A stretch of DNA of 64,000 bases, from positions 799,625 to 863,624 of the forward strand of contig PNAE01000007.1 of assembly GCA_003169895.1 (NCBI GenBank). Direction: 5' to 3'. Both the position numbers and the translations under genes were made by a program. This DNA is from Gemmatimonadota bacterium (GTDB taxonomy: Bacteria > Gemmatimonadota > Gemmatimonadetes > Gemmatimonadales > GWC2-71-9). The stretch's first letter is position 1. Every line of letters starts with the position of its first letter. The notes beneath the pieces are model-generated. The model did not search any database, was not told where the DNA came from, and was given only the letters and a program-made list of their open reading frames with translations. This document shows positions 1 through 64,000 of this stretch, one piece after another.

Positions 1-35
1 CATCAGCCCCCAGCCCCGAGCCCGATGCCCCTCGC
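1..35. repeat. AGCCCCN heptamer run at the left window edge
   Basis: Directly after the stop of the M28 peptidase gene (which reads leftwards) the sequence consists of three successive AGCCC-type heptamers. This matches the period-7 repeats found after other stop codons in the window. It is cut by the window edge, so an inverted partner cannot be seen. Confidence 0.4.
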
Positions 36-1829
36 CTACTGCCGGCACGCCCCGTACGGATCGGGCTTCGGCTGGTCGACCACGACGCGGTGATCGAGGT
101 TGGCGACGTGCTTCGCCAGGTCGGCGACGAAATTGTCGACCTGCGCCATCTTGTTGTAGTCGATGTATTGCGGCTCATCGGTCAGCTGGTGGTAATCGGC
201 GTGGCCGCCCGTGGTGAAGAACGCGATCGGAATGCCGTACCGGGCATACTCGTAGTGGTCGCTGCGGCAATAGATGTTCTGCGGATGCCCGTTGGCGTCC
301 ATGGCATAGTCGAACTTGAGGCCGTGATGTCCCGACGCGTTGACCGATTCGACGAGATCGCCGAGCTCGGTCGACAGTCGCCGCGATCCGACCACCTGCA
401 GGTAGCCCGGACCGCCGTGGAGCTTCTTGCCGCCGATGCTCGTGCCCGTTTCGTCCATCGCCGCGCCGCGTCCCACCATGTCCATGTTGAGTTCCGCCAC
501 GATCGATTCGCGTGGCACGGTCGGATGGTCAGTGAACCACCCCGAGCCCCAGAGTCCCTCTTCCTCGCCGACGTGCCACACGAACAGGATCGACCGCTTG
601 GGCTTGATCGGCTGCGCGGCCAGGTACTGCGCGATCTCCAGCATGCTGACCGTACCCGACCCGTCGTCGTCGGCGCCGTTGAACACCGAGTCGATGCGCG
701 CCGAGCGGCCACCGCTGCGCTTGCGGACCGCGGCCAGGATGTCGTTGACCCGCTTCTGCTGCATCGCGTTCGGGTTCGGCAAGGTATCGTCCGCGCCGCC
801 TTTGCGAAACAGATGATCGACGATGTAGATCGAATCGTGGGCCATCGGCCGCTGGATGTCGCTCATGCCGGCGGACACCGTGCCGATATGGTCGTTGTGC
901 GCGCCGATGACGACGAATTCACTCCGCAGCGTGGGGTCGCTGCCGGGGAGGAGCGCAACGACGTTGCGAGCCGGTTGCTCGAATGGCAACTCGGACGGCT
1001 GCACGATGTACCGCAGCGTGCCACCCAACGTCTTGCCCGCCATGCCCGGCGTCGCGCTGGCCAGTGGCACGCCAAGGAGCCGCTCGGCGGCCGGCTTGGT
1101 GATGTACAGGTACGCCCTGCTGGTTCGTGTCGAGGGCTGCCCGAAGCCGGGCTGCCGGTACTGCTGCAACTTCTCCGCAGGGAACTGCTCGAGCCCGACG
1201 ACCGCCACGCCGATGGAGTTGCGGAAATGGAAGGCGACATCGGGCCGCGGCGGGATGCCTGGTGGGTTGTCCGGTGCAGTGGCCGTCGACGTGATCACGA
1301 CGAACTTGCCTGCAGCCTGGGCCGTCGAAATCACGGAATTGGAATCCTGCCATGAGCCGCCGTAGATCACCTGGACACCATGGGTCGGTAGCAGCGTCCC
1401 GCCCGGATCGCGCGGTAGATAGTCGGTCCAGGGCACCAACGGTGCGCCGTCGACGGCGATGGTGGCGGTGGAATCAAAGGTCCGGGTCTCGACGGGGACG
1501 TGCACCGTCTGGAAGAAAGTGCCGTCCTGGCCGGCGGGCTGCAGGCCGAACCGCTTCGCCTCGCTGGCGATGTACTCGACGGCCTTGAAGTTGGCCATCG
1601 TGCCGGTGCGGCGCCCCTGCATCGAATCATCCGCGTACACGAAGAGGCGGGTGCGCAGGTCGGCGGCGGTGATCGCAGCGGTCGTCGGTGCCGGGGCGTG
1701 TTTGGTGGGCAGGAGCAGGGCGGCCCAGGGATCGGGCCGCGCCGCGGCAACCGGGTTCTTGACCTGGGCGACGAGCGTCGACGGAACGAGCAGGGCGGCA
1801 GCAATGGCGAGGTGATACGAGCGAACCAT
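36..1829 (-). CDS. secreted M28-family zinc aminopeptidase
   Basis: 597-aa secreted metallopeptidase expected to release N-terminal amino acids from peptides in the periplasm. The chosen ATG at 1829 starts a signal peptide (MVRSYHLAIAAALLVPSTLVAQ) and has a GGAAG-like ribosome site. The open frame extends 52 codons further upstream, but that part looks non-coding and reaches into the next gene. A PA-like insertion lies between the N-terminus and the catalytic domain. The dinuclear-zinc ligands of M28 are visible in order: GAHNDH, ADDDGSG, GEEEG, NMDMVGR and ADYHQLTDE. Family assignment is firm; substrate is unknown. It probably shares peptide-scavenging duties with the DPP-IV, M14 and HEXXH enzymes elsewhere in the window. 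Confidence 0.93.
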   Translation of the reverse strand: MVRSYHLAIAAALLVPSTLVAQVKNPVAAARPDPWAALLLPTKHAPAPTTAAITAADLRTRLFVYADDSMQGRRTGTMANFKAVEYIASEAKRFGLQPAGQDGTFFQTVHVPVETRTFDSTATIAVDGAPLVPWTDYLPRDPGGTLLPTHGVQVIYGGSWQDSNSVISTAQAAGKFVVITSTATAPDNPPGIPPRPDVAFHFRNSIGVAVVGLEQFPAEKLQQYRQPGFGQPSTRTSRAYLYITKPAAERLLGVPLASATPGMAGKTLGGTLRYIVQPSELPFEQPARNVVALLPGSDPTLRSEFVVIGAHNDHIGTVSAGMSDIQRPMAHDSIYIVDHLFRKGGADDTLPNPNAMQQKRVNDILAAVRKRSGGRSARIDSVFNGADDDGSGTVSMLEIAQYLAAQPIKPKRSILFVWHVGEEEGLWGSGWFTDHPTVPRESIVAELNMDMVGRGAAMDETGTSIGGKKLHGGPGYLQVVGSRRLSTELGDLVESVNASGHHGLKFDYAMDANGHPQNIYCRSDHYEYARYGIPIAFFTTGGHADYHQLTDEPQYIDYNKMAQVDNFVADLAKHVANLDHRVVVDQPKPDPYGACRQ

Positions 1830-1957
1830 GGGAGTCTTCCGGAGATGAATGGTCAATGCCAGTGCACTCTGGACGGGCAGAAGCGCTGGCAGGTTTCCCA
1901 TCCGGACGTTCCGGCGGTTCCGGGCCGCGGTTACGGTGCCGAGCTGCGGCGAGCGTC

Positions 1958-2398
1958 CTACACTCTGATGTAGTCCGCTCGCCACTCCTTGATCATCTGC
2001 TTGATGGCGCTGCGATCATGGATGCGCTGATCGAGCACCGCCCGCGCCAGCGTCGGCAGCTCGTGGTCGGATGCGAACCGCAGCGCCACAAACTGGTCGC
2101 GAGTGAACTCCGGAATGCGGGACCGGAGGTCGTCGGGAAACAAGCGCTCGAATCGCAGTTGCTCCTCGAGCCGGATGACCCGATCCTGCACCGTGGTCGC
2201 AAATCGCCGTGCGGAAAGGAAGAGGACGAGCAGGGCAAATGCCACCAGCAACCCGACGATGTTATCGAGGATCGGGTACCGGACGGTGATGACGATCGTA
2301 TAGATCAGATTGATCAAGAGGATCGGCCCGGCGACGAAATGGAACAGCGGGACGTACCGCGGGTGGTTTTTCAAGTCCTGCGATGGCGCGTGGCTCAT
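1958..2398 (-). CDS. DUF6526-like two-helix membrane protein
   Basis: 146 aa. Two hydrophobic helices (about residues 20-40 and 47-65) are followed by a soluble, charged C-terminal half with a likely helical RLEEQLRFERLF segment. The composition and layout match the DUF6526 family, common in Gemmatimonadota and Acidobacteriota, whose function is unknown. ATG at 2398 has a GAGGAG ribosome site 8 nt upstream. The gene lies upstream of, and on the same strand as, the M28 peptidase with a 128-bp gap, so co-transcription is possible but unproven. Confidence 0.75.
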   Translation of the reverse strand: MSHAPSQDLKNHPRYVPLFHFVAGPILLINLIYTIVITVRYPILDNIVGLLVAFALLVLFLSARRFATTVQDRVIRLEEQLRFERLFPDDLRSRIPEFTRDQFVALRFASDHELPTLARAVLDQRIHDRSAIKQMIKEWRADYIRV

Positions 2399-2508
2399 TG
2401 GTCCGGCTCCTCGGTCAGTGCTTCAACGATACGCGCTAACGAACGGGTCCGTTGCAAATGGTCCGGACACTCTGACACGATCGAAAAGTTGCTGCGGCAC
2501 GCCGGCGC

Positions 2509-3177
2509 TTAGCTAGCCAGCAGATAACTGCACCCAGCCTGCTGCGCCCTGAGCGCGGCGAATACGCCGGACGGCTGGAGGATCACGCCGGGAAGCAGGT
2601 GCTCGAGCGCGCGCTTTTTCGCGTCGTCGGCAGAGAGCTTGTCTGCCTGCTTGAAGCGATCCACCATGTCGCCGAATGCGAAGTTGCAGGCGAGCACAAT
2701 GCCGCCGGACGCGATGAACGCCGGGAGGTTGTAATTCGCCCACCGCTTCGGGGTGCCCGGCGGGGTGGACGCGATCGGGTTGATCGTCGTCCACTTCTTG
2801 CCCTTGGCATCCTTGAGCTTGAGTTCCTTCCCGACGTCGAACCGGCTCCAGAACGCGTCGTTCATCACGAGGGGAATCCCCTCATGGCGGAATACGATCA
2901 CGGCGTTCGCATCGCTGATCGGCGTGCCGTAGACCTCCTGGTACTCATCACGCCAGACCTGCGCGCGAAACAGGGCGGCTCCTTCGCCGACACCCGGAGA
3001 GTCGAATACCGCCCGTACCTTGCCCGTGATGCGGTCGCACCAGCTGAGATCCCACTTGTCGCTGACCGGTGCAGGGTGATGATCCGGACCGGTCGCGGCG
3101 AATGCCGGCATCCCGCCAGTGGCGAGCAACCCGCCGGCACCGAGCCAGCTGAGGAAATCGCGGCGGGGAGTGATCAT
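2509..3177 (-). CDS. Tat-exported protein with DsrE-like C-terminus
   Basis: 222 aa from ATG 3177. A TTG two codons upstream is an alternative start; GGAGA lies about 9 nt before the ATG. The N-terminus carries a twin-arginine signal (TPRRDFLSWLGAGG), so it is probably exported folded. The mature part has no motif I can assign with certainty. The features LACNFAFGD and the ending GVILQPSGVFAALRAQQAG resemble the closing part of DsrE/DsrF sulfur-relay folds, which end in a similar PSGV...LQ..G pattern. It lacks an obvious DsrE catalytic cysteine beyond Cys in LACN and near the C-terminus. Role inferred only; a small-molecule or thiol-related periplasmic function is possible. Confidence 0.7.
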   Translation of the reverse strand: MITPRRDFLSWLGAGGLLATGGMPAFAATGPDHHPAPVSDKWDLSWCDRITGKVRAVFDSPGVGEGAALFRAQVWRDEYQEVYGTPISDANAVIVFRHEGIPLVMNDAFWSRFDVGKELKLKDAKGKKWTTINPIASTPPGTPKRWANYNLPAFIASGGIVLACNFAFGDMVDRFKQADKLSADDAKKRALEHLLPGVILQPSGVFAALRAQQAGCSYLLAS

Positions 3178-3352
3178 CAGCAATGGTCTCCGATAGAGAA
3201 TTGGCCGAGCCTCTCACTATGCTAACCTCGTCGCGCGCACTCCGACAGCCGGGTTTCCATTGGAGTCATCGCTTCGATCTGGGCGGGACCCGTGCCCGGG
3301 AAGCAGCGTTCGGTGTCACGTCTCACGACCGATGACTTGCGACTCCCGTTCC

Positions 3353-4768
3353 TTACGGACCGACATCCGGCTCCGGCGGCGGCAGGTTGCCGCGGAACGG
3401 CGCACCTTGCAGCGCGCCGGCCCGCGACGCCGCGATTGCGAACAGGTCGTTGACGGCAATGGCGACGTTTGCGGTGCGCCAGATGTAGCCGACATTGATC
3501 TGGTAGGCGGCCCCCGAGATCCACAGCGCCACCCTGGTCGCGCGCGGATCGGTCATGAGGGTCGACCGGTAAACCAGGTCCTTGAACGCGTCGATCAAGC
3601 CAGCACGTGCAATTGGCGCCGGATATACCGTCCAGCGAACGCCATCGGGGCTGCGTGCGATGTAGAGAGCGTTGGTGGCACAATTCGTCCCATCGGGATA
3701 GGTGTTGTACAGTGCCCAGTATTCCGAGCGGGCTGGGATCCATTGGACATCGATGTGCCAGATCGTCTGTCCCGGCTGCCCCAGTTCGACCCTGATGGGG
3801 GCGCTCCAATGGAGCCCATCCCCCGACGTACGGCGCTCGACGGTGGTGACAGGTGCCGAGCAGCCCTGGGTCCCCGCGTTCACCGCCCACATTTGCCACG
3901 GCGCGTGCGGCGCACCACGGACGACCGTCGGCGAAACGACCTGGTGACTCGGGGCCGTCAACACCGTGACCGGGCTGTCCCACACCACCCCGTTCCTGCT
4001 GCGGACCAGGTTGATGATGTTCTGCTGCCCCACCACGCTGCGATAGTACAACCAGAGGTGCAGGTCGCTGTTGGTGACGATGTCCGGGTCCGACAGATAC
4101 CCACCTGGCTCAGGAAGCACGATCGGGTTGGTGACTCCGGCCGGCGCTACCCATGAATGGGCGTCCTTGCTCCGGTAAATCGAAGGGTTCTCAAAACTGC
4201 TGTTGCTGCTCGGGTACGGCGTGATCGCCAGCCAGAACCCAGTGGCCGCGCCATGCCCGTGCACCACGGTGGGATGCATTGCCTGACCGGAGGCTTCGTA
4301 CGTCGCCAGGCTGAGCAGCGTTGCGTCGCTGAGCGTGCTTGACAACTGCTCCGACGGGAAGCAATCGCTGGGATCACAGGTCGTGGCGGTCGCGGTCGCC
4401 ATCAGCACGCTGTTGACGCGCGCTTCGAGTGTCTGCACGCCGCCCAACGGCCCCATGCTCCAGAGCGTTTCGACCACGCCCCGGGAATCAGTCACCTTGC
4501 TGGTGGCCGGGACGGAGCCGCCGCCGATCGGAACGGCGAACTGCACCGTCACACCAGCTATCACGCGGCCGGCGCTATCCAGGACCTGGAAGCGGACCGG
4601 TTCCGCCAGCTCGTCCTGGGGATCGGCCTGCTGCCCGTCGCCGCCAAGGACCACGATGCGCGCGGGCACTGTGACAGGCGGCGGCGGAGTAGATACTGGC
4701 GAATCGGGCCGGCAGGCCGCAGCAAGCAGCAGCCAGGTCGCCGGGTACCAGGGGCGGCTAAGGTTCAA
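3353..4768 (-). CDS. lipoprotein with Ig-like domain and Asp-box beta-propeller
   Basis: About 471 aa if translation starts at TTG 4768. The frame is open to 4924, but the extra 52 residues look non-coding and enter the divergent promoter region. From that TTG the protein begins with a lipoprotein signal ending in LLLAAAC. It is followed by a bacterial Ig-like (Big_1 type) domain around residues 35-130. The remainder has at least four S-x-D-x-x-x-W type loops (SKDAHSW, SRNGVVW, SGDGLHW, SPDGVRW) characteristic of Asp-box (sialidase-type) propellers or GH43/GH32-like folds. No complete sialidase active-site set was found, so an exposed carbohydrate-binding or glycosidase-like role is only inferred. 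Ribosome site for the TTG is weak, so the start is uncertain. Confidence 0.72.
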   Translation of the reverse strand: MNLSRPWYPATWLLLAAACRPDSPVSTPPPPVTVPARIVVLGGDGQQADPQDELAEPVRFQVLDSAGRVIAGVTVQFAVPIGGGSVPATSKVTDSRGVVETLWSMGPLGGVQTLEARVNSVLMATATATTCDPSDCFPSEQLSSTLSDATLLSLATYEASGQAMHPTVVHGHGAATGFWLAITPYPSSNSSFENPSIYRSKDAHSWVAPAGVTNPIVLPEPGGYLSDPDIVTNSDLHLWLYYRSVVGQQNIINLVRSRNGVVWDSPVTVLTAPSHQVVSPTVVRGAPHAPWQMWAVNAGTQGCSAPVTTVERRTSGDGLHWSAPIRVELGQPGQTIWHIDVQWIPARSEYWALYNTYPDGTNCATNALYIARSPDGVRWTVYPAPIARAGLIDAFKDLVYRSTLMTDPRATRVALWISGAAYQINVGYIWRTANVAIAVNDLFAIAASRAGALQGAPFRGNLPPPEPDVGP

Positions 4769-4965
4769 CGATACGCTCGAACGATGTTCCGACGGGCAGG
4801 GGATTCGCCCCGCAACAGCGGGCGAACGCGGGCGAACGCGGAAAATATGGTGGTGAACGGCGACGCCGGCAACCGTATCGGCGGTGCTGGTAGGTTTCTC
4901 GACCGGCAACTTCTCAGCCTGCACCGTCGTACGATGACGCCGGTCACTTCAACAGGTGGTATTCG

Positions 4966-7194
4966 ATGCGCTTCCGCTCTGTCCTCGGCGCGACAGTCCT
5001 GTTCGCCGTGGTACCGCTCGTTGCGCGAGCCCAGGGGACCCGTTTTGCCTCGCTGGATGACGCCCTTCAGGCCGGGGCCGTCCTGAACGGCCGCGGCGCC
5101 CCGGCGGGGCTGACCTGGATCGAGGGTGGCGCCCGCTATTCCTACACCGTGCGCGGGCCGGATGGGTCGGTCATTCATGGCTACGACCCGGCGACCGGTC
5201 AGGACACCGTGCTGTTCAGCGGTGCGGGACTCAAGTTCCCGGGCAGCGACAAGCCATTCGGTTACCAGTCGTTTCAATGGGCTCGCGACTTCAGGCATCT
5301 CATTTTCCAGGCCAATTTCCAGCCGCTCTACCGGCGATCCGGGGTATCGGACTACTACGTCTATTTGCTGGCCGACCGGTCGCTGCAACTCGCGGCCAGC
5401 GGTGCCCGCACTGCGGAGCTCTCACCAGACGGCACGATGCTCGGCGCCGAACGCGGCGGCGACATGTACGTCGACGATCTCGCCGGGCATGGGGAGCGCC
5501 GCCTCACCAGCGACGCGACCCCGCTGGTTTACAACGGTCATTTTGACTGGGTATACGAGGAAGAATTCGGCATGGCGCAGGCGTGGAACTGGTCGCCGGA
5601 TTCTCGTCACATCGCCTACTGGCAACTCAATGAATCAGCCGAGCCGGTGATCCAGCTGTCGGATTATTCCGGACCCCACCCCGAATGGGACCAGATCCGC
5701 ATCCCGCAGCCCGGTGATTCGAATCCGCGCGCGCGGGTAGGCGTGCTCGACGTCAAGAGCGGCAAGCGGGTCTGGCTCGACCCGGGCGAACGGGGTGAGT
5801 TCTACATCCCGAGGCTCTACTGGACCAGTCGTCCCGACACGCTCGCCATGATCACGCTCGACCGGCCGCAACAGGTCATGAAGCTGTACTTCTTTGACGT
5901 GAACACCGGCGGCAAGCGCCTGGTGATGACCGAAACATCGAAGACCTGGATCGACGTGTACGACTTCTACGCCGGCATCCAGGACATGATGTCGTTTCCG
6001 GAAGGGTCACACGAGTTCTTCTGGATTTCCGATCGAGACGGGTGGCAGCACGTCTACCGCTACGACTATTCCGGCCGGCTCATCAACCAGGTCACGCATG
6101 GCCAGTGGAGCGTCACGCGCATCGAAGGCACGGATGCAAAGGCCCAGACGATGTACTACTCGTCGACCGAAGTGTCCCCGCTGCAACGCCAGCTGTATGC
6201 CGTCAGGTTCGACGGCTCGGAGGCGAGGCGCCTGACCGCGACCGCGGGGACGCACGCCATCAACATGTCCCCCAACGCACGCTACTATCTCGACTCCTGG
6301 TCCTCGGCGTCGACGCCGCGTCATGTGCAGCTGTGGACCGCGGGTGGCAAGCTGCTCCGCACGCTAGAAGACAACGCGGCCACCACGCAATGGGTGGCCA
6401 CGCACGCCTATTCACCGTTGCTGCTGATGAACTTCACCACCAGGGACAGCGTCAGGATCGACTTCTCGATGATCAAGCCGATTCCCTTTGATCCGGGCCG
6501 CAAATACCCGGTCGTCTTCGCCGTTTACGGCGGTCCCGGCTCGCAGGGCGTATACGACCAGTTCAGCACCAACACGCAGCAGCAATGGCTGGCGCAACAG
6601 GGCTATATCGTCATCAACGTGAACAATCGCGGGACCAACAACTACGGCAGCGCGTTCATGAAGATCGTATACCAGAATCTCGGCAAGTACGAAAGCCATG
6701 ATTTTGCCGAGACCGCGAAATACCTCGCCACTCTGCCGTATGTCGATCCGCGACGGATCGGCATCATGGGCACCAGCTACGGCGGCTACAGCACGGTATA
6801 CACCATGGAGATGTATCCCGACCTGTTCACCGCCGGCGTCGCCAACTCGGCCGTGGCCGACTGGAAGCTGTACGATACCATCTACACTGAGCGCTACATG
6901 GGGGTGCTCGGCGACAACAAGGCGGGCTATGAGTCGAGCTCGGCGATCGCCAACGCCGGCAAGCTGCAGGGCCACCTGATGCTGATCCACTCGATGCTCG
7001 ACGACAACGTCCATCCCCAGAACACCATGCAGCTGCTGACGGCCTTCACCGCCGCGGGCAAGGACGTCGACCTGCGGATCTATCCGCCTGGGCACCACGG
7101 CGCCGCGTACGACATGCAGAGTTTCAAGCTGATCATGAAGAACACACTGGACTATCTGGCGAAGTACCTCCAGCCGACGAGTGGAGTGCCGTGA
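4966..7194 (+). CDS. dipeptidyl-peptidase IV (S9B), secreted
   Basis: 742-aa serine peptidase that removes X-Pro/X-Ala dipeptides. A signal peptide (residues 1-23, ending VARAQ) precedes an eight-bladed N-terminal propeller and a C-terminal alpha/beta-hydrolase domain. The catalytic triad is visible: Ser604 in GTSYGGY, Asp679 in HSMLDDNVHPQ and His711 in PGHHGAAY. The propeller contains the EEEFGMAQAWNWSPD segment typical of the DPP-IV substrate-recognising Glu pair. Length is normal for the family. It is divergent from the lipoprotein gene at 3353-4768 and is followed by a heptamer hairpin shared with the convergent Yip1 gene. Confidence 0.95.
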   Translation: MRFRSVLGATVLFAVVPLVARAQGTRFASLDDALQAGAVLNGRGAPAGLTWIEGGARYSYTVRGPDGSVIHGYDPATGQDTVLFSGAGLKFPGSDKPFGYQSFQWARDFRHLIFQANFQPLYRRSGVSDYYVYLLADRSLQLAASGARTAELSPDGTMLGAERGGDMYVDDLAGHGERRLTSDATPLVYNGHFDWVYEEEFGMAQAWNWSPDSRHIAYWQLNESAEPVIQLSDYSGPHPEWDQIRIPQPGDSNPRARVGVLDVKSGKRVWLDPGERGEFYIPRLYWTSRPDTLAMITLDRPQQVMKLYFFDVNTGGKRLVMTETSKTWIDVYDFYAGIQDMMSFPEGSHEFFWISDRDGWQHVYRYDYSGRLINQVTHGQWSVTRIEGTDAKAQTMYYSSTEVSPLQRQLYAVRFDGSEARRLTATAGTHAINMSPNARYYLDSWSSASTPRHVQLWTAGGKLLRTLEDNAATTQWVATHAYSPLLLMNFTTRDSVRIDFSMIKPIPFDPGRKYPVVFAVYGGPGSQGVYDQFSTNTQQQWLAQQGYIVINVNNRGTNNYGSAFMKIVYQNLGKYESHDFAETAKYLATLPYVDPRRIGIMGTSYGGYSTVYTMEMYPDLFTAGVANSAVADWKLYDTIYTERYMGVLGDNKAGYESSSAIANAGKLQGHLMLIHSMLDDNVHPQNTMQLLTAFTAAGKDVDLRIYPPGHHGAAYDMQSFKLIMKNTLDYLAKYLQPTSGVP

Positions 7195-7195
7195 G

Positions 7196-7281
7196 AACAG
7201 GAGAGACGAGAGACGAGAGACGAGCAAAGGAAAACGCGCCTCTCATCGATCCTCTCTCGTCTCTCGCCTCTCGTCTCTCGC
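7196..7281. repeat. GAGACGA heptamer inverted repeat between convergent genes
   Basis: Three GAGACGA copies (7201-7225) face four CTCGTCT-type copies (7252-7281). The arms are nearly perfectly complementary over about 25 bp with a loop of about 26 nt. It lies in the only gap between the convergent DPP-IV and Yip1 genes, so a bidirectional transcription-end role is plausible, though there is no T-run. Confidence 0.8.
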
Positions 7282-7287
7282 TTCTGC

Positions 7288-8001
7288 TCAGGCCGTTCTT
7301 AGCGCCCCCCACAGCGTCGGAATCAGTGCGATGAGCCACACGCCGCCGGCGGTGATCCACGCCTGCTGTCGGGTGGCGCGGGCAGTCACCATGACGCCGA
7401 TGCCGATCAGGAGGGTCGACCAGAGGGTGAAAAGGTCGAAGCGACCGAGCACCGCGGTCAGCACCGGGGCGTGGGTCGCATCCACGAAGCGCGCCGGGCT
7501 GATCGAGAAGGCCATCGGTGAGGTGAACGCCGAATCCGGCATGAATGCCGCTTCGACCGCGTTCACGATGATACCGATGATCCGCGGAAAAAAGGCGAAC
7601 GTCGCGATCATGACGGCGACGCCATAGCCCTGCTTCACGCCGGCCAACTTCCCGACCAGCCAGATCAGCAGTCCGACCACGAATGGCAGGATCAGGAAGG
7701 TGATTGGCTGCCCGACCATGCTCATCTTCTCGCCAAACGACTTCGCGGTCTCGATCTGCTCAGGCGTCATTGACGCGGCACCCTTCGCGATTCCCTTGGT
7801 AATCATCGCATCCCAGAGCGGTTGCATCAGGCTCGCCGTCGCGACCGTCACAATTGCCACGATGACGACAAGCGCCACGAGCGGCAGGCCGAACTCTCCA
7901 CCGCGCCGCCGCGCGAACACCGCCCGCGGTGCATAGAAGATCTCGAGCAGGTCCGCTGGTCCTGGCTTGCCGACAACTTCGTCCGTCGCTGCGTTTGTCA
8001 T
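7288..8001 (-). CDS. Yip1-family integral membrane protein
   Basis: 237 aa. A short cytosolic N-terminus with the PADLLEIFYAPRAVF pattern typical of bacterial Yip1-domain proteins is followed by about five hydrophobic helices. No catalytic motif is visible. ATG 8001 has GGAG 7 nt upstream. Function is unknown in bacteria for this family. The gene stands alone between heptamer repeats on both sides. Confidence 0.8.
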   Translation of the reverse strand: MTNAATDEVVGKPGPADLLEIFYAPRAVFARRRGGEFGLPLVALVVIVAIVTVATASLMQPLWDAMITKGIAKGAASMTPEQIETAKSFGEKMSMVGQPITFLILPFVVGLLIWLVGKLAGVKQGYGVAVMIATFAFFPRIIGIIVNAVEAAFMPDSAFTSPMAFSISPARFVDATHAPVLTAVLGRFDLFTLWSTLLIGIGVMVTARATRQQAWITAGGVWLIALIPTLWGALRTA

Positions 8002-8050
8002 GCGTGACTCCAGTGGGTGAAAGGCCTTTGCGGTTCTGTTGTTGCTATGT

Positions 8051-8090
8051 TCGTCTCTCGTCTCTCGTCTCTCGTCTCTCGTCTCTCGTC
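8051..8090. repeat. five tandem CTCGTCT heptamers
   Basis: Uninterrupted CTCGTCT units. On the minus strand this array begins at the last codon of the gene at 8089-8589: the TGA stop (8089-8091) forms the edge of the array. No inverted partner lies close by. Confidence 0.85.
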
Positions 8091-8589
8091 ACTCGCCGAG
8101 TGCCGGTTCGCGCACCTCTTCCGGACGCGGCGCGATGTGGGGCGACTGGTTCAGCAGCCGGGCGCAGGTATTCCAGCGGAGGATCGCGTCATCGTCTCCG
8201 GCGGGTCGGATCGCTTCGGCCTTCTCGTACCAATCCATTGCCTCGCGCAACTCATCGTAGGCGGCAAAGCGGGCGCCCGGGGCCCGCTGGTCGAGCCCGG
8301 CCTTGGCGACCCGCTCGCAGATCAGACCGGCATAATACGCCCGCTCATACGGTGCCGAGAGATCTGCCAGCGCCTCGCGAGCCCGCCGCACCGCGCCCAT
8401 GTCGCTGGCGAACTGGTCCGTTTGCGCCAGGAGCTTGGTGCGGAGCGCCGGCTGATTGCCTGGATCCACCGCCGCAATATCCCAGCAGATGCTCTCCGCC
8501 GCCCAGGGCTGGTTGAGGAGGCGGTACTGGTCCGCTTTCTCGAGCGCCGCCGGAATACCCGCCGGCGTAAGATGCTTTAGTTCAAACAT
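8089..8589 (-). CDS. TPR-like soluble protein
   Basis: 166 aa, predicted soluble and all-helical. Segments such as ALEKADQYRLLNQPWAAESICWDIAAVDPGN and AMDWYEKAEAIRPAGDDDAILRWNTCARLL follow the spacing of tetratricopeptide helices. No enzymatic motif. It lies downstream of sdhB on the same strand, so it may belong to the sdh transcript, although the heptamer hairpin at 8608-8709 lies between them. Function unknown. Confidence 0.7.
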   Translation of the reverse strand: MFELKHLTPAGIPAALEKADQYRLLNQPWAAESICWDIAAVDPGNQPALRTKLLAQTDQFASDMGAVRRAREALADLSAPYERAYYAGLICERVAKAGLDQRAPGARFAAYDELREAMDWYEKAEAIRPAGDDDAILRWNTCARLLNQSPHIAPRPEEVREPALGE

Positions 8590-8607
8590 GGCTCAGCCTC
8601 CAGGAAC

Positions 8608-8709
8608 AGGAGAGACGGGAGACGCACGGGCCGCGGCGTCCAAGCGAGCGATGGATGCCCGCCGGACGCCTAGCTCGTCTCTCGTCTCTCGTCTCTCGTT
8701 TCTCGTCTC
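8608..8709. repeat. heptamer inverted repeat overlapping the sdhB 3' end
   Basis: Left arm GAGACGG/GAGACG (8608-8624) and right arm of five CTCGTCT-type units (8673-8709). The right arm lies inside the sdhB reading frame and encodes its last dozen residues. The left arm shares the leading GAACAGGAGAGACG with the element at 7196. Confidence 0.8.
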
Positions 8710-9440
8710 ATCAGTCTCACCAACGCCTTCAGCGGATCGTAGAACCGGTCGACAACGCGCTCCTTGAGCGGAATGATCGCGTTATCGGTGATCGCGATGC
8801 CTTCCGGACACACCGTCGTGCAGCACTTGGTGATGTTGCAGTATCCGATCCCATCCGCTTCGCGCAGCTCGGCCATGCGGTCCGCCGTGTCGAGCGGGTG
8901 CATCTCCAGCGCTGCCACGTGCACCAGGAACCTCGGGCCGACAAAGCTGTCGTGCCGATTGTGATCGCGCAGTACGTGGCAGACGTCCTGGCAGAGGAAG
9001 CATTCGATGCACTTGCGAAATTCCTGCACCCGGTCGACGTCGCGCTGCTGCATCCGCCAGGTGCCATCGGCCGCCTGCGGCGCACACGGGGTGAACGGCT
9101 GGATCTTCTGCTTCACCCGGAAGTTCCAGGAGACGTCGGTCACCAGGTCGCGAACGTGCGGAAAGGCCCGCATCGGCTCGATCGTGACCGGCTTGGCGAG
9201 GTCCAGCTCGTTCAGCCGCGTCATGCACATGAGTCGCGGCTTGCCGTTGATCTCTGCGGAACACGAGCCGCACTTGCCGGCCTTGCAGTTCCAGCGGCAG
9301 GCGAGGTCGTTAGCCTGCTCCGACTGGATCCGGTGCACCGCATCGAGCACCACCATGCCCTCCGACACCGTCGTCGGGTAGTCCTCGAACCGGCCATCGC
9401 CGCGCTCGCCGCGCCAGATCCGGAACGTCGCGGCGCTCAT
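8670..9440 (-). CDS. sdhB: succinate dehydrogenase iron-sulfur subunit
   Basis: 256-aa electron-transfer subunit of respiratory complex II. It passes electrons from FAD in SdhA to the membrane quinone site. The N-terminal [2Fe-2S] ligands sit in CRWNCKAGKCGSC plus a later MCM cysteine. The C-terminal clusters are in CIECFLCQDVC and CNITKCCTTVCPEG. ATG 9440 overlaps the sdhA stop by 4 nt (ATGA), so the frame's 36 extra upstream codons are rejected. The final residues, rich in Arg/Glu/Thr/Asp, are encoded by GAGACGA heptamers and look like a recent replacement of the natural C-terminus. Confidence 0.95.
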   Translation of the reverse strand: MSAATFRIWRGERGDGRFEDYPTTVSEGMVVLDAVHRIQSEQANDLACRWNCKAGKCGSCSAEINGKPRLMCMTRLNELDLAKPVTIEPMRAFPHVRDLVTDVSWNFRVKQKIQPFTPCAPQAADGTWRMQQRDVDRVQEFRKCIECFLCQDVCHVLRDHNRHDSFVGPRFLVHVAALEMHPLDTADRMAELREADGIGYCNITKCCTTVCPEGIAITDNAIIPLKERVVDRFYDPLKALVRLMRRETRDERRETS

Positions 9441-11254
9441 GCCTTTTGCTCCTCGATCGCCTGCTGCAGCTCGGCGGGCAACGGCGGGATCGGCTGTCGG
9501 ACGAGCTGCATCGCTCCATCCGTCCCCTTGGTCAGCACGATGTTGCACCCGGCGAACGCGGGGTCCTTGTCCGGATAGTCGTCGCGAAAATGGCCGCCGC
9601 GGCTTTCGCGGCGCTCGAGCGCGGCTCGGGTGATCGCTTCGGATACCGCCATCAGGTTGGGGAGATCCATCGCGGTGTGCCAGCCCGGATTGTATTCGCG
9701 ATTGCCCGCGACGCCGACTGCCGACACGCGCCGAGCCAGTGCGGCGAGGCCGTCCAACGCACCCCGCATCTCGTCTTCCCGGCGGACGATGCCGACGAGG
9801 TCCTGCATCATCACCTGCAGATCACGCTGGATATCATACGGTCCTTCACCGCCGGCAACGCGATCGAACGGGGCGAGCGCGGCGCGTGCCACGCGATCGA
9901 CTTCGCCGGCATCAACCCGTCCCGCGTCGTGCCGTTGCGCGAATTGCGCCGCATGCTCGCCGGCGCGTTTGCCGAACACCAGCAGGTCCGACAGGGAGTT
10001 GCCGCCGAGGCGATTGGCGCCGTGCAGCCCGGCGGCGCATTCCCCGGCAGCAAACAGGCCTGGCAGAGTCGTCATCTGGGTATCGCCGTCGACCCGGATC
10101 CCGCCCATCATGTAGTGCGTCGTTGGCCCGATCTCCATCGGTTCGCTGGTGATGTCGATGTCCGCCAGTTGCTTGAACTGATGGTACATGCTGGGGAGCT
10201 TCTTCCGGATGTGCTCGGCCGCGTTGGGCAGCTTCTCCCTGATCCACGCGATGTCGAGATAGACCCCGCCATGCGGTGATCCCCGCCCGGCACGGACCTC
10301 GCGCATGATGCATCGCGCGACATGGTCGCGCGTGAGCAGTTCCGGCGGGCGCCGCGCATTCTTGTCGCCCTGAACGTATCGCCATCCTTCCTCGGGCGTG
10401 TCGGCAGTCTGGCTGCGATAGTTCTCGGGGATGTCATCGAACATGAAGCGGCGGCCTTCGCTGTTGCGCAGCACGCCGCCCTCGCCGCGCACCGCTTCGG
10501 TGACCAAGAGACCCCGCACGCTCAGTGGCCACACCATGCCGGTAGGATGGAACTGCACGAACTCCATATCCTGCAGTGCCGCGCCGGCGTTGTAGGCGAG
10601 CATTTGCCCGTCGGCGGTGTATTCCCAGCTATTGCTGGTCACGCTGAACGCGCGACCCACGCCACCGGTCGCCAGTATGACCGCCCTCGCGTGGAACAGA
10701 CGGAAACGCCCATGTTCGCGGTCGTACGCGACGGCGCCGCACACGCGGTTGCCGTCGGTGAGTAGCGCGATGACAGTGACTTCCATGTGGACGTCGATGC
10801 CGAGGTGGACGGCGTGATCCTGCAGCGTGCGGATCATCTCGAGGCCGGTGCGATCGCCCACGTGGGCGAGGCGGGGATACCGGTGCCCACCGAAGTTGCG
10901 CTGCAGGATCCGGCCATCCGGGGTGCGGTCGAATACGGCACCCCAGGCTTCGAGCTCATTGACCCGCGCGGGTGCTTCCTTCGCGTGAATCTCCGCCATC
11001 CGCCAGTTATTGAGATACTGCCCGCCGCGCATCGTGTCGGCGAAGTGCACCCGCCAGTTGTCGCGGTCATCCACGTTACCGAGGGCGGCGGCCACGCCGC
11101 CCTCGGCCATCACGGTGTGGGCCTTGCCGAGCAGCGACTTGCACACCACCCCGACCCGGACGCCGCCGGCAGCCGCCTCGATCGCCGCGCGCAACCCGGC
11201 GCCGCCCGCTCCGATGACCAGCACGTCATGCTCGAATGTCTCGACGTCAGCCAT
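9437..11254 (-). CDS. sdhA: succinate dehydrogenase flavoprotein subunit
   Basis: 605-aa FAD subunit that oxidises succinate to fumarate. A dinucleotide-binding GAGGAGLRAAIEAAAGG occurs at the N-terminus. KAHTVMAEGG carries the His expected to bind FAD covalently, and HPTGM and RGEGGVLRN active-site segments are present. ATG 11254 overlaps the stop of the membrane anchor gene by 4 nt, and its own stop overlaps sdhB by 4 nt, giving tight translational coupling in the order anchor-sdhA-sdhB. The frame runs 105 codons further upstream into the anchor gene, which is spurious. Confidence 0.96.
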   Translation of the reverse strand: MADVETFEHDVLVIGAGGAGLRAAIEAAAGGVRVGVVCKSLLGKAHTVMAEGGVAAALGNVDDRDNWRVHFADTMRGGQYLNNWRMAEIHAKEAPARVNELEAWGAVFDRTPDGRILQRNFGGHRYPRLAHVGDRTGLEMIRTLQDHAVHLGIDVHMEVTVIALLTDGNRVCGAVAYDREHGRFRLFHARAVILATGGVGRAFSVTSNSWEYTADGQMLAYNAGAALQDMEFVQFHPTGMVWPLSVRGLLVTEAVRGEGGVLRNSEGRRFMFDDIPENYRSQTADTPEEGWRYVQGDKNARRPPELLTRDHVARCIMREVRAGRGSPHGGVYLDIAWIREKLPNAAEHIRKKLPSMYHQFKQLADIDITSEPMEIGPTTHYMMGGIRVDGDTQMTTLPGLFAAGECAAGLHGANRLGGNSLSDLLVFGKRAGEHAAQFAQRHDAGRVDAGEVDRVARAALAPFDRVAGGEGPYDIQRDLQVMMQDLVGIVRREDEMRGALDGLAALARRVSAVGVAGNREYNPGWHTAMDLPNLMAVSEAITRAALERRESRGGHFRDDYPDKDPAFAGCNIVLTKGTDGAMQLVRQPIPPLPAELQQAIEEQKA

Positions 11255-12054
11255 CAGATCAGTCTCCAGTCGGTCCAGACGCCCAATGAGCAGAGACGAA
11301 TGTACAGGTCGGCGAACATCACCATCACGAGGGACAGCCGTGCCCACTGCATGTGGTTGCGGTTGAGGCAGCTGGAGCAATCGTATACCGCCTGCCGCAC
11401 TGGACGCTCCGCAATGCGGTCCAGGATTCCGCCCACCATGTGCCGCAACGAGTGGCATCCGAGCGTGTAGCCACCGAGCAGTGTCACGTTCACGGCCAGT
11501 ACCAGGGTGCCGACGCCGATCCCGAACGTGCGATGACCAGTGGCATCGGTGAACCACATCGCGTCCCACACGTCGCGCAGCAGGATCACCAGGAAGAGGA
11601 TGGCGAAGTAGAGGAAGAAGCGATGCACGTTCTGCAGGATCAGCGGAAAGTGGCGCTCTCCCCGATACGACGATCGCGGCTCACCAACGGCACAATTCGG
11701 GGGATCGGCCCAGAAAGCCTTGTAATAGGCACCGCGGTAGTAGTAACAGGTGAACCGGAAGCCGCCCGGTGCCCAGAGGATCAGGATCGCCGGTGAGAAC
11801 AGCAGCCACGACGGCCACCAGCCCGGCCTGGGGCCGAACCAGGCGTGCGCCGAATCACCGAACAGCTCCGGCGAGTAGAACGGCGAGAGATACGGTCCGT
11901 AGGTGTAGTGATTGCCCTGCAGCGCGGCCCAGGTGGAATAGACGATGAAGGTGCTGAACAGGAGGAAGATGACGGCCGGCTGGATCCACCACGCATCGGT
12001 GCGCTTCGTCTCGCCGAAGCGGCGCGGCGCGATCGGCAGCGACACGTGAGCCAT
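11254..12054 (-). CDS. sdhC: succinate dehydrogenase membrane anchor with Cys/His motif
   Basis: 266-aa polytopic subunit, about five membrane helices, anchoring SdhAB and handling quinone. It is a single long anchor rather than the short SdhC plus SdhD of enterobacteria, resembling the mycobacterial Sdh1-type anchor. Conserved-looking metal ligands stand out: Cys200-His201, His205, Cys226-x-x-Cys229 and His234. Two further Cys are at 103 and 121. Spacing resembles a Rieske-like 2Cys/2His set. It is first in the sdh operon and overlaps sdhA by 4 nt. No separate SdhD candidate is nearby. Confidence 0.88.
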   Translation of the reverse strand: MAHVSLPIAPRRFGETKRTDAWWIQPAVIFLLFSTFIVYSTWAALQGNHYTYGPYLSPFYSPELFGDSAHAWFGPRPGWWPSWLLFSPAILILWAPGGFRFTCYYYRGAYYKAFWADPPNCAVGEPRSSYRGERHFPLILQNVHRFFLYFAILFLVILLRDVWDAMWFTDATGHRTFGIGVGTLVLAVNVTLLGGYTLGCHSLRHMVGGILDRIAERPVRQAVYDCSSCLNRNHMQWARLSLVMVMFADLYIRLCSLGVWTDWRLI

Positions 12055-12211
12055 CGTGGGTCATCCTGGTGACTGGAAGACCCCCAACTTGTAGCGCGTC
12101 GCCCCGACCGGCAAGAGGCCGGGATCATCAGTTCCGCCTGAATCGTATTGCATGCTCTATTCAGCGATCAGCGTTCCGCAGCCTCCTCGGAGGATCGGTA
12201 CCTTCACGCGC

Positions 12212-12676
12212 TCACTTCTTGGCGACAACGCTGACCGAACCGTTGTTTTCCAGCACCGCGTAGTGCACCTCTTCGACGGACGCGCAACCCGCCTGACGCA
12301 GCGCTGCGTTGAGTTCGTGACGGGTCATGCGAGCTTCGTTGAGCGCCGCCGCGATCAGGCTGCCGTTGTGGATCAGCAACTGGGGGCGACCTTCGACCAG
12401 CGCCTCGATCCGCTTGCTGCGATAGGTCAGCATCGCGACGACATAGTTGAGGGCGATGAGTGTCGATGCTGCAATCAGCCCACCGATCAGCGAATTATCG
12501 CCGGCGTTCATCGAATTCTGCACTGCGTTCGACAGCACCAGCAGCAGCACGAGATCGAACGGCGCCAGCTGCCCGACCTGCCGCTTGCCGGTAACGCGCA
12601 GCAGCACGATCAGGAAGGCATAGACGACAACGGAGCGCACCACCAACTCCCACCACGGCACGGCGATGTGCCACAT
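12212..12676 (-). CDS. DUF421/YetF-like membrane protein
   Basis: 154 aa. Three N-terminal membrane helices (about 12-30, 37-55, 63-85) precede a cytosolic DUF421 domain with the TGKRQVGQLAPFDLVLLLVLSNAVQNSM signature region and the GRPQLLIHNG strand. Family members are small membrane proteins of unknown biochemical role. ATG 12676 has a GGAGG site 7 nt upstream. The 157-bp gap to the sdh start holds no recognised gene. Confidence 0.88.
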   Translation of the reverse strand: MWHIAVPWWELVVRSVVVYAFLIVLLRVTGKRQVGQLAPFDLVLLLVLSNAVQNSMNAGDNSLIGGLIAASTLIALNYVVAMLTYRSKRIEALVEGRPQLLIHNGSLIAAALNEARMTRHELNAALRQAGCASVEEVHYAVLENNGSVSVVAKK

Positions 12677-12721
12677 GTCAGCCTCCTGATGAGTCTCGGG
12701 ACGGACGAATAGTACGAGGAA

Positions 12722-12756
12722 GGGAGACGAGAGACGAGCGACGTCCCTCGTCTCCC
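12722..12756. repeat. GGGAGACGAG hairpin after the ADOP permease
   Basis: A 10-bp perfect stem (12722-12731 with 12747-12756) encloses 15 nt that contain another GACGAG unit. It lies 5 nt beyond the stop of the minus-strand permease, where a transcription terminator would be expected, but lacks a T-tract. Confidence 0.75.
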
Positions 12757-12761
12757 GCTGT

Positions 12762-15503
12762 TTAGCGCCGCAACGCCTCGGTCGGCTCGACGCGCGATGC
12801 TTGCCGTGCCGGCAGCCAGCTCGCCACCAATGCCGCGACGCCGACGACCACGACGATCCCGACGTAGGTGACCGGATCGGTCGGTGCGACCTCGAACAGC
12901 AGCGTCCTGAGCAGCCGTGTCAGCGCGAACGCGGCTGCCAGGCCGATCGCAGCACCAATCGTGACAAGCACGGCGCCTTCCCGCACGATCATCCGGAGGA
13001 CCCTCGTGCGGTCGGCGCCGAGCGCGATGCGGATGCCGATTTCGCGGGTGCGCTGTGCCACGCCAAACGACATCACGCCATAGATCCCCATGAACGCGAG
13101 GCCTAGCGCGATGACCGCGAACAGGGTCAGCAAGGTCGCGCTGAAACGCGCCTGCGACGTTGCGGCCCCCACCCGTTCGCTCATGGTGCGGATGTCGAAG
13201 ACTGGATCGAGCGGCGCGATGACGTGCAGGGTCCGGCGTGCACTCGCCACCACGGTGAGCGGATTCCCCGCGGTGCGCAGGAAAATCATCATTCGCGACA
13301 CGCGGGCCTGATTGTACGAAATGTATGTGTCAGGCGCGGCCGCAGAATTGACCGTGCCGAACCGCACATCGCCGACGATACCGATCACCGTGGCTCCAGC
13401 GTCAAAGCCGCCCTGGAACACCTTCACCGTCTTGCCGACCGGATCTTCGTTGGGGAAGTACTTGCGAGCGGCTGCCTCGTTGATGACCACCACCTTGGGG
13501 CCACCGAGGCGATCGTCGGTGGTGAACAGTCGGCCGCGCTTGACCGGCACGCGCATGGTGCCGAACCAACTGGGCGACACCCAGTGCACGCCGACCATCG
13601 CATTCCCGGTAACGGTCTGGGGTCGGTCGGGGAACGTCATGATGGTGGCGTTGCAACCCCCATTCAGCGGCGGGCAGTCGGCGAGGGCGACCTGCAGCAC
13701 GCCTGGTACGGCGGCGAGGGCTGATTGCACCTCTTGGTAGAAGCCAGGCATCGAGTCGGGTGCTACTACTCCGGGCGGAACGCTGAGTCGCAGCGTGAGG
13801 ACCCGGTCGGAATCGAAGCCGGGATTCACGCCCATCAAGTTGCGTAGGCTCCGGAGCATCAGGCCCGAGCCGGCGAGCAGCATCAGCGCCAGCGCGACTT
13901 CCGCCACGACCAGGATGCGCCTCGTCGCGCCCAGGCGTACCCCGCCGAGTCCGGAGCCCGAACTGCCATCCTTGAGTTCCGCGGTGAGCTGCGGCCTGGT
14001 CGCCTGAAGCGCCGGCACGAGTCCGAAGAACACCCCAACGAACAGGGTGACGGCAAAGGTGAAGACCAGGGCGCGCGGGTCGAGGCGGATCGACTCGAAC
14101 CCGGAGCCGCCGATCCCACTGGCAAGCCCCTGCGCACTCAGCGCATCGGCGTCGTTCAGCGTGCGCAACAGGTGCGTACCCCACCAACCCACCAGCACGC
14201 TCGCGGTACCTCCGGCGAGCGCGAGCAGCAGGCTTTCGGTCAGGAGCAACCGCACCAGGCGAGCCCTTCCGGCGCCGATGGCGAGTCGGACCGCGATTTC
14301 CTGGCGTCGTGACGACGCCCGGCCGAGCAGCAGGTTGGCGAGGTTGACGCAGGCGATCAGCAGCACTATCCCCACCGCGACGAACAGCACGAGCAGGGAA
14401 CGCCGAACCGTCGCCGCGACCCGGATGGTGTCAAGGGGACGAGCGACAGCGCTCCACTTGTCGGCCGTGCCCGTGGTGAACATTCCCTTGCCGAACGGGT
14501 AGGCGTCATACACGCGCTCGCCGAGGATCCGGGCTTCACTCGCGGCCCGGCCCGGCATGACCCCCGGCTTGAGCCGGCCGATCATGGTGTACTCGAGCGA
14601 CCACGCCTGCGCCGCCGCGAGTTCGTCCGTCGGCCTGGCTGTCACCGGAATCAACACGTCGGCCTTGCCCGACAGGCCGAGGAACGTCGGCGGTAGCACG
14701 CCGATGATTTCGTAGGCGTCACTGTCGATGTGGATGAACTTGCCGACCACATTCGGGTCGGCTTGGAACCGGCGCTGCCAGAGGGAGTTGCTGATGAGCG
14801 CCCGCTTGGGCGCATCGCCGCTGATCGAGTCCTGTTCGGCGGGAAAATCATGTCCCATCGTGATACGGACCCCGAGCGTCGTCAGGTAGGCAGCCGTCAC
14901 TGATTCGATCGAGATTCGGTCGGGGTCGGCGCCTGTCAACGTTGCCGGCATCGTCGCCATAAGGGCCACCGAGCTGTAGGAGCGCTGCGCATTGCGATAG
15001 ACCTGGAACTTGGGCCACGACCACTGCGTCGGCCCGCCGGAGGTCGAGGTGAGTGCGATATCGGATAGGCGGCTGGGATTGTTGAACGGCAGGGCGCGCA
15101 GCAAAAGGGCGTCGACTGCGGAAAAGATCGCGGTGTTGGCGCCGATCCCGATTGCCAGCGTGAAAACCGCAACCACGGCGAAGCCAGGGCGCCGCATCAG
15201 GCCGCGTACCGCATAGCGCACGTCGTGCATCAGGTCATCGATGCGTTCGCGCATTGCCATCCGTTGCTCCTTCCATACTGCCGACCGGCCAAGCCGGTCG
15301 AGGGTTTCAGGCAGTGACGTACCCAGGCGCCGCATCGCTTCGGCGCGCGCACCCTCCGGCGTCATGCCGCGGGCGATGAAGTGCGCCACCCGTGCATCGA
15401 GGTGAAAACGCAACTCTTCGTCCATCTGCTCGCGGATCGAGTCGCCACGGCGGACGGCAAGCCGGAACAGGCGCCGGACACCGGCGCGGATCGGGCCGGT
15501 CAT
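12762..15503 (-). CDS. ADOP/MacB-type ABC transporter permease
   Basis: 913-aa membrane protein of the FtsX-like permease family. An N-terminal cytosolic segment (about residues 1-90, with the [24 protein letters not shown] pattern) is followed by two MacB-type repeats: helix [23 protein letters not shown], a large periplasmic MacB_PCD domain, three helices, a second periplasmic domain and a final helix triplet. Proteins of this layout work without an obvious dedicated ATPase next door; one is not seen here. It begins 10 bp after the PadR gene, so the two are co-transcribed. Substrate unknown. Confidence 0.92.
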
Positions 15504-15513
15504 CGGCCGGAAT

Positions 15514-15849
15514 TCACGCCGGATGCTCGGCGAGGATCGCCATCACGGTGCGGGCGTACCGCACCAGGGAAGCGGACTCGCTGCGAAGATGGGCCCGGCC
15601 GGTTGCGGTGAGCATGTAATACCGTGCCCGGCGGTTGTTTTCGGTGATCCCCCACTCGGCCCTGATCAACAGCCGTTCTTCCATCCGATGGAGCGCCTGA
15701 TAGAGGGCACCGTCGTCGACCGCCAGATAGCCGGCCGAATGGTCTTCCAGCCAGACGGTGATCTCGAAGCCGTGCATGGCGCCCCAACACAGGGATTTGA
15801 GTACGAGGACGTCGAGAGTCCCCTTGAGGAGCGGTGTGGGCTGTGCCAT
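15514..15849 (-). CDS. PadR-family transcriptional regulator
   Basis: 111-aa winged-helix repressor ([14 protein letters not shown]...[13 protein letters not shown]...[17 protein letters not shown]...[13 protein letters not shown]), the standard PadR domain with a short C-terminal dimerisation helix. It directly precedes an ADOP permease and probably regulates both. An imperfect inverted repeat sits just before its start codon. Confidence 0.94.
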
Positions 15850-15851
15850 CA

Positions 15852-15891
15852 GATCTCCTGAGTGTCTTACCCTAGATTCTCAGGGAGAATA
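15852..15891. promoter_or_regulatory. candidate PadR operator
   Basis: Just upstream of the PadR start are inverted elements: TCTCCTGAG facing CTCAGGGAGA, and the nested ATTCTC-AGG-GAGAAT. The position matches autoregulation by the adjacent PadR protein. The symmetry is weaker than at the second PadR locus (28134-28172) and the sequence differs. Confidence 0.45.
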
Positions 15892-15913
15892 AACGGTCGC
15901 AGAAGCGGGCGTG

Positions 15914-15931
15914 AACAAGAGACGAGAGGCG
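15914..15931. repeat. single GAGACGAGAGG heptamer remnant
   Basis: One partial copy of the GAGACGA repeat, preceded by GAACAAG as in other copies. It lies in the 151-bp gap between the PadR gene and the small DUF1328 gene. No partner arm is seen. Confidence 0.5.
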
Positions 15932-16000
15932 GGATGTCCAACCGGTGCGGTCGTGTGCGTCTCCTCCAGCGTGACTCACTGACTCCCAGGGGAGGGACAC

Positions 16001-16180
16001 ATGTTGCGCTGGGCACTGGCATTTCTGATCGTGGCGGTCGTGGCCGCGTTGTTCGGCTTCGGCGGCCTAGCTGCCGCGTCGGCCGGGATCGCGAAAATCC
16101 TGTTCCTGATCTTCCTGATCGGGTTTCTGGTCACGCTGGTGGTAGGGCTCGCGGCGGGCCAGCGGGTTCCCCCACCATAG
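16001..16180 (+). CDS. DUF1328 small membrane protein
   Basis: 59 aa, two hydrophobic helices, beginning [22 protein letters not shown] and containing [23 protein letters not shown], the characteristic DUF1328 (YtjA-like) sequence. A strong GGAGGG ribosome site lies 5-10 nt upstream of ATG 16001. The family is often found among stress-associated genes; function is not established. Confidence 0.92.
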
Positions 16181-16224
16181 GCGGCGGGCGGGGCAGGCGG
16201 GCAGGATGATGACAGCCGGCATGG

Positions 16225-16665
16225 TCACGGGGGCAGCGATCGGCCTCCCGACTCGTCCGCTGCTCCGTTCCTCTCCTCTGCCTCGTCGTCAAGGTGTTCC
16301 TCTTTCACCTGGATGTTGATCCGCTCGTCCTTGATGTCGAGGCGTAGCCGGTTGAACACGCTCATGTACTGATTGGATACCCACACCAGTGCAAACCCGG
16401 CGATCACGAAACCACGCCAACCCGGCAGGAGAAGCCTGTACCCGGTGATGGCGAGGAACGCCGCGCTTACATAGTGGCTGAAGCAGTACTCGCAGGTGAG
16501 CAGGTAGAAGAACTTTCGCTGGTACCAATGGCGGCAGCGCTCGCTGCGCCGGACACAGAACTCCCTCGGTTCACGGAACACTTCCTCATGGGTGATGGTC
16601 CACGCCACGCACGCGACGGGGATGGCGAGTACGAACAGCCAGGCGATCTGAGTCCCGAGCGACAT
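16225..16665 (-). CDS. membrane protein of unknown function
   Basis: 146 aa from ATG 16665, which has AGGA 6 nt upstream; an ATG 17 codons earlier lacks a ribosome site. It starts with a membrane helix (GTQIAWLFVLAIPVACVAW). A Cys-bearing segment (FCVRRSERCRHWYQRKFFYLLTCEYCFSHY) leads into two further helices, and the C-terminus is acidic (KEEHLDDEAEERNGAADE). The CEYC pair is suggestive of a metal or thiol site but no family was recognised. Convergent with the DUF1328 gene, 44 bp apart. Confidence 0.72.
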   Translation of the reverse strand: MSLGTQIAWLFVLAIPVACVAWTITHEEVFREPREFCVRRSERCRHWYQRKFFYLLTCEYCFSHYVSAAFLAITGYRLLLPGWRGFVIAGFALVWVSNQYMSVFNRLRLDIKDERINIQVKEEHLDDEAEERNGAADESGGRSLPP

Positions 16666-16774
16666 GAAGGATCCTGGGCGAGATGGGGAATATTCATAAT
16701 GACTGCCGGTACTCATTCAGGGACACAGATGGCCGGGAGATCGCCCGGCGCTTTGCTCGCGGACCGCCCTGAAA

Positions 16775-18664
16775 TCAGCGCCCCGGATGGCCGAGTGCGC
16801 GCAGCATCGCTTGCGAGAGCCCTTGCCGGGACAAAAGCATGTCGCGCCAGGGATCGCTCCTCGGGGGATGCGCCCGAATGGTCAGCAACGTGAACTCGTC
16901 GCCGGCAGTCACCCGGCCGAGCGCGGACCATGGTATCGGCGCCGATACGCCGGCGGTCGCCCGGGCCCGCGTCGACCACGGCGCCACCGCCGTCGCTCCG
17001 CGGGTGTTCCGCAGCCAGTCGACGAAGATCAATCCCTTCCGGGCGGTCTTGCGGGATTTCGAGATGAACCGCTCGGGGAATTCCGCCTGCATGTGTTCCG
17101 CGACCGCCTGGGCGAAACCGCTGGCTTCGTCCCAGCTCTGCCGCCGGGCGATCGGGACGACGACGTGCAGTCCTTTCCCGCCGCTGGTCTTGAGCCAGCT
17201 ATCCAGGCCCAGCCCCTCGAGCAAACCATGCAGGCCACGGGTTGCTTCCTTCACGTCGTTCCAGCTCACGCCCGGGCCCGGGTCGAGATCGAAGATGATG
17301 CGGTCCGGTCGCTCCGGGTCATCGGCCCGCGAGCCCCACGGATGGATCTCCACCACGCCCCACTGCACGAGCGTCACCAGGCCTTCGACATCGTGGATCA
17401 CGACGTGCGGATGCTTCTTGCCGTCGCTTTGCAGGATGTCGACGGTGTCGATCGACGGTGGCCGGGTTCCGGTCCAGTGCTTCTGGAAGAAGCATTGACT
17501 CGAGCTTCCCTCGGGACAGCGCACCAGCGACAGTGGACGCGCGGCGACGTGTGGTAGCATGACCGCGGCGACACGCTTGAAGTGTTCCGCGAGTTCGAGC
17601 TTTGTGATGCCGGATTTCGGAAAGATCACCCGGTCCGGGTGCGAGATGCGGACGCCGGCGACGGTCGCTTCGGGGGCGCCGGTCGGTGGCTTCCGGGATG
17701 TTGTTCTAGGCAGCTTCGGCTCCTCTCGTCGCACTTCCGATACCAGCTTGTCCTCGCGGATCCCCTGAAACACCGGATGACGCAGCAAACCGTCTCCCGT
17801 CCACTCGGTGAAGGCGACTTCCACCACCAGGCGCGGCGCAGTCCACTGCACCGTTCCGGGGATCCCGGCGGGCCGGACGTGGAGCGGCGTGCCGGATCGC
17901 TTCAACCGGGCAAGCCGCGCAGCCAGGCGGTGTAGCACGTCATCCGGCATGCCGGACCCGACGCGACCAGCGTAGCGAAGCCCATCCTTGTCATTGACCG
18001 CCAGGAGCAGCGATCCGATCCCGGCGCGCGCTCCCTTGGGCGGCGTGAATCCGACCACGGCGAATTCCTGGCGGTGTCCGCACTTCACCTTGATCCACGC
18101 TGGTCCGCGACCGCTGGTGTACGCGGCATCGAGTCGCTTGCCGATGATTCCTTCGAGTCCGGATCGGCAGGCGGTCTTGAGCAACGCCGGCCCGGTTCCG
18201 TGGAGCTGCTGCCCCAGGCGCATGGGGCCGCGGCTTGTCGCGCGGGCCTTGCGCAGCACCCGCTCGAGCCGATTCCGCCGCTCGACCAGCGGCAGGTCAC
18301 GCAGGTCTTTGCCGTCGAGATACAGCAGGTCGAACGCAAAGAACGTCAGCTCCTGCTCGTGTGCCGCGTCGAGGCTCTGCTGCAGCAGTGAAAACCTCGA
18401 CCTCCCGGATGCATCGAGCACCACGACTTCCCCGTCAAAGGTGGCCGACACGATCGGCAACGCACCCAGGCGCCTCGCCAGTTCGGGGAAACGGTCCGTC
18501 CAGTCCTTGCCGCGACGCGTCAACAGCCGGGCGTTGCCGTCGCGCAGCTGCGCCTGCAGTCGATAGCCGTCGTACTTGATCTCGAAGATCCATGCCGAGC
18601 CGCTGGGCGCGGTCTCGACCAGGGTGGCGAGCTGTGGTGGGATGAACGCCTGCCGCGCGGTCAC
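16775..18664 (-). CDS. ligD: LigD-type ATP-dependent DNA ligase/polymerase
   Basis: 629-aa non-homologous end-joining enzyme. The N-terminal ligase domain has the adenylation lysine in EIKYDGYR (Lys30). The DGEVVVLD and LRYAGRVGSG segments follow. The C-terminal half (about 330-629) is the archaeo-eukaryotic primase-like polymerase domain, beginning ISHPDRVIFPKSG and containing the DLDPGPG metal-binding Asp pair. The 3'-phosphoesterase domain found in many LigD proteins is missing. GTG 18664 overlaps the Ku stop by 4 nt. Its C-terminus ends near 16775 with a normal SRQGLSQAMLRALGHP ending. Confidence 0.95.
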   Translation of the reverse strand: MTARQAFIPPQLATLVETAPSGSAWIFEIKYDGYRLQAQLRDGNARLLTRRGKDWTDRFPELARRLGALPIVSATFDGEVVVLDASGRSRFSLLQQSLDAAHEQELTFFAFDLLYLDGKDLRDLPLVERRNRLERVLRKARATSRGPMRLGQQLHGTGPALLKTACRSGLEGIIGKRLDAAYTSGRGPAWIKVKCGHRQEFAVVGFTPPKGARAGIGSLLLAVNDKDGLRYAGRVGSGMPDDVLHRLAARLARLKRSGTPLHVRPAGIPGTVQWTAPRLVVEVAFTEWTGDGLLRHPVFQGIREDKLVSEVRREEPKLPRTTSRKPPTGAPEATVAGVRISHPDRVIFPKSGITKLELAEHFKRVAAVMLPHVAARPLSLVRCPEGSSSQCFFQKHWTGTRPPSIDTVDILQSDGKKHPHVVIHDVEGLVTLVQWGVVEIHPWGSRADDPERPDRIIFDLDPGPGVSWNDVKEATRGLHGLLEGLGLDSWLKTSGGKGLHVVVPIARRQSWDEASGFAQAVAEHMQAEFPERFISKSRKTARKGLIFVDWLRNTRGATAVAPWSTRARATAGVSAPIPWSALGRVTAGDEFTLLTIRAHPPRSDPWRDMLLSRQGLSQAMLRALGHPGR

Positions 18665-19503
18665 GCGCTCCGCCGCGCTCGCTTCCCGTGAGCCGGCGAC
18701 TTGCCGTGATGTCGCGAGCCACCGTGCTCGCTCACGCTGCGTCGCAGCGCATCCATCAAGTCGATGACCTTCGTCTCGCGCCGTGCGGGCGGACTCTCCT
18801 GCAACGGCTTGGCGCCCTTGGCGCGCTGCTTGACCAGCTTGAGCAGGTCGTCGCGGTATTCGTCACGATAATCCGCGGGCTTCCACCCGGTTTCCATGCC
18901 TTGCACGAGCTTCTTCGCCATCGCGAGTTCCTGCGGCCGCATTGCGCGCCCCATGCCCTTCGGGACGGAGACGCCGACGTCCGCTGGCTTGCGGATCTCC
19001 TCGTCGTAACGCAGCAACTGCGCGACAAGCGCCCCCTCGAACGGATAGACCGCCACGAGATACTGTCGTGTGCGAATCACTACCTGCGCCAAGGCGACTC
19101 GTTGCATCTCCGCCAGCGTGTCGCGGAAGAGCAGGTAGGCCTTTTCACTCCCCTTGATCGGTCCGACAATGTAGGGCTTGGCGTAGTAGATCAACGGGAT
19201 CTCGTTCGCCGCGACGAAGCCGATGACATCGATGCTCTGGGTGACCTTCGGATTGGCCCGCTTGAGGTCCTCGTCTGAGAGGATCACGTAGTGGCTGGAC
19301 GCCACCTCAAAGCCCTTGACGATGTCCTTCTCATCGACCGGCTTGCCGGTGGTCTTGTTGATCTTGAGATACCCGATGCGGGACATGTCTCGCTTGTCGA
19401 GCAGGTCCAGATCAAGCCGCTCCGGTGTTTCGGCATTGTACAGCTCCACGCCGATCGTTACGAGACCGAACCCGATGGCGCCTTTCCAGATCCCGCGGGC
19501 CAT
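18661..19503 (-). CDS. ku: Ku-like DNA end-binding protein
   Basis: 280-aa bacterial Ku that binds double-strand break ends and recruits LigD. The core starts MARGIWKGAIGFGLVTIGVELYNA, includes KGFEV...YVILSDEDLKR and YYAKPYIVGP segments, and ends in a basic His/Lys/Arg tail (HGKSPAHGKRARRSA) typical of DNA-bridging Ku proteins. It is the first gene of the ku-ligD pair, with a GTGA overlap. Divergent from the YggT gene, 125 bp away. Confidence 0.96.
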   Translation of the reverse strand: MARGIWKGAIGFGLVTIGVELYNAETPERLDLDLLDKRDMSRIGYLKINKTTGKPVDEKDIVKGFEVASSHYVILSDEDLKRANPKVTQSIDVIGFVAANEIPLIYYAKPYIVGPIKGSEKAYLLFRDTLAEMQRVALAQVVIRTRQYLVAVYPFEGALVAQLLRYDEEIRKPADVGVSVPKGMGRAMRPQELAMAKKLVQGMETGWKPADYRDEYRDDLLKLVKQRAKGAKPLQESPPARRETKVIDLMDALRRSVSEHGGSRHHGKSPAHGKRARRSA

Positions 19504-19628
19504 ACAGCGCTCCTTGTGTCATCAGGGGACGGCACCGCGCGACGGGGTTTGCACGGCAGCACCGGCCGCCGAGCGTGCATGATCACCGTCCCACGGCGTC
19601 TCCCCTGTGCCTGCAACAGGAGCTTATC

Positions 19629-20009
19629 ATGGCTGTCGTCACCGAAACAACCCGGACCACTACCTCTACCGCCGAGCGGGCCGTCGTCCCCATCCCAGGC
19701 CGGCCACGCGGCCTCGCTCGTCTCTCGCAGTTCATCGACTATGCCTTCTGGCTGCTTTACAGCCTGCTGTTCATCCGGTTGCTGCTGGTGTTCGTTGCCG
19801 CCAGTTCACAGGCCGGGTTCGTCCGGTTCATCCGCGACATCACCGATCCGTTCTTTGCGCCGTTTCGTGGCATCGTCGCGAACCAGACGGTTGAGGGCGG
19901 TTTCACTCTGGCGATTCCGATCCTCATCGCAATGGTCGTTTACGGGTTGCTGCATCTGGCGATCAACAAGCTGCTGCGAGTGATTGCGTATCGGCGGACC
20001 GCGGTGTGA
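19629..20009 (+). CDS. YggT-family membrane protein
   Basis: 126 aa. The ATG at 19629 has an AGGAG site 6 nt upstream; the 68 upstream codons of the frame are antisense to ku and rejected. A charged Thr-rich N-terminus is followed by two YggT-type hydrophobic blocks. The family pattern FVRFIRDITDPFFAPFRGIV is present. Related proteins are linked to membrane or division functions, but this one's role is unknown. Confidence 0.85.
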   Translation: MAVVTETTRTTTSTAERAVVPIPGRPRGLARLSQFIDYAFWLLYSLLFIRLLLVFVAASSQAGFVRFIRDITDPFFAPFRGIVANQTVEGGFTLAIPILIAMVVYGLLHLAINKLLRVIAYRRTAV

Positions 20010-20048
20010 CGTCATCCGGATCCTGGCCGGCCCTCGTTGGCGCCTGAA

Positions 20049-20324
20049 TCAGGGGCGGTTTTCGATCTCGCCCGCCGGTGTGCTCCCCGGTTCCTTCTTC
20101 TCGACCACCAGCGTGTAATGGGACGCCAGCGCCGCGATCGATCCGAGCGCCACCCAGATGGGGAGGAACATCGCGCCCATGATGCCCATCGTCAGTGGGA
20201 TCTCGAGCAGCGTATGCCCCGCTTCGTTCTTCACGATAATCCGGCGCGCGTTGCCTTCCTTGACCAGTTCCTTGACGCGGTCAACCAGCTTGTCGCCGCT
20301 GACTTTGTGCTCTTCGGTGGGCAT
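20049..20324 (-). CDS. DUF4342 protein
   Basis: 91 aa. The N-terminal part (KVSGDKLVDRVKELVKEGNARRIIVKNEAGHTLLEIPLTMGI) matches the DUF4342 domain, followed by one membrane helix (GAMFLPIWVALGSIAALASHY) and an acidic tail. Function unknown. Convergent with the YggT gene, 39 bp apart. Confidence 0.9.
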   Translation of the reverse strand: MPTEEHKVSGDKLVDRVKELVKEGNARRIIVKNEAGHTLLEIPLTMGIMGAMFLPIWVALGSIAALASHYTLVVEKKEPGSTPAGEIENRP

Positions 20325-20428
20325 GGGTTGTGCTCCAGGACGTGAGTTCCGTCAATACTAATCTGCGCGCACATGGTTGCGTTGCGGCCCTGAAACACCG
20401 TCGCGAAATCCCCTTGGACGACGGCAAT

Positions 20429-20935
20429 TCACGGTCTGCCGGGCCCGGCGCCTTCCGCTCCAGGATCGGCGAGGGCCTTGAGGTCGGCCTCGTCGGTGAA
20501 GCCGAGCGACTCCGAGTTCAGGCAGTGGCGTTGCCCGGTGGGGGGCGGCCCGTCGTCGAACACGTGACCGAGGTGCGCACCGCATCGGGTGCAGAGAATC
20601 TCGGTGCGAATCATCCCCAAGGCCCTGTCGACATGCGTCCCGACGTTCTCATCCGCAATCGGCTGGAAGAACGATGGCCAGCCGGTGCCCGAGTGGAACT
20701 TGGCGTTCGATGAAAAGAGCGGCAGACCGCAGCAGACGCAGCTATAGACCCCGTGCCGCTTGTTGTCGAGCAGCGTGCCACAGAACGGGGCTTCGGTCCC
20801 CTTGCCGCGGGCAACCCGGTATTGCTCCGGGGTGAGCAGCTGGCGCCACTCCTCGTCGCGCTTCTCGACTCGAGCGACCGCTACCGGACCGACGAGGGCG
20901 CCATCCCGGTTGAATACCTTGACCTGAACGTTCAA
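20429..20935 (-). CDS. msrB: methionine-R-sulfoxide reductase
   Basis: 168 aa starting at TTG 20935, chosen because AAGGAG lies 7 nt upstream; the frame's ATG at 20974 has no such site. It reduces methionine-R-sulfoxide in oxidised proteins. Visible features are the zinc ligands Cys66/Cys69 and Cys115/Cys118, FHSGTGWPSFFQP, GHVFDDGPPPTGQRHCLNS with the catalytic Cys138, and the usual LGF ending. Normal length for a cytosolic MsrB. Confidence 0.95.
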   Translation of the reverse strand: MNVQVKVFNRDGALVGPVAVARVEKRDEEWRQLLTPEQYRVARGKGTEAPFCGTLLDNKRHGVYSCVCCGLPLFSSNAKFHSGTGWPSFFQPIADENVGTHVDRALGMIRTEILCTRCGAHLGHVFDDGPPPTGQRHCLNSESLGFTDEADLKALADPGAEGAGPGRP

Positions 20936-21025
20936 CGATTCGCTCCTTGACACGCGGTCGGCGGTGGGATGCAAGCGGGAAGGTGCTCGACGGCAGGCGA
21001 TGAAGACAAGATCCTGGTCCCAGGG

Positions 21026-21175
21026 TCAACGAGACTTGAAGTATTGCACTTCCCGTTCGTGCTGCTCGGCAGCGGCCCGCGTCCTGAATGTTCCGAGATT
21101 GCGGCGCTTGCCCGTCTTCGGGTTCCGCTTGCGGGAATACAACCGGTACCCGCCAGAGGGGAGCTTGCGAATCAT
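21026..21175 (-). CDS. 49-aa basic protein, integrase Arm-domain-like
   Basis: A very short gene beginning MIRKLPSGGYRLYSRKRNPK and continuing TGKRRNLGTFRTRAAAEQHEREVQYFK. It has a GGAG site 6 nt before ATG 21175. The pattern of G-Y-R-L-Y-S strands, a Gly-Lys-Arg turn, LGTF and an amphipathic helix resembles the N-terminal Arm-type (AP2-like) DNA-binding domain of tyrosine integrases. No integrase catalytic region is nearby. It could be a stand-alone DNA-binding small protein or a relic; the clean start and stop favour a real gene. Confidence 0.72.
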   Translation of the reverse strand: MIRKLPSGGYRLYSRKRNPKTGKRRNLGTFRTRAAAEQHEREVQYFKSR

Positions 21176-21246
21176 GACGGACTCCGGGTCAGGCGGGGTG
21201 ACATCTCGCTCTCACGTTACTCGACAGCGGACTCACCCCGCTTAAA

Positions 21247-21260
21247 TGACACGAGTGTCA
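21247..21260. promoter_or_regulatory. 14-bp palindrome TGACAC-GA-GTGTCA
   Basis: Perfect 6-bp arms around a 2-nt centre, located about 70 bp upstream of the 49-aa gene's start. The size fits a small dimeric DNA-binding protein. No -10 element could be paired with it on either strand. Confidence 0.3.
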
Positions 21261-21322
21261 AGTTCTTGCCGTGGAGAAAGGTTAGTACCTCCGCCGCGTC
21301 GCTCAACACTCCTATCCACGGT

Positions 21323-21535
21323 CTAGGACGGCTGGGCCACCGCCCGTGCACACACCGGCGCGATCCGCAGAATCGGCTGGTTCCTGTCCACCGACCAGAT
21401 CGCCTTGCGTGTGGCCGACGTGAGCGCGTCGGCGTCACCGTTGGCGCGAATCACCAGGGTGAGCATGCCATCGGCAAACGGCCATTGGACTTCCGGGAGG
21501 TACACGGCGCCGCCCGGATAGTTGCAATGGCCCCG
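21323..21535 (-). pseudogene. remnant of an ADOP-type permease
   Basis: About 65 residues in one frame (NYPGGAVYLPEVQWPFADGM, then LTLVIRANGDADALTSATRKAIW, then SVDRNQPILR) match the periplasmic segment found near the middle of MacB/ADOP permeases, where a VYLP...VRTxGDP...AVR...DP/QP pattern is usual. There is no membrane helix, no start and no further permease sequence on either side. The rest of the 372-bp gap between 21176 and 21547 shows no gene. Confidence 0.65.
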
Positions 21536-21547
21536 GCGGTCAGCTGC

Positions 21548-22090
21548 TTACTGACCTCGGCTCGACGGGGGCACCATGCCGTTCAGCCGGAAATAAGTGA
21601 CAATGTTGCCGTAGTGCTCGTCGTCGTGCGCGGCGTTGGACATCAGGGCCCAGAGGCGATTGTGCTTCTGGCCGAACATGGTGATCTCCGCGCGAGTGGC
21701 CGCATCGCCCTGGGCGTAGGCCTTGGCACAGTACTCGGTCGATGCCTTGAGGGCGGCGACCAGTTCGTCCTTGGTGGTGCGGCTCTTCTCGATGTCGTCC
21801 TCCTTGCGCACGCTGTCACCGGTCGCGGCCGCGCAGAACATGTATTGCGACCCCGCCACGTGGCCGATCAACTGGCCGAAGGTGCGGACGTCGGGCGTTG
21901 GCCGGTAGGAGTACTTCTCGGCTGGCATCTCCTCGGCGGATTGGGTGATGTAGGTGGCGATCGGTTGCCAGACGCTGCGGACCGTGCTGACGGCGTGGTC
22001 GCCGTCGGCGACTGGGGTCGCCTGGCTGTGCAGCGGGGCGGCGGCGAGGGTAAGGGCGAAGACGATCAGATAGCGGGCTGATGGCTTCAT
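21548..22090 (-). CDS. secreted DinB-family protein
   Basis: 180 aa. A signal peptide (residues 1-23, ending LHSQA) precedes a four-helix DinB domain. The putative metal-binding triad is His77 (GHVAG), His155 and His159 (AAHDDEHYGNIV), the spacing expected of DinB/YfiT folds. Exported DinB proteins are common in this type of genome; enzymatic activity (metal-dependent thiol transferase or hydrolase) is unproven. ATG 22090 has GGAG 7 nt upstream. Confidence 0.88.
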   Translation of the reverse strand: MKPSARYLIVFALTLAAAPLHSQATPVADGDHAVSTVRSVWQPIATYITQSAEEMPAEKYSYRPTPDVRTFGQLIGHVAGSQYMFCAAATGDSVRKEDDIEKSRTTKDELVAALKASTEYCAKAYAQGDAATRAEITMFGQKHNRLWALMSNAAHDDEHYGNIVTYFRLNGMVPPSSRGQ

Positions 22091-22339
22091 GTGGCGGCTC
22101 CGGGTTGGGGATCTGACTGGTGCAGCATTTCCGGGATCGGGAAGAAGCTACGCCGGTACACGACGAACCGGCAGACGACCTCGGCGGTCGGTACCGCCAA
22201 CTCTGCGCAGAGCACGGCCACGTTTACGGGTCTACCATCGGGGAGTGTCACGTTTACGGTCGTTATCTCTTGCACGGACGGCCAGAACGAGCTCGGGACG
22301 TTCACATTCACGGTGCAATGGCTGACGGGATGCTAGTTT
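22091..22339. other. ambiguous interval before the TPP riboswitch
   Basis: Both strands carry open frames with GC-rich third positions. A plus-strand frame ends at 22336 with beta-rich sequence (ATFTGLPSGSVTFTVV). A minus-strand frame (22087-22311) overlaps the DinB start as ATGA but has no ribosome site. CACGTTTACGG is directly repeated at about 22220 and 22249. Neither frame could be assigned to a family. Confidence 0.3.
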
Positions 22340-25432
<3,093 letters not shown>

Positions 25433-25485
25433 GCCGAGCGTAATCCGGCGGTCTTTCCCTGCCTACTTCTCACTGAGTGCCCAGC

Positions 25486-25975
25486 ATGTGCCTCGCTCGA
25501 ATCGGCGTTGTCGCCACGCTCTTCGCGCTTCCATCCGTCGGGTTGTCCGCCCAGGTGGGCGATGCCGTGGTTCCTGACCTGGCGGCACTCATTGCCCGGC
25601 CTCATAGCGAAATGCAGCCGGTGCTCGAGCGGTGGAACACCGACCGCGCGGCGCTGGGTCGACGCTACAGTGTCGGGTATTCGCCGCAACGCAATCATCG
25701 CTACCGCTTGTTGTACGCGACCGACGGGCGAAGTGCGCCGGTCGTTCAACGGCAACTACTCACCGCTCTACCAGGCGGGTTACCTCCTCGGCGGCATGCA
25801 GCTGCGGTCACTGAATCACGAGCTAGTGGGTGGCAGAAAGATCACCGAGAAGCAATTCCACGACGCCGTGCTCGCGGCGGGCCCGATGCCGATCGAAATG
25901 ATTCGCGCCCTGCTCAAGCCGGATGTCAAGCTCACGCGGGACTTTGCGGCGAGCTGGAGGTTTGCGGAGCCGTGA
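25486..25975 (+). pseudogene. internally deleted, frameshifted DUF885 protein
   Basis: The first 80 codons (signal peptide MCLARIGVVATLFALPSVGLSAQ, then PDLAALIARPHSEMQPVLERW) match the start of secreted DUF885 proteins. Near 25715-25725 the coding pattern shifts to another frame, which carries the end of the same family (EVRRSFNGNYSPLYQAGYLL, MQLRSLNHELV, MPIEMIRALLKPDVKLTRDF). About 430 of the usual 600 residues, including any active site, are missing. A residual fusion peptide may be made from the first frame but should be non-functional. An assembly deletion is the main alternative. Confidence 0.8.
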
Positions 25976-26038
25976 ACGAGAGACGAGCGACGAGAGAGGA
26001 GGGAGGAGAACAGGCCCTCTCGGTTCTCCATTCTCGGC
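25976..26038. repeat. GAGACGA-type inverted repeat after the DUF885 remnant
   Basis: Starts directly at the DUF885 stop: GAACGAGAGACGAGCGACGA followed by an imperfect right arm (CCTCTCGGTTCTCCATTCTCGG). Divergent from the other copies but in the same stop-adjacent position. Confidence 0.6.
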
Positions 26039-26247
26039 TTGCGGTCATGACGGACGGCCGGGCGCCATCTGACCGCACCCCGCCTGTCTAATTGACAAGC
26101 GACGCTGCCGGGCTGACCGAACGCCGGGTCGCGGGCTGCCGGGACTGCAGGCTATGACTGGCACGGCGGATGCTTGGTCATCATTCGGGGCGACCGGTGT
26201 CGCCACGAACCAATCCCACAGTGCCCGCGACGGGCAGGAGCAGTACC

Positions 26248-26628
26248 ATGCGCAATCGCAGCGGCTGGAGCAACTGGCCCAATAATCAACTCACCGTCGA
26301 ACCGGTGATCGATCGCTTCTTCGCCCGCGCATTCGATGTGCCGGTATGGAGCGGCGGCGCTGACGTGCAGGAGTTGGCTGATCACGCCCAGATCACGCTG
26401 GACGTGCCCGGCGTCAAGCCGGAACAGATCACCGTGTCGGCGGAGCATCGAACGCTCACCGTGAAGGTCGAGCGCGAAGACCGCGCGCCGTACGTGCGCC
26501 AGTACACGATCGGCACGAAGTTCGACCTCACGCAGGTGCAGGCGAAGCTCGAGCTCGGCGTGCTGACGCTGACGCTGCCCAAGGCCGCCGAGGCGCAGCC
26601 CAGAAACGTGCCGGTGATGGTGGCGTGA
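26248..26628 (+). CDS. Hsp20/alpha-crystallin small heat-shock protein
   Basis: 126-aa ATP-independent holdase chaperone. The alpha-crystallin domain spans about residues 35-122, with DVQELADHAQITLDVPGVKPEQITVS and GVLTLTLPKA, where the LTLTLPK segment is the conserved end of the fold. A short N-terminal arm contains RFFARAFD. ATG 26248 has AGGAG 8 nt upstream; the 26 upstream codons of the frame are rejected. The 210 bp upstream hold no other supported gene. No CIRCE-like element was seen. Confidence 0.93.
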   Translation: MRNRSGWSNWPNNQLTVEPVIDRFFARAFDVPVWSGGADVQELADHAQITLDVPGVKPEQITVSAEHRTLTVKVEREDRAPYVRQYTIGTKFDLTQVQAKLELGVLTLTLPKAAEAQPRNVPVMVA

Positions 26629-26649
26629 TTCCGGGGAAGCTCGATGGTG

Positions 26650-26733
26650 GTACGACGTGAAAGGTGAAACGTGAGGCGGGGGCTCCGATTACACTGGAGC
26701 TCCCGTCTCACGTTTTACGTTTCACCTTCTACG
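26650..26733. repeat. GTGAAAC-type inverted repeat
   Basis: Left arm about 26655-26686 and right arm about 26696-26728 pair through AAGGTGAAACGT, CGTGAG and GGAGCTCC, with 7-nt length differences that correspond to one heptamer unit. It sits 20-30 bp after the hsp20 stop and ends 30 bp before the aldehyde dehydrogenase start. Structurally like the GAGACGA elements but with a different core. Confidence 0.75.
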
Positions 26734-26764
26734 GCTTGTTGCGCCGCCTCATTCCGGAGGTCCC

Positions 26765-28129
26765 ATGTTCACCGCCAGCAACCCCGCCACCGGCGAAACC
26801 GTCGGCACCTACCCGGCCCACAGTACCGTTGAGATGCGCGCCGCCCTGCGCCGGGCGGACAAGACCTGGAAGAGTTGGCGCGAGACCAGTTTTGCCGAGC
26901 GTGCCGGCCTGATACGTGGGGTGGGGCAGCTGTTGCGCGACCGCGCCGACCGGTACGGTCGCCTCATGGCGCTCGAAATGGGGAAGCCGATCGCCGCTGG
27001 GCGAGCTGAATCGGAAAAGTGCGCCACTGCCTGCGACTACTACGCTGCCCACGCCGAGCAGTTCCTTGCGGATGAGATGATCTCGACTGACGCATCGCGC
27101 AGCTATGTGCGTTACGAGCCGCTAGGGCCGGTGCTGGCCATCATGCCGTGGAACTTTCCCTTCTGGCAGGTGCTGCGGTTCGCTGCGCCGACGCTCATGG
27201 CCGGCAACGTGGCACTGCTCAAGCACGCGGCCAATGTTCCAGGATGCGCCCTCGCGATCGAGGAACTCTTTCGCGACGCCGGATTTCCTGGCGGCATATT
27301 CACCACCCTCCTGATCGACCACACCCAGTTGCGCGCCGCGATTCGACATTCGGCAGTTCGCGCCGTGACGCTCACCGGCAGCACCGCGGCCGGTCGCATC
27401 GTGGCCCGCCAGGCGGGCGACCGCCTCAAGAAGACCGTGCTCGAGCTCGGCGGCAGCGATCCCTACCTCATTCTCGAGGACGCCGATCTTGACCTGGCGG
27501 TGGAAACATGCGTCAGCAGCCGGCTGATCAATTCCGGCCAGAGCTGTATCGCGGCGAAACGGTTCATCGTGGTTGCCGCGATTCGCGACGAGTTCGAGCA
27601 GCGGTTCGTCGAACGGATGCGCCGAGCCAAGATGGGTGATCCGCTGGACGAGTCCAACGACGTTGGTCCGCAGGCCCGGCGCGACCTGCGTGACGCTTTG
27701 CACGCGCAGGTCCAGCAGAGTACGTCTAAGGGCGCACGGTGTGTGCTGGGCGGCGAAATCCCGGCGGGGCCCGGCGCTTTTTATCCGCCAACGGTGTTGA
27801 CGGATGTTGGCCGGGGAATGGCGGCGTACGAGGAAGAACTGTTCGGGCCGGTGGCGGCGATCATCCCGGTCAAGAACGAGAAGGCCGCGATCAAGGTGGC
27901 CAATGACAGCGTCTTCGGCCTGGGCGCAGCGGTGTTCACCCGCGACGCGGCGCGGGGCGAGCGGATCGCGGCGACCGAGCTCGCCGCCGGTTCATGTTTC
28001 GTCAACGCCAGCGTGCGATCCGATGCGCGGCTGCCGTTCGGGGGGATCAAGGAGAGCGGATATGGGCGCGAGCTGTCGCACCACGGCATTCGCGAGTTCG
28101 TCAATGTGAAGACGGTGTACGTGAAGTAG
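26765..28129 (+). CDS. NAD(P)-dependent aldehyde dehydrogenase (succinate-semialdehyde type)
   Basis: 454 aa. Catalytic Cys261 lies in SGQSCIAAKR and the general base Glu227 in LELGGSDP. PWNFPFWQ and LTGSTAAGR form the cofactor-binding region. Length and sequence match the short GabD/YneI-like succinate-semialdehyde dehydrogenases, which would feed GABA or succinate semialdehyde into the TCA cycle; the exact substrate cannot be read from the sequence. ATG 26765 has GGAGG 5 nt upstream. Confidence 0.93.
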   Translation: MFTASNPATGETVGTYPAHSTVEMRAALRRADKTWKSWRETSFAERAGLIRGVGQLLRDRADRYGRLMALEMGKPIAAGRAESEKCATACDYYAAHAEQFLADEMISTDASRSYVRYEPLGPVLAIMPWNFPFWQVLRFAAPTLMAGNVALLKHAANVPGCALAIEELFRDAGFPGGIFTTLLIDHTQLRAAIRHSAVRAVTLTGSTAAGRIVARQAGDRLKKTVLELGGSDPYLILEDADLDLAVETCVSSRLINSGQSCIAAKRFIVVAAIRDEFEQRFVERMRRAKMGDPLDESNDVGPQARRDLRDALHAQVQQSTSKGARCVLGGEIPAGPGAFYPPTVLTDVGRGMAAYEEELFGPVAAIIPVKNEKAAIKVANDSVFGLGAAVFTRDAARGERIAATELAAGSCFVNASVRSDARLPFGGIKESGYGRELSHHGIREFVNVKTVYVK

Positions 28130-28133
28130 CGGT

Positions 28134-28172
28134 ATACCCTCAACACTTGATTGAATCAACTGTTGAGGGTAT
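28134..28172. promoter_or_regulatory. 39-bp palindromic operator upstream of PadR
   Basis: Outer arms ATACCCTCAACA and TGTTGAGGGTAT are perfect 12-bp inverted repeats; the inner TTGATT-G-AATCAA extends the symmetry, giving 18 of 19 paired positions. It lies 9-47 bp before the PadR start, where a repressor would block transcription of padR and both permeases. Very likely the binding site of the PadR protein encoded next to it. Confidence 0.8.
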
Positions 28173-28180
28173 GCTCCGGC

Positions 28181-28522
28181 ATGCCAACCGAACTCGACCT
28201 GTTGCAGGGCACCCTCGATGTGCTGGTCCTCCGGGCGTTGTCGTGGCGGTCCATGCATGGCTACGCCATTGCGCGCTTCATCCACCAGGGATCGGATGGG
28301 GCGTTCACCATCCTCGACGGCGCGCTGTACACATCGCTCCACCGGATGGAGGAGCAGGCGTGGGTCGCCTCGGAATGGGGCATTTCGGATAAAGGAAAGC
28401 GCGCCAAGTTCTACCGGCTGACACCGGTGGGGAAGCGCGCGTTGCGCGCGGAAACGGCGTCGTGGCAGCAGTACGTCAGGGCGGTGACCGGCGTACTCGG
28501 TGCCGTCCCGGCGGCGACGTGA
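28181..28522 (+). CDS. PadR-family transcriptional regulator
   Basis: 113 aa from ATG 28181 ([20 protein letters not shown]). The PadR winged helix is complete: MHGYAIARFIHQGSDGAF, ILDGALYTSLHRMEEQAWV, and RAKFYRLTPVGKRAL. It probably represses its own operon through the 39-bp palindrome just upstream. Its stop overlaps the first ADOP start as GTGA. Confidence 0.94.
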   Translation: MPTELDLLQGTLDVLVLRALSWRSMHGYAIARFIHQGSDGAFTILDGALYTSLHRMEEQAWVASEWGISDKGKRAKFYRLTPVGKRALRAETASWQQYVRAVTGVLGAVPAAT

Positions 28523-31242
28523 GGTTCGTGCCGGACGGATGGCGCCGGCTGTTCCGCATCTGGCGGCGGTCGCCCGCCCGCGACGTCGACGCAGAGCTGG
28601 CCTTCCATTTTGACGAACGGATCGCCGAGCTCGTCGCGGGCGGCATGCCGGGTGACGAGGGGCGCCGCGTGGCGACGCACGAATTCGGCGACCTGGAGTC
28701 GGTGCGCGCCCGGCTGATGGCGATTGACACGCGGATCGCCGAGCAAGAGACGCGTCGGGAATGGTGGGACGGTTTCCGGGGCGACGTGCAGTACGTCGTC
28801 CGCACGCTGCAGCGTTCTCCTGGGTTCGTCATCACGGTGGCGCTCACGCTGGCGCTCGGCCTCGGTGCTAACGCGGCGATCTTCTCGCTGCTGGATCGAC
28901 TCTTCTTCCGGCCGCAGCCTGGCATCGTGCATCCGGCAGACATTCACCGTATCTATGAATTCCAGCCGCCGAAGCTGGGAGCGCCGCCACCGACCGCCTC
29001 GCACCCGAACGACGTCCAGGCGGTATTCGCCTACCCACAATATCGTGAGCTGCGCGCCGCCCTTCCGATGAACACGCCGTTCGCCGGTTACTACACTGGC
29101 ACGGGTGCCTACGGCCCAGGAGACCAAGCGCCGAAGCTGGCGGAGAGCTACGTCCTCGGTGACTACTTCGCGTTGTTGGGCGCGCGGCCTGCCGCCGGCC
29201 GTTTCTTCACGCCGGAAGAGATGCGTATCGAAACGCCGCTGGCCTTGGTGGTCATCAGCACTCGGCTCTGGAAGTCGCAGTTTGGCGGAAGCCCGGATGC
29301 GATTGGGCAGACCGTGGAGATCGACGGTCATCGCCATCAGATTATCGGTGTGGTTGCCGCACCGTTTCACGGGCCGGACAACGACGCGGTAGATATCTGG
29401 GTCCCGCTGAACACGCTGCAGGGTTTCAAGCCCAGTGCATCGCCGTGGTACGAGGGGACGCACTCGTTCAACATTCGGACCCTGTTCGTCGCGTCGACGG
29501 TGCAGCAGGTCCAGGCGGCAGCACATGCGGCTGAAATGGTCTTCCGTCACGGCAGCATTTTGCCCGATTCATTGGCTCAAGCACGCATCGGCAGCGTCGT
29601 CGAACCCGTGATGCCGGGTTTCGATCGCTCCAATGTGAATATCGCGACGCGACTGGCGGGAGTGTCTCTGATCATCCTGCTGATCGCCTGCGCCAACGTC
29701 GGCAATCTCCTGCTGGCGCGCGGGATGCGCCGTCGCAAGGAAATCTCGGTACGCCTCGCCCTCGGCGTGAGTCGCCGTCGCCTGATTCGCCTGCTGATGA
29801 TCGAGGGCTTGCTCGTCTCGCTGTGCGGTGCCGGAATCGCATTGATCGCGGCGCTATGGGGTGCCAACGCGCTGCGTCATCTGTTGCTAGCTGGCAGCCA
29901 GTGGGCTGACGGACCAATCGACCATCGGATCATCGCGTTCACGCTGGTGCTCTCGGTGGTCACCGGCCTGGGTGCCGCGCTGATTCCCGCCATTCAGTCG
30001 AGCAATCCTGACCTGGTCTGGACCCTCAAGGCGGGCGCGCGCGAGGGAAGTTTCCAGCGTTCCCGTTTCCGGAGCGGACTATTGATCGCGCAGGCCGCGC
30101 TCTCTGTCGTGCTGCTGACGGGCGCCGGACTCTTTGTGCGCAGCCTGCATAGCGTGGAGACCGAGGACATCGGCTACGACGGCGACCGGTTGATCTTCGC
30201 GGATGTGGGCTGGAACCAGGAACTGAGCGATCACTCCCAGGATCTTGCGATCCATTTCCCGGAGTTCCTGGCACGGGTGCGTGCAATTCCCGGGATCGAG
30301 AGGGTTGCGGTGACCGGAATTGCGCCGATGCGCGGAATGTACTTCATGGATGTTCATCTTCCCGGCCGCGACTCCGTGCCACGGACCGCAACGAGCCAGC
30401 CAACCACCTCGGTTGTTTCACCAGAGTTTTTCAGTACGGTCGGGATTCACGTGATCAGCGGCCGTGGCATCTCGACCGACGACGGAGCTGGGGCGGCCCC
30501 GATCCTGGTGGTCAACCAGACCATTGCCCGCATGTTTTGGCCCGGTCAAAGTCCCATTGGCAAGTGTGTCATCCTCGGGGAGGCGGCGAGCGCGTGCCGT
30601 CAGGTTGTTGGCGTAGTGTCGGACGCACACGAGAGAACTGTCGTGCAGGAAAGCGTATCGATGCAGATGTACATCCCGATGGCGCAGGACAAGAACTCTG
30701 ATCGCGGGGTATTGATGATCCGCGCTGAGCGTGGCGCATTTGCCGCCCTCGCTCCGGCCATTCGCCGGGCGACGATTGCGACGTATGGACAATGGGCGTT
30801 GCCCCGGGTCCATGCCATGAGCGAATTCCTCGACGCCCAGCTCCACCCGTGGCGATTGGGGGCGGCACTCTTCTCCGCGGCGGGGTTGCTCGCCCTGATC
30901 GTCTCGCTGGTGGGGATGTACAGCACAATTTCCTACATCTATTCGCAGCGGACGCACGAGATCGGTGTGCGCTTGGCGCTCGGGGCGCAGGGCAATCACG
31001 TCGTGCGGCTGGTGATCGGCGATGGGGTTCGGGTGGTGTTGGTCGGGGTGTTGATCGGTGTTGGACTGTCGCTGGCCGGCGGCAGCCTGGTGGCGTCAAT
31101 GCTCTACCACACTTCGCCGCGCGACCCGGTTGTGCTCACCACCGTGTCGATCACCCTGCTGCTGGTCGCCGTTGGCGCCTGCGTCGTTCCCGCGTGGCGC
31201 GCAGTTCGCATCGATCCCGCGACGGCGCTCCGCGCCGAGTGA
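28519..31242 (+). CDS. ADOP/MacB-type ABC permease, first of a pair
   Basis: 907 aa starting at GTG 28519, which overlaps the PadR stop. The N-terminal ADOP segment (VPDGWRRLFRIWRR...DVDAELAFHFDERIAELVAGG) precedes helix 1 (TLALGLGANAAIFSLLDRL). Next come the first periplasmic domain, a helix triplet (SLIILLIACANVGNLLLARGMRRRKE), the second periplasmic domain, and the C-terminal helices ending in FxxY/R-type RAVRIDPATALRAE. No Walker motifs. Clearly paralogous to the next gene. Confidence 0.93.
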   Translation: MRFVPDGWRRLFRIWRRSPARDVDAELAFHFDERIAELVAGGMPGDEGRRVATHEFGDLESVRARLMAIDTRIAEQETRREWWDGFRGDVQYVVRTLQRSPGFVITVALTLALGLGANAAIFSLLDRLFFRPQPGIVHPADIHRIYEFQPPKLGAPPPTASHPNDVQAVFAYPQYRELRAALPMNTPFAGYYTGTGAYGPGDQAPKLAESYVLGDYFALLGARPAAGRFFTPEEMRIETPLALVVISTRLWKSQFGGSPDAIGQTVEIDGHRHQIIGVVAAPFHGPDNDAVDIWVPLNTLQGFKPSASPWYEGTHSFNIRTLFVASTVQQVQAAAHAAEMVFRHGSILPDSLAQARIGSVVEPVMPGFDRSNVNIATRLAGVSLIILLIACANVGNLLLARGMRRRKEISVRLALGVSRRRLIRLLMIEGLLVSLCGAGIALIAALWGANALRHLLLAGSQWADGPIDHRIIAFTLVLSVVTGLGAALIPAIQSSNPDLVWTLKAGAREGSFQRSRFRSGLLIAQAALSVVLLTGAGLFVRSLHSVETEDIGYDGDRLIFADVGWNQELSDHSQDLAIHFPEFLARVRAIPGIERVAVTGIAPMRGMYFMDVHLPGRDSVPRTATSQPTTSVVSPEFFSTVGIHVISGRGISTDDGAGAAPILVVNQTIARMFWPGQSPIGKCVILGEAASACRQVVGVVSDAHERTVVQESVSMQMYIPMAQDKNSDRGVLMIRAERGAFAALAPAIRRATIATYGQWALPRVHAMSEFLDAQLHPWRLGAALFSAAGLLALIVSLVGMYSTISYIYSQRTHEIGVRLALGAQGNHVVRLVIGDGVRVVLVGVLIGVGLSLAGGSLVASMLYHTSPRDPVVLTTVSITLLLVAVGACVVPAWRAVRIDPATALRAE

Positions 31243-33950
31243 GATTCCTCCCCGAGGGTTGGCGACGGACATTTCGGATCTGGCGACGTGCACCAGAGAA
31301 CGAAGTGGACGCTGAGCTGCGATTTCACTTCGAGGAGCGTATCGCCGAACTGATCGACGCCGGAACGCCGCCAGACCCTGCGCGAATGCAGGCCTTGGCG
31401 GAGTTTGGCGATGTGGCGGCGGTGCGGGCGCGGCTGGTGGCAATCGATCGGCGGATCGCGGTTCATCGGAGCCGCACGGAGCGTTGGGAATGGGTCGGCC
31501 AGGACCTGCGCTACGTGCTCCGCTCGCTCCGTCGGTCACCCGGCTTCGTCGTGATGGTGGCGCTGACCCTGGCACTGGGGCTGGGCGCCAACGCCGCAAT
31601 CTTCTCGGTGCTCGATCGTCTCTTCCTGCAGTCGCCGCCGGGCATCGCGCATCCCGATCAGGTGCGACGGATCTATCGGTATTATCGCGGCCACGCGACA
31701 TCCCCGTACGCTCCGGCGCGCCCGTTGGGCGATTTCACGGTGTTTGCCTACTCCGACCTTCGGGATATCGCCGCGATCGCCCCGGCTGGGACCCTACTCG
31801 CTGGCTACACCAAGGCACGCTCGCAGGTCGGTTCCGTTGATGACGGAGCCGAGGTGGGGAGCACCCTGGTGATCGGTGACTATTTCACGGCACTGGGCGT
31901 CCATCCCGCGCTGGGCCGATTCTTCGCGCCCGAGGAGTCGCAGATCGAGACGCCCATTCCGGTCGCCGTGATCAGCCACCGCTTGTGGCAGACCCGGCTG
32001 GGCGCACGCGCCGATGTGGTCGGCCAGCCGATCGACATCGACGGCCGTCGCTACACCATCATCGGGGTAACGTCCGGACGCTTCCACGGGGCCGACAACG
32101 ATGCGAACGATGTCTGGCTCCCGATGAGCGCGATGCGGTGGAGTGAGGGCAATGGTCCAAATTGGCACCCGGGTGAGGCAACGGGACTGATCAAACTTCT
32201 CGCTGTCGTGCCTTCAGCCGCCCGTGCGCATGCACTCGAGCGCGCCGCTACGCTCGTGTTTCGCCGGAGTAACATCAAGGCGGATGATAACCCGGTCGCC
32301 CAGTTGTGGCCGCTGATCGAAGCCACCGGACCCGATGCTAATCCTGCTGAAGTCGCGATGGCAACGCGACTCGAAGGTGTCTCGCTCATCATCCTGCTGA
32401 TCGCCTGTGCCAACGTGGCGAACCTGCTGCTGGCGCGCGGCGCCCGCCGCCGCCGCGAGATCGCAATGCGTTTGGCCCTCGGTGTGAGCCGGCGCCGCTT
32501 GATCGGATTGTTGCTGACAGAAAGCCTGGTCATCACGATGATCGGTGGTGCAGTCGCAGTGTCAGTGGCGCTCCCGACTGCCACTGCCTTGCGCCAGATG
32601 CTGCTACCGGAGACCTACTGGGTTGACCCGGCAGTGAATCCGCACGTGCTGTTGTTCACCCTGCTGTTGGCGCTGGCGACAGGCCTCGCAGCTGGACTTG
32701 TGCCGGCGCTGCAAGCCAGCCGCCCCGATTTGGCCGCGACGCTCAAGGGCGGCGCGCGCGAGGGAACGTTCCAGCGGTCGCGCATGCGCACGGCGCTGTT
32801 GATCACGCAGGCGGCGCTCTCCGTGTTGCTGCTGACTGGGGCTGGCCTGTTCGTGCGAAGCCTTCATAGCATGGAGACCGCCGACGTCGGGTACGATGCC
32901 GATCGCCTGGTATTCGCGTCGATCAAGGCTGCGGGCGATCATCCCGAGCGGCAGCGCGCCATCTGGGCTCGTCTGCCGGACCTCGCGACGGAGTTGGCGC
33001 GATTACCCGGTGTCGAGGGTACTGGCCTTGCAAGTCACATCCCGATGAACTCATCCTGGGCGATGAGCGTGTTCCTGCCGGGCCGGGATTCCCTGGTTGT
33101 CGGCGTTGCGTTCGTGTCTCCGTCGTACCTGGAGACTGTCGGCATCCGCGTGCTCGGCGGCCGCAGCCTCACCACGAATGATGGTTCTGGGGTGACGTCC
33201 GCCGTGCTGGTGAACGAGACCATGGCGCGCACCCTCTGGCCGGGCCAGATTGCCATCGGGCAGTGCCTCATCCAGCGCGCACGCACGGATGCCTGCAGCA
33301 CCGTCGTGGGCGTCGTGTCCGATGCGCATGAGATGGGGATCGACGAAGATCCCCATTCGCCCGTGATGCGCTTCTACCGTCCCGTGACGGACACCGGGCA
33401 ATGGGGAGCCGCGCGCACTATTGCCCTGCGGGCGACACCGGGACATGCACCGGTCGTTGCCGATGAGGTTCGTCGCGCGCTCCGCACCCGGTTTGCAGGG
33501 TGGGGCGCGCCAAGTGTGCGGCTGATGACAGACTATATGAGCTGGGAGCTGCGGCCGCGACGCGTCGGCGCGACGCTGTTTTCAGTCGCCGGTCTCCTCG
33601 CGCTGCTGGTGGCGATAGTAGGGACCTACGGCACCATCAGCTACACCTTCGGCCAGCGCGCCCATGAGATCGGTGTCCGTGTGGCCCTCGGCGCGCAACC
33701 TCGCAACGTGATCCGCCTCGTCGTCGGCGAAGGCGTGCGCATGGTGCTGATTGGTGTGCTCATCGGCGTCGCGCTGGCGTTGGCGGCTGGGCAGGTAGTG
33801 GCGTCAATGCTGTTTCGTACCTCACCGCGCGATCCGGTCGTGCTAGTCGTTGTCTCAGTGTCGCTGTTGGTCGTTACGGTGGCCGCCTGCCTCGCCCCTG
33901 CCTGGCGCGCGCTGCGCGTCGATCCGGCGTCAGCGCTGCGCGCGGAGTAA
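31239..33950 (+). CDS. ADOP/MacB-type ABC permease, second of a pair
   Basis: 903 aa starting at GTG 31239, overlapping the previous stop as GTGA; the frame's 149 upstream codons are inside the preceding gene and rejected. Domain order is as in the first copy, with many shared segments (GWRRxFRIWRR, TLALGLGANAAIFS.LDRLF, GAREGxFQRSR, LTGAGLFVRSLHS, TSPRDPVVL). The strong similarity indicates a tandem duplication; the pair may form a heteromeric transporter under one PadR regulator. Confidence 0.93.
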   Translation: MRFLPEGWRRTFRIWRRAPENEVDAELRFHFEERIAELIDAGTPPDPARMQALAEFGDVAAVRARLVAIDRRIAVHRSRTERWEWVGQDLRYVLRSLRRSPGFVVMVALTLALGLGANAAIFSVLDRLFLQSPPGIAHPDQVRRIYRYYRGHATSPYAPARPLGDFTVFAYSDLRDIAAIAPAGTLLAGYTKARSQVGSVDDGAEVGSTLVIGDYFTALGVHPALGRFFAPEESQIETPIPVAVISHRLWQTRLGARADVVGQPIDIDGRRYTIIGVTSGRFHGADNDANDVWLPMSAMRWSEGNGPNWHPGEATGLIKLLAVVPSAARAHALERAATLVFRRSNIKADDNPVAQLWPLIEATGPDANPAEVAMATRLEGVSLIILLIACANVANLLLARGARRRREIAMRLALGVSRRRLIGLLLTESLVITMIGGAVAVSVALPTATALRQMLLPETYWVDPAVNPHVLLFTLLLALATGLAAGLVPALQASRPDLAATLKGGAREGTFQRSRMRTALLITQAALSVLLLTGAGLFVRSLHSMETADVGYDADRLVFASIKAAGDHPERQRAIWARLPDLATELARLPGVEGTGLASHIPMNSSWAMSVFLPGRDSLVVGVAFVSPSYLETVGIRVLGGRSLTTNDGSGVTSAVLVNETMARTLWPGQIAIGQCLIQRARTDACSTVVGVVSDAHEMGIDEDPHSPVMRFYRPVTDTGQWGAARTIALRATPGHAPVVADEVRRALRTRFAGWGAPSVRLMTDYMSWELRPRRVGATLFSVAGLLALLVAIVGTYGTISYTFGQRAHEIGVRVALGAQPRNVIRLVVGEGVRMVLIGVLIGVALALAAGQVVASMLFRTSPRDPVVLVVVSVSLLVVTVAACLAPAWRALRVDPASALRAE

Positions 33951-33999
33951 TCTCCGCCTCGGGCTGGCGTTCTCGCGATCGCCGTGCCATCCTCAACGG

Positions 34000-35253
34000 G
34001 TGAAACTCTCCACACTGCGTTGGCTCCCGCCGCTCATGCTGTTTACGGTCGCGTGCAGCCGCAGCAACGCGCCGTCGGTTCCCGTCTCACCGCGTCCGCG
34101 GCCCAGCACCAACGGACAGGCAGTCGTCCTGATATCGCTCGACGGCTTCCGCTGGGACTACCTCGACCGGCCGGCCGCGATCAACCTCCGGCGCCTGTCG
34201 CAGCAGGGAGTGCACGCGCTGCGCATGGTGCCGTCATTTCCATCGATCACGTTCCCGAATCACTACACAATCGTCACTGGCCTCTACCCGGAGCATCACG
34301 GCATCATCGACAACACGATGCGCGATTCGGCGCTCGGGTGGTTTCGCATGTCGGACACCGCCGCAGTGCGCAACGCCGCCTGGTGGGGCGGCGAGCCGAT
34401 CTGGGTGACGGCGGAAAAGCAGGGCCGACATGCGGGCGCCTTTTTCTGGCCCGGTTCCGAGGCGGCCATCGAAGGGGTGCGGCCGTCGCGGTGGATGACG
34501 TTCAACGACCGGTTTCCGAACGCGCCACGTGTCGACAGCGTCCTCGCCTGGCTGACGCTGCCCGATTCGCAGGCGATGTCGATGATCACGTTGTACTACA
34601 GCGACGTCGATCACGCCGGCCATGCCGCGGGGCCTGACTCGCCGCAGGTGGATTCGGCCATTGCCCGCGTCGATTCCATGATCGGTCGCTTGATGGATGG
34701 CATCGCGGCCCGCGGGCTCGGTGGCCGCGTGAACGTGATCGTCGTGGCCGACCACGGCATGACGGACACCGCTCCCGATCGCGTCGTCTTCCTCGACGAC
34801 TACATCTCGCTCAACGATGTCGACATCGTCTCCTCCGGGGCGATCGGCGCGCTGACCCCCAAGCCGGGCAAGCTCGATGAGGTCTACCGCAAGCTGAAGG
34901 ACGCCAACCCGCATATAGCGGCGTACCGCAAGGGTGAAGTGCCGGCGCGCCTTCATTACAACGACAATCCGCGGATCACTCCGATCGTCCTGCTTGCCGA
35001 TGAGGGCTGGATCATCACGACCCACGCACAGTTTGCGGTGCGCAAGCTGCTCGGCGGCGAACACGGGTACGACAACCAGTTGTCGTCGATGGGGGCGCTA
35101 TTCGTGGCGCGCGGTCCGGCATTCCGCGAAGGGTTCACGATGCTCCCCTTCCAGAACATCCACATTTACGATCTCATCTGTCGCATCATGGCGCTCACGC
35201 CGGCACCGAACGACGGATCGCTCGACTCGACGCGGGCGATGCTGCGGCAATAG
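34000..35253 (+). CDS. ENPP-type phosphodiesterase/alkaline-phosphatase-superfamily lipoprotein
   Basis: 417 aa from GTG 34000. The signal ends in FTVAC (Cys19), so it is probably a lipoprotein. Metal and catalytic residues of type I phosphodiesterase/nucleotide pyrophosphatase are all visible: Asp48 in LISLDGFRWDYL, the nucleophile Thr84 in TFPNHYT, SDVDHAGH, VVADHGMTD and GGEHGYDN. It would hydrolyse phosphodiester or pyrophosphate bonds of nucleotides or lipids in the periplasm; the substrate cannot be specified. Confidence 0.94.
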   Translation: MKLSTLRWLPPLMLFTVACSRSNAPSVPVSPRPRPSTNGQAVVLISLDGFRWDYLDRPAAINLRRLSQQGVHALRMVPSFPSITFPNHYTIVTGLYPEHHGIIDNTMRDSALGWFRMSDTAAVRNAAWWGGEPIWVTAEKQGRHAGAFFWPGSEAAIEGVRPSRWMTFNDRFPNAPRVDSVLAWLTLPDSQAMSMITLYYSDVDHAGHAAGPDSPQVDSAIARVDSMIGRLMDGIAARGLGGRVNVIVVADHGMTDTAPDRVVFLDDYISLNDVDIVSSGAIGALTPKPGKLDEVYRKLKDANPHIAAYRKGEVPARLHYNDNPRITPIVLLADEGWIITTHAQFAVRKLLGGEHGYDNQLSSMGALFVARGPAFREGFTMLPFQNIHIYDLICRIMALTPAPNDGSLDSTRAMLRQ

Positions 35254-35338
35254 GCGGTGACCGCCGGGCCATTCGCCCGCCCGATGGCCCAGCGCGACGT
35301 CATTAGCTTTCGATCCGACTCCTACCCCGAGCCGCCGC

Positions 35339-35938
35339 ATGGGATCTTCCGCCCGTCCGCGCATCCGGTTTGGTGAAGGCCGCGTCTTTCAGCTACGCGT
35401 CGAACTCGATGGCGTTACCCCCATGGTGTGGCGGCGCATCATGGTGTCCGGACGGGCGTCGCTGCACGAGTTGCACCGCGTGATCGAGCGGTCGATGCAG
35501 CGGGACGGCGGTGGGGGCTACGCGTTCCACGTAGACGGGGTGCGGTTCGTGGACCCGGCCGACGAGCCGGGCCCCGGGCGCGACGCCCATGGCGTATCGC
35601 TCGAAGCACTCGCGCTGCACCTCGGCATCCGGCTGCTGCACGTCGCAGAGAATCACGGCGAGCCATGGCGGCACATCGTGACGCTGGAACAGGCAGCGCC
35701 ACGACTCGTCGGCCAGCGGTTGCCGAGCTGCGTTGCGGGCGCCCGCGCTGCGCCGCCGGACGATTGCAGTGGACCCCGGGCCTACCGCGAATTGCTCACC
35801 GCGCTCGCCGATCCACTCGGCCCCCGCGCGGCAGAGCTGCGCAGCTGGCTCCCGGAACACTTCGATCCGGAGTACGCCGACGTGACCGCGATCAACGCGG
35901 CACTGGCGAAGGTGCCGAAGCACCGGCCGGCGGCGTAA
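35339..35938 (+). CDS. plasmid pRiA4b ORF-3-like protein
   Basis: 199 aa. The segment RVELDGVTPMVWRRIMVSGRASLHELHRVIERSM is the family signature of pRiA4b ORF-3-like (IS1096 TnpR-like) domains. The later YAFHVDGVRF and DYADVTAINAALAKV-like ending also fit. The family is named for a plasmid gene and is often near mobile or regulatory loci, but no transposase is here. Function unknown. Followed by GAGACGA heptamers 10 bp after the stop. Confidence 0.85.
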   Translation: MGSSARPRIRFGEGRVFQLRVELDGVTPMVWRRIMVSGRASLHELHRVIERSMQRDGGGGYAFHVDGVRFVDPADEPGPGRDAHGVSLEALALHLGIRLLHVAENHGEPWRHIVTLEQAAPRLVGQRLPSCVAGARAAPPDDCSGPRAYRELLTALADPLGPRAAELRSWLPEHFDPEYADVTAINAALAKVPKHRPAA

Positions 35939-36035
35939 GAATCGCTGGAGAGACGAGAGACGAGAGACGAAGATGACTGCGAAGGTGTCGGGGCGTTCAG
36001 TCAAGTGCCACGTTGGATCGGAAAATCGGAGGCTC

Positions 36036-37724
<1,689 letters not shown>

Positions 37725-37775
37725 GCGGTAAGCCGCCGATGCGCGCCGGCTAGTGGCTCGGTAGCTTCCACGTTC

Positions 37776-38885
37776 GTGAGCGAGCCCCCGGTGCTGGCAC
37801 TTGATCGTGTTACGCGCTGCTTCAACGGCGTGCCAGCCGTTGACCAGGTGTCGTTCGACGTCGCTTCCGGAGAGTTCTTCTCGCTCCTCGGGCCATCGGG
37901 ATGCGGCAAGACCACCACGCTGCGACTCATCGCGGGGTTTGACGATCCCGAGCGCGATGGTGGAAGCATCCGGATGTTCGGCGACGTCGTGATCGGCAAG
38001 CGGCCGTATCAGCGCCCGATCGGCATGGTGTTTCAGAACTACGCCCTGTTCCCCCACCTCAACGTCGCCGACAACATCGCCTTCGGGCTCGAGGAACGTC
38101 GCATCGCCCGGCGCGAGATTCGCCGGCGCGTTGACAGTGCGCTCGAGCTGATGCGCCTGGACCCGGCGACCTACTCGGCCCGACGCCCGGCGGAACTGTC
38201 CGGCGGCCAGCGCCAGCGCGTCGCACTGGCCCGGGCCTTGGTGCTCGAACCGCGGATTCTGCTGCTCGACGAACCCCTTGCAGCACTCGATCCGCAACTC
38301 CGCAAGCAGATGCGCCTCGAGTTGCGACAGCTCAATCGAACCCTCGGCATCACCTTCCTTCTGGTGACCCACGACCAGGAGGAGGCACTGGTGATGAGCG
38401 ACCGGATCGCCGTGATGTCGGCCGGGCGCGTCGTGCAGATCGGTGCGCCCGGCGAGATCTATCGGCGCCCGCGCACGGCGATTGTCGCGGAGTTCATCGG
38501 TGAAGCCAACATCTTCCAGGGAACCGTGGTGGCGATCGCCGATGGCATTGCGACGGTGACACAGTCGGACGGGAGCCACTGGCGTGCGGCGGTCCCGCCG
38601 GCCGTCACCGCCGGCGACCGGGTGGACATCGCGGTGCGACCCGAATGGCACGAGCTGGCATCCGGCCACACGGAAGTGCCGGGCACTAATGCCCTGCCCG
38701 GCCATGTCCGCGAGATCATCTTTCTCGGTGAGTCCGTGCACGCGATCGTGACCCTCCGGGATGGCCGCGATGCGCGAGTCGCACTCCGTCACACCGGTGC
38801 CATGCCGGGGACGCTGCCGTGGCGCGTGGGCGACCCCGTCACGCTCCTCTGGCACATGTACGACGCCCAAGTGCTGGAACAATGA
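37776..38885 (+). CDS. potA: spermidine/putrescine ABC transporter ATPase
   Basis: 369 aa from GTG 37776. Walker A GPSGCGKTT, Q-loop MVFQNYALFPH, signature LSGGQRQRV, Walker B ILLLDEP and the H-loop THDQEEA are complete. The C-terminal third is a TOBE domain (FLGESVHAIVTL, VTLLWHMYDAQVLEQ), typical of PotA. It powers import of polyamines through PotB/PotC. Its stop overlaps potB by 4 nt (ATGA). No promoter was recognised in the 51-bp gap after the amidohydrolase gene. Confidence 0.95.
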   Translation: MSEPPVLALDRVTRCFNGVPAVDQVSFDVASGEFFSLLGPSGCGKTTTLRLIAGFDDPERDGGSIRMFGDVVIGKRPYQRPIGMVFQNYALFPHLNVADNIAFGLEERRIARREIRRRVDSALELMRLDPATYSARRPAELSGGQRQRVALARALVLEPRILLLDEPLAALDPQLRKQMRLELRQLNRTLGITFLLVTHDQEEALVMSDRIAVMSAGRVVQIGAPGEIYRRPRTAIVAEFIGEANIFQGTVVAIADGIATVTQSDGSHWRAAVPPAVTAGDRVDIAVRPEWHELASGHTEVPGTNALPGHVREIIFLGESVHAIVTLRDGRDARVALRHTGAMPGTLPWRVGDPVTLLWHMYDAQVLEQ

Positions 38886-39772
38886 CGCGATTCCGGACGA
38901 TGCTCCGCGACGCACTGCACCGGAGCCCGCGATTCGAAGCTGTGGTGCTGTTGCTGCCAGCCGGAGTGTGGCTGGCGATCTTTTTCGCGATCCCCCTTGG
39001 TATCGTCGCGACCTACGCGTTCCGGCCACGGCACATCCTCGGCGGGGTCTATCCGGGGTGGACCACGGTTCACGTTGTGCGACTGGTTGAGCCGTTGTAT
39101 CTCGTCGTGCTGCAACGCAGCGTGCTCTTGTCGCTGGTGGCAACCCTGCTGGCGTTGATCGTTTCATACCCGATCGCGCTGGTGATCGTGCGAGCTACCC
39201 GCTGGCGCGCATTGCTGCTGTTCCTTGTGGTACTGCCGTTCTGGACATCATTCCTCGTCCGCACCTACGCCACCATTTTCCTGATTCGCGATACCGGCCT
39301 GATCAATCACTTGCTGCAGGCGGTCGGTGTGATCCGGCAGCCGCTGCGCATGTTGTACACTCCCGGCGCGGTGCTATTCGGCCTGGTGACCGGATTCGTG
39401 CCCTTCATGGTGCTGCCGATCTACGCGTCACTCGAAAAGCTCGATCCTGCGCTGCTGGAAGCGGCTGAGGCACTTGGCGCGCCGGAATGGCGTCGCTTCG
39501 TCCGCGTCACGTGGCCGCTCACGCTGCCCGGCGTCGTGGCCGGCTCGATGCTGGTGTTTGTGCCCGCGCTGGGCTCGTTCCTCACGTCGGACCTCCTGGG
39601 CGGCGCGAAGGTCGAGTTGATCGGCAATCTGGTGCAGAACCAGTTCACCAGCGCTCGCAACTGGCCATTCGGCTCTGCGCTGTCGCTTCTGCTGCTGGTC
39701 GTCGTGATGATCGGCATGCTGGCGCGCCTGCGACTCGATCGGACGCGCACTCGCCCTAGGCGCGGCACATGA
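38882..39772 (+). CDS. potB: spermidine/putrescine ABC permease
   Basis: 296 aa with six membrane helices; the ATG at 38882 overlaps potA. The permease EAA loop that contacts the ATPase is visible as LEAAEALGAPEWRRFVRVTWPLTLPG. Other PotB-like signatures: GVWLAIFFAIPLG, LVVLPFWTSFLVRTYA and FVPALGSFLTSDLLGGAK. Ends with an ATGA overlap to potC. Confidence 0.95.
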   Translation: MTRFRTMLRDALHRSPRFEAVVLLLPAGVWLAIFFAIPLGIVATYAFRPRHILGGVYPGWTTVHVVRLVEPLYLVVLQRSVLLSLVATLLALIVSYPIALVIVRATRWRALLLFLVVLPFWTSFLVRTYATIFLIRDTGLINHLLQAVGVIRQPLRMLYTPGAVLFGLVTGFVPFMVLPIYASLEKLDPALLEAAEALGAPEWRRFVRVTWPLTLPGVVAGSMLVFVPALGSFLTSDLLGGAKVELIGNLVQNQFTSARNWPFGSALSLLLLVVVMIGMLARLRLDRTRTRPRRGT

Positions 39773-40551
39773 CGCGCCGCATCGTGGCAGTCCTCGCGAT
39801 TCTCGGTTACGTCTCGTTGCACCTGCCGCTGCTGTTGCTGATGCTGGGCAGCGTCAATGTCTCCCGAAGCGGGGCCCGCTGGGACGGCTTTACCCTCGAA
39901 TGGTATCGCCGCCTGCTGCACCGCCATGACCTGCTGGTCGCGCTCCGCACGTCATTGATAGTCGGGGTGGTCGCCACGATCGTCGCGACCGGGCTCGGCA
40001 CGCTCGCCGCGCTGGCATTGGGACGCAACCGCTGGCGCATCACGCGTGCGGTCGAGGCATTGCTGCTGGTGCCGATCGTCACGCCTGAAGTGATCGCGGG
40101 AATCTCGCTGCTCATCCTGTTTTCCGCCGTGGGCATGCACCTGGGGCTGCTCACCGTCATCATCGCCCATGCGACGTTCTGCCTGCCGTTCACGATCCTG
40201 GTCGTAATGGCGCGACTTCGCGGAATGGATCGTTCGCTCGAAGATGCTGCGCTCGCGCTGGGGGCGGACGAGTTCACCACGTTCCGGCGAGTGACCGTTC
40301 CGCTGCTGATGCCCGGTATCATCGCGGCGGCACTCCTCGCGTTCACGCTTTCGTTCGATGATTTCATCATCACCTTCTTCACGGCGGGGCCGGGCACGAG
40401 CACGCTCCCGCTGGTGATCTACGGCATGGTGCGCCGCACCGTGGAGCCGACGGTCAATGCGCTGAGCGCGTTGCTGGTGATCGGAACCACGGTGCTGCTC
40501 CTCGTGGCACAACACTGGATGACGCCGGAACGGGTGGGAACCAATGCGTGA
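39769..40551 (+). CDS. potC: spermidine/putrescine ABC permease
   Basis: 260 aa, six helices. EAA loop LEDAALALGADEFTTFRRVTVPLLMPG and the PotC-like LSFDDFIITFFTAGPGTSTLPL are present. The start overlaps potB and its end overlaps potD by 8 nt, so the four genes form one coupled operon. Confidence 0.95.
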   Translation: MTRRIVAVLAILGYVSLHLPLLLLMLGSVNVSRSGARWDGFTLEWYRRLLHRHDLLVALRTSLIVGVVATIVATGLGTLAALALGRNRWRITRAVEALLLVPIVTPEVIAGISLLILFSAVGMHLGLLTVIIAHATFCLPFTILVVMARLRGMDRSLEDAALALGADEFTTFRRVTVPLLMPGIIAAALLAFTLSFDDFIITFFTAGPGTSTLPLVIYGMVRRTVEPTVNALSALLVIGTTVLLLVAQHWMTPERVGTNA

Positions 40552-41653
40552 GGGATGCCGTGCGCTCGGGAGCCGGAGGGAGTTTCTGCGCGCATGCCTG
40601 CAGGGCGGGCTCTCGCTCGGGACGGCGTCGGCGCTCTGGAGTTGTGTCACCCGGCGCGAACCGCCGCCGGTCGACGAACGGCCGCGGTCCGCGGCCGGTC
40701 CGCTGGAACATGACCTGCGAATCTTCAACTGGTCCGACTACATCGCCGCTGACACGATCTCGCGCTTCGAGCGGGAGTTCGGTGTCCGGGTGACCTACGA
40801 CACGTATGAAAGCAACGAGGAGATGGTCGCCAAGCTCGTGGCCGGGGGCGACGGATATGACATCGTTGCGCCGACCGGATATCTCGTCCCAGTGCTGGTC
40901 GAAGGCGGACTGCTGCAGCCGCTCGACCACGCCGTACTGACGAACTGGGCGAACCTCGTGCCGCTGTTTGTTGACGACGAGGCGGATCGCGGCGGGCGCT
41001 ACGCGATGCCCTATCAGTGGGGAACCACCGGGCTCGCATACCGACGTGACCTGGTTGCCGCGTCCCCGCGCGGCTGGGCGGTGTTCGCCGACCCGTCGCT
41101 GCGTGGCGCGGTGACCATGCTCGACGATGGCAGGGAGGTGCTCGGTGCGATGCTCAAGTGGCGCGGGCACTCCGTCAACGCCGTCGACCCTCGCCAACTC
41201 GAGCGCGCGAAGGAGGATGCGCTGTTGGTGAAGCCCAACCTGCGGGCCTATCTCTCGGCGACGGTGAAGGGGCAGTTGATCAGCGGCGACGTGGCAGTGG
41301 CCCAGCTGTGGAGCGGCGACACCCGGCAGGCGCAGTTGGAGGAAGAGCGCATCGAGTACACAGTGCCCGCTGAGGGCTCGGTTCTCTTCACCGACTATCT
41401 CGCCGTTCCGCGCTCGGCACCCAACCGGCGGGCAGCCCACGCGTTCCTCAACTATGTCCTGCGGCCGGCCGTCGCCGCCGAAATCGCCGAGCAGACGGGG
41501 TACGGACCGGCCAATGGCGCGGCGATCGCACTGATGCCGCACCCAGTCGAGCCACCCGATGAGGAACTGTTGCGACGAGTCGAGTTTCAGCGCGATCTCG
41601 GGCCCGCGACCGATCTCTGGGACCGGTTATGGACCGAGGTCAAGGCCGGATGA
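40544..41653 (+). CDS. potD: polyamine ABC substrate-binding Tat lipoprotein
   Basis: 369 aa. A twin-arginine signal (SRREFLRACLQGGLSLG) ends at a lipobox-like LWSC, so it is probably exported folded and lipidated. The mature protein has PotD-type features: IFNWSDYIAADTISRFEREFGV, YDTYESNEEMVAKL, GYDIVAPTGYLVPVL, YAMPYQWGTTGLAY. It captures polyamine for PotBC. Tat export is less common than Sec for PotD. Length is typical. Confidence 0.94.
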   Translation: MREGCRALGSRREFLRACLQGGLSLGTASALWSCVTRREPPPVDERPRSAAGPLEHDLRIFNWSDYIAADTISRFEREFGVRVTYDTYESNEEMVAKLVAGGDGYDIVAPTGYLVPVLVEGGLLQPLDHAVLTNWANLVPLFVDDEADRGGRYAMPYQWGTTGLAYRRDLVAASPRGWAVFADPSLRGAVTMLDDGREVLGAMLKWRGHSVNAVDPRQLERAKEDALLVKPNLRAYLSATVKGQLISGDVAVAQLWSGDTRQAQLEEERIEYTVPAEGSVLFTDYLAVPRSAPNRRAAHAFLNYVLRPAVAAEIAEQTGYGPANGAAIALMPHPVEPPDEELLRRVEFQRDLGPATDLWDRLWTEVKAG

Positions 41654-41696
41654 AGGTGTTATGTTATGACCGGTCCGGGTATTGGAGATTCGCACG

Positions 41697-41849
41697 ATGG
41701 TATACTACTTCGGCATGTTCATGGCTGCGGTCGGCGCTGCGGTCCTCATCGGTGCGCTGACGTTCGTGACGCTGATGCTCACCGGCATCATCATGTCGAT
41801 GTTTGCCTTTACCGCCGCACCGATTCTCGACAAGGTCCTCAAGAACTGA
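41697..41849 (+). CDS. 50-aa membrane protein
   Basis: Begins MVYYFGMFMAAVGAAVLIGA and continues as one or two hydrophobic helices to a polar end (PILDKVLKN). A GGAG site lies about 9 nt before ATG 41697. It overlaps the 3' end of the opposite-strand gene by 11 bp. Unrecognised family; compact size, a start site and membrane character support it as a real small membrane protein. Confidence 0.65.
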   Translation: MVYYFGMFMAAVGAAVLIGALTFVTLMLTGIIMSMFAFTAAPILDKVLKN

Positions 41850-42210
41850 CCTCATCCTCTTCCACATCCGGTGTCACGATCGGAGTGGAGGCTTCACGGT
41901 AGGCACCCTCGAAATTGATCCTGGCCCCCGCCAGCAGCTCTGCCAGACCGCGGACCTTGAGATGGTGTCCGCCCACTCGCCGAAGCAGCCCTCCCATATA
42001 GCCGAAGTTCTCGGCCAGCGCGGTCAGGTTGGCTTGCGCGGCCTGTGCCTTCAGCTCGTCCAACAGTCGCTGCAGGCCGCGCACCTGCACCTCGTCCGCG
42101 TGATTCGTCGACAGCAACTCGATGACTCTCTTCATCCGCTCGAGCTTGGGCGGCAGCGTCTCGAGGAAAGCCAGTTGCAGTATCTGCCTCGGCGTCAGCT
42201 TCGCGGCCAT
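41839..42210 (-). CDS. helical cytosolic protein of unknown function
   Basis: 123 aa starting MAAKLTPRQILQLAFLETLP. Charged and Leu-rich, probably a helical bundle or coiled coil (PPKLERMKRVIELLSTNHADEVQVRGLQRLLDELKAQAAQANL), ending acidic (VTPDVEEDEVSS). Its ATG (42208-42210) is only 3 bp from the divergent ATG of the next gene (42214). No ribosome site was clear, so the start may be wrong or the transcript leaderless. Confidence 0.65.
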   Translation of the reverse strand: MAAKLTPRQILQLAFLETLPPKLERMKRVIELLSTNHADEVQVRGLQRLLDELKAQAAQANLTALAENFGYMGGLLRRVGGHHLKVRGLAELLAGARINFEGAYREASTPIVTPDVEEDEVSS

Positions 42211-42213
42211 GCC

Positions 42214-44088
42214 ATGAAGATAGTTGCCGGGGCGATCCTCTCCACGGCGCCGGCGGCGTCCGGCCAAGGTATCAATGCTCGTTGGGACGTCGAGATCCGC
42301 GGACGCGCGATCAGCGAAAACGCCGATCTTCGGATCGAGGGTTCAGGCGGCCGGATGCTGCTCCAGTTCGACGACAGCCTCTTTCAGCCGTTGCGGGACC
42401 TGAGAATCGCCGCCGGAAGAATCTCGTTCACGCTGTCGCGGACTCATCGCCGGTTCGAGGGCATGGTCTCTGACACGCTGATGTCGGGCATTGTGCGCGG
42501 TGCTGATGGGACCGAGCAGACCTGGATGGCGTTGCCGCTGCATCCGGGCAGCGCGCGATGGCCGGTCCCGCCGCGCGTCACCGCCCGTCAGCTGGCGATG
42601 GGAAGCGCGACGACAGCGGAGCGGGTTCCCGGCGCCTGGCTTGCTGCGATGCCGAATGCGACGGTGCTCGAGGCGGAACGCCGCGACCTCGCCCGGCTCG
42701 CGGGATTGGCGCCGGACACCGGCGACGCCGGAATGCTTCGCTCGCGCCGGCTCGCGCTTGGACTCGATGAATCCGGGCGCACGGCCGCGCGCGCGCTGTT
42801 GCAGCGAATTGGCACCGGACCGAGCGCCGATCCGGCGTTCCGGGCGATCTTTGCCGCCGGCGCCGGGTGGAGGATCGACCTGCATGACGCGGCATTGCGC
42901 GAGGCGCCCCACTATCTCTACGGTTTTCAACTGAGTCAGGCCGCCGGCGGGTTGCGCCAGCTCGGCGACCTCGCCGGTCCGGGCGATTCGGCGGCGGTTC
43001 GCGAGAGCGCCTGGCGCCTGTGGTGCCGAGTCGAGACAGACAGCGCCGAGGTATATGCCGGCATTGATTCGCTGGCGCGCCGCGATTCGGCTGCGGCGAC
43101 AGCAGTCCGCGCCCTGCTCGCCGGGTACGATGACGCGACGCGATGGTGGCGTGCAGCGCTGCGTTGGCTGCTGCTGCAGCCATGGCTCGACACGCCAGCC
43201 GGCCCGCGATCTCCCGCACAATTGATGGCCGCGTTCTGGGGTGTGGACTCGCTGCCGCTGCCCGATATTCGCGACCGCCGCTTTGGCGATGCTGCCGCAA
43301 TGCCGGTGTTGGCTGCGGCGTACCTCGGGCCGTACCTGTTTCGGCCTCGCAATGCCAGCGCCGCCGAGTGGCTTGCCGGCGATGGCATACAGCAGGCCTT
43401 CGCCAGCTGGCTTCCGATCCGGTGGGGCGAGTCGCCCCTGACAGTCGTAGTCGCCGGAGAGTCCGAGACGGTCGTTTCTCCGTGGGCGCAGGCCGAGGCG
43501 GGGCCGGCCGCCTTCTTTGGCGAGCGCAATGCGATCCGCATCGACCCGGGGATCATGCCGATCGTGGCCATCGCGGTCTTCCTTCACGAATGGAACCACC
43601 TCATTGCAGCGCAACGCCGGCTGCAGGGCGTCCATCCCGTAGCGCTCGTTGATCACCGCAGCGAACTGCAGCTGCGTGAGCTCGATCCCTGGCTGGCAGA
43701 GGGATTCGCCGAATGGGCGACCGAGGAAACACTCCGCCCGGCGCGGTCCGCGGCGGCGCTGCTGTTGTTGACCCAGGCGGAAAAGCGACTCGCAGTCGCC
43801 ACTGGTGATTCCAGTGATCCCCACATTCTCGGCTATCGCATGGTGCGCGCGGCCGCGGCACGGTACGCGCCGGCGGCGCTGCGCGATCGTCTGGTCTCCG
43901 ACCTGCATGATCCAGTGTCGCTGGCGCGTGCGCTGCACCTTGCCGGCGCGAGTCGCACGCCACCGCTCACGCTCAGGCGGCCCCCGAACGCGTCGGTCAT
44001 TCCCGAGGTTACTTTCACGTGGGATGACGGCACCGCGTTCGACATGTCGCGCCGACTCGTCATTCCCGACACCCGCCCGGAGCATTGA
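42214..44088 (+). CDS. secreted HEXXH zinc metallopeptidase
   Basis: 624 aa from ATG 42214, with a short signal-like N-terminus (MKIVAGAILSTAPAASGQ). The N-terminal 100 residues are beta-rich. The C-terminal catalytic region contains HEXXH as HEWNH (His458-Glu459-x-x-His462) followed by WLAEGFAEWATEE, where the second Glu is the likely third zinc ligand of a gluzincin. No MEROPS family could be assigned with certainty. Its stop overlaps the M14 gene start (TGATG), so the two are coupled. Confidence 0.8.
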   Translation: MKIVAGAILSTAPAASGQGINARWDVEIRGRAISENADLRIEGSGGRMLLQFDDSLFQPLRDLRIAAGRISFTLSRTHRRFEGMVSDTLMSGIVRGADGTEQTWMALPLHPGSARWPVPPRVTARQLAMGSATTAERVPGAWLAAMPNATVLEAERRDLARLAGLAPDTGDAGMLRSRRLALGLDESGRTAARALLQRIGTGPSADPAFRAIFAAGAGWRIDLHDAALREAPHYLYGFQLSQAAGGLRQLGDLAGPGDSAAVRESAWRLWCRVETDSAEVYAGIDSLARRDSAAATAVRALLAGYDDATRWWRAALRWLLLQPWLDTPAGPRSPAQLMAAFWGVDSLPLPDIRDRRFGDAAAMPVLAAAYLGPYLFRPRNASAAEWLAGDGIQQAFASWLPIRWGESPLTVVVAGESETVVSPWAQAEAGPAAFFGERNAIRIDPGIMPIVAIAVFLHEWNHLIAAQRRLQGVHPVALVDHRSELQLRELDPWLAEGFAEWATEETLRPARSAAALLLLTQAEKRLAVATGDSSDPHILGYRMVRAAAARYAPAALRDRLVSDLHDPVSLARALHLAGASRTPPLTLRRPPNASVIPEVTFTWDDGTAFDMSRRLVIPDTRPEH

Positions 44089-45857
44089 TGTTCCGCATTC
44101 GTCGTATGCTCGCGCTACCTGCTATAGCCTGCCTGTGTTCGATCTCGACGCTGCACGCTCAACTGACCGTGCCAGAGCGCACCAACGGTGAGCGCACGTC
44201 GAGTCACGCCGAGGTTCTGGCGTTCATCGACTCATTGCAGCATCACGGAGCGAAACTGGAAGTGGGTACTCTCGGTACGTCACCCGACGGTCGCCGGTTG
44301 CCCTACGTCATTCTGTCACGGCCACTGGTGACCACACCGGCGGCCGCCAGGGCCACCGGCAAGCCGATCTTCTACATCCAGGCGAACATCCACGCCGGCG
44401 AGGTCGAGGGAAAAGAGGCCATGCAGGAACTGGCGCGCGATCTCACGCTGGGCGGGCTCAAGCCGCTCCTGGACAGCGTCGTCATCATCTGGGTCCCGAT
44501 CTACAACGCCGACGGCAACGACGCCTTCGGACCGCAGGACATCAATCGCGGCGAGCAGAACGGTCCGGAGCTGGTGGGGTTGCGCGCCAACGGCCAGGGA
44601 TACGACCTCAATCGCGACTACGTGAAGCAGGAGGCGCCGGAGACCCGCGCTTCACTGGTGCTGATCACCCGGTGGGACCCCGATGTCTTCATGGATCTCC
44701 ATACCACCGATGGCAGCTATCACGGTTACGCGCTGACGTGGTCACCAGGGCTCAACCCCAATCGCACGCCGACGAACGACTGGGTGCAGGACACCGTGCT
44801 CGAACAGGTTCGGCGGCGGGTGCGTGAACGCGAACACTTCGAGACGTACCCCTATGGCAATTTCGACGGCGGTAATGCTGCGCCAACGGGGTGGCGTTCC
44901 TACGAGTCAACGCCGCGATATGGCACCAATCTCGCTGGCATGACCCGCCTCTCCATCCTCAGTGAGGTGATGTCTCACGATCCTTTTCTGCGCCGGATCG
45001 CGGCCAACTACGCCTTCGTCCTCGAGACCATCCGGTATCTCAACGAACACCGGGCCGACATGCGCCGGCACGAGACGCAGACGGCAAGGTACCGCCCGGA
45101 TTCGGTCGTCGTTCGCGGCAATTCGCTCGCAGTCTCGCCGGTGCGAATGGACAGCGTTCTGGTGGCGGTGACCCGAACGGTCACACGGCCGAGGTCCGAT
45201 TCTGCGACCCGGGCGAACACGACGCGTACACCGGCGATCAAGGACACGGTCGGTGTCTGCATGGCGGCGTCGACGGGCAGAGGAGGCCCGGGTCGCGGCG
45301 CGGGGCGCGGGGCGGGCAGTGGCAATGGACGCGGTGGTGTCGGCGGTCGCGGGGGCGCGGGCAGTGGAACCACCCGGGACGTGCTGGAACTCACCGGAGA
45401 ATCCCATCCGTTGTACATGGCGGTCCGCGACCGCTTCGCGCCGGTCCGCAAGGAAGCGATTCCGGCGGCGTACGTGTTCGACTCGTCGTACGGCCTGGTG
45501 ATTTCGCTCCTGCGGCGGCAGGGCATCGAGGTCCGGCAGACGACGAAGGGGTGGACAGGCCGGGCGGGACACTTCGTCGTTGATTCATTGAATCACACCC
45601 GCTTTTTCGAAGGGCACTGCGGCGTGCTCGTGGAAGGGAAGTGGGCCGCGCCGTCACCCGACACCGTGGCAGCCGGAAGCTTCGTCGTCTCCAGTAGTCA
45701 GCGAATGGGGATGCTGGCGGCATTCCTGCTGGAGCCCGCTTCGGAAGACGGCTACGCCAACTGGAACTTCTTCGATCATGGGCTCCAGGTCGGCGGTGTG
45801 GCACCGGTGCGGCGCCTGCTCACGATGCCGGCGTTCAAGACGGTCAGGGTGCCATGA
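44088..45857 (+). CDS. secreted M14-family zinc carboxypeptidase
   Basis: 589 aa; signal peptide residues 1-25 (ending LHAQ). M14 motifs: His102 and Glu105 in NIHAGEVEGKEA, then DINRGEQNGPE, DLNRDYVKQEAPE and His205 in MDLHTTDGSYHG. A Gly/Arg-rich low-complexity insert (about residues 397-425, GRGGPGRGAGRGAGSGNGRG and more) splits the C-terminal region and is absent from typical M14 enzymes. Translationally coupled to the metallopeptidase upstream. Confidence 0.9.
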   Translation: MFRIRRMLALPAIACLCSISTLHAQLTVPERTNGERTSSHAEVLAFIDSLQHHGAKLEVGTLGTSPDGRRLPYVILSRPLVTTPAAARATGKPIFYIQANIHAGEVEGKEAMQELARDLTLGGLKPLLDSVVIIWVPIYNADGNDAFGPQDINRGEQNGPELVGLRANGQGYDLNRDYVKQEAPETRASLVLITRWDPDVFMDLHTTDGSYHGYALTWSPGLNPNRTPTNDWVQDTVLEQVRRRVREREHFETYPYGNFDGGNAAPTGWRSYESTPRYGTNLAGMTRLSILSEVMSHDPFLRRIAANYAFVLETIRYLNEHRADMRRHETQTARYRPDSVVVRGNSLAVSPVRMDSVLVAVTRTVTRPRSDSATRANTTRTPAIKDTVGVCMAASTGRGGPGRGAGRGAGSGNGRGGVGGRGGAGSGTTRDVLELTGESHPLYMAVRDRFAPVRKEAIPAAYVFDSSYGLVISLLRRQGIEVRQTTKGWTGRAGHFVVDSLNHTRFFEGHCGVLVEGKWAAPSPDTVAAGSFVVSSSQRMGMLAAFLLEPASEDGYANWNFFDHGLQVGGVAPVRRLLTMPAFKTVRVP

Positions 45858-45869
45858 GGGAGGTTGATG

Positions 45870-46325
45870 ATGCTCAAGCCAGGTGATCCCGCGCCGGCCT
45901 TCACGCTCCCCGCGGACGACGGCTCTGTGGTGTCGCTTGCGAGCCTGCGGGGCAGGACCGTGGTGCTCTACTTCTATCCCAAGGACGACACCTCGGGCTG
46001 TACTACCGAAGCCTGCGAAATCCGCGATGCCTGGACCGACGTGGAGGCGACCGGTGCCATCGTCCTCGGCGTTTCGCCCGATGGCGTCGCGTCACATGTG
46101 AAGTTCAAGCGGAAGTACTCGCTGCCGTTCCGGCTCCTCGCCGACACCGATCACCGGGTCGCGGAAGCGTACGGCGCGTGGGGCGAGAAGTCGATGTACG
46201 GCCGGAAATACTTCGGCATCCTGCGGAGCACGTTTGTCATTGCTCCCGATGGAACGATTCGCCAGGTGTTCGAGAAGGTCCAGCCGAAGGGACATGCGGC
46301 CCAGATCCTGGCGGTGCTCCGCTAG
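45870..46325 (+). CDS. bcp: Bcp/PrxQ-type peroxiredoxin
   Basis: 151 aa from ATG 45870 (GGGAGG 6 nt upstream; an ATG one codon earlier is possible). Thiol peroxidase reducing organic and hydrogen peroxides. The peroxidatic Cys44 and resolving Cys49 sit in DTSGCTTEACEIRD, the CxxxxC arrangement of PrxQ. YFYPKDDT, GVSPDG and STFVIAPDGTI are standard. It lies 12 bp after the M14 gene. Confidence 0.95.
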   Translation: MLKPGDPAPAFTLPADDGSVVSLASLRGRTVVLYFYPKDDTSGCTTEACEIRDAWTDVEATGAIVLGVSPDGVASHVKFKRKYSLPFRLLADTDHRVAEAYGAWGEKSMYGRKYFGILRSTFVIAPDGTIRQVFEKVQPKGHAAQILAVLR

Positions 46326-46359
46326 CAACTTTTTGGCCGCCCGGAACGTCATACCCTGA

Positions 46360-48852
46360 ATGATCAACTTCAAGTTCGCATTGCGCCTCCTCTGGAAGAC
46401 GCCATTCGTCACGATCGTCGCGATCGCGTCACTGGCCCTCGGCATCGGCGCGAACGCGGCAATCTTCTCGCTTGTCAACCAGATGCTGCTCCGCCCACTG
46501 CCGGTCCAGGCACCTGGGCGCTTGGTGAACCTTGCGGCTCCCGGGCCGAAGCCGGGCTCCCAGTCGTGCGGGCAGGCCGGCGACTGCGACGAGGTCTTCA
46601 GCTATCTGATGCTCCGCGACCTGCAACGCGAGCAGAAGGTCTTCACCGGCATCGCAGCGCACGTCAGCTTTGGCGCCAACATTGCCGCGCGTGGCCAGAA
46701 CCTGAGTGGCGAGGGGCTGCTGGTATCGGGCAGCTACTTCCCGGTCCTCGGGCTGCGCCCGGCGCTGGGACGGCTGCTCGACGGCAACGACGATCTCCAG
46801 ATCGGTGAATCGCACGTTGCGGTGCTGAGCTATGCCTACTGGCAATCGAGCTTCGGCCTCGACCCGGCGGTGCTCAACCAGACTATCTCCGTCAACGGCC
46901 AGTCGCTCACCATTGTCGGGGTCGCGCCGCGCGGATTCTCAAGCACGACAGTGGGCTCGCGACCGCAGGTGTTCGTGCCGATCACCCTGCGTGATGCGAT
47001 GCGTCCCGGGGCTCGGAGTTTCGAGCGGCGGAACAGCTACTGGGCGTATCTCTTTGCGCGCCTCAAGCCCGGCGTGACCCTCGCACAGGCGGCGACGGCG
47101 ATCAACGTGCCGTACAGCGGCATCATCAACAACGTCGAAGCGTCGCTGCAGCAGGGGCTGAGCGACAAGCGAATGGCGGCGTTCCGGGCGAAGAAGGTCA
47201 CGGTCAAGCCGGGCGCGCGCGGGCAGAGTTCGATCGGCCGCGAAGCGAGCACGCCCCTGACGCTCCTCATGGGCGTGACCGTCCTGGTGCTGCTGATTGC
47301 ATGTGCCAACATCGCGAACCTGCTGCTCGCTCGCGGCTCGTCGCGGGCATCGGAAATGGCGGTGCGGCTCTCGATCGGCGGAAGCCGGTTGCAGCTGGTG
47401 ATGCAGCTGCTGGCGGAGTCCTGCCTCCTCGGCCTGATCGGCGGGGCCCTTTCGCTCTTGGTGGCTCGCGGTACGCTGGGCGCGATGGCGTCGATCCTCC
47501 CGCAGATGGCGACGTCGACGTTTGATGTCCACCTCGACGGCACGGTGGTGGCATTCACGGCAATGCTGACGCTCTTCACGGCGCTTGCCTTCGGACTCTT
47601 TCCCGCGCTATACGCGACACGACCGGACCTGATCGCGTCGTTACGCGCGAGCACCGGTCAGCCCTCGGGTGGTCGCGCGGCCGCGCGGTGGCGGACCGGG
47701 TTGGCGACGGGACAGATCGCGTTGTCGATGGCGCTCCTCGGATCGGCCGGCCTCTTCACCAGGAGCCTCGCGAACATCTCCCGCGTCGACCTCGGCGTGA
47801 TAATCGATCACGTGGTGACATTTGGCGTATCGCCGGAGTTGAACGGCTACAAGGCCGCGCAGTCTCTGCAGACGCTGCAGCGGATCGAGGAGGAGTTGCG
47901 CAAACTCCCCGGGGTAACGGCGGTGACGACGTCGCTCGTGCCGCTGCTCGCGGGGAGCAACTGGGGCACCGACGTCAACATCGAAGGCATCCCCAGTGGT
48001 CCCGACGCGGACAACAACTCCCGCTTTAACGAGGTCGGCGCCGGCTATTTCAGCACCTTTGGCGTGCCGCTCGTCGCGGGTCGCGAGTTCACCACTGCGG
48101 ACGTGGTCGCGGCGCCCAAGGTCGCCGTCGTCAACCAGACCTTCGCCAAGCACTTCCACCTCGGGGCGAACCCCGTCGGGCGCCACATGGACGATGGCGA
48201 CAAGAAGCTCGACATCGAGATCGTCGGACTGGTGCGCGATGCCAAGTACAGCGCGGTCAAGGATGAGGTCCCGCCGCTCTTCTTCCGTCCGATGGCACAG
48301 GACAGCACGGTCGGCTCAGCATCGTTCTATGTGCGGACCACGCAGCCGCCGGAACAGGTGTTGCACAGCATTCCGAAAGTCGTGGCCACGGTCGATCCGA
48401 ACCTTCCGCTGGAACAACTCCGCACGATGCCGGACCAGGTCAAGGAGAATATTTTCCTCGACCGCTTCGTCGGCATCTTCTCCGCCACGTTCGCTGCACT
48501 GGCGACACTGCTCGCCGCGATCGGCCTGTACGGCGTGCTCGCATACACGGTAGCGCAGCGCACCCGCGAGATCGGCGTGCGGATGGCGCTGGGTGCCGCG
48601 CCGAATCGGGTGCTGTTGATGATCCTCCGACAAGTCGGGATGATGACCCTCGTGGGTGGCGTGGTCGGCATCGCCGCCGCGGTCGGCGCGGGGCGGCTGG
48701 CGCAGTCGCTGCTGTACGGGCTGCAGGGTTGGGATCCGGTGGTGCTGGGTGGCGCCGCAGCCGTGCTCTCGCTGGTTGCGCTCGGAGCCGGGCTGATTCC
48801 GGCATCTCGCGCCTCGCGCATCGAGCCGACGGAGGCGTTGCGGTACGAATAG
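46360..48852 (+). CDS. MacB-like ABC permease
   Basis: 830 aa. It begins directly with the first membrane region (INFKFALRLLWKTPFVTIVAIASLALGIGANAAIFSLVNQM), so it lacks the N-terminal extension of the two PadR-linked ADOP loci. Two periplasmic domains and the FtsX-type helices follow; it ends SRIEPTEALRYE. No ATPase or regulator is adjacent. The ribosome site is weak. Confidence 0.92.
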   Translation: MINFKFALRLLWKTPFVTIVAIASLALGIGANAAIFSLVNQMLLRPLPVQAPGRLVNLAAPGPKPGSQSCGQAGDCDEVFSYLMLRDLQREQKVFTGIAAHVSFGANIAARGQNLSGEGLLVSGSYFPVLGLRPALGRLLDGNDDLQIGESHVAVLSYAYWQSSFGLDPAVLNQTISVNGQSLTIVGVAPRGFSSTTVGSRPQVFVPITLRDAMRPGARSFERRNSYWAYLFARLKPGVTLAQAATAINVPYSGIINNVEASLQQGLSDKRMAAFRAKKVTVKPGARGQSSIGREASTPLTLLMGVTVLVLLIACANIANLLLARGSSRASEMAVRLSIGGSRLQLVMQLLAESCLLGLIGGALSLLVARGTLGAMASILPQMATSTFDVHLDGTVVAFTAMLTLFTALAFGLFPALYATRPDLIASLRASTGQPSGGRAAARWRTGLATGQIALSMALLGSAGLFTRSLANISRVDLGVIIDHVVTFGVSPELNGYKAAQSLQTLQRIEEELRKLPGVTAVTTSLVPLLAGSNWGTDVNIEGIPSGPDADNNSRFNEVGAGYFSTFGVPLVAGREFTTADVVAAPKVAVVNQTFAKHFHLGANPVGRHMDDGDKKLDIEIVGLVRDAKYSAVKDEVPPLFFRPMAQDSTVGSASFYVRTTQPPEQVLHSIPKVVATVDPNLPLEQLRTMPDQVKENIFLDRFVGIFSATFAALATLLAAIGLYGVLAYTVAQRTREIGVRMALGAAPNRVLLMILRQVGMMTLVGGVVGIAAAVGAGRLAQSLLYGLQGWDPVVLGGAAAVLSLVALGAGLIPASRASRIEPTEALRYE

Positions 48853-48859
48853 GCTCTGA

Positions 48860-48941
48860 GCCTGAGCCCGGATGCCACCCTCGCGAGCTCACGGTTCTGC
48901 GCGGGCCTGGCCTCACACCTCTCAGGCGTCAGGGCTCAGGC
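48860..48941. repeat. GCCTGAGCCC inverted repeat
   Basis: Perfect 10-bp arms (48860-48869 and 48932-48941), both embedded in CTGAGCC/GGCTCAG-type repeats, starting 8 bp after the permease stop. Same placement as the heptamer elements; no T-run. Confidence 0.65.
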
Positions 48942-49016
48942 CGCTGTTACTTCGGCCTCTGTGCTCCAGGCCGCTCCATCGCCAGATTCCCCTCCCTCCA
49001 ATTCCGTGAGGCTGTC

Positions 49017-50090
49017 ATTCGTATCTCCTATTCGACCCTGATCATTGCCGCTATCGGCTCCGGCTGCGCCTCCTCAGGGTCGCGGTCCGCAGGTTCCCCA
49101 TCCGGCGTGTTCTGGCCGTCCGAGCCCGGCGAGCGCCACCTCGGCAACATCCGGCAGATCACCTTCGGCGGCAACAACGCGGAGGCCTATTTCTCGGCCG
49201 ATGGGAAACGGCTGATCTTCCAGCACAAGGACAGCGTCGCCAAGACCAAGGGGTGTGACCAGGAGTACGTCATGAACATCGACGGCTCCGGCATGCACCG
49301 GGTGTCGAACGGCCAGGGTCGCACCACATGCGGCTACTTCATCGAGCACGACCAACGGATCATCTACAGTTCGACCTTCGCGCACGACACCGCGTGTCCA
49401 CCCGTTCCCGACCCGTCGCTCGGATATGTCTGGCCGCTGGGTCGGTTCGACATCTATTCCGCCAGGACCGACGGCTCCGATCTGCGGCAGCTGACGAACA
49501 ACCTGAGCTACAATGCCGAGGCCACTGCATCGCCCGACGGCAAGCGGTTGATCTTCACATCGACCCGCGACGGCGACATCGACCTGTATACCATGAACAC
49601 CGACGGCACCGACGTGAAGCGAATCACCAATCGCATCGGCTACGACGGTGGCGCATTCTTCTCGGCTGACGGCAAGCGGATCGTCTGGCGGGCGGCCTAT
49701 CCGGCGGCGGCAGCCGACACCGCCGACTACAGGCGGCTGCTCGCCGAGCACTTGGTGCGTCCCGCCGCGCTGGAGCTGTGGACCGCCAACGCCGATGGCA
49801 CCGGTGCCCATCAGGTGACCCACCTTGGTGGCGCGAACTGGGCGCCATACTTCTTCCCGGACGGCAAGCGCATCATATTCGCGTCGAATTACGAAGCGCC
49901 GCGCGGCGGCAACTTCGACCTGTATCTGATCCGAAGCGATGGAACCGGGCTGGAGAAGATCACGGCCTCGGTCGAATTCGATGGCTTCCCCATGTTCTCG
50001 CCGGACGGTCGCAAGCTGGTATGGGTGTCGAGCCGGCACAGCCGGGTCCCGGGCGAGATCAACCTGTTCATCGCCGACTGGAGGGACTAG
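49017..50090 (+). CDS. TolB-like beta-propeller lipoprotein (start uncertain)
   Basis: About 357 aa. At least five WD40-like (PD40) repeats are visible, e.g. AEAYFSADGKRLIF, AEATASPDGKRLIFTSTRDG, APYFFPDGKRIIFASNYE, GFPMFSPDGRKLVWVSSR. The N-terminus (RISYSTLIIAAIGSGCASSG) is a lipoprotein signal, but the frame has no ATG, GTG or TTG at a fitting place. The best candidate is ATT 49017, which has GAGG 6 nt upstream. An open frame back to 48729 overlaps the previous gene and is unlikely. Possible roles: protein-interaction scaffold or surface receptor. Followed without gap by signal peptidase. Confidence 0.75.
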   Translation: MRISYSTLIIAAIGSGCASSGSRSAGSPSGVFWPSEPGERHLGNIRQITFGGNNAEAYFSADGKRLIFQHKDSVAKTKGCDQEYVMNIDGSGMHRVSNGQGRTTCGYFIEHDQRIIYSSTFAHDTACPPVPDPSLGYVWPLGRFDIYSARTDGSDLRQLTNNLSYNAEATASPDGKRLIFTSTRDGDIDLYTMNTDGTDVKRITNRIGYDGGAFFSADGKRIVWRAAYPAAAADTADYRRLLAEHLVRPAALELWTANADGTGAHQVTHLGGANWAPYFFPDGKRIIFASNYEAPRGGNFDLYLIRSDGTGLEKITASVEFDGFPMFSPDGRKLVWVSSRHSRVPGEINLFIADWRD

Positions 50091-50804
50091 TTGCCGGCCG
50101 GCAGGCGCAGCGCGTCGGTTGCCCGATGGTTTCTCGAATGGTTCAAGTCCATCGCGATCGCCCTCGTCGTCTGGCTGTTTCTGCGCACGTTCGTGGTCGA
50201 AGCGTTCACTATTCCGTCCGGCAGCATGAAGAACACGCTGCTGATCGGCGACTTCCTGTTCGTTAACAAGTTCCTCTATGGGGCCGAAGTTCCGTTCATC
50301 CACAAGCACCTGCCCATGGTGCGTGAGCCCCAGCGCGGCGACATCCTCGTGTTCGATTCCATCGAGGAGGACATGAAGATCGTCAAGCGCCTGATCGGGA
50401 TTCCCGGCGACACCATCGCGATGCGCGGCGGAGTGGTGTATCGCAATGGCGTAGCGCTCGACGAACCGTATGCGATCAACAGCGATCCCCTGGTCGGCGC
50501 GGACGTAATCGCGCGCGTGCGGATGCGCGACTGGCAGGTCAAGCATTTCGCCGGTCCGGTCCCGCCGCAATACAATCCCGACCTGCACGACTGGGGTCCG
50601 GTGATCGTACCACGCGACTCCCTGTTCGTGATGGGCGACAACCGCGACGATTCCTACGACGGCCGGTACTGGGGCTTCCTGCCGCGCATAAATGTTCGCG
50701 GGCGGCCGCTGCTTGTGTATTTCAGTTATGACGCGGAGAGTTACCGGAGACTGGCATTCCTGACGACAGTGCGATGGCACCGATTGTTTGCCGTGCCCCG
50801 GTGA
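50091..50804 (+). CDS. lepB: signal peptidase I
   Basis: 237 aa from TTG 50091, immediately after the previous stop, with GGAGG 6-7 nt upstream. One membrane helix (about 19-36) anchors a periplasmic S26 domain. The catalytic dyad is Ser45 in IPSGSMKNTL and Lys99 in KIVKRLIGIPGD; box E is FVMGDNRDDSYDGRYWG. It removes signal peptides, which the many secreted products of this window need. Confidence 0.95.
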   Translation: MPAGRRSASVARWFLEWFKSIAIALVVWLFLRTFVVEAFTIPSGSMKNTLLIGDFLFVNKFLYGAEVPFIHKHLPMVREPQRGDILVFDSIEEDMKIVKRLIGIPGDTIAMRGGVVYRNGVALDEPYAINSDPLVGADVIARVRMRDWQVKHFAGPVPPQYNPDLHDWGPVIVPRDSLFVMGDNRDDSYDGRYWGFLPRINVRGRPLLVYFSYDAESYRRLAFLTTVRWHRLFAVPR

Positions 50805-50810
50805 TGACCC

Positions 50811-50894
50811 AGCCATGAGCCGTGAGCCCGCCGCTCGAACTGGCGTTCGACTCGCGAGCGCCAGCCAACCATCGGGGGCTCACGGCTCATGGCT
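50811..50894. repeat. 19-bp perfect inverted repeat with nested hairpin
   Basis: 50811-50829 (AGCCATGAGCCGTGAGCCC) is perfectly complementary to 50876-50894; a nested CTGGCG/CGCCAG stem lies between. It fills the gap between convergent lepB and the zinc-ribbon gene and encodes the last five codons of the latter. GAGCC(A/G)T units give a period of about 8-9 rather than exactly 7. Confidence 0.85.
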
Positions 50895-51131
50895 GCTTCC
50901 TTGGCTCGCGGCTGCCTTACCCCGATCGATATAGCTTACAATCCGCCCGCACGCGCTGCAGGTCAACGTGACCGGCCCGCCGACAAGGTGGCCATCAAGC
51001 GGCCGCGTCGGAGACCGGCCAACGGCCACGGCGCCGCAGCATGGGCACTGCAGCGCCTTGCCTTCGCGGTCGGCGCTGATGAGGACGAGCGCCTCATCAG
51101 GCCGGAATTCCTTCACGTGGCGACGGCCCAT
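50880..51131 (-). CDS. small zinc-ribbon-like protein
   Basis: 83 aa. Cys29-x-x-Cys32 (CPCC) and Cys58-x-x-Cys61 (CSAC) form a likely zinc ribbon. The C-terminal GSSHEP is encoded by the arm of a perfect inverted repeat and is probably not conserved. Family and role unknown. Confidence 0.65.
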   Translation of the reverse strand: MGRRHVKEFRPDEALVLISADREGKALQCPCCGAVAVGRSPTRPLDGHLVGGPVTLTCSACGRIVSYIDRGKAAASQGSSHEP

Positions 51132-51236
51132 GGCCGATCCTTTCCACGCGGCAGATCGAGGGGTGCCCAGCCAGTGCGCGTCCTTCCTAGGTACGCGATT
51201 CCGGCTGGCTCGTCAAGAGTCCGGGCGCTCGTTCTC

Positions 51237-51265
51237 TTGACGTGACGTCCGCCGCGGTCTACGTT
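51237..51265 (+). promoter_or_regulatory. sigma70-like promoter
   Basis: TTGACG (51237-51242), 17-nt spacer, TACGTT (51260-51265). It would start transcription about 10-15 nt before GTG 51286, with a GAGGG ribosome site in between. Four or five matches in the -35 and three in the -10, so moderate support. Confidence 0.45.
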
Positions 51266-51285
51266 GGCCTTTTTCCGAGGGTTAT

Positions 51286-51831
51286 GTGACCGAATTGGCC
51301 GCGCCCCAGATTTCGTCCCTGATGGAAGCCCTGCCGGGCATAGCGGCCGTATTGCGCAGTCCGGTGGCTAACGCGATGGTGGCCCTGTCGCGGTCGGCTG
51401 CGGGGTTGGAGGAATTCACCTTCGGCCACGCCGAGGAACTCCTGCGATTCGGCGTCCGGCGCAACCTGCTCACCCCCGAGGAGGTCGAGAAGGTTCTCGA
51501 CGAGCTGCGTGAAGTCGTCTCGAAGCGGCCGGCGAAGCCGGTACCGCCAGCGCCGAAGAAGGTGGTTGCGGCGGCCAAGCCGGACGTTCCGAAGGTGCCG
51601 CACCGGCCCAAGGGGATCCAGCTCAAGCCGGTTCCCAAGTATCCGCCGGCGCCGATCGCCGCGTCCAAGCCAAAACCGGCTCTGCCGGTCAAGAAGGCTG
51701 TGGCGAAGAAGGCCGCGCCGGCCAAGTCGGCACCGCGCAAGCCGGTCGCCAAGGCCAGCAAGAAGGTCCTCCATCACAAGCCGACCCATCACAAGGCGAG
51801 CCATCACAAGCCAAGCCACAAGAAACGCTAG
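51286..51831 (+). CDS. protein with histone-H1-like Lys/Ala/Pro/His tail
   Basis: 181 aa from GTG 51286. The N-terminal 80 residues are helical ([62 protein letters not shown]). The C-terminal 100 residues are basic and repetitive, with [20 protein letters not shown] and a terminal run of HHKP/HHKA units. Such tails occur in bacterial H1-like and PHA-granule (PhaF-like) proteins that bind DNA. The sequence does not identify which. Overlaps the convergent MCP gene by 4 bp. Confidence 0.7.
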
Positions 51832-53486
51832 ACGCGGAAGCCTTTGACCAATCGGGTCAGTCGATCGGCGGTGCTCACCACGGTGGTCGCCGCCGTCGCG
51901 ATTTCCTGGGTCGCGGTCGACTGCTCCTCGGCGGAGTCGGTGACCGCCTGCGCGGCGTAGGCGTTCGCTTGCGCCGAGCGCGCCACATCCGCCGCCGTGC
52001 CCGTCAGGCGGTCGGCCAGTTCACGATGCGCGGCGGCCTCGCGCGCCACGGTCCCGGCCGCCTGGCTCACCTCTTCCACCGCCTTGACGATTTCCGCGAG
52101 TGCACGAGTGACGCCATCGGCCACGTCCTCGACGCCAGCCACCCGGTCCTTGCCTGCGGCCACCGTATCAGCCACCAGGTGAACCTGTTCCTGGAGCGTT
52201 GCGACCGTCTTGGCGATGCGGCGCGCTCCCTCGGCGCTGGTCTCCGCCAGCTGGCGGATCTCCCCAGCCACGATCGCGAACCCATCCCCGGCCTCACCGG
52301 CCCGTGCCGCCTCGATCGCTGCGTTCAGCGCCAGGAGTTCCGTCTGGGCGGCGAGTTGTCCGGTGAGTGACACGAATTCCTGGACGGCGGCAGCGGCTCC
52401 GGTGAGCCGATCGACCGAACTCGTGGTGCGCTCGACGACCTCATGGAGTTCCAGCAGGGTCGCCGACGCCGCGCCGAGATGGCCCTGGTGCGTCGCGGCG
52501 GTCCGCCTGATGGCGTCGGCGACGCCGACCACTCGCTGACCTGCTCCGGCACTGCGCGCCGCTGCGGCTCGCAGGTCGCCCAGCAACGCGTCGCCTTCGC
52601 GCATCGCGTCCGCTTGATGCTCGGCACTCGCCGACACCTCGGCGATCGCTCGGGACACGTGGCGAGCACTGTCGGAGAGTTCGCTGGATCGTGCCGAGAG
52701 CTGCGATGCGTTCTCGGTAAGGCTCGCCGAGACGTCCGCCACGCTGCCCACGATCCCGCGCAACCCCTCGCTCATCCGCTGCACGGCGGCAGCCAGCAAG
52801 CCCAGCTCCTTGGGCATCGGGCCCACGTCGATCGGCCGCAGGTCACCGGCGCCGACGCGCTCGGTGGCGCGCACCAGTCGGCGCAGCGGTAATACCACCG
52901 CACGCACGGTCGCGACGGCGGAGGCGACACCGAGCATCAGGGCCGCAGCAAACAGCAGCCACACGATCTTGCGGCGCTGCTCGCTCGCGAGCTGGAGCCG
53001 GGAATCGCGATCGGTCGCGCCGGATTCCTGCACCGCGAGCAACGCACGCACCTCGTCCAACAGCGAGTCGGCCACCACGTTGCGCCGTCGCTCATTCGGC
53101 TCGGCACCGCCCGGCGAGCGGCGCTCGAGCTCTCCGGCGAATGAAGTGACCCGATTCGCAACCCGGCGCTCGGCTGCTGTGAGCTCGAACCGCTGATACG
53201 ACTGGCTGGCCGCGCCGAGCGCCACGAACGACGAATCGAGCCGTTCCTGGTACAGCGAGTCGGGATGCAAGGCGAGGACGTCACCAGCGCGGACCGCGGT
53301 AACCACATCGTGGGTGATGGTCTGCGCCAGGACGTTGCGCTCCCGCAGCGTCACCAGTTCGGCGCGCACAGCGTCGCTGAGCGAGTTCATCGCCGATACG
53401 CCGAGCAGCGTCATGGCGAAGACAAGCAGCAGCAGCAGCGTCGTCCCGGCGGTGACCCGGCTCCGCAACGAGGGGAGGTCGGTCAT
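51828..53486 (-). CDS. methyl-accepting chemotaxis protein
   Basis: 552-aa chemoreceptor. Membrane helices at about 14-34 and 171-193 flank a small periplasmic four-helix-type sensor. A HAMP domain ([22 protein letters not shown]) follows, then the signalling coiled coil with the conserved hairpin tip [31 protein letters not shown]. Methylation helices lie on either side. No che genes are in the window, so it probably feeds a system elsewhere. Confidence 0.95.
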
Positions 53487-53513
53487 GCCGACACGGCGGC
53501 TTCCGCCAACAAG

Positions 53514-53720
53514 TTAGGCGCTGACCTTCTTGACGTTCGCGGCCTGGAGTCCCTTCGGCCCTTCCACAATGTCGAATTCGACACTGTCACCCTCGGCCAG
53601 CGAGCGAAAACCGCTTGCCTCGATCGCCGAAAAATGCACAAACACGTCCTTGCCGCCTTCCTGTGCGATGAACCCGAAGCCCTTCGCATCATTGAACCAC
53701 TTCACGGTGCCTTTCGGCAT
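53514..53720 (-). CDS. csp: cold-shock protein
   Basis: 68-aa OB-fold RNA chaperone of the CspA family. RNP1-like KGFGFIAQ and RNP2-like VFVHFSAIE motifs are present. ATG 53720 has GGAGG about 10 nt upstream. The upstream frame of 53 codons is rejected as leader sequence, which may contain the long 5' UTR common in csp genes. Confidence 0.96.
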
Positions 53721-53805
53721 TGCGGATGATCCTCCAGCATCGAGTTGAATCGTAAAGCCGCGCAGTAACGATGCGATCCCGGGGCTCGGGGTGCAAGACT
53801 CAAGG

Positions 53806-53945
53806 GCAGCCCAAGGCCAGAAGCCCGAACGGATGAGCCCAGACGGTACGCTCGGCCGTGGCGGCGCGGAGGCTCGCACTGAACTGCGCCTTGGGTCTCG
53901 GGATCTTCAGCTTTGGGCTCTGGGCTCTGGGCTCTGGGCTAGTCC
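53806..53945. repeat. TGGGCTC heptamers with AGCCCA partners
   Basis: Four tandem TGGGCTC units at 53914-53941 and several complementary AGCCC/GAGCCCAGA segments at 53806-53845. Located in the 243-bp divergent interval between csp and the gene at 53964, so unlike the other elements it is at 5' rather than 3' ends. Apart from this repeat the gap shows no gene. Confidence 0.65.
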
Positions 53946-53963
53946 CACGCTATCATCCCAATC

Positions 53964-54578
53964 ATGTCAGTCCCCACCGCACTGGTCATCCGTACTTTCG
54001 CCGATCATGCCGAGGCGCTGGCGCATTGCATCCTGCGGGCTGGCGACGCGCCACGGATCCTGGCTTACGACGACACGGTCGGGTGTCCGGTGGAGCAATC
54101 GCTTGCGGCGCTGGAATGGACCCGGGTCGTCGGGCTCCTGCCGGACGATGATATGCTGCACGCCGCCCGGCTGACCAGTGAGACCGCTGCGGCGGTCGTC
54201 GAGCGGAAGACCGCTGAAGGCCGGCGATGGGTGTTTCTGGGGCCGCGGCTGGACGCTCCGCCCGTCGACGCCTTCGAAGGGGAGCTGATCCTCGAAGAGC
54301 CGGGAGTGGTGGGCATTGCGTTTGGTGAGCGGGCAATGGCATTGGCGCATTTTCTCCGGGCGACCGGCGGCGGTGGCGCGTTGCTGGCGCAGCTGGGGAA
54401 GCGTGCACCGGAACTCCGGCACATGCGTCGCTGGCTCGCCCCGATCGTGCAGGAGCTGGACGGTTCGCGCCGGCTGATCGCCGGATGGTTCGCGGCCTCG
54501 TCTGGAGGCGCACTGTTCATCGGCGACGACGCTGGTGAGACCACGCATCGTTACATCGAAGTGGGCATCGATTCGTGA
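53964..54578 (+). CDS. hypothetical protein
   Basis: 204 aa, predicted soluble alpha/beta, starting MSVPTALVIRTFADHAEALAHCIL. No family recognised. The segment GVVGIAFGERAMALAHFLRATGGGGALLAQL might be a nucleotide-binding loop but lacks the Walker pattern. Its stop overlaps the next start (GTGA), so both genes are co-translated. Confidence 0.65.
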   Translation: MSVPTALVIRTFADHAEALAHCILRAGDAPRILAYDDTVGCPVEQSLAALEWTRVVGLLPDDDMLHAARLTSETAAAVVERKTAEGRRWVFLGPRLDAPPVDAFEGELILEEPGVVGIAFGERAMALAHFLRATGGGGALLAQLGKRAPELRHMRRWLAPIVQELDGSRRLIAGWFAASSGGALFIGDDAGETTHRYIEVGIDS

Positions 54579-55150
54579 CACGAAGCGCCCGAATTTCCGG
54601 CGTGATCATGGTGCTGGCCGCCGCAGTGGTGTCGCGGTCGACCGCGCAGTCATCTATCAGCGACATCCTGATCGTGGACTCGCTGACCCCCGCCAAGATG
54701 CAGTTGCGCGACTACGTCGCCCAGTTGCGGGACACGCTCACGATGGTCGAGTCGATCCGCGCCCGAATCACGCGGGCGAACGCGTCCGGCATGAACTCGG
54801 TGGTGCTCTCGAGTGGCCGACAACTGGGGAGGAGTTGCCACGCCAGCGTGACCATGATCGAGACGACCGAGCAACGCGTCGGGATGATGAAGACCAGTGA
54901 TGTCCGCGGCGACCAGGCGCTGGCATCGTTTCGCGCGGGCCTCGCGACCCTCGCCGACAACATGCGGCTCTGTCAGCGCGACGACAGTGGCATGATGGTG
55001 AGCGCTTCTCCCGATCGCAAGCGCATCCAGCAAGTCGCCACTGCGGCGCGGGATGCCATCATGCAGTACGACCAGGTCCGCGACGCATTGCTCAGGCTGC
55101 TCGGCATCAATTTGCCGGTCAACAGCTACGTCCGGCCGCCGCAGCACTGA
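54575..55150 (+). CDS. secreted hypothetical protein
   Basis: 191 aa from GTG 54575. Signal peptide residues 1-24 (ending STAQ). The mature protein is helical (AKMQLRDYVAQLRDTLTMVESIRARI, QALASFRAGLATLADNMRLC) with a Cys pair (Cys88-like in GRSCHAS and in MRLCQRDD) that may form a disulfide. No family recognised. Its stop is the edge of a 99-nt three-way-junction sequence. Confidence 0.68.
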   Translation: MTRSARISGVIMVLAAAVVSRSTAQSSISDILIVDSLTPAKMQLRDYVAQLRDTLTMVESIRARITRANASGMNSVVLSSGRQLGRSCHASVTMIETTEQRVGMMKTSDVRGDQALASFRAGLATLADNMRLCQRDDSGMMVSASPDRKRIQQVATAARDAIMQYDQVRDALLRLLGINLPVNSYVRPPQH

Positions 55151-55247
55151 TTCGAGCCAATGTGGGTTTGTGGATCAACATCTCCACATGGCGTGGAGAA
55201 GCTCGCCAAGCACCACGCAGGCAGCGAGTTTGAACCCACATCGAATC
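55149..55247. repeat. three-way-junction palindromic element
   Basis: Outer stem GATTCGA/TCGAATC (55149-55155 with 55241-55247) continues, after a 5-nt bulge, as TGTGGGTT/AACCCACA (55161-55168 with 55233-55240). Inside are two hairpins: TCTCCAC/GTGGAGA (55181-55187, 55193-55199) and CTCGC/GCGAG (55202-55206, 55224-55228). It starts at the stop codon of the preceding gene. Either a folded 3' UTR or a small palindromic mobile-type repeat. Confidence 0.65.
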
Positions 55248-55297
55248 CACCTTGTGATGAGCTAACCCGAATAAAATCAGGCACTTGCGCGATTTCT

Positions 55298-55501
55298 GCG
55301 GGACCATAGCTTGATCAGGGAGTACCGATGGGGCGTTTCGCACGTCTCATCCTCTCCGATCTGGCGCCTCGGAGAGCCGTGCGAGCGAGTGGTCCGCGAG
55401 CCGCTCTGACCCGCAGCGCTGATGTTGCCGCAGCGCCCCCGAGCGCCGCGCCGACATTCGAAGCGGTCGACCAGCCTGTCTGGTCGGCCGTTTCTTTTTT
55501 T
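55298..55501 (+). ncRNA. candidate structured small RNA
   Basis: The plus strand can form a long imperfect hairpin: a GCGGGACCA/TGGTCCGC base, CGCACG/CGTGCG and CTCTCCGA/TCGGAGAG towards the tip (about 55298-55400). A GCGCTG/CAGCGC hairpin and an intrinsic terminator at 55463-55501 follow. A 61-codon open frame here runs through the terminator and is probably not used. The RNA does not match 6S, tmRNA, RNase P or SRP RNA by eye. The start is uncertain and no clear promoter was found. Confidence 0.4.
55463..55501 (+). terminator. intrinsic terminator
   Basis: 12-pair stem (55463-55474 with 55480-55491, two G-T pairs), 5-nt loop, followed by TTTCTTTTTTT. This is the only classical Rho-independent terminator with a T-run that I saw in the window. 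It ends rightward transcription just before the convergent HD-domain gene. Confidence 0.85.
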
Positions 55502-55543
55502 GGCAAGCGGTGAGCGCGAACAAACCGACGACCCGCTCACCTC

Positions 55544-56530
55544 TCACCCTTCTCGTCCAAAGTCCATCTTCGCCTTCAGCATCCAGCGATTGTCCAACTG
55601 CCATACCCGCTTCGTTGAGACGCGCACCCCTTCCGGGAAGAACTCCCTGGACGCGTACGCTTCGGTGATCGACGCGGTCTTCGCGCTCGCGTCATCGGCG
55701 AAGTGGAGGATTTCCGCTTCGAGCGTCAGCGGCTTCACGGGCGCGCCGAATTCCAGGTGGCCGTGATGCGACAGGATGAAGTGTTCGAGGATCAGCTGCT
55801 CCTCCGATGTGCATGGCGGGCTCGGTGCCTGCTGTATCGCCTGCTGCAGCATGATCACGCCCTGCACGACGTGGCCGACCAGCCGCCCGCGTTCCGTGGT
55901 GTCGAACGCCCCTGATTCCCAGCTGTAGCACTCGAGCTTGCCGATGTCGTGCAGGAGCACCCCTGCCACGACCAGTTCAATGTCGGCCTTGGCGACCCGC
56001 GCGATCTGCAGTCCAATCGCGAGGACCTCGCACGTGTGTTGCAGCAACCCACCGAGCTTCGCGTGGTGGCCGGTGCCCGGCGCGCCGGGGCACTCCTCGT
56101 ACCGTTCGCGAAATGCGTCGTCGCGGAAGAAGAGATCCAGCACCGCCCGCAGTCGGGGCGCCGTGAGTTCCTCGCGCTTTTCATCGATGAACTGCCAATA
56201 TTTGTCCACCGGGCCAACACTCGGCACCAGGTCGGCGAGCGGAACGCTCCCCTTGGGAAGCGCGCGGACCGAGACCGCCTCGAGCTGGTTGCTGTCCCGG
56301 TATGTCGTCACCTTGCCGACCACCTGGACCAGCATCCCCTTGGACAGGCCGCGGAGCATTTCATCTCGCCCCGCCCAGAACGGCGCCGACTCGATCCGGC
56401 CAGTGCGGTTGCCAAGCAGGAGAGTGGTGCGGGGATGCTCGCCACCCTTGGGGACGAGGTCGAGCACCACGAGCGGGTGGTGCACGTCGTCGCCAGGAAC
56501 GAGGGCGGGGATGTCGAGTAGCTGGGTCAT
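55544..56530 (-). CDS. YhaM-like 3'-5' exoribonuclease (OB fold + HD domain)
   Basis: 328 aa from ATG 56530; an ATG at 56557 would add 9 residues and overlap the divergent gene. An N-terminal OB fold (about 15-95, LLLGNRTGRIESAPFW) precedes an HD phosphohydrolase domain. Its metal ligands are visible in HAKLGGLLQHTCEV, LLHDIGK (His194-Asp195) and ILSHHGHLEFG. This order is that of YhaM/CBF1 RNases, which trim single-stranded RNA 3' ends. Size fits (YhaM about 315 aa). Confidence 0.9.
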   Translation of the reverse strand: MTQLLDIPALVPGDDVHHPLVVLDLVPKGGEHPRTTLLLGNRTGRIESAPFWAGRDEMLRGLSKGMLVQVVGKVTTYRDSNQLEAVSVRALPKGSVPLADLVPSVGPVDKYWQFIDEKREELTAPRLRAVLDLFFRDDAFRERYEECPGAPGTGHHAKLGGLLQHTCEVLAIGLQIARVAKADIELVVAGVLLHDIGKLECYSWESGAFDTTERGRLVGHVVQGVIMLQQAIQQAPSPPCTSEEQLILEHFILSHHGHLEFGAPVKPLTLEAEILHFADDASAKTASITEAYASREFFPEGVRVSTKRVWQLDNRWMLKAKMDFGREG

Positions 56531-56555
56531 GGACGATAGTAAGCTATTTTTCTCC

Positions 56556-56879
56556 ATGCGCCCGCTTCATGTCCAGCTGCTCGTTTCTGATGCCAACCGC
56601 GAGGATGTCGTCGCGCTGCGTGACGTGTTGCGCGGTGCCGGTCATGTGGTCGTAGATGAGGAAGTGGCGCAGTTACCCGACGGTGTACCGTCTGGTCCGG
56701 ACTTCGTGGTCACCGAAGGAGCGGCGCTGCCGACTCCCGAAACTCTCGCCGCCGCCGAAAAGCGCCACTTGCGGGCCGTGTTGCGCTTCACCGGCGGAAA
56801 CAAGCGGCAGGCGGCGCTGTCGCTGGGCATCGCGAGATCCACGCTGCTGGCGAAAATCCGGAAATACCAACTGGAGTGA
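56556..56879 (+). CDS. small Fis-type HTH protein
   Basis: 107 aa. The last 45 residues (AAAEKRHLRAVLRFTGGNKRQAAL, SLGIARSTLLAKIRKYQLE) are the HTH_8 DNA-binding domain found at the end of NtrC-type regulators. The N-terminal 60 residues (MRPLHVQLLVSDANREDVVALRDVLRGAGHVVVDEE) are too short for a receiver or AAA+ domain. It is either a compact regulator or a truncated response regulator. Its start lies only 25 bp from the divergent HD gene's start. Confidence 0.75.
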   Translation: MRPLHVQLLVSDANREDVVALRDVLRGAGHVVVDEEVAQLPDGVPSGPDFVVTEGAALPTPETLAAAEKRHLRAVLRFTGGNKRQAALSLGIARSTLLAKIRKYQLE

Positions 56880-56896
56880 GCCGTAACGCGTTGACG

Positions 56897-59053
56897 TCAA
56901 CCGACGCGAGTGCGCTGGCGGTCCACTTCATCCAGTTGCTCACCCGGTTCGGCGAACTTCGCCGCGATGTCGAGCCATGAACGAGCCTCTGCCGCCGCCA
57001 CGCGCCGCATGGCGTTCTCGCTGGCCAGCAGCGCATAGTAGTACGTCATGGCGCGTTCGTGCCCGCGCTCGGCGTGCCGGGCGATCTCGCCGGCCACGTC
57101 GCCGATCTCCGCGTCGGGCGTGATCGCCTCCAGCGCCATCGCGATGGCGCGGTGTGTCTCGGTGCGGCGCGACTTGGTGAGCGTGCCGCGCACGACGGAG
57201 GCGATGACGGGGTGCGCACAGGAGTACCGTCCGTCATCTTCGCGCAATAGCAGACGCTCCACCAATTCATCGCACAAGGCCGAAGCGCGCAGTCGCGAAA
57301 CGCCGTGCACCTGGGATAGAAGCGCCGGGCGACACGATTCGCCGTACACGGCGGTGGTCGCCACGAAGTCGCGCATCTCGGAGGGAATGCGCGCAATCCG
57401 CGCGACGAGCACATCGCGCACCGCCGGAGGGACTGGCACGGCGTCGTCATGGTCGGCCGCGCCGTTGCCCCATGCGAACCATTCCCCAGAGTCGACGTCG
57501 ATGCCGAGCGCGCCCCCGGCGACCAGCAGCTTGAGCGATTCGACCACGTGGAGCGGGTTGCCGTCGGTCGCGTGATGCAGGCCCGCGGCCAGCCGCGTGA
57601 TGCGCTCATCGGTGTGAAGCGCACCCGATTCGCACACGAGCTGGCGCACCTCGTCCTCGGTGAGCGGCGTCATCGGAATGACGCTCGCCCCTGCCCCGGC
57701 TCTCAGCGCGCGGAAGAGCCGCGCCGCGGGAGCTTCCCGGTCGAGGTCACCGAGCCGCACGGTGAGCACCAGGGCCACGGACGCGGCAGCGAGGCGCTGC
57801 ATGAGGAAGTGCACCAGCGTGCATGTGTCGCCGTCGCACCACTGCAAGTCGTCGATCAGGAGCACGACCGGCGCTTCGTCGGCGAGCGCAAGCAGGAGTT
57901 GCGCGACCGCCTCGAACAGTCGCGAACGTTCGGCGGTGTCGGTCGCCTGTCCGGGCGCCGGTAGTCCGCGGTATGTCTGGTGAAGTTCCGGCAACAGGCG
58001 AGCAACCTCGGCGAGATACGCCGGCGCGGTGCCCCCGATGCCCGGCGCATCGCGTGCGCAGCGCAACGCTTCGACCATCGAACCGTACGGAATGTCCATC
58101 TCGGCATCGTGTCCGCGACCGCGCAGGACGGTACCTCCCTGCGCGCGGATCCACCGCAACCAGTCTTCGGCGAGTCGTGTCTTGCCCATCCCCACTTCAC
58201 CTTCAAGCAGCACAATCCGCCCCGTGCCCTCGGACACGTCGCGCCAGACGTCGGTGAGTACGCGCCACTGCCGTTCGCGGCCGATCAAACTCGGTGCAAA
58301 CTCCGGAGTGGTGCGCGCCGGCGCGTGGCCGTGGCGCCGCCGCTGAGCCGGATCCGCCTCGAGCCGCTGCTTGAGCGCGACCAGCGCGGCGCTCGGGTGC
58401 GATGGGCCTTCCTGGCGCGCGCGGTCGACGTGGGCGCGTACGAGCGCGAGGGCGGCGGCGTGATCGCCCGCCATGAGTTCCGACTCGGCGACCAGGCGCA
58501 CCGCCTCATCGGAGCGCGGCTCGTGTCCGAGCCACCGGGCACCGAGCATCGCCGCCTCGCGCCAGCGCGATGCCGCCATCGCGTCGCGTACCGCTGTGCG
58601 CAACGCCTGCACGTGGCGTTGCAGGAGCATCGCGCGCGTGCGGTCGACCCATTCTTCGTACACCGGGGAGCGCGGCACCGTAATGCCGGTCATGAACTGG
58701 GCGACATCGAACACGGCGGCCACCGCAGGCGAACTCTTGCAGGCGGCGAGGAACTCGCGCACGTCGCATTCCACTTCGCCGACGAGTTCAACCCGGTCGC
58801 GATTGGCACGCAATCCGTCGCCGAGCAGGCTGCGCAGTTGGGTGAGCGCCTGCCGGAGCGACGCATGGGCGGCCTTCTCGCTGGAATCCCCCCACAACAG
58901 GGTTGCCAACTCATCGCGTGAATGTGCGCCGGGCTCGAGCGTGAGATAGGACAGGAGGGCGAGACTCTTCGCGGTGCGCAGCGTCGCCGCCGGCGATCCC
59001 GGAGGGCGCACCACCGCAGCCGGCCCCATCAGGTTCAGCACGACGCGCGCCAC
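56897..59053 (-). CDS. SARP/AAA-type transcriptional regulator
   Basis: 718 aa from GTG 59053 (GAGGAGG 5 nt upstream). An N-terminal OmpR-like winged helix (about 22-100: AKSLALLSYLTLEPGAHSRDELATLLWGD) is followed by a bacterial transcriptional activation (BTAD) helical domain (about 100-235) and an AAA_16 ATPase. Walker A is GEVGMGKT (285-292) and Walker B is VVLLIDDLQWCD. The C-terminal helical region may be TPR-like, and the protein ends soon after it (EQLDEVDRQRTRVG), shorter than many LuxR-type LAL relatives. Divergent from the GAF-HlyD operon, which it probably controls. Confidence 0.9.
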   Translation of the reverse strand: MARVVLNLMGPAAVVRPPGSPAATLRTAKSLALLSYLTLEPGAHSRDELATLLWGDSSEKAAHASLRQALTQLRSLLGDGLRANRDRVELVGEVECDVREFLAACKSSPAVAAVFDVAQFMTGITVPRSPVYEEWVDRTRAMLLQRHVQALRTAVRDAMAASRWREAAMLGARWLGHEPRSDEAVRLVAESELMAGDHAAALALVRAHVDRARQEGPSHPSAALVALKQRLEADPAQRRRHGHAPARTTPEFAPSLIGRERQWRVLTDVWRDVSEGTGRIVLLEGEVGMGKTRLAEDWLRWIRAQGGTVLRGRGHDAEMDIPYGSMVEALRCARDAPGIGGTAPAYLAEVARLLPELHQTYRGLPAPGQATDTAERSRLFEAVAQLLLALADEAPVVLLIDDLQWCDGDTCTLVHFLMQRLAAASVALVLTVRLGDLDREAPAARLFRALRAGAGASVIPMTPLTEDEVRQLVCESGALHTDERITRLAAGLHHATDGNPLHVVESLKLLVAGGALGIDVDSGEWFAWGNGAADHDDAVPVPPAVRDVLVARIARIPSEMRDFVATTAVYGESCRPALLSQVHGVSRLRASALCDELVERLLLREDDGRYSCAHPVIASVVRGTLTKSRRTETHRAIAMALEAITPDAEIGDVAGEIARHAERGHERAMTYYYALLASENAMRRVAAAEARSWLDIAAKFAEPGEQLDEVDRQRTRVG

Positions 59054-59138
59054 GCGACCTCCTCACCGGCAGGCAGCAGAAGCTACCGGAACCGCACCAC
59101 TCCGCAAGGCGAGTAGCCCTCGACCGGTTGCCCCCTCC

Positions 59139-59168
59139 TTGACAGGTGTCGCGCTGACCCGCTACTAA
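59139..59168 (+). promoter_or_regulatory. promoter of the GAF-HlyD-M50 operon
   Basis: TTGACA (59139-59144), 18-nt spacer, TACTAA (59163-59168). The expected start of transcription falls on or next to GTG 59174, which would make the mRNA leaderless or nearly so. The -35 is perfect; the -10 is weak, as expected for a promoter needing an activator such as the divergent SARP protein. Confidence 0.45.
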
Positions 59169-59173
59169 AGGGC

Positions 59174-61114
59174 GTGGATCACGATCACGACGCCGTGCCG
59201 GCCGCCAGCGACGAATTGCGGGAGGAAGTCGAACGACTTCGTCTCCTGTACACGACGACGCTCGAGTTCAACGCATCCCTCGACTTCGACGAGGTGCTGA
59301 AGCGCGTGTTCAACCGGGTCGTCGCCGCGGTCGGTGCGCAGGGCGGCTCGATCTGGATCACAGAGGGCGATCAATTGCGGTGTCGCCTCGTGGTCGGAAA
59401 GGCGAGCAGAAAACTGCTCGACACGACGGAGCCGCTTGCTACCGCGTTCCGGGACGACCCGCTTCGTGGGGGACGGTCCTCCATCGTCAGTGACGCCACC
59501 GGCGAACACTCCGGCGAGATACTCACCCGCATGACGACCGACTTTGTCGCGCTGACCGCCATGTCGGCCGCGATGATTGCCGATGATGTGACTGTCGGCA
59601 AGATCGAGATGCTCAACAAGAGCACCGGCGCCGGCATCTTCGACGAGCGCGACCGGGAATTGCTCGAAGGACTCGCCACGTCGGCTGCGGTCGCGCTGCG
59701 CAACGCGCAACTCCATCTGGCCGGCAAACAGGCGCACGATCTCGCAATCGTTCTCGAGATCAGCCGCGAGATCACTTCGACACTCAACCTGGATCGCGTG
59801 CTGCAGTCAGTCGTAAACCTCGCCGGCAAGGCGCTGCCATTCGACCAGGCCGCCATCGGGATCTTCGTGAAGGGCGACTGCGTCATCCGCGCGATTGCCG
59901 GCGAGGAGAAGGTCGATCCGAAGGCCGATCGCACCCAACGGCTCGCCGCCTGGGGCCAGTACACGGCGCGCAACGGTGAAGTGTTTTACCTCTCCGACCG
60001 CGAGGCGCCGTCTTCCGACGCGGAAGCGGCGTTTGCGCGGCTCTTCGGGCCTGAGCTCGAAGCTGAAGGGCTGCGCAGCGGGTTCTACCTGCCGCTGAAG
60101 GACGAGCAAGGCGTGCTGGGCGTGCTGATGTTCGAGTCACAGGAGCCCGACTTCCTGCTGCCGCGCCAGCGCGAGCTCGCGGAAATCCTCGCGAACCAGA
60201 CAACGGTCGCGTTGCGCAACGCCGAGTTGTACGCGCAGGTGCCGATGGTCGACGCGCTGGGCGCGCTCGCGGCGAAGAAGCGCGCTCTGATGGCGGTGCC
60301 GCGGGGGCGGCTGCTCGGATACACGGTGCTCGCCGTGGTCGGCATCCTGTCGGTCACGCTGATCCGCTGGCCGCTGAGCGTGGCCGGCGAGGCGCCGGCA
60401 TTTCGCGCGATGGGGTTCGCCGAGGTGCGCACCCTGGTCCCCGGCGTGGTGGAACGCGTGATGGTCCGTGAAGGGATGAACGTGCCACGCGCGGCACCCC
60501 TGGCCAAGTTGCGAGACGCCGAACTCTCCGCCGACCGTGCGGCGGCGGCGGCGGCGGCCGCGGGCGCCGATCAGATGGCGACTGCGGCCGAAAGCCGCGC
60601 CAACACGGCAGAAGCGCGCCTGCAGCGCGTCCGCGCGGCGGCGTTGCGGCAGGAGATGGCGCTGGTCGACGAAGAAATTGCCGCCACCGTCATTCGTGCG
60701 CCGGTCAATGGCGTCGTCCTGACGGCGCGTCCCGAAGAGCGCGTCGGCTCCACACTCGCCGCGGGTGACGCGATCATGTCGCTCGGCCGCACCGACTCAC
60801 TGGAAGTCGATTTCGGTGTGGAACAGCGCGAAATTGGCCGCGTCATGCCCGACGCGATCGTGCGTGTGCGCGTCGACGCACTGCCGCAACGAACGTTCGA
60901 GGGACGGGTCACCTTCATCGGCGGGGCATCAGCCGGCTCGAACGGCGAGGTCTTCTTCCCGGTGCGCGCGGTCGTCGCCAACCCGGACGCATTGCTCAAA
61001 CCCGGCATGGCGGCGCATGCGAAGGTCCTGACCGCCAACGCGTCGACGCTCGACCGGATTTTCCGCGGTCCGATTCGATGGCTGCGACTCACGTGGTGGA
61101 GGATCTCGACGTGA
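59174..61114 (+). CDS. GAF-GAF-TM-HlyD hybrid protein
   Basis: 646 aa. Two GAF domains (about 35-180 and 195-350; LDFDEVLKRVFNRVVAAVGAQGG and LNLDRVLQSVVNLAGKALPF at their starts) lie in the cytosol. A single membrane helix (about 378-398) leads to a periplasmic HlyD-type membrane-fusion part. This consists of a lipoyl/barrel-sandwich half (LVPGVVERVMVREGMNVP), a short Ala-rich helical hairpin (about 455-495), the second half (IRAPVNGVVLTARPEERVG) and a beta-barrel. No kinase or cyclase domain is present. It thus links a cytosolic ligand sensor directly to an export adaptor. First gene of the operon. Confidence 0.88.
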   Translation: MDHDHDAVPAASDELREEVERLRLLYTTTLEFNASLDFDEVLKRVFNRVVAAVGAQGGSIWITEGDQLRCRLVVGKASRKLLDTTEPLATAFRDDPLRGGRSSIVSDATGEHSGEILTRMTTDFVALTAMSAAMIADDVTVGKIEMLNKSTGAGIFDERDRELLEGLATSAAVALRNAQLHLAGKQAHDLAIVLEISREITSTLNLDRVLQSVVNLAGKALPFDQAAIGIFVKGDCVIRAIAGEEKVDPKADRTQRLAAWGQYTARNGEVFYLSDREAPSSDAEAAFARLFGPELEAEGLRSGFYLPLKDEQGVLGVLMFESQEPDFLLPRQRELAEILANQTTVALRNAELYAQVPMVDALGALAAKKRALMAVPRGRLLGYTVLAVVGILSVTLIRWPLSVAGEAPAFRAMGFAEVRTLVPGVVERVMVREGMNVPRAAPLAKLRDAELSADRAAAAAAAAGADQMATAAESRANTAEARLQRVRAAALRQEMALVDEEIAATVIRAPVNGVVLTARPEERVGSTLAAGDAIMSLGRTDSLEVDFGVEQREIGRVMPDAIVRVRVDALPQRTFEGRVTFIGGASAGSNGEVFFPVRAVVANPDALLKPGMAAHAKVLTANASTLDRIFRGPIRWLRLTWWRIST

Positions 61115-62085
61115 AGGGAACACGAGTTTCGTTCGTATTGCCGCTGGCATGCGTGGTCATTCTGGCGGCGTGCGGCGGCAAGTCCGAATCGCCACGTGCC
61201 CCGAAGGCGGCAGCGCCGACGTTGTTCGTGGCCGAGAGTGCGACGGTCAACGTGCCGCTGAGCGTGCCGTCGCAGGTTTACGTCGAGCAGGACACTTGGC
61301 TTTACGCCCGGGCGCCCGGCGTCCTCGAGTCGCTGCTGGTGGACATCGGCAGTGAAGTGCACACGGGCGACGTCGTTGCCACGCTCGAGCGGGCGGATCA
61401 GGCGCTCGCACTCCAGCGCGCGGAGGTGTCCTGGGACTCGGCGAACCGCGCCGTGAACCGCGCCCACGGGCTCGCCGCGACCAAGAGCATCTCGACGGCC
61501 GACATCGAACAGGCCGAGACCGACCTCCACCAGGCCGAAGTGGCGCGGGCGCAGGCGCACCGTGCCGTGGACCTGACCCGCGTCACCGCACCGTTCGCCG
61601 GTGTGGTCGCTGCGCGAAGCGGCGTCCGCGCCGGCCATCTGGTCGCCCCGGGAGACTCGATCGTACGGGTTACTGCGCTCGCGCCGCTCCGGGTCGCCAT
61701 CCACGTCCCCGAAATCGAAGCCGCAGAACTTGCGGTTGGCGCCGTGGCCTCAGTCTCAGGGCCCGGTGGCTCGGCGCGAGCGACGATTATTCGCGCGGCG
61801 CCGTCGGTCGACGCGGCAAGCGGCACGCGCGAACTGGTGCTGGAACTGACGGGCAAGGCGACCCTCCGCCCCGGCGCCAGCGTCACCGTGCGCCTTGGCG
61901 GCGAACGCCGGCGGGTCATCGTCATCCCGGCCGCCGCAATTGCCGACTCCGGATACGTCGTGGTGTGGCAGGACGGGCGCACGTCGCTCCGCGCGGTAAC
62001 GCTGGGTGCGCGGCTCCCCGACGGCCGCGTGGAAGTCATCAGCGGACTCGCGGTGGGCGAACGCGTGATGCCCGCGCGCCCATGA
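61111..62085 (+). CDS. RND/HlyD-type periplasmic adaptor lipoprotein
   Basis: 324 aa from GTG 61111, with GGAGG 8 nt upstream and GTGA overlap to the previous gene. A lipoprotein signal ends in VILAAC. Membrane-fusion-protein order is clear: YARAPGVLESLLVDIGSEVHTGDVVATLE, helical hairpin (ALQRAEVSWDSANRAVNRAHG), VTAPFAGVVAARSGVRAGHLV, then beta-barrel and membrane-proximal domain (VIPAAAIADSGYVVVWQ, GLAVGERV). No RND pump is encoded inside the window; the partner may be beyond the edge. Confidence 0.92.
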   Translation: MKGTRVSFVLPLACVVILAACGGKSESPRAPKAAAPTLFVAESATVNVPLSVPSQVYVEQDTWLYARAPGVLESLLVDIGSEVHTGDVVATLERADQALALQRAEVSWDSANRAVNRAHGLAATKSISTADIEQAETDLHQAEVARAQAHRAVDLTRVTAPFAGVVAARSGVRAGHLVAPGDSIVRVTALAPLRVAIHVPEIEAAELAVGAVASVSGPGGSARATIIRAAPSVDAASGTRELVLELTGKATLRPGASVTVRLGGERRRVIVIPAAAIADSGYVVVWQDGRTSLRAVTLGARLPDGRVEVISGLAVGERVMPARP

Positions 62086-64000
62086 AGCAGTACAAGCTCC
62101 GCGGCGATCTCACGATCGTCGAGCAGACATACCGTGACGTACAGAGCTACATCGTCAAGGAACACGTCGAGCACAAGTACTACGCGTTCAGTTTCGTCGA
62201 AATACTCGTTATGCAGCAGTTCGACGGCGAGCAGACCTGCGCCACAATCGCCGCCGGGCTCGCCGAGCAGGGGCTGGCGATCAAGGAAGCGGCAGTCGAA
62301 TCGTTCGCCCGCAAACTTACCGGCATGGGCCTTGTCGAGCAGTCCGTGGCCGAACGATCGGTCTTGTTGATGGAGCGGGTGCGCGCCCAGCGCAACCGGC
62401 GCGTGAAGCAGGAGCGCTATCGCGGCACGTTCCTGCGGATGCGCTGGTCGGTCGGCGACCCGAACGAGTTCTTCAACAAATGGACGCCGCGACTGGGATT
62501 CTTCTTCTCGGCGCCGTTCATCGCGATCTCGATCGTGCTTTTCGTCGCATACTTCGGGATCGTCTTCAGCCGGCACGATGCGTTCCTCTCCGCGCTGCGC
62601 GCGATGTACCATCCGGGTTCGTGGAGTCTCGGGTTTTTTGCGACCTTCTGGGTGACGGGTCTCACGGTGATCGCGATCCACGAATTCGGCCACGGATTCG
62701 CGTGCAAGTACTTCGGCGGGGACGTGCACGAGATGGGCGCGATGCTCATTTACCTGCAACCGGCATTCTACTGCAATGTCAACGATGCATGGACCTTTCC
62801 GGAACTCAAGGCGCGGCTCTGGGTCACGGCGGCGGGGTCGTGGATTCAGATGGTGGTGGCGGGCCTTGCCGCGATCGTGTGGTGGGCTGTCGAGCCCGAC
62901 ACGCTGGTATCGCAGGTGGCGCTCATCGCCGTGTTGATCGGCGGCGCGATGACGCTGTTCGCGAACGCAAATCCTCTCATCCCGCTCGACGGATACTACG
63001 CGCTCAGCGATTTCCTCGGAGTGCCGAACCTCCGCAAGCGGGCGTTTCAGTACGTAGGGTATGCGTTCCGGCGCCACGTCTTGCGCCTCACGGTACCCGA
63101 CCTGCAGGCGAGCGCGCGCGAGAAGCGGATCTTCCTCGTATACGGGCTGCTGGCTTTCGCATATTCAGGAACCTTGCTCACGCTGTTCTTCAGCCGGTTC
63201 GTCGGCTGGGTGGCAGGAACCGTCGGTGCTCTCGGCTCGATCGTGCTGGCCCTGGTGATCTGGGTGCGCGTTCGCGACCGGGTGCGCACGTTGTGGCGCG
63301 GGATCGTGCGGGGCGTGCGCGCGCATCCCGGGGCCTGGCGGGTGCTGCTCCGTCCCCGCAACCTGGCCGTCGCAGCTGTCCTGGTGGCGGCCGGCGTACT
63401 CGTGCCATGCACGATCCACGTCGGCGGGTCGTTTGTTGCCGTGACGCCGGTGTACGTCGCACTCACGGCGCCCAGCCAGGGGATCGTCGTGCGGCTGTTC
63501 GCCGCGGAGGGGTCCCTGCTCTCCGCGGGCGCTCCAATCGCCACGGTGCGCGACGTCGCGGGCGATCGCCAGGAGATTGTGCTGGCACGAGAGGTCGATT
63601 CGCTCGCCGCCCGCCAGGCGCGCGCGCGCGCAGAGGGGAGCGAGGCCGATGTACAAGGTTTTGCCGCACAGCAGGCTGAATTGGCGGCGGCGCTCACTGC
63701 GCTGCGCGATCGGTCCGGCAGGCTCGACCTTCGCGCGCCAGTGGCCGGCGTCGTCGTCACGCAGCGCCTCGAGGAAATGACGGGACGCCACGTGGCCCGC
63801 GGCGATACCGTGGTACAGCTCATCGGCACCGGCGACTCGCTCGAACTGCGCGTCATGCTCGAGGGCGCGGGCGCAACGGAGGTCCGCGCGGGGCAGCCGG
63901 CCTCGGTGATCTCGCTGAGCGACCTGACCGTGCCGCTCGCGGCGAGGGTGGCGACCGTTGCGGTGGCCGGCGCGCCAATCGCCGCGGGCGTCGCCCCGGG
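62082..64000 (+). CDS. PqqD-M50 protease-HlyD fusion (3' end outside window)
   Basis: At least 639 aa; ATG 62082 overlaps the previous stop (ATGA), and no stop is reached by 64000. The N-terminal 90 residues resemble a PqqD/RiPP-recognition domain (YYAFSFVEILVMQQFDGEQT, AVESFARKLTGMGLVE). A membrane site-2 protease core follows, with His200-Glu201-x-x-His204 in HEFGHGFACKYFGG and the third ligand Asp303 in NANPLIPLDGYY. After more helices the C-terminal part is a HlyD-like adaptor (LTAPSQGIVVRLFAAEGSLLSAG, LRAPVAGVVVTQRLEEMTG). The catalytic set is complete, so it should be an active intramembrane metalloprotease. Confidence 0.9.
   Translation, partial: MKQYKLRGDLTIVEQTYRDVQSYIVKEHVEHKYYAFSFVEILVMQQFDGEQTCATIAAGLAEQGLAIKEAAVESFARKLTGMGLVEQSVAERSVLLMERVRAQRNRRVKQERYRGTFLRMRWSVGDPNEFFNKWTPRLGFFFSAPFIAISIVLFVAYFGIVFSRHDAFLSALRAMYHPGSWSLGFFATFWVTGLTVIAIHEFGHGFACKYFGGDVHEMGAMLIYLQPAFYCNVNDAWTFPELKARLWVTAAGSWIQMVVAGLAAIVWWAVEPDTLVSQVALIAVLIGGAMTLFANANPLIPLDGYYALSDFLGVPNLRKRAFQYVGYAFRRHVLRLTVPDLQASAREKRIFLVYGLLAFAYSGTLLTLFFSRFVGWVAGTVGALGSIVLALVIWVRVRDRVRTLWRGIVRGVRAHPGAWRVLLRPRNLAVAAVLVAAGVLVPCTIHVGGSFVAVTPVYVALTAPSQGIVVRLFAAEGSLLSAGAPIATVRDVAGDRQEIVLAREVDSLAARQARARAEGSEADVQGFAAQQAELAAALTALRDRSGRLDLRAPVAGVVVTQRLEEMTGRHVARGDTVVQLIGTGDSLELRVMLEGAGATEVRAGQPASVISLSDLTVPLAARVATVAVAGAPIAAGVAP

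What the first reader, a model, noticed from the sequence alone, without database searches (positions are those of the whole stretch)
56897..64000. Sensor-adaptor-protease export operon: SARP regulator, GAF-GAF-TM-HlyD, MFP lipoprotein, PqqD-M50-HlyD
Seen: three genes with 4-nt overlaps encode three different HlyD-type adaptors. One is fused to cytosolic GAF domains and one to a PqqD-like domain plus a complete site-2 protease. Known: PqqD-like domains bind RiPP leader peptides, M50 proteases cut membrane-embedded peptides, and HlyD proteins bridge inner-membrane pumps to outer-membrane channels. Inference: this is an export and maturation machine for a peptide or lipoprotein. Its assembly would be gated by a ligand seen by the GAF domains and its expression set by the divergent SARP/AAA protein. 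I know of no described system with this exact combination.
Basis: partly seen in the sequence, partly recalled or inferred. Interest (0 to 1): 0.88.

Follow-up and report, generated by a model that had tools for sequence, protein, structure and literature searches.

The report
Peptide-maturing export operon with precursor peptides
This bacterial operon appears to bind tiny precursor peptides by a conserved leader, cut them inside the membrane and pass the short tails outward, and the same protease-adaptor machine sits beside giant LEPR-tagged surface proteins in other phyla, which suggests a shared and so far undescribed secretion and processing system.

Summary
All three HlyD-type genes are real and overlap by 4 nt. 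The third (691 aa, ends 157 nt past the window) is RRE + site-2 protease + HlyD. Its N-terminal domain matches solved RiPP recognition elements bound to leader peptides. The missing cargo was found. A 60-aa ORF follows the protease gene and ends at a strong terminator. Related loci carry 1-3 such ~50-aa genes, with a conserved leader ending ELEERIAP and a variable tail of 3-19 aa. Peptide and GAF-HlyD genes co-occur in Gemmatimonadota (25 genomes with both, of 32 and 30 in 346). The leader end resembles the daptide motif ELExMEAP, whose leader is removed by an RRE-site-2 protease, the closest named relative of ours. In other phyla the protease-HlyD gene sits beside large proteins with an N-terminal LEDRIAP or LEPR-XLL motif; all 18 LEPR-XLL-positive Marinomonas genomes have it. 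Best explanation: an RRE-guided intramembrane leader peptidase fused to an export adaptor that releases short peptides. Peptides often sit beside SARP/AAA or TPR proteins, so a pheromone role is plausible but untested. Cleavage, export and GAF gating are inferred. No pump is encoded in the locus.

The parts
56897..59053 (-). SARP-like / AAA_16 regulator, divergent from the operon
   Evidence: Pfam AAA_16 E 9.5e-25; Trans_reg_C and BTAD weak; syntenic homologue in nearly all relatives with the peptides
59054..59173 (.). Divergent intergenic region (presumed promoters)
   Evidence: position only; no sigma-70 consensus found by the scan
59174..61114 (+). GAF-GAF-TM-HlyD adaptor (646 aa)
   Evidence: GAF_2 E 3e-20 (two stretches), HlyD_D23 E 1e-20; family alignment A2
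61111..62085 (+). Periplasmic adaptor (MFP) lipoprotein, GTG start in a 4-nt overlap
   Evidence: TIGR01730 RND_mfp E 9.9e-46, above cut-off; lipobox LAAC; GTGA overlap
62082..64000 (+). RRE-M50-HlyD fusion (691 aa; the gene continues 157 nt past the window). Two further parts of the system lie just beyond the window end and so cannot be listed here: the 60-aa precursor peptide gene (G000:C8:863929-864111 = L005:13930-14112, 305-487 nt past position 64000) and its terminator (L005:14133-14168)
   Evidence: NCBIfam NF041824 daptide_HExxH E 2.9e-52 over residues 19-402, below its cut-off; HlyD_3; model pLDDT 83.6 with MacA/MexA-like HlyD part. Peptide; terminator:
62082..62345 (+). N-terminal RRE (PqqD-like winged helix), residues 1-88
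   Evidence: Foldseek top hits TbiB1-leader 5v1u/5v1v, lasso B1-leader 6jx3, sactisynthase 5wgg/5why
62679..62693 (+). HEFGH zinc-protease motif (residues 200-204)
   Evidence: H200, E201 and H204 invariant in A1 and in the wider A5
62970..62996 (+). NPLIPLDGY, second site-2-protease motif (residues 297-305)
   Evidence: N297, P298, L299, D303, G304 and Y305 invariant
63414..64000 (+). C-terminal HlyD barrel-sandwich/hairpin (residues 445 on; continues past the window)
   Evidence: HlyD_3 E 3e-9; Foldseek MacA/MexA

Best explanation
The operon encodes a leader-guided intramembrane peptidase joined to an export adaptor, working on tiny ribosomal peptides. The cytosolic RRE of the third protein binds the conserved leader of a ~50-aa precursor. 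Its site-2 protease cuts at or near the end of the leader (ELEERIAP|), releasing a short C-terminal peptide (median 7 aa; here predicted STLLPKSTTHGGGGA). The fused HlyD part, with the MFP lipoprotein and the GAF-HlyD protein, forms a periplasmic adaptor that hands the product to a TolC-type channel encoded elsewhere. The SARP/AAA gene controls the locus and may itself respond to the peptide. SHOWN by computation: RRE fold, intact protease motifs, HlyD domains, conserved gene order, the peptide family and its co-occurrence, selection on the leader, the terminator. INFERRED: leader binding, cut position, export, regulation, signalling.
For: RRE: the nine best PDB matches to the modelled domain are RREs, several solved with leader peptides, prob 1.0-0.85, although none reaches E 0.001. 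The closest named relative of residues 19-402 is the daptide intramembrane metalloprotease; in daptides the RRE is N-terminally fused to a site-2 protease, the precursor motif is ELExMEAP, leader residues are numbered E(-8) to P(-1), and MpaP is said to remove the leader (PMC10036551). Peptides: in 346 Gemmatimonadota genomes 32 carry the peptide, 30 the GAF-HlyD gene, 25 both (Fisher 5e-27). Complete loci show SARP, 1-3 peptides, GAF-HlyD, MFP, M50-HlyD while flanking genes differ. Leader under purifying selection (median dN/dS 0.21 in 20 close pairs; leader identity 85%, tail identity 21%). The own peptide gene is followed by a strong terminator. The four conserved proteins have correlated distances (r 0.92-0.96), though shared species history could give this too. 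Outside the phylum the M50-HlyD gene neighbours large proteins with an N-terminal LEDRIAP or LEPR-XLL motif; in 49 Marinomonas genomes all 18 with LEPR-XLL have the protease gene, 6 have the protease alone, 25 neither (Fisher 1e-8). A Chthoniobacterales locus continues with an outer-membrane efflux protein after GAF-HlyD, MFP and M50 (L098).
Against: No experiment. No pump (ABC, RND, MFS) lies in the conserved locus, so the energy source for export is unexplained. The cut after AP is by analogy with daptides only. G250 has the three-gene operon with no detectable peptide, as do the partial contigs of G238 and G266. In the own genome the peptide lies downstream rather than upstream. The M50 Pfam score is just below cut-off for the protein alone. 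Some peptides lie far from any export operon.
Confidence: 0.7

Rival explanations
1. Extension of the best explanation: the released tails are peptide pheromones, read by the adjacent SARP/AAA or TPR proteins, a Gram-negative counterpart of the Gram-positive scheme in which a site-2 protease matures short linear peptides sensed by TPR regulators.
For: Predicted tails are 3-19 aa, median 7. Peptides lie beside SARP/AAA genes even where export genes are absent (L186, L201), beside a cyclase-AAA-TPR gene (L194) or a similar gene (L210), and directly before TPR genes with overlapping ends (L189, L209). Four unlinked peptides in two genera share a SNHNE-type tail (ANHNE in one), against an otherwise variable tail. 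Site-2 proteases mature pheromones in Gram-positives (PMC10202637).
Against: SARP/AAA and TPR genes may be common in this phylum, and no background rate was computed. No import route is known. Some peptides (L193, L196) have no such neighbour. The Gram-positive regulators are described as found in Gram-positive bacteria (PMC7564271).
Confidence: 0.35
2. The tails are small bacteriocins or other secreted effectors rather than signals.
For: Leader-core layout and several variable copies per locus resemble RiPP precursors; tails are rich in R, L, G, A and K. Daptides are haemolytic peptides with a related protease (PMC10036551).
Against: No tailoring enzyme and no evident immunity gene is conserved in the locus; many tails are only 3-7 aa.
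Confidence: 0.2
3. The peptide is not cargo but a regulatory partner of the protease-adaptor, whose true cargo is a larger surface protein as in the LEPR-XLL systems.
For: In other phyla the same protease-HlyD protein accompanies very large LEPR or LEDRIAP proteins.
Against: No large cargo gene is conserved in the Gemmatimonadota loci examined. In the own genome the DNA pattern for this motif found only 5 sites in any frame, fewer than its reversed control (17), and one of them is this peptide.
Confidence: 0.12
4. An ordinary efflux or envelope-stress operon in which the site-2 protease cuts an anti-sigma factor or similar.
For: The MFP lipoprotein is RND_mfp above cut-off; site-2 proteases commonly act in regulated proteolysis (PMC10202637).
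Against: RRE domain, co-occurring leader-tail peptides, and no pump or anti-sigma gene recognised in the conserved locus.
Confidence: 0.06

Closest known systems
Daptide leader peptidase MpaP (NCBIfam NF041824 daptide_HExxH; PMC10036551)
   Same: RRE fused N-terminally to a site-2 protease; several short precursors per locus; leader ending ELExxxAP
   Different: Ours adds a C-terminal HlyD adaptor, has no daptide tailoring enzymes, and its peptides lack the invariant C-terminal Thr
YydH/LiaK epipeptide maturation metalloprotease (NF058609)
   Same: M50 protease for a small ribosomal peptide; weak sequence match (E 5e-9)
   Different: 36 bits against a cut-off of 225; ours carries a HlyD fusion; no radical-SAM partner recognised in our locus
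LEPR-XLL proteins (NCBIfam NF012209)
   Same: LExR motif, and a neighbouring protease-HlyD gene of the same family
   Different: Those are large proteins with the motif at the N-terminus; ours are ~50 aa with the motif near the C-terminus; the own peptide does not hit the LEPR model
Site-2 protease Eep/RseP and Gram-positive peptide pheromones (PMC10202637)
   Same: Intramembrane protease maturing short linear peptides
   Different: The review mentions no HlyD or RiPP link; different regulators; Gram-positive
Tripartite MFP-TolC exporters (MacA, MexA; type I secretion)
   Same: HlyD/MFP fold of the adaptor parts
   Different: No ABC, RND or MFS pump in the locus

Membership tests
Daptide biosynthesis | RRE fused to a site-2 protease | tested here: met
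Daptide biosynthesis | Precursor leader motif ELExMEAP | tested here: inconclusive
   ELEERIAP matches at the E, L, E, A and P positions but has R-I for M-E
Daptide biosynthesis | Invariant C-terminal Thr on the precursor | tested here: not met
   tails listed do not share a C-terminal Thr; the own peptide ends in Ala
Daptide biosynthesis | Oxidative decarboxylase, aminotransferase and methyltransferase in the cluster | tested here: not met
   conserved set is SARP, peptides, GAF-HlyD, MFP, M50-HlyD, sometimes a kinase
YydH/LiaK epipeptide system | Score above the NF058609 cut-off (225 bits) | tested here: not met
   36.2 bits
LEPR-XLL proteins | Match to NF012209 | tested here: not met
   own peptide has no NCBIfam match; resemblance is of the short motif only
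Type I / tripartite exporter | Inner-membrane pump (ABC, RND or MFS) encoded with the adaptor | tested here: not met
   none in the own downstream flank or conserved across relatives
Type I / tripartite exporter | Outer-membrane TolC-type channel | tested here: inconclusive
   TolC family present elsewhere in the genome, not in the operon; adjacent in L098
RRNPP-type peptide signalling | Short peptide gene next to a TPR regulator | tested here: inconclusive
   TPR or AAA-TPR neighbours for several peptides; no background rate computed
RRNPP-type peptide signalling | Mature peptide binds the regulator | not testable with these tools
   needs a binding assay
RRE-dependent RiPP system in general | RRE binds the leader | not testable with these tools
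   fold matches leader-bound RREs; binding not shown
RRE-dependent RiPP system in general | Post-translational modification of the core | tested here: inconclusive
   no tailoring enzyme is conserved in the loci; a Ser/Thr kinase gene occurs in a subset

The most novel reading that the evidence does not exclude
A Gram-negative peptide-pheromone system in which an RRE-site-2 protease-HlyD fusion both matures and exports short signals read by SARP/AAA or TPR receptors, and which is one branch of a wider LExR-tag secretion system that also handles giant LEPR-XLL surface proteins, with the intramembrane protease standing in for a conventional pump.
Probability: 0.3. Interest if true: 0.93.

Novelty: new variant of a known kind. 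Interest (0 to 1): 0.85.

Why it matters
It would give a candidate processing and export machine to the LEPR-XLL surface proteins, for which I found no described mechanism in the searched library, and would tie them to RiPP-type leader recognition. In Gemmatimonadota it would be a compact, testable peptide secretion and possibly signalling system. The leader motif shared with daptides makes the cut site directly testable.

Tried and rejected
Daptide membership: rejected (no tailoring genes, no terminal Thr). Literature searches for the GAF/HlyD/M50/RRE combination, for LEPR-XLL with M50 or HlyD, and for the ELEERIAP string found nothing relevant; the ELEERIAP hits were mostly fungal taxonomy papers, seemingly matches inside a species name. 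The LEPR-XLL mentions found were one Vibrio genome paper and a Lake Baikal metatranscriptome paper; only the Vibrio passage was read. The own peptide has no NCBIfam match. A search for LExR-AP sites in the own genome gave fewer than the reversed control, so it adds nothing beyond the peptide already known. Two RiPP/RRE papers were searched for LEPR, Gemmatimonadota and M50 terms without a relevant hit. Adjacency of LEPR-XLL ORFs and the protease pair was worked out by my arithmetic on the coordinates for 13 loci (L108, L112, L116, L121, L122, L123, L127, L130, L135, L139, L140, L141, L145), taking the handle contig to be the locus contig; the other loci either break at contig ends or could not be matched.
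Full report
WHAT IS THERE. The window is G000:C8:799625-863624; the last gene ends 157 nt past it, at L005:13782. Gene 1 is GAF-GAF-TM-HlyD, gene 2 an MFP lipoprotein with a GTGA overlap, gene 3 an M50-HlyD fusion with an ATGA overlap, and a SARP/AAA gene is divergent. After gene 3 comes a 60-aa ORF, MSSSKTPNFKLKLTPEQQAMVRKATGKNAAAIELTVQELEQRIAPSTLLPKSTTHGGGGA (L005:13930-14112, 305-487 nt past position 64000), with a GGAGGA sequence before its ATG, then a 16-pair terminator, then genes on the other strand.

THE N-TERMINAL DOMAIN. Residues 1-123 modelled with 27 sequences give three strands and then helices at pLDDT 83.5. The nine best PDB matches are RREs: TbiB1 and lasso B1 bound to leader peptides, and a sactisynthase; prob 1.0-0.85, best E 0.003, so support is from the consistency of the list and not from any single E-value. 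The whole protein (639 aa in the window) models at pLDDT 83.6, and its best PDB matches are MFP adaptors such as MacA and MexA. The closest named protein family is the daptide intramembrane metalloprotease (E 2.9e-52, 178 bits against a cut-off of 300), so it is a relative and not a member.

THE PEPTIDES. Neighbourhoods of homologues show a repeated layout: divergent SARP/AAA, one to three small peptide genes, GAF-HlyD, MFP, M50-HlyD, and in a subset a Ser/Thr kinase gene, while the outer flanks differ. The peptides share a leader of the form LTPEQKAxIRxATGKDAEALELSVEELEERIAP and then differ. Over 20 close pairs the leader has median dN/dS 0.21 and 85% identity against 21% for the tail. In 346 genomes the peptide and the GAF-HlyD gene co-occur in 25. 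Exceptions are recorded: G250 has the operon without a detectable peptide, G015 has peptide and SARP without the operon, and several weak hits cover the leader half only.

THE CUT SITE. In the daptide paper the precursor motif is ELExMEAP, leader residues are numbered E(-8) to P(-1), and MpaP is said to remove the leader (PMC10036551). ELEERIAP fits the same register at E, L, E, A and P. I infer a cut after AP here; it is not shown.

OTHER PHYLA. Relatives of the M50-HlyD gene were found in Planctomycetota, SAR324, Chthoniobacterales, Marinomonas and others. Large proteins beside them carry KLEDRIAP (L092), SLEDRIAP (L093, L095) or LEPR-XLL (L108, L123; weaker L116, L128) near the N-terminus. 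A search of 25 records found LEPR-XLL above cut-off in 22. In 49 genomes of the genus of L140 (Marinomonas) all 18 with LEPR-XLL also have the protease gene. The loci were chosen because they have the protease gene, so that count alone is biased; the genus-wide test is not chosen in that way. In L098 an outer-membrane efflux protein follows the three genes.

SIGNALLING. Peptides lie next to SARP/AAA, cyclase-AAA-TPR or TPR genes in several places, including loci without export genes, and four unlinked peptides in two genera share a SNHNE-type tail. With site-2 proteases known to mature pheromones in Gram-positives, a pheromone role is a reasonable guess. It remains a guess: no background rate for such neighbours was computed, and no import route is known.

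VERDICT. Observation confirmed; the peptide-maturation idea is well supported by genome evidence, while GAF gating and SARP control are untested. No paper found in the searched library describes the combination or links LEPR-XLL to this protease, which is a statement about those searches only.

Noticed in passing
L059:8812-9042 (G000:C8 near 1458.8 kb): Second own-genome ORF with the same leader half (LTPEQKEMVRRMSGQNIDAIEL) but no LExRIAP end, next to a Ser/Thr kinase gene.
   Followed up: partly
L187, L188, L189, L209: Unlinked peptides whose tails share RLASNHNET or a close form, two of them directly before a TPR gene.
   Followed up: partly
L058, L060, L061, L062, L066: A different M50 subtype (up to ~800 aa, C-terminus ending WSWW) without GAF-HlyD or the peptides.
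   Followed up: no
L194, L195, L210: Class-level variants with a Crp-like gene (L194 by Pfam, others by sequence resemblance) and, in L194 and L210, a large cyclase/AAA-type gene beside the peptide in place of the SARP gene.
   Followed up: partly
L045, L047, L048, L050-L054: Ser/Thr kinase-like gene just downstream of M50-HlyD in a subset of loci; role unknown.
   Followed up: no
L105:2966-3406 and L109:5594-6022: PilZ-domain gene (L105 by Pfam; L109 similar in sequence) just upstream of the GAF-HlyD-like gene in Planctomycetota loci.
   Followed up: no
L206 (G250): Three-gene operon present but no peptide detected.
   Followed up: partly
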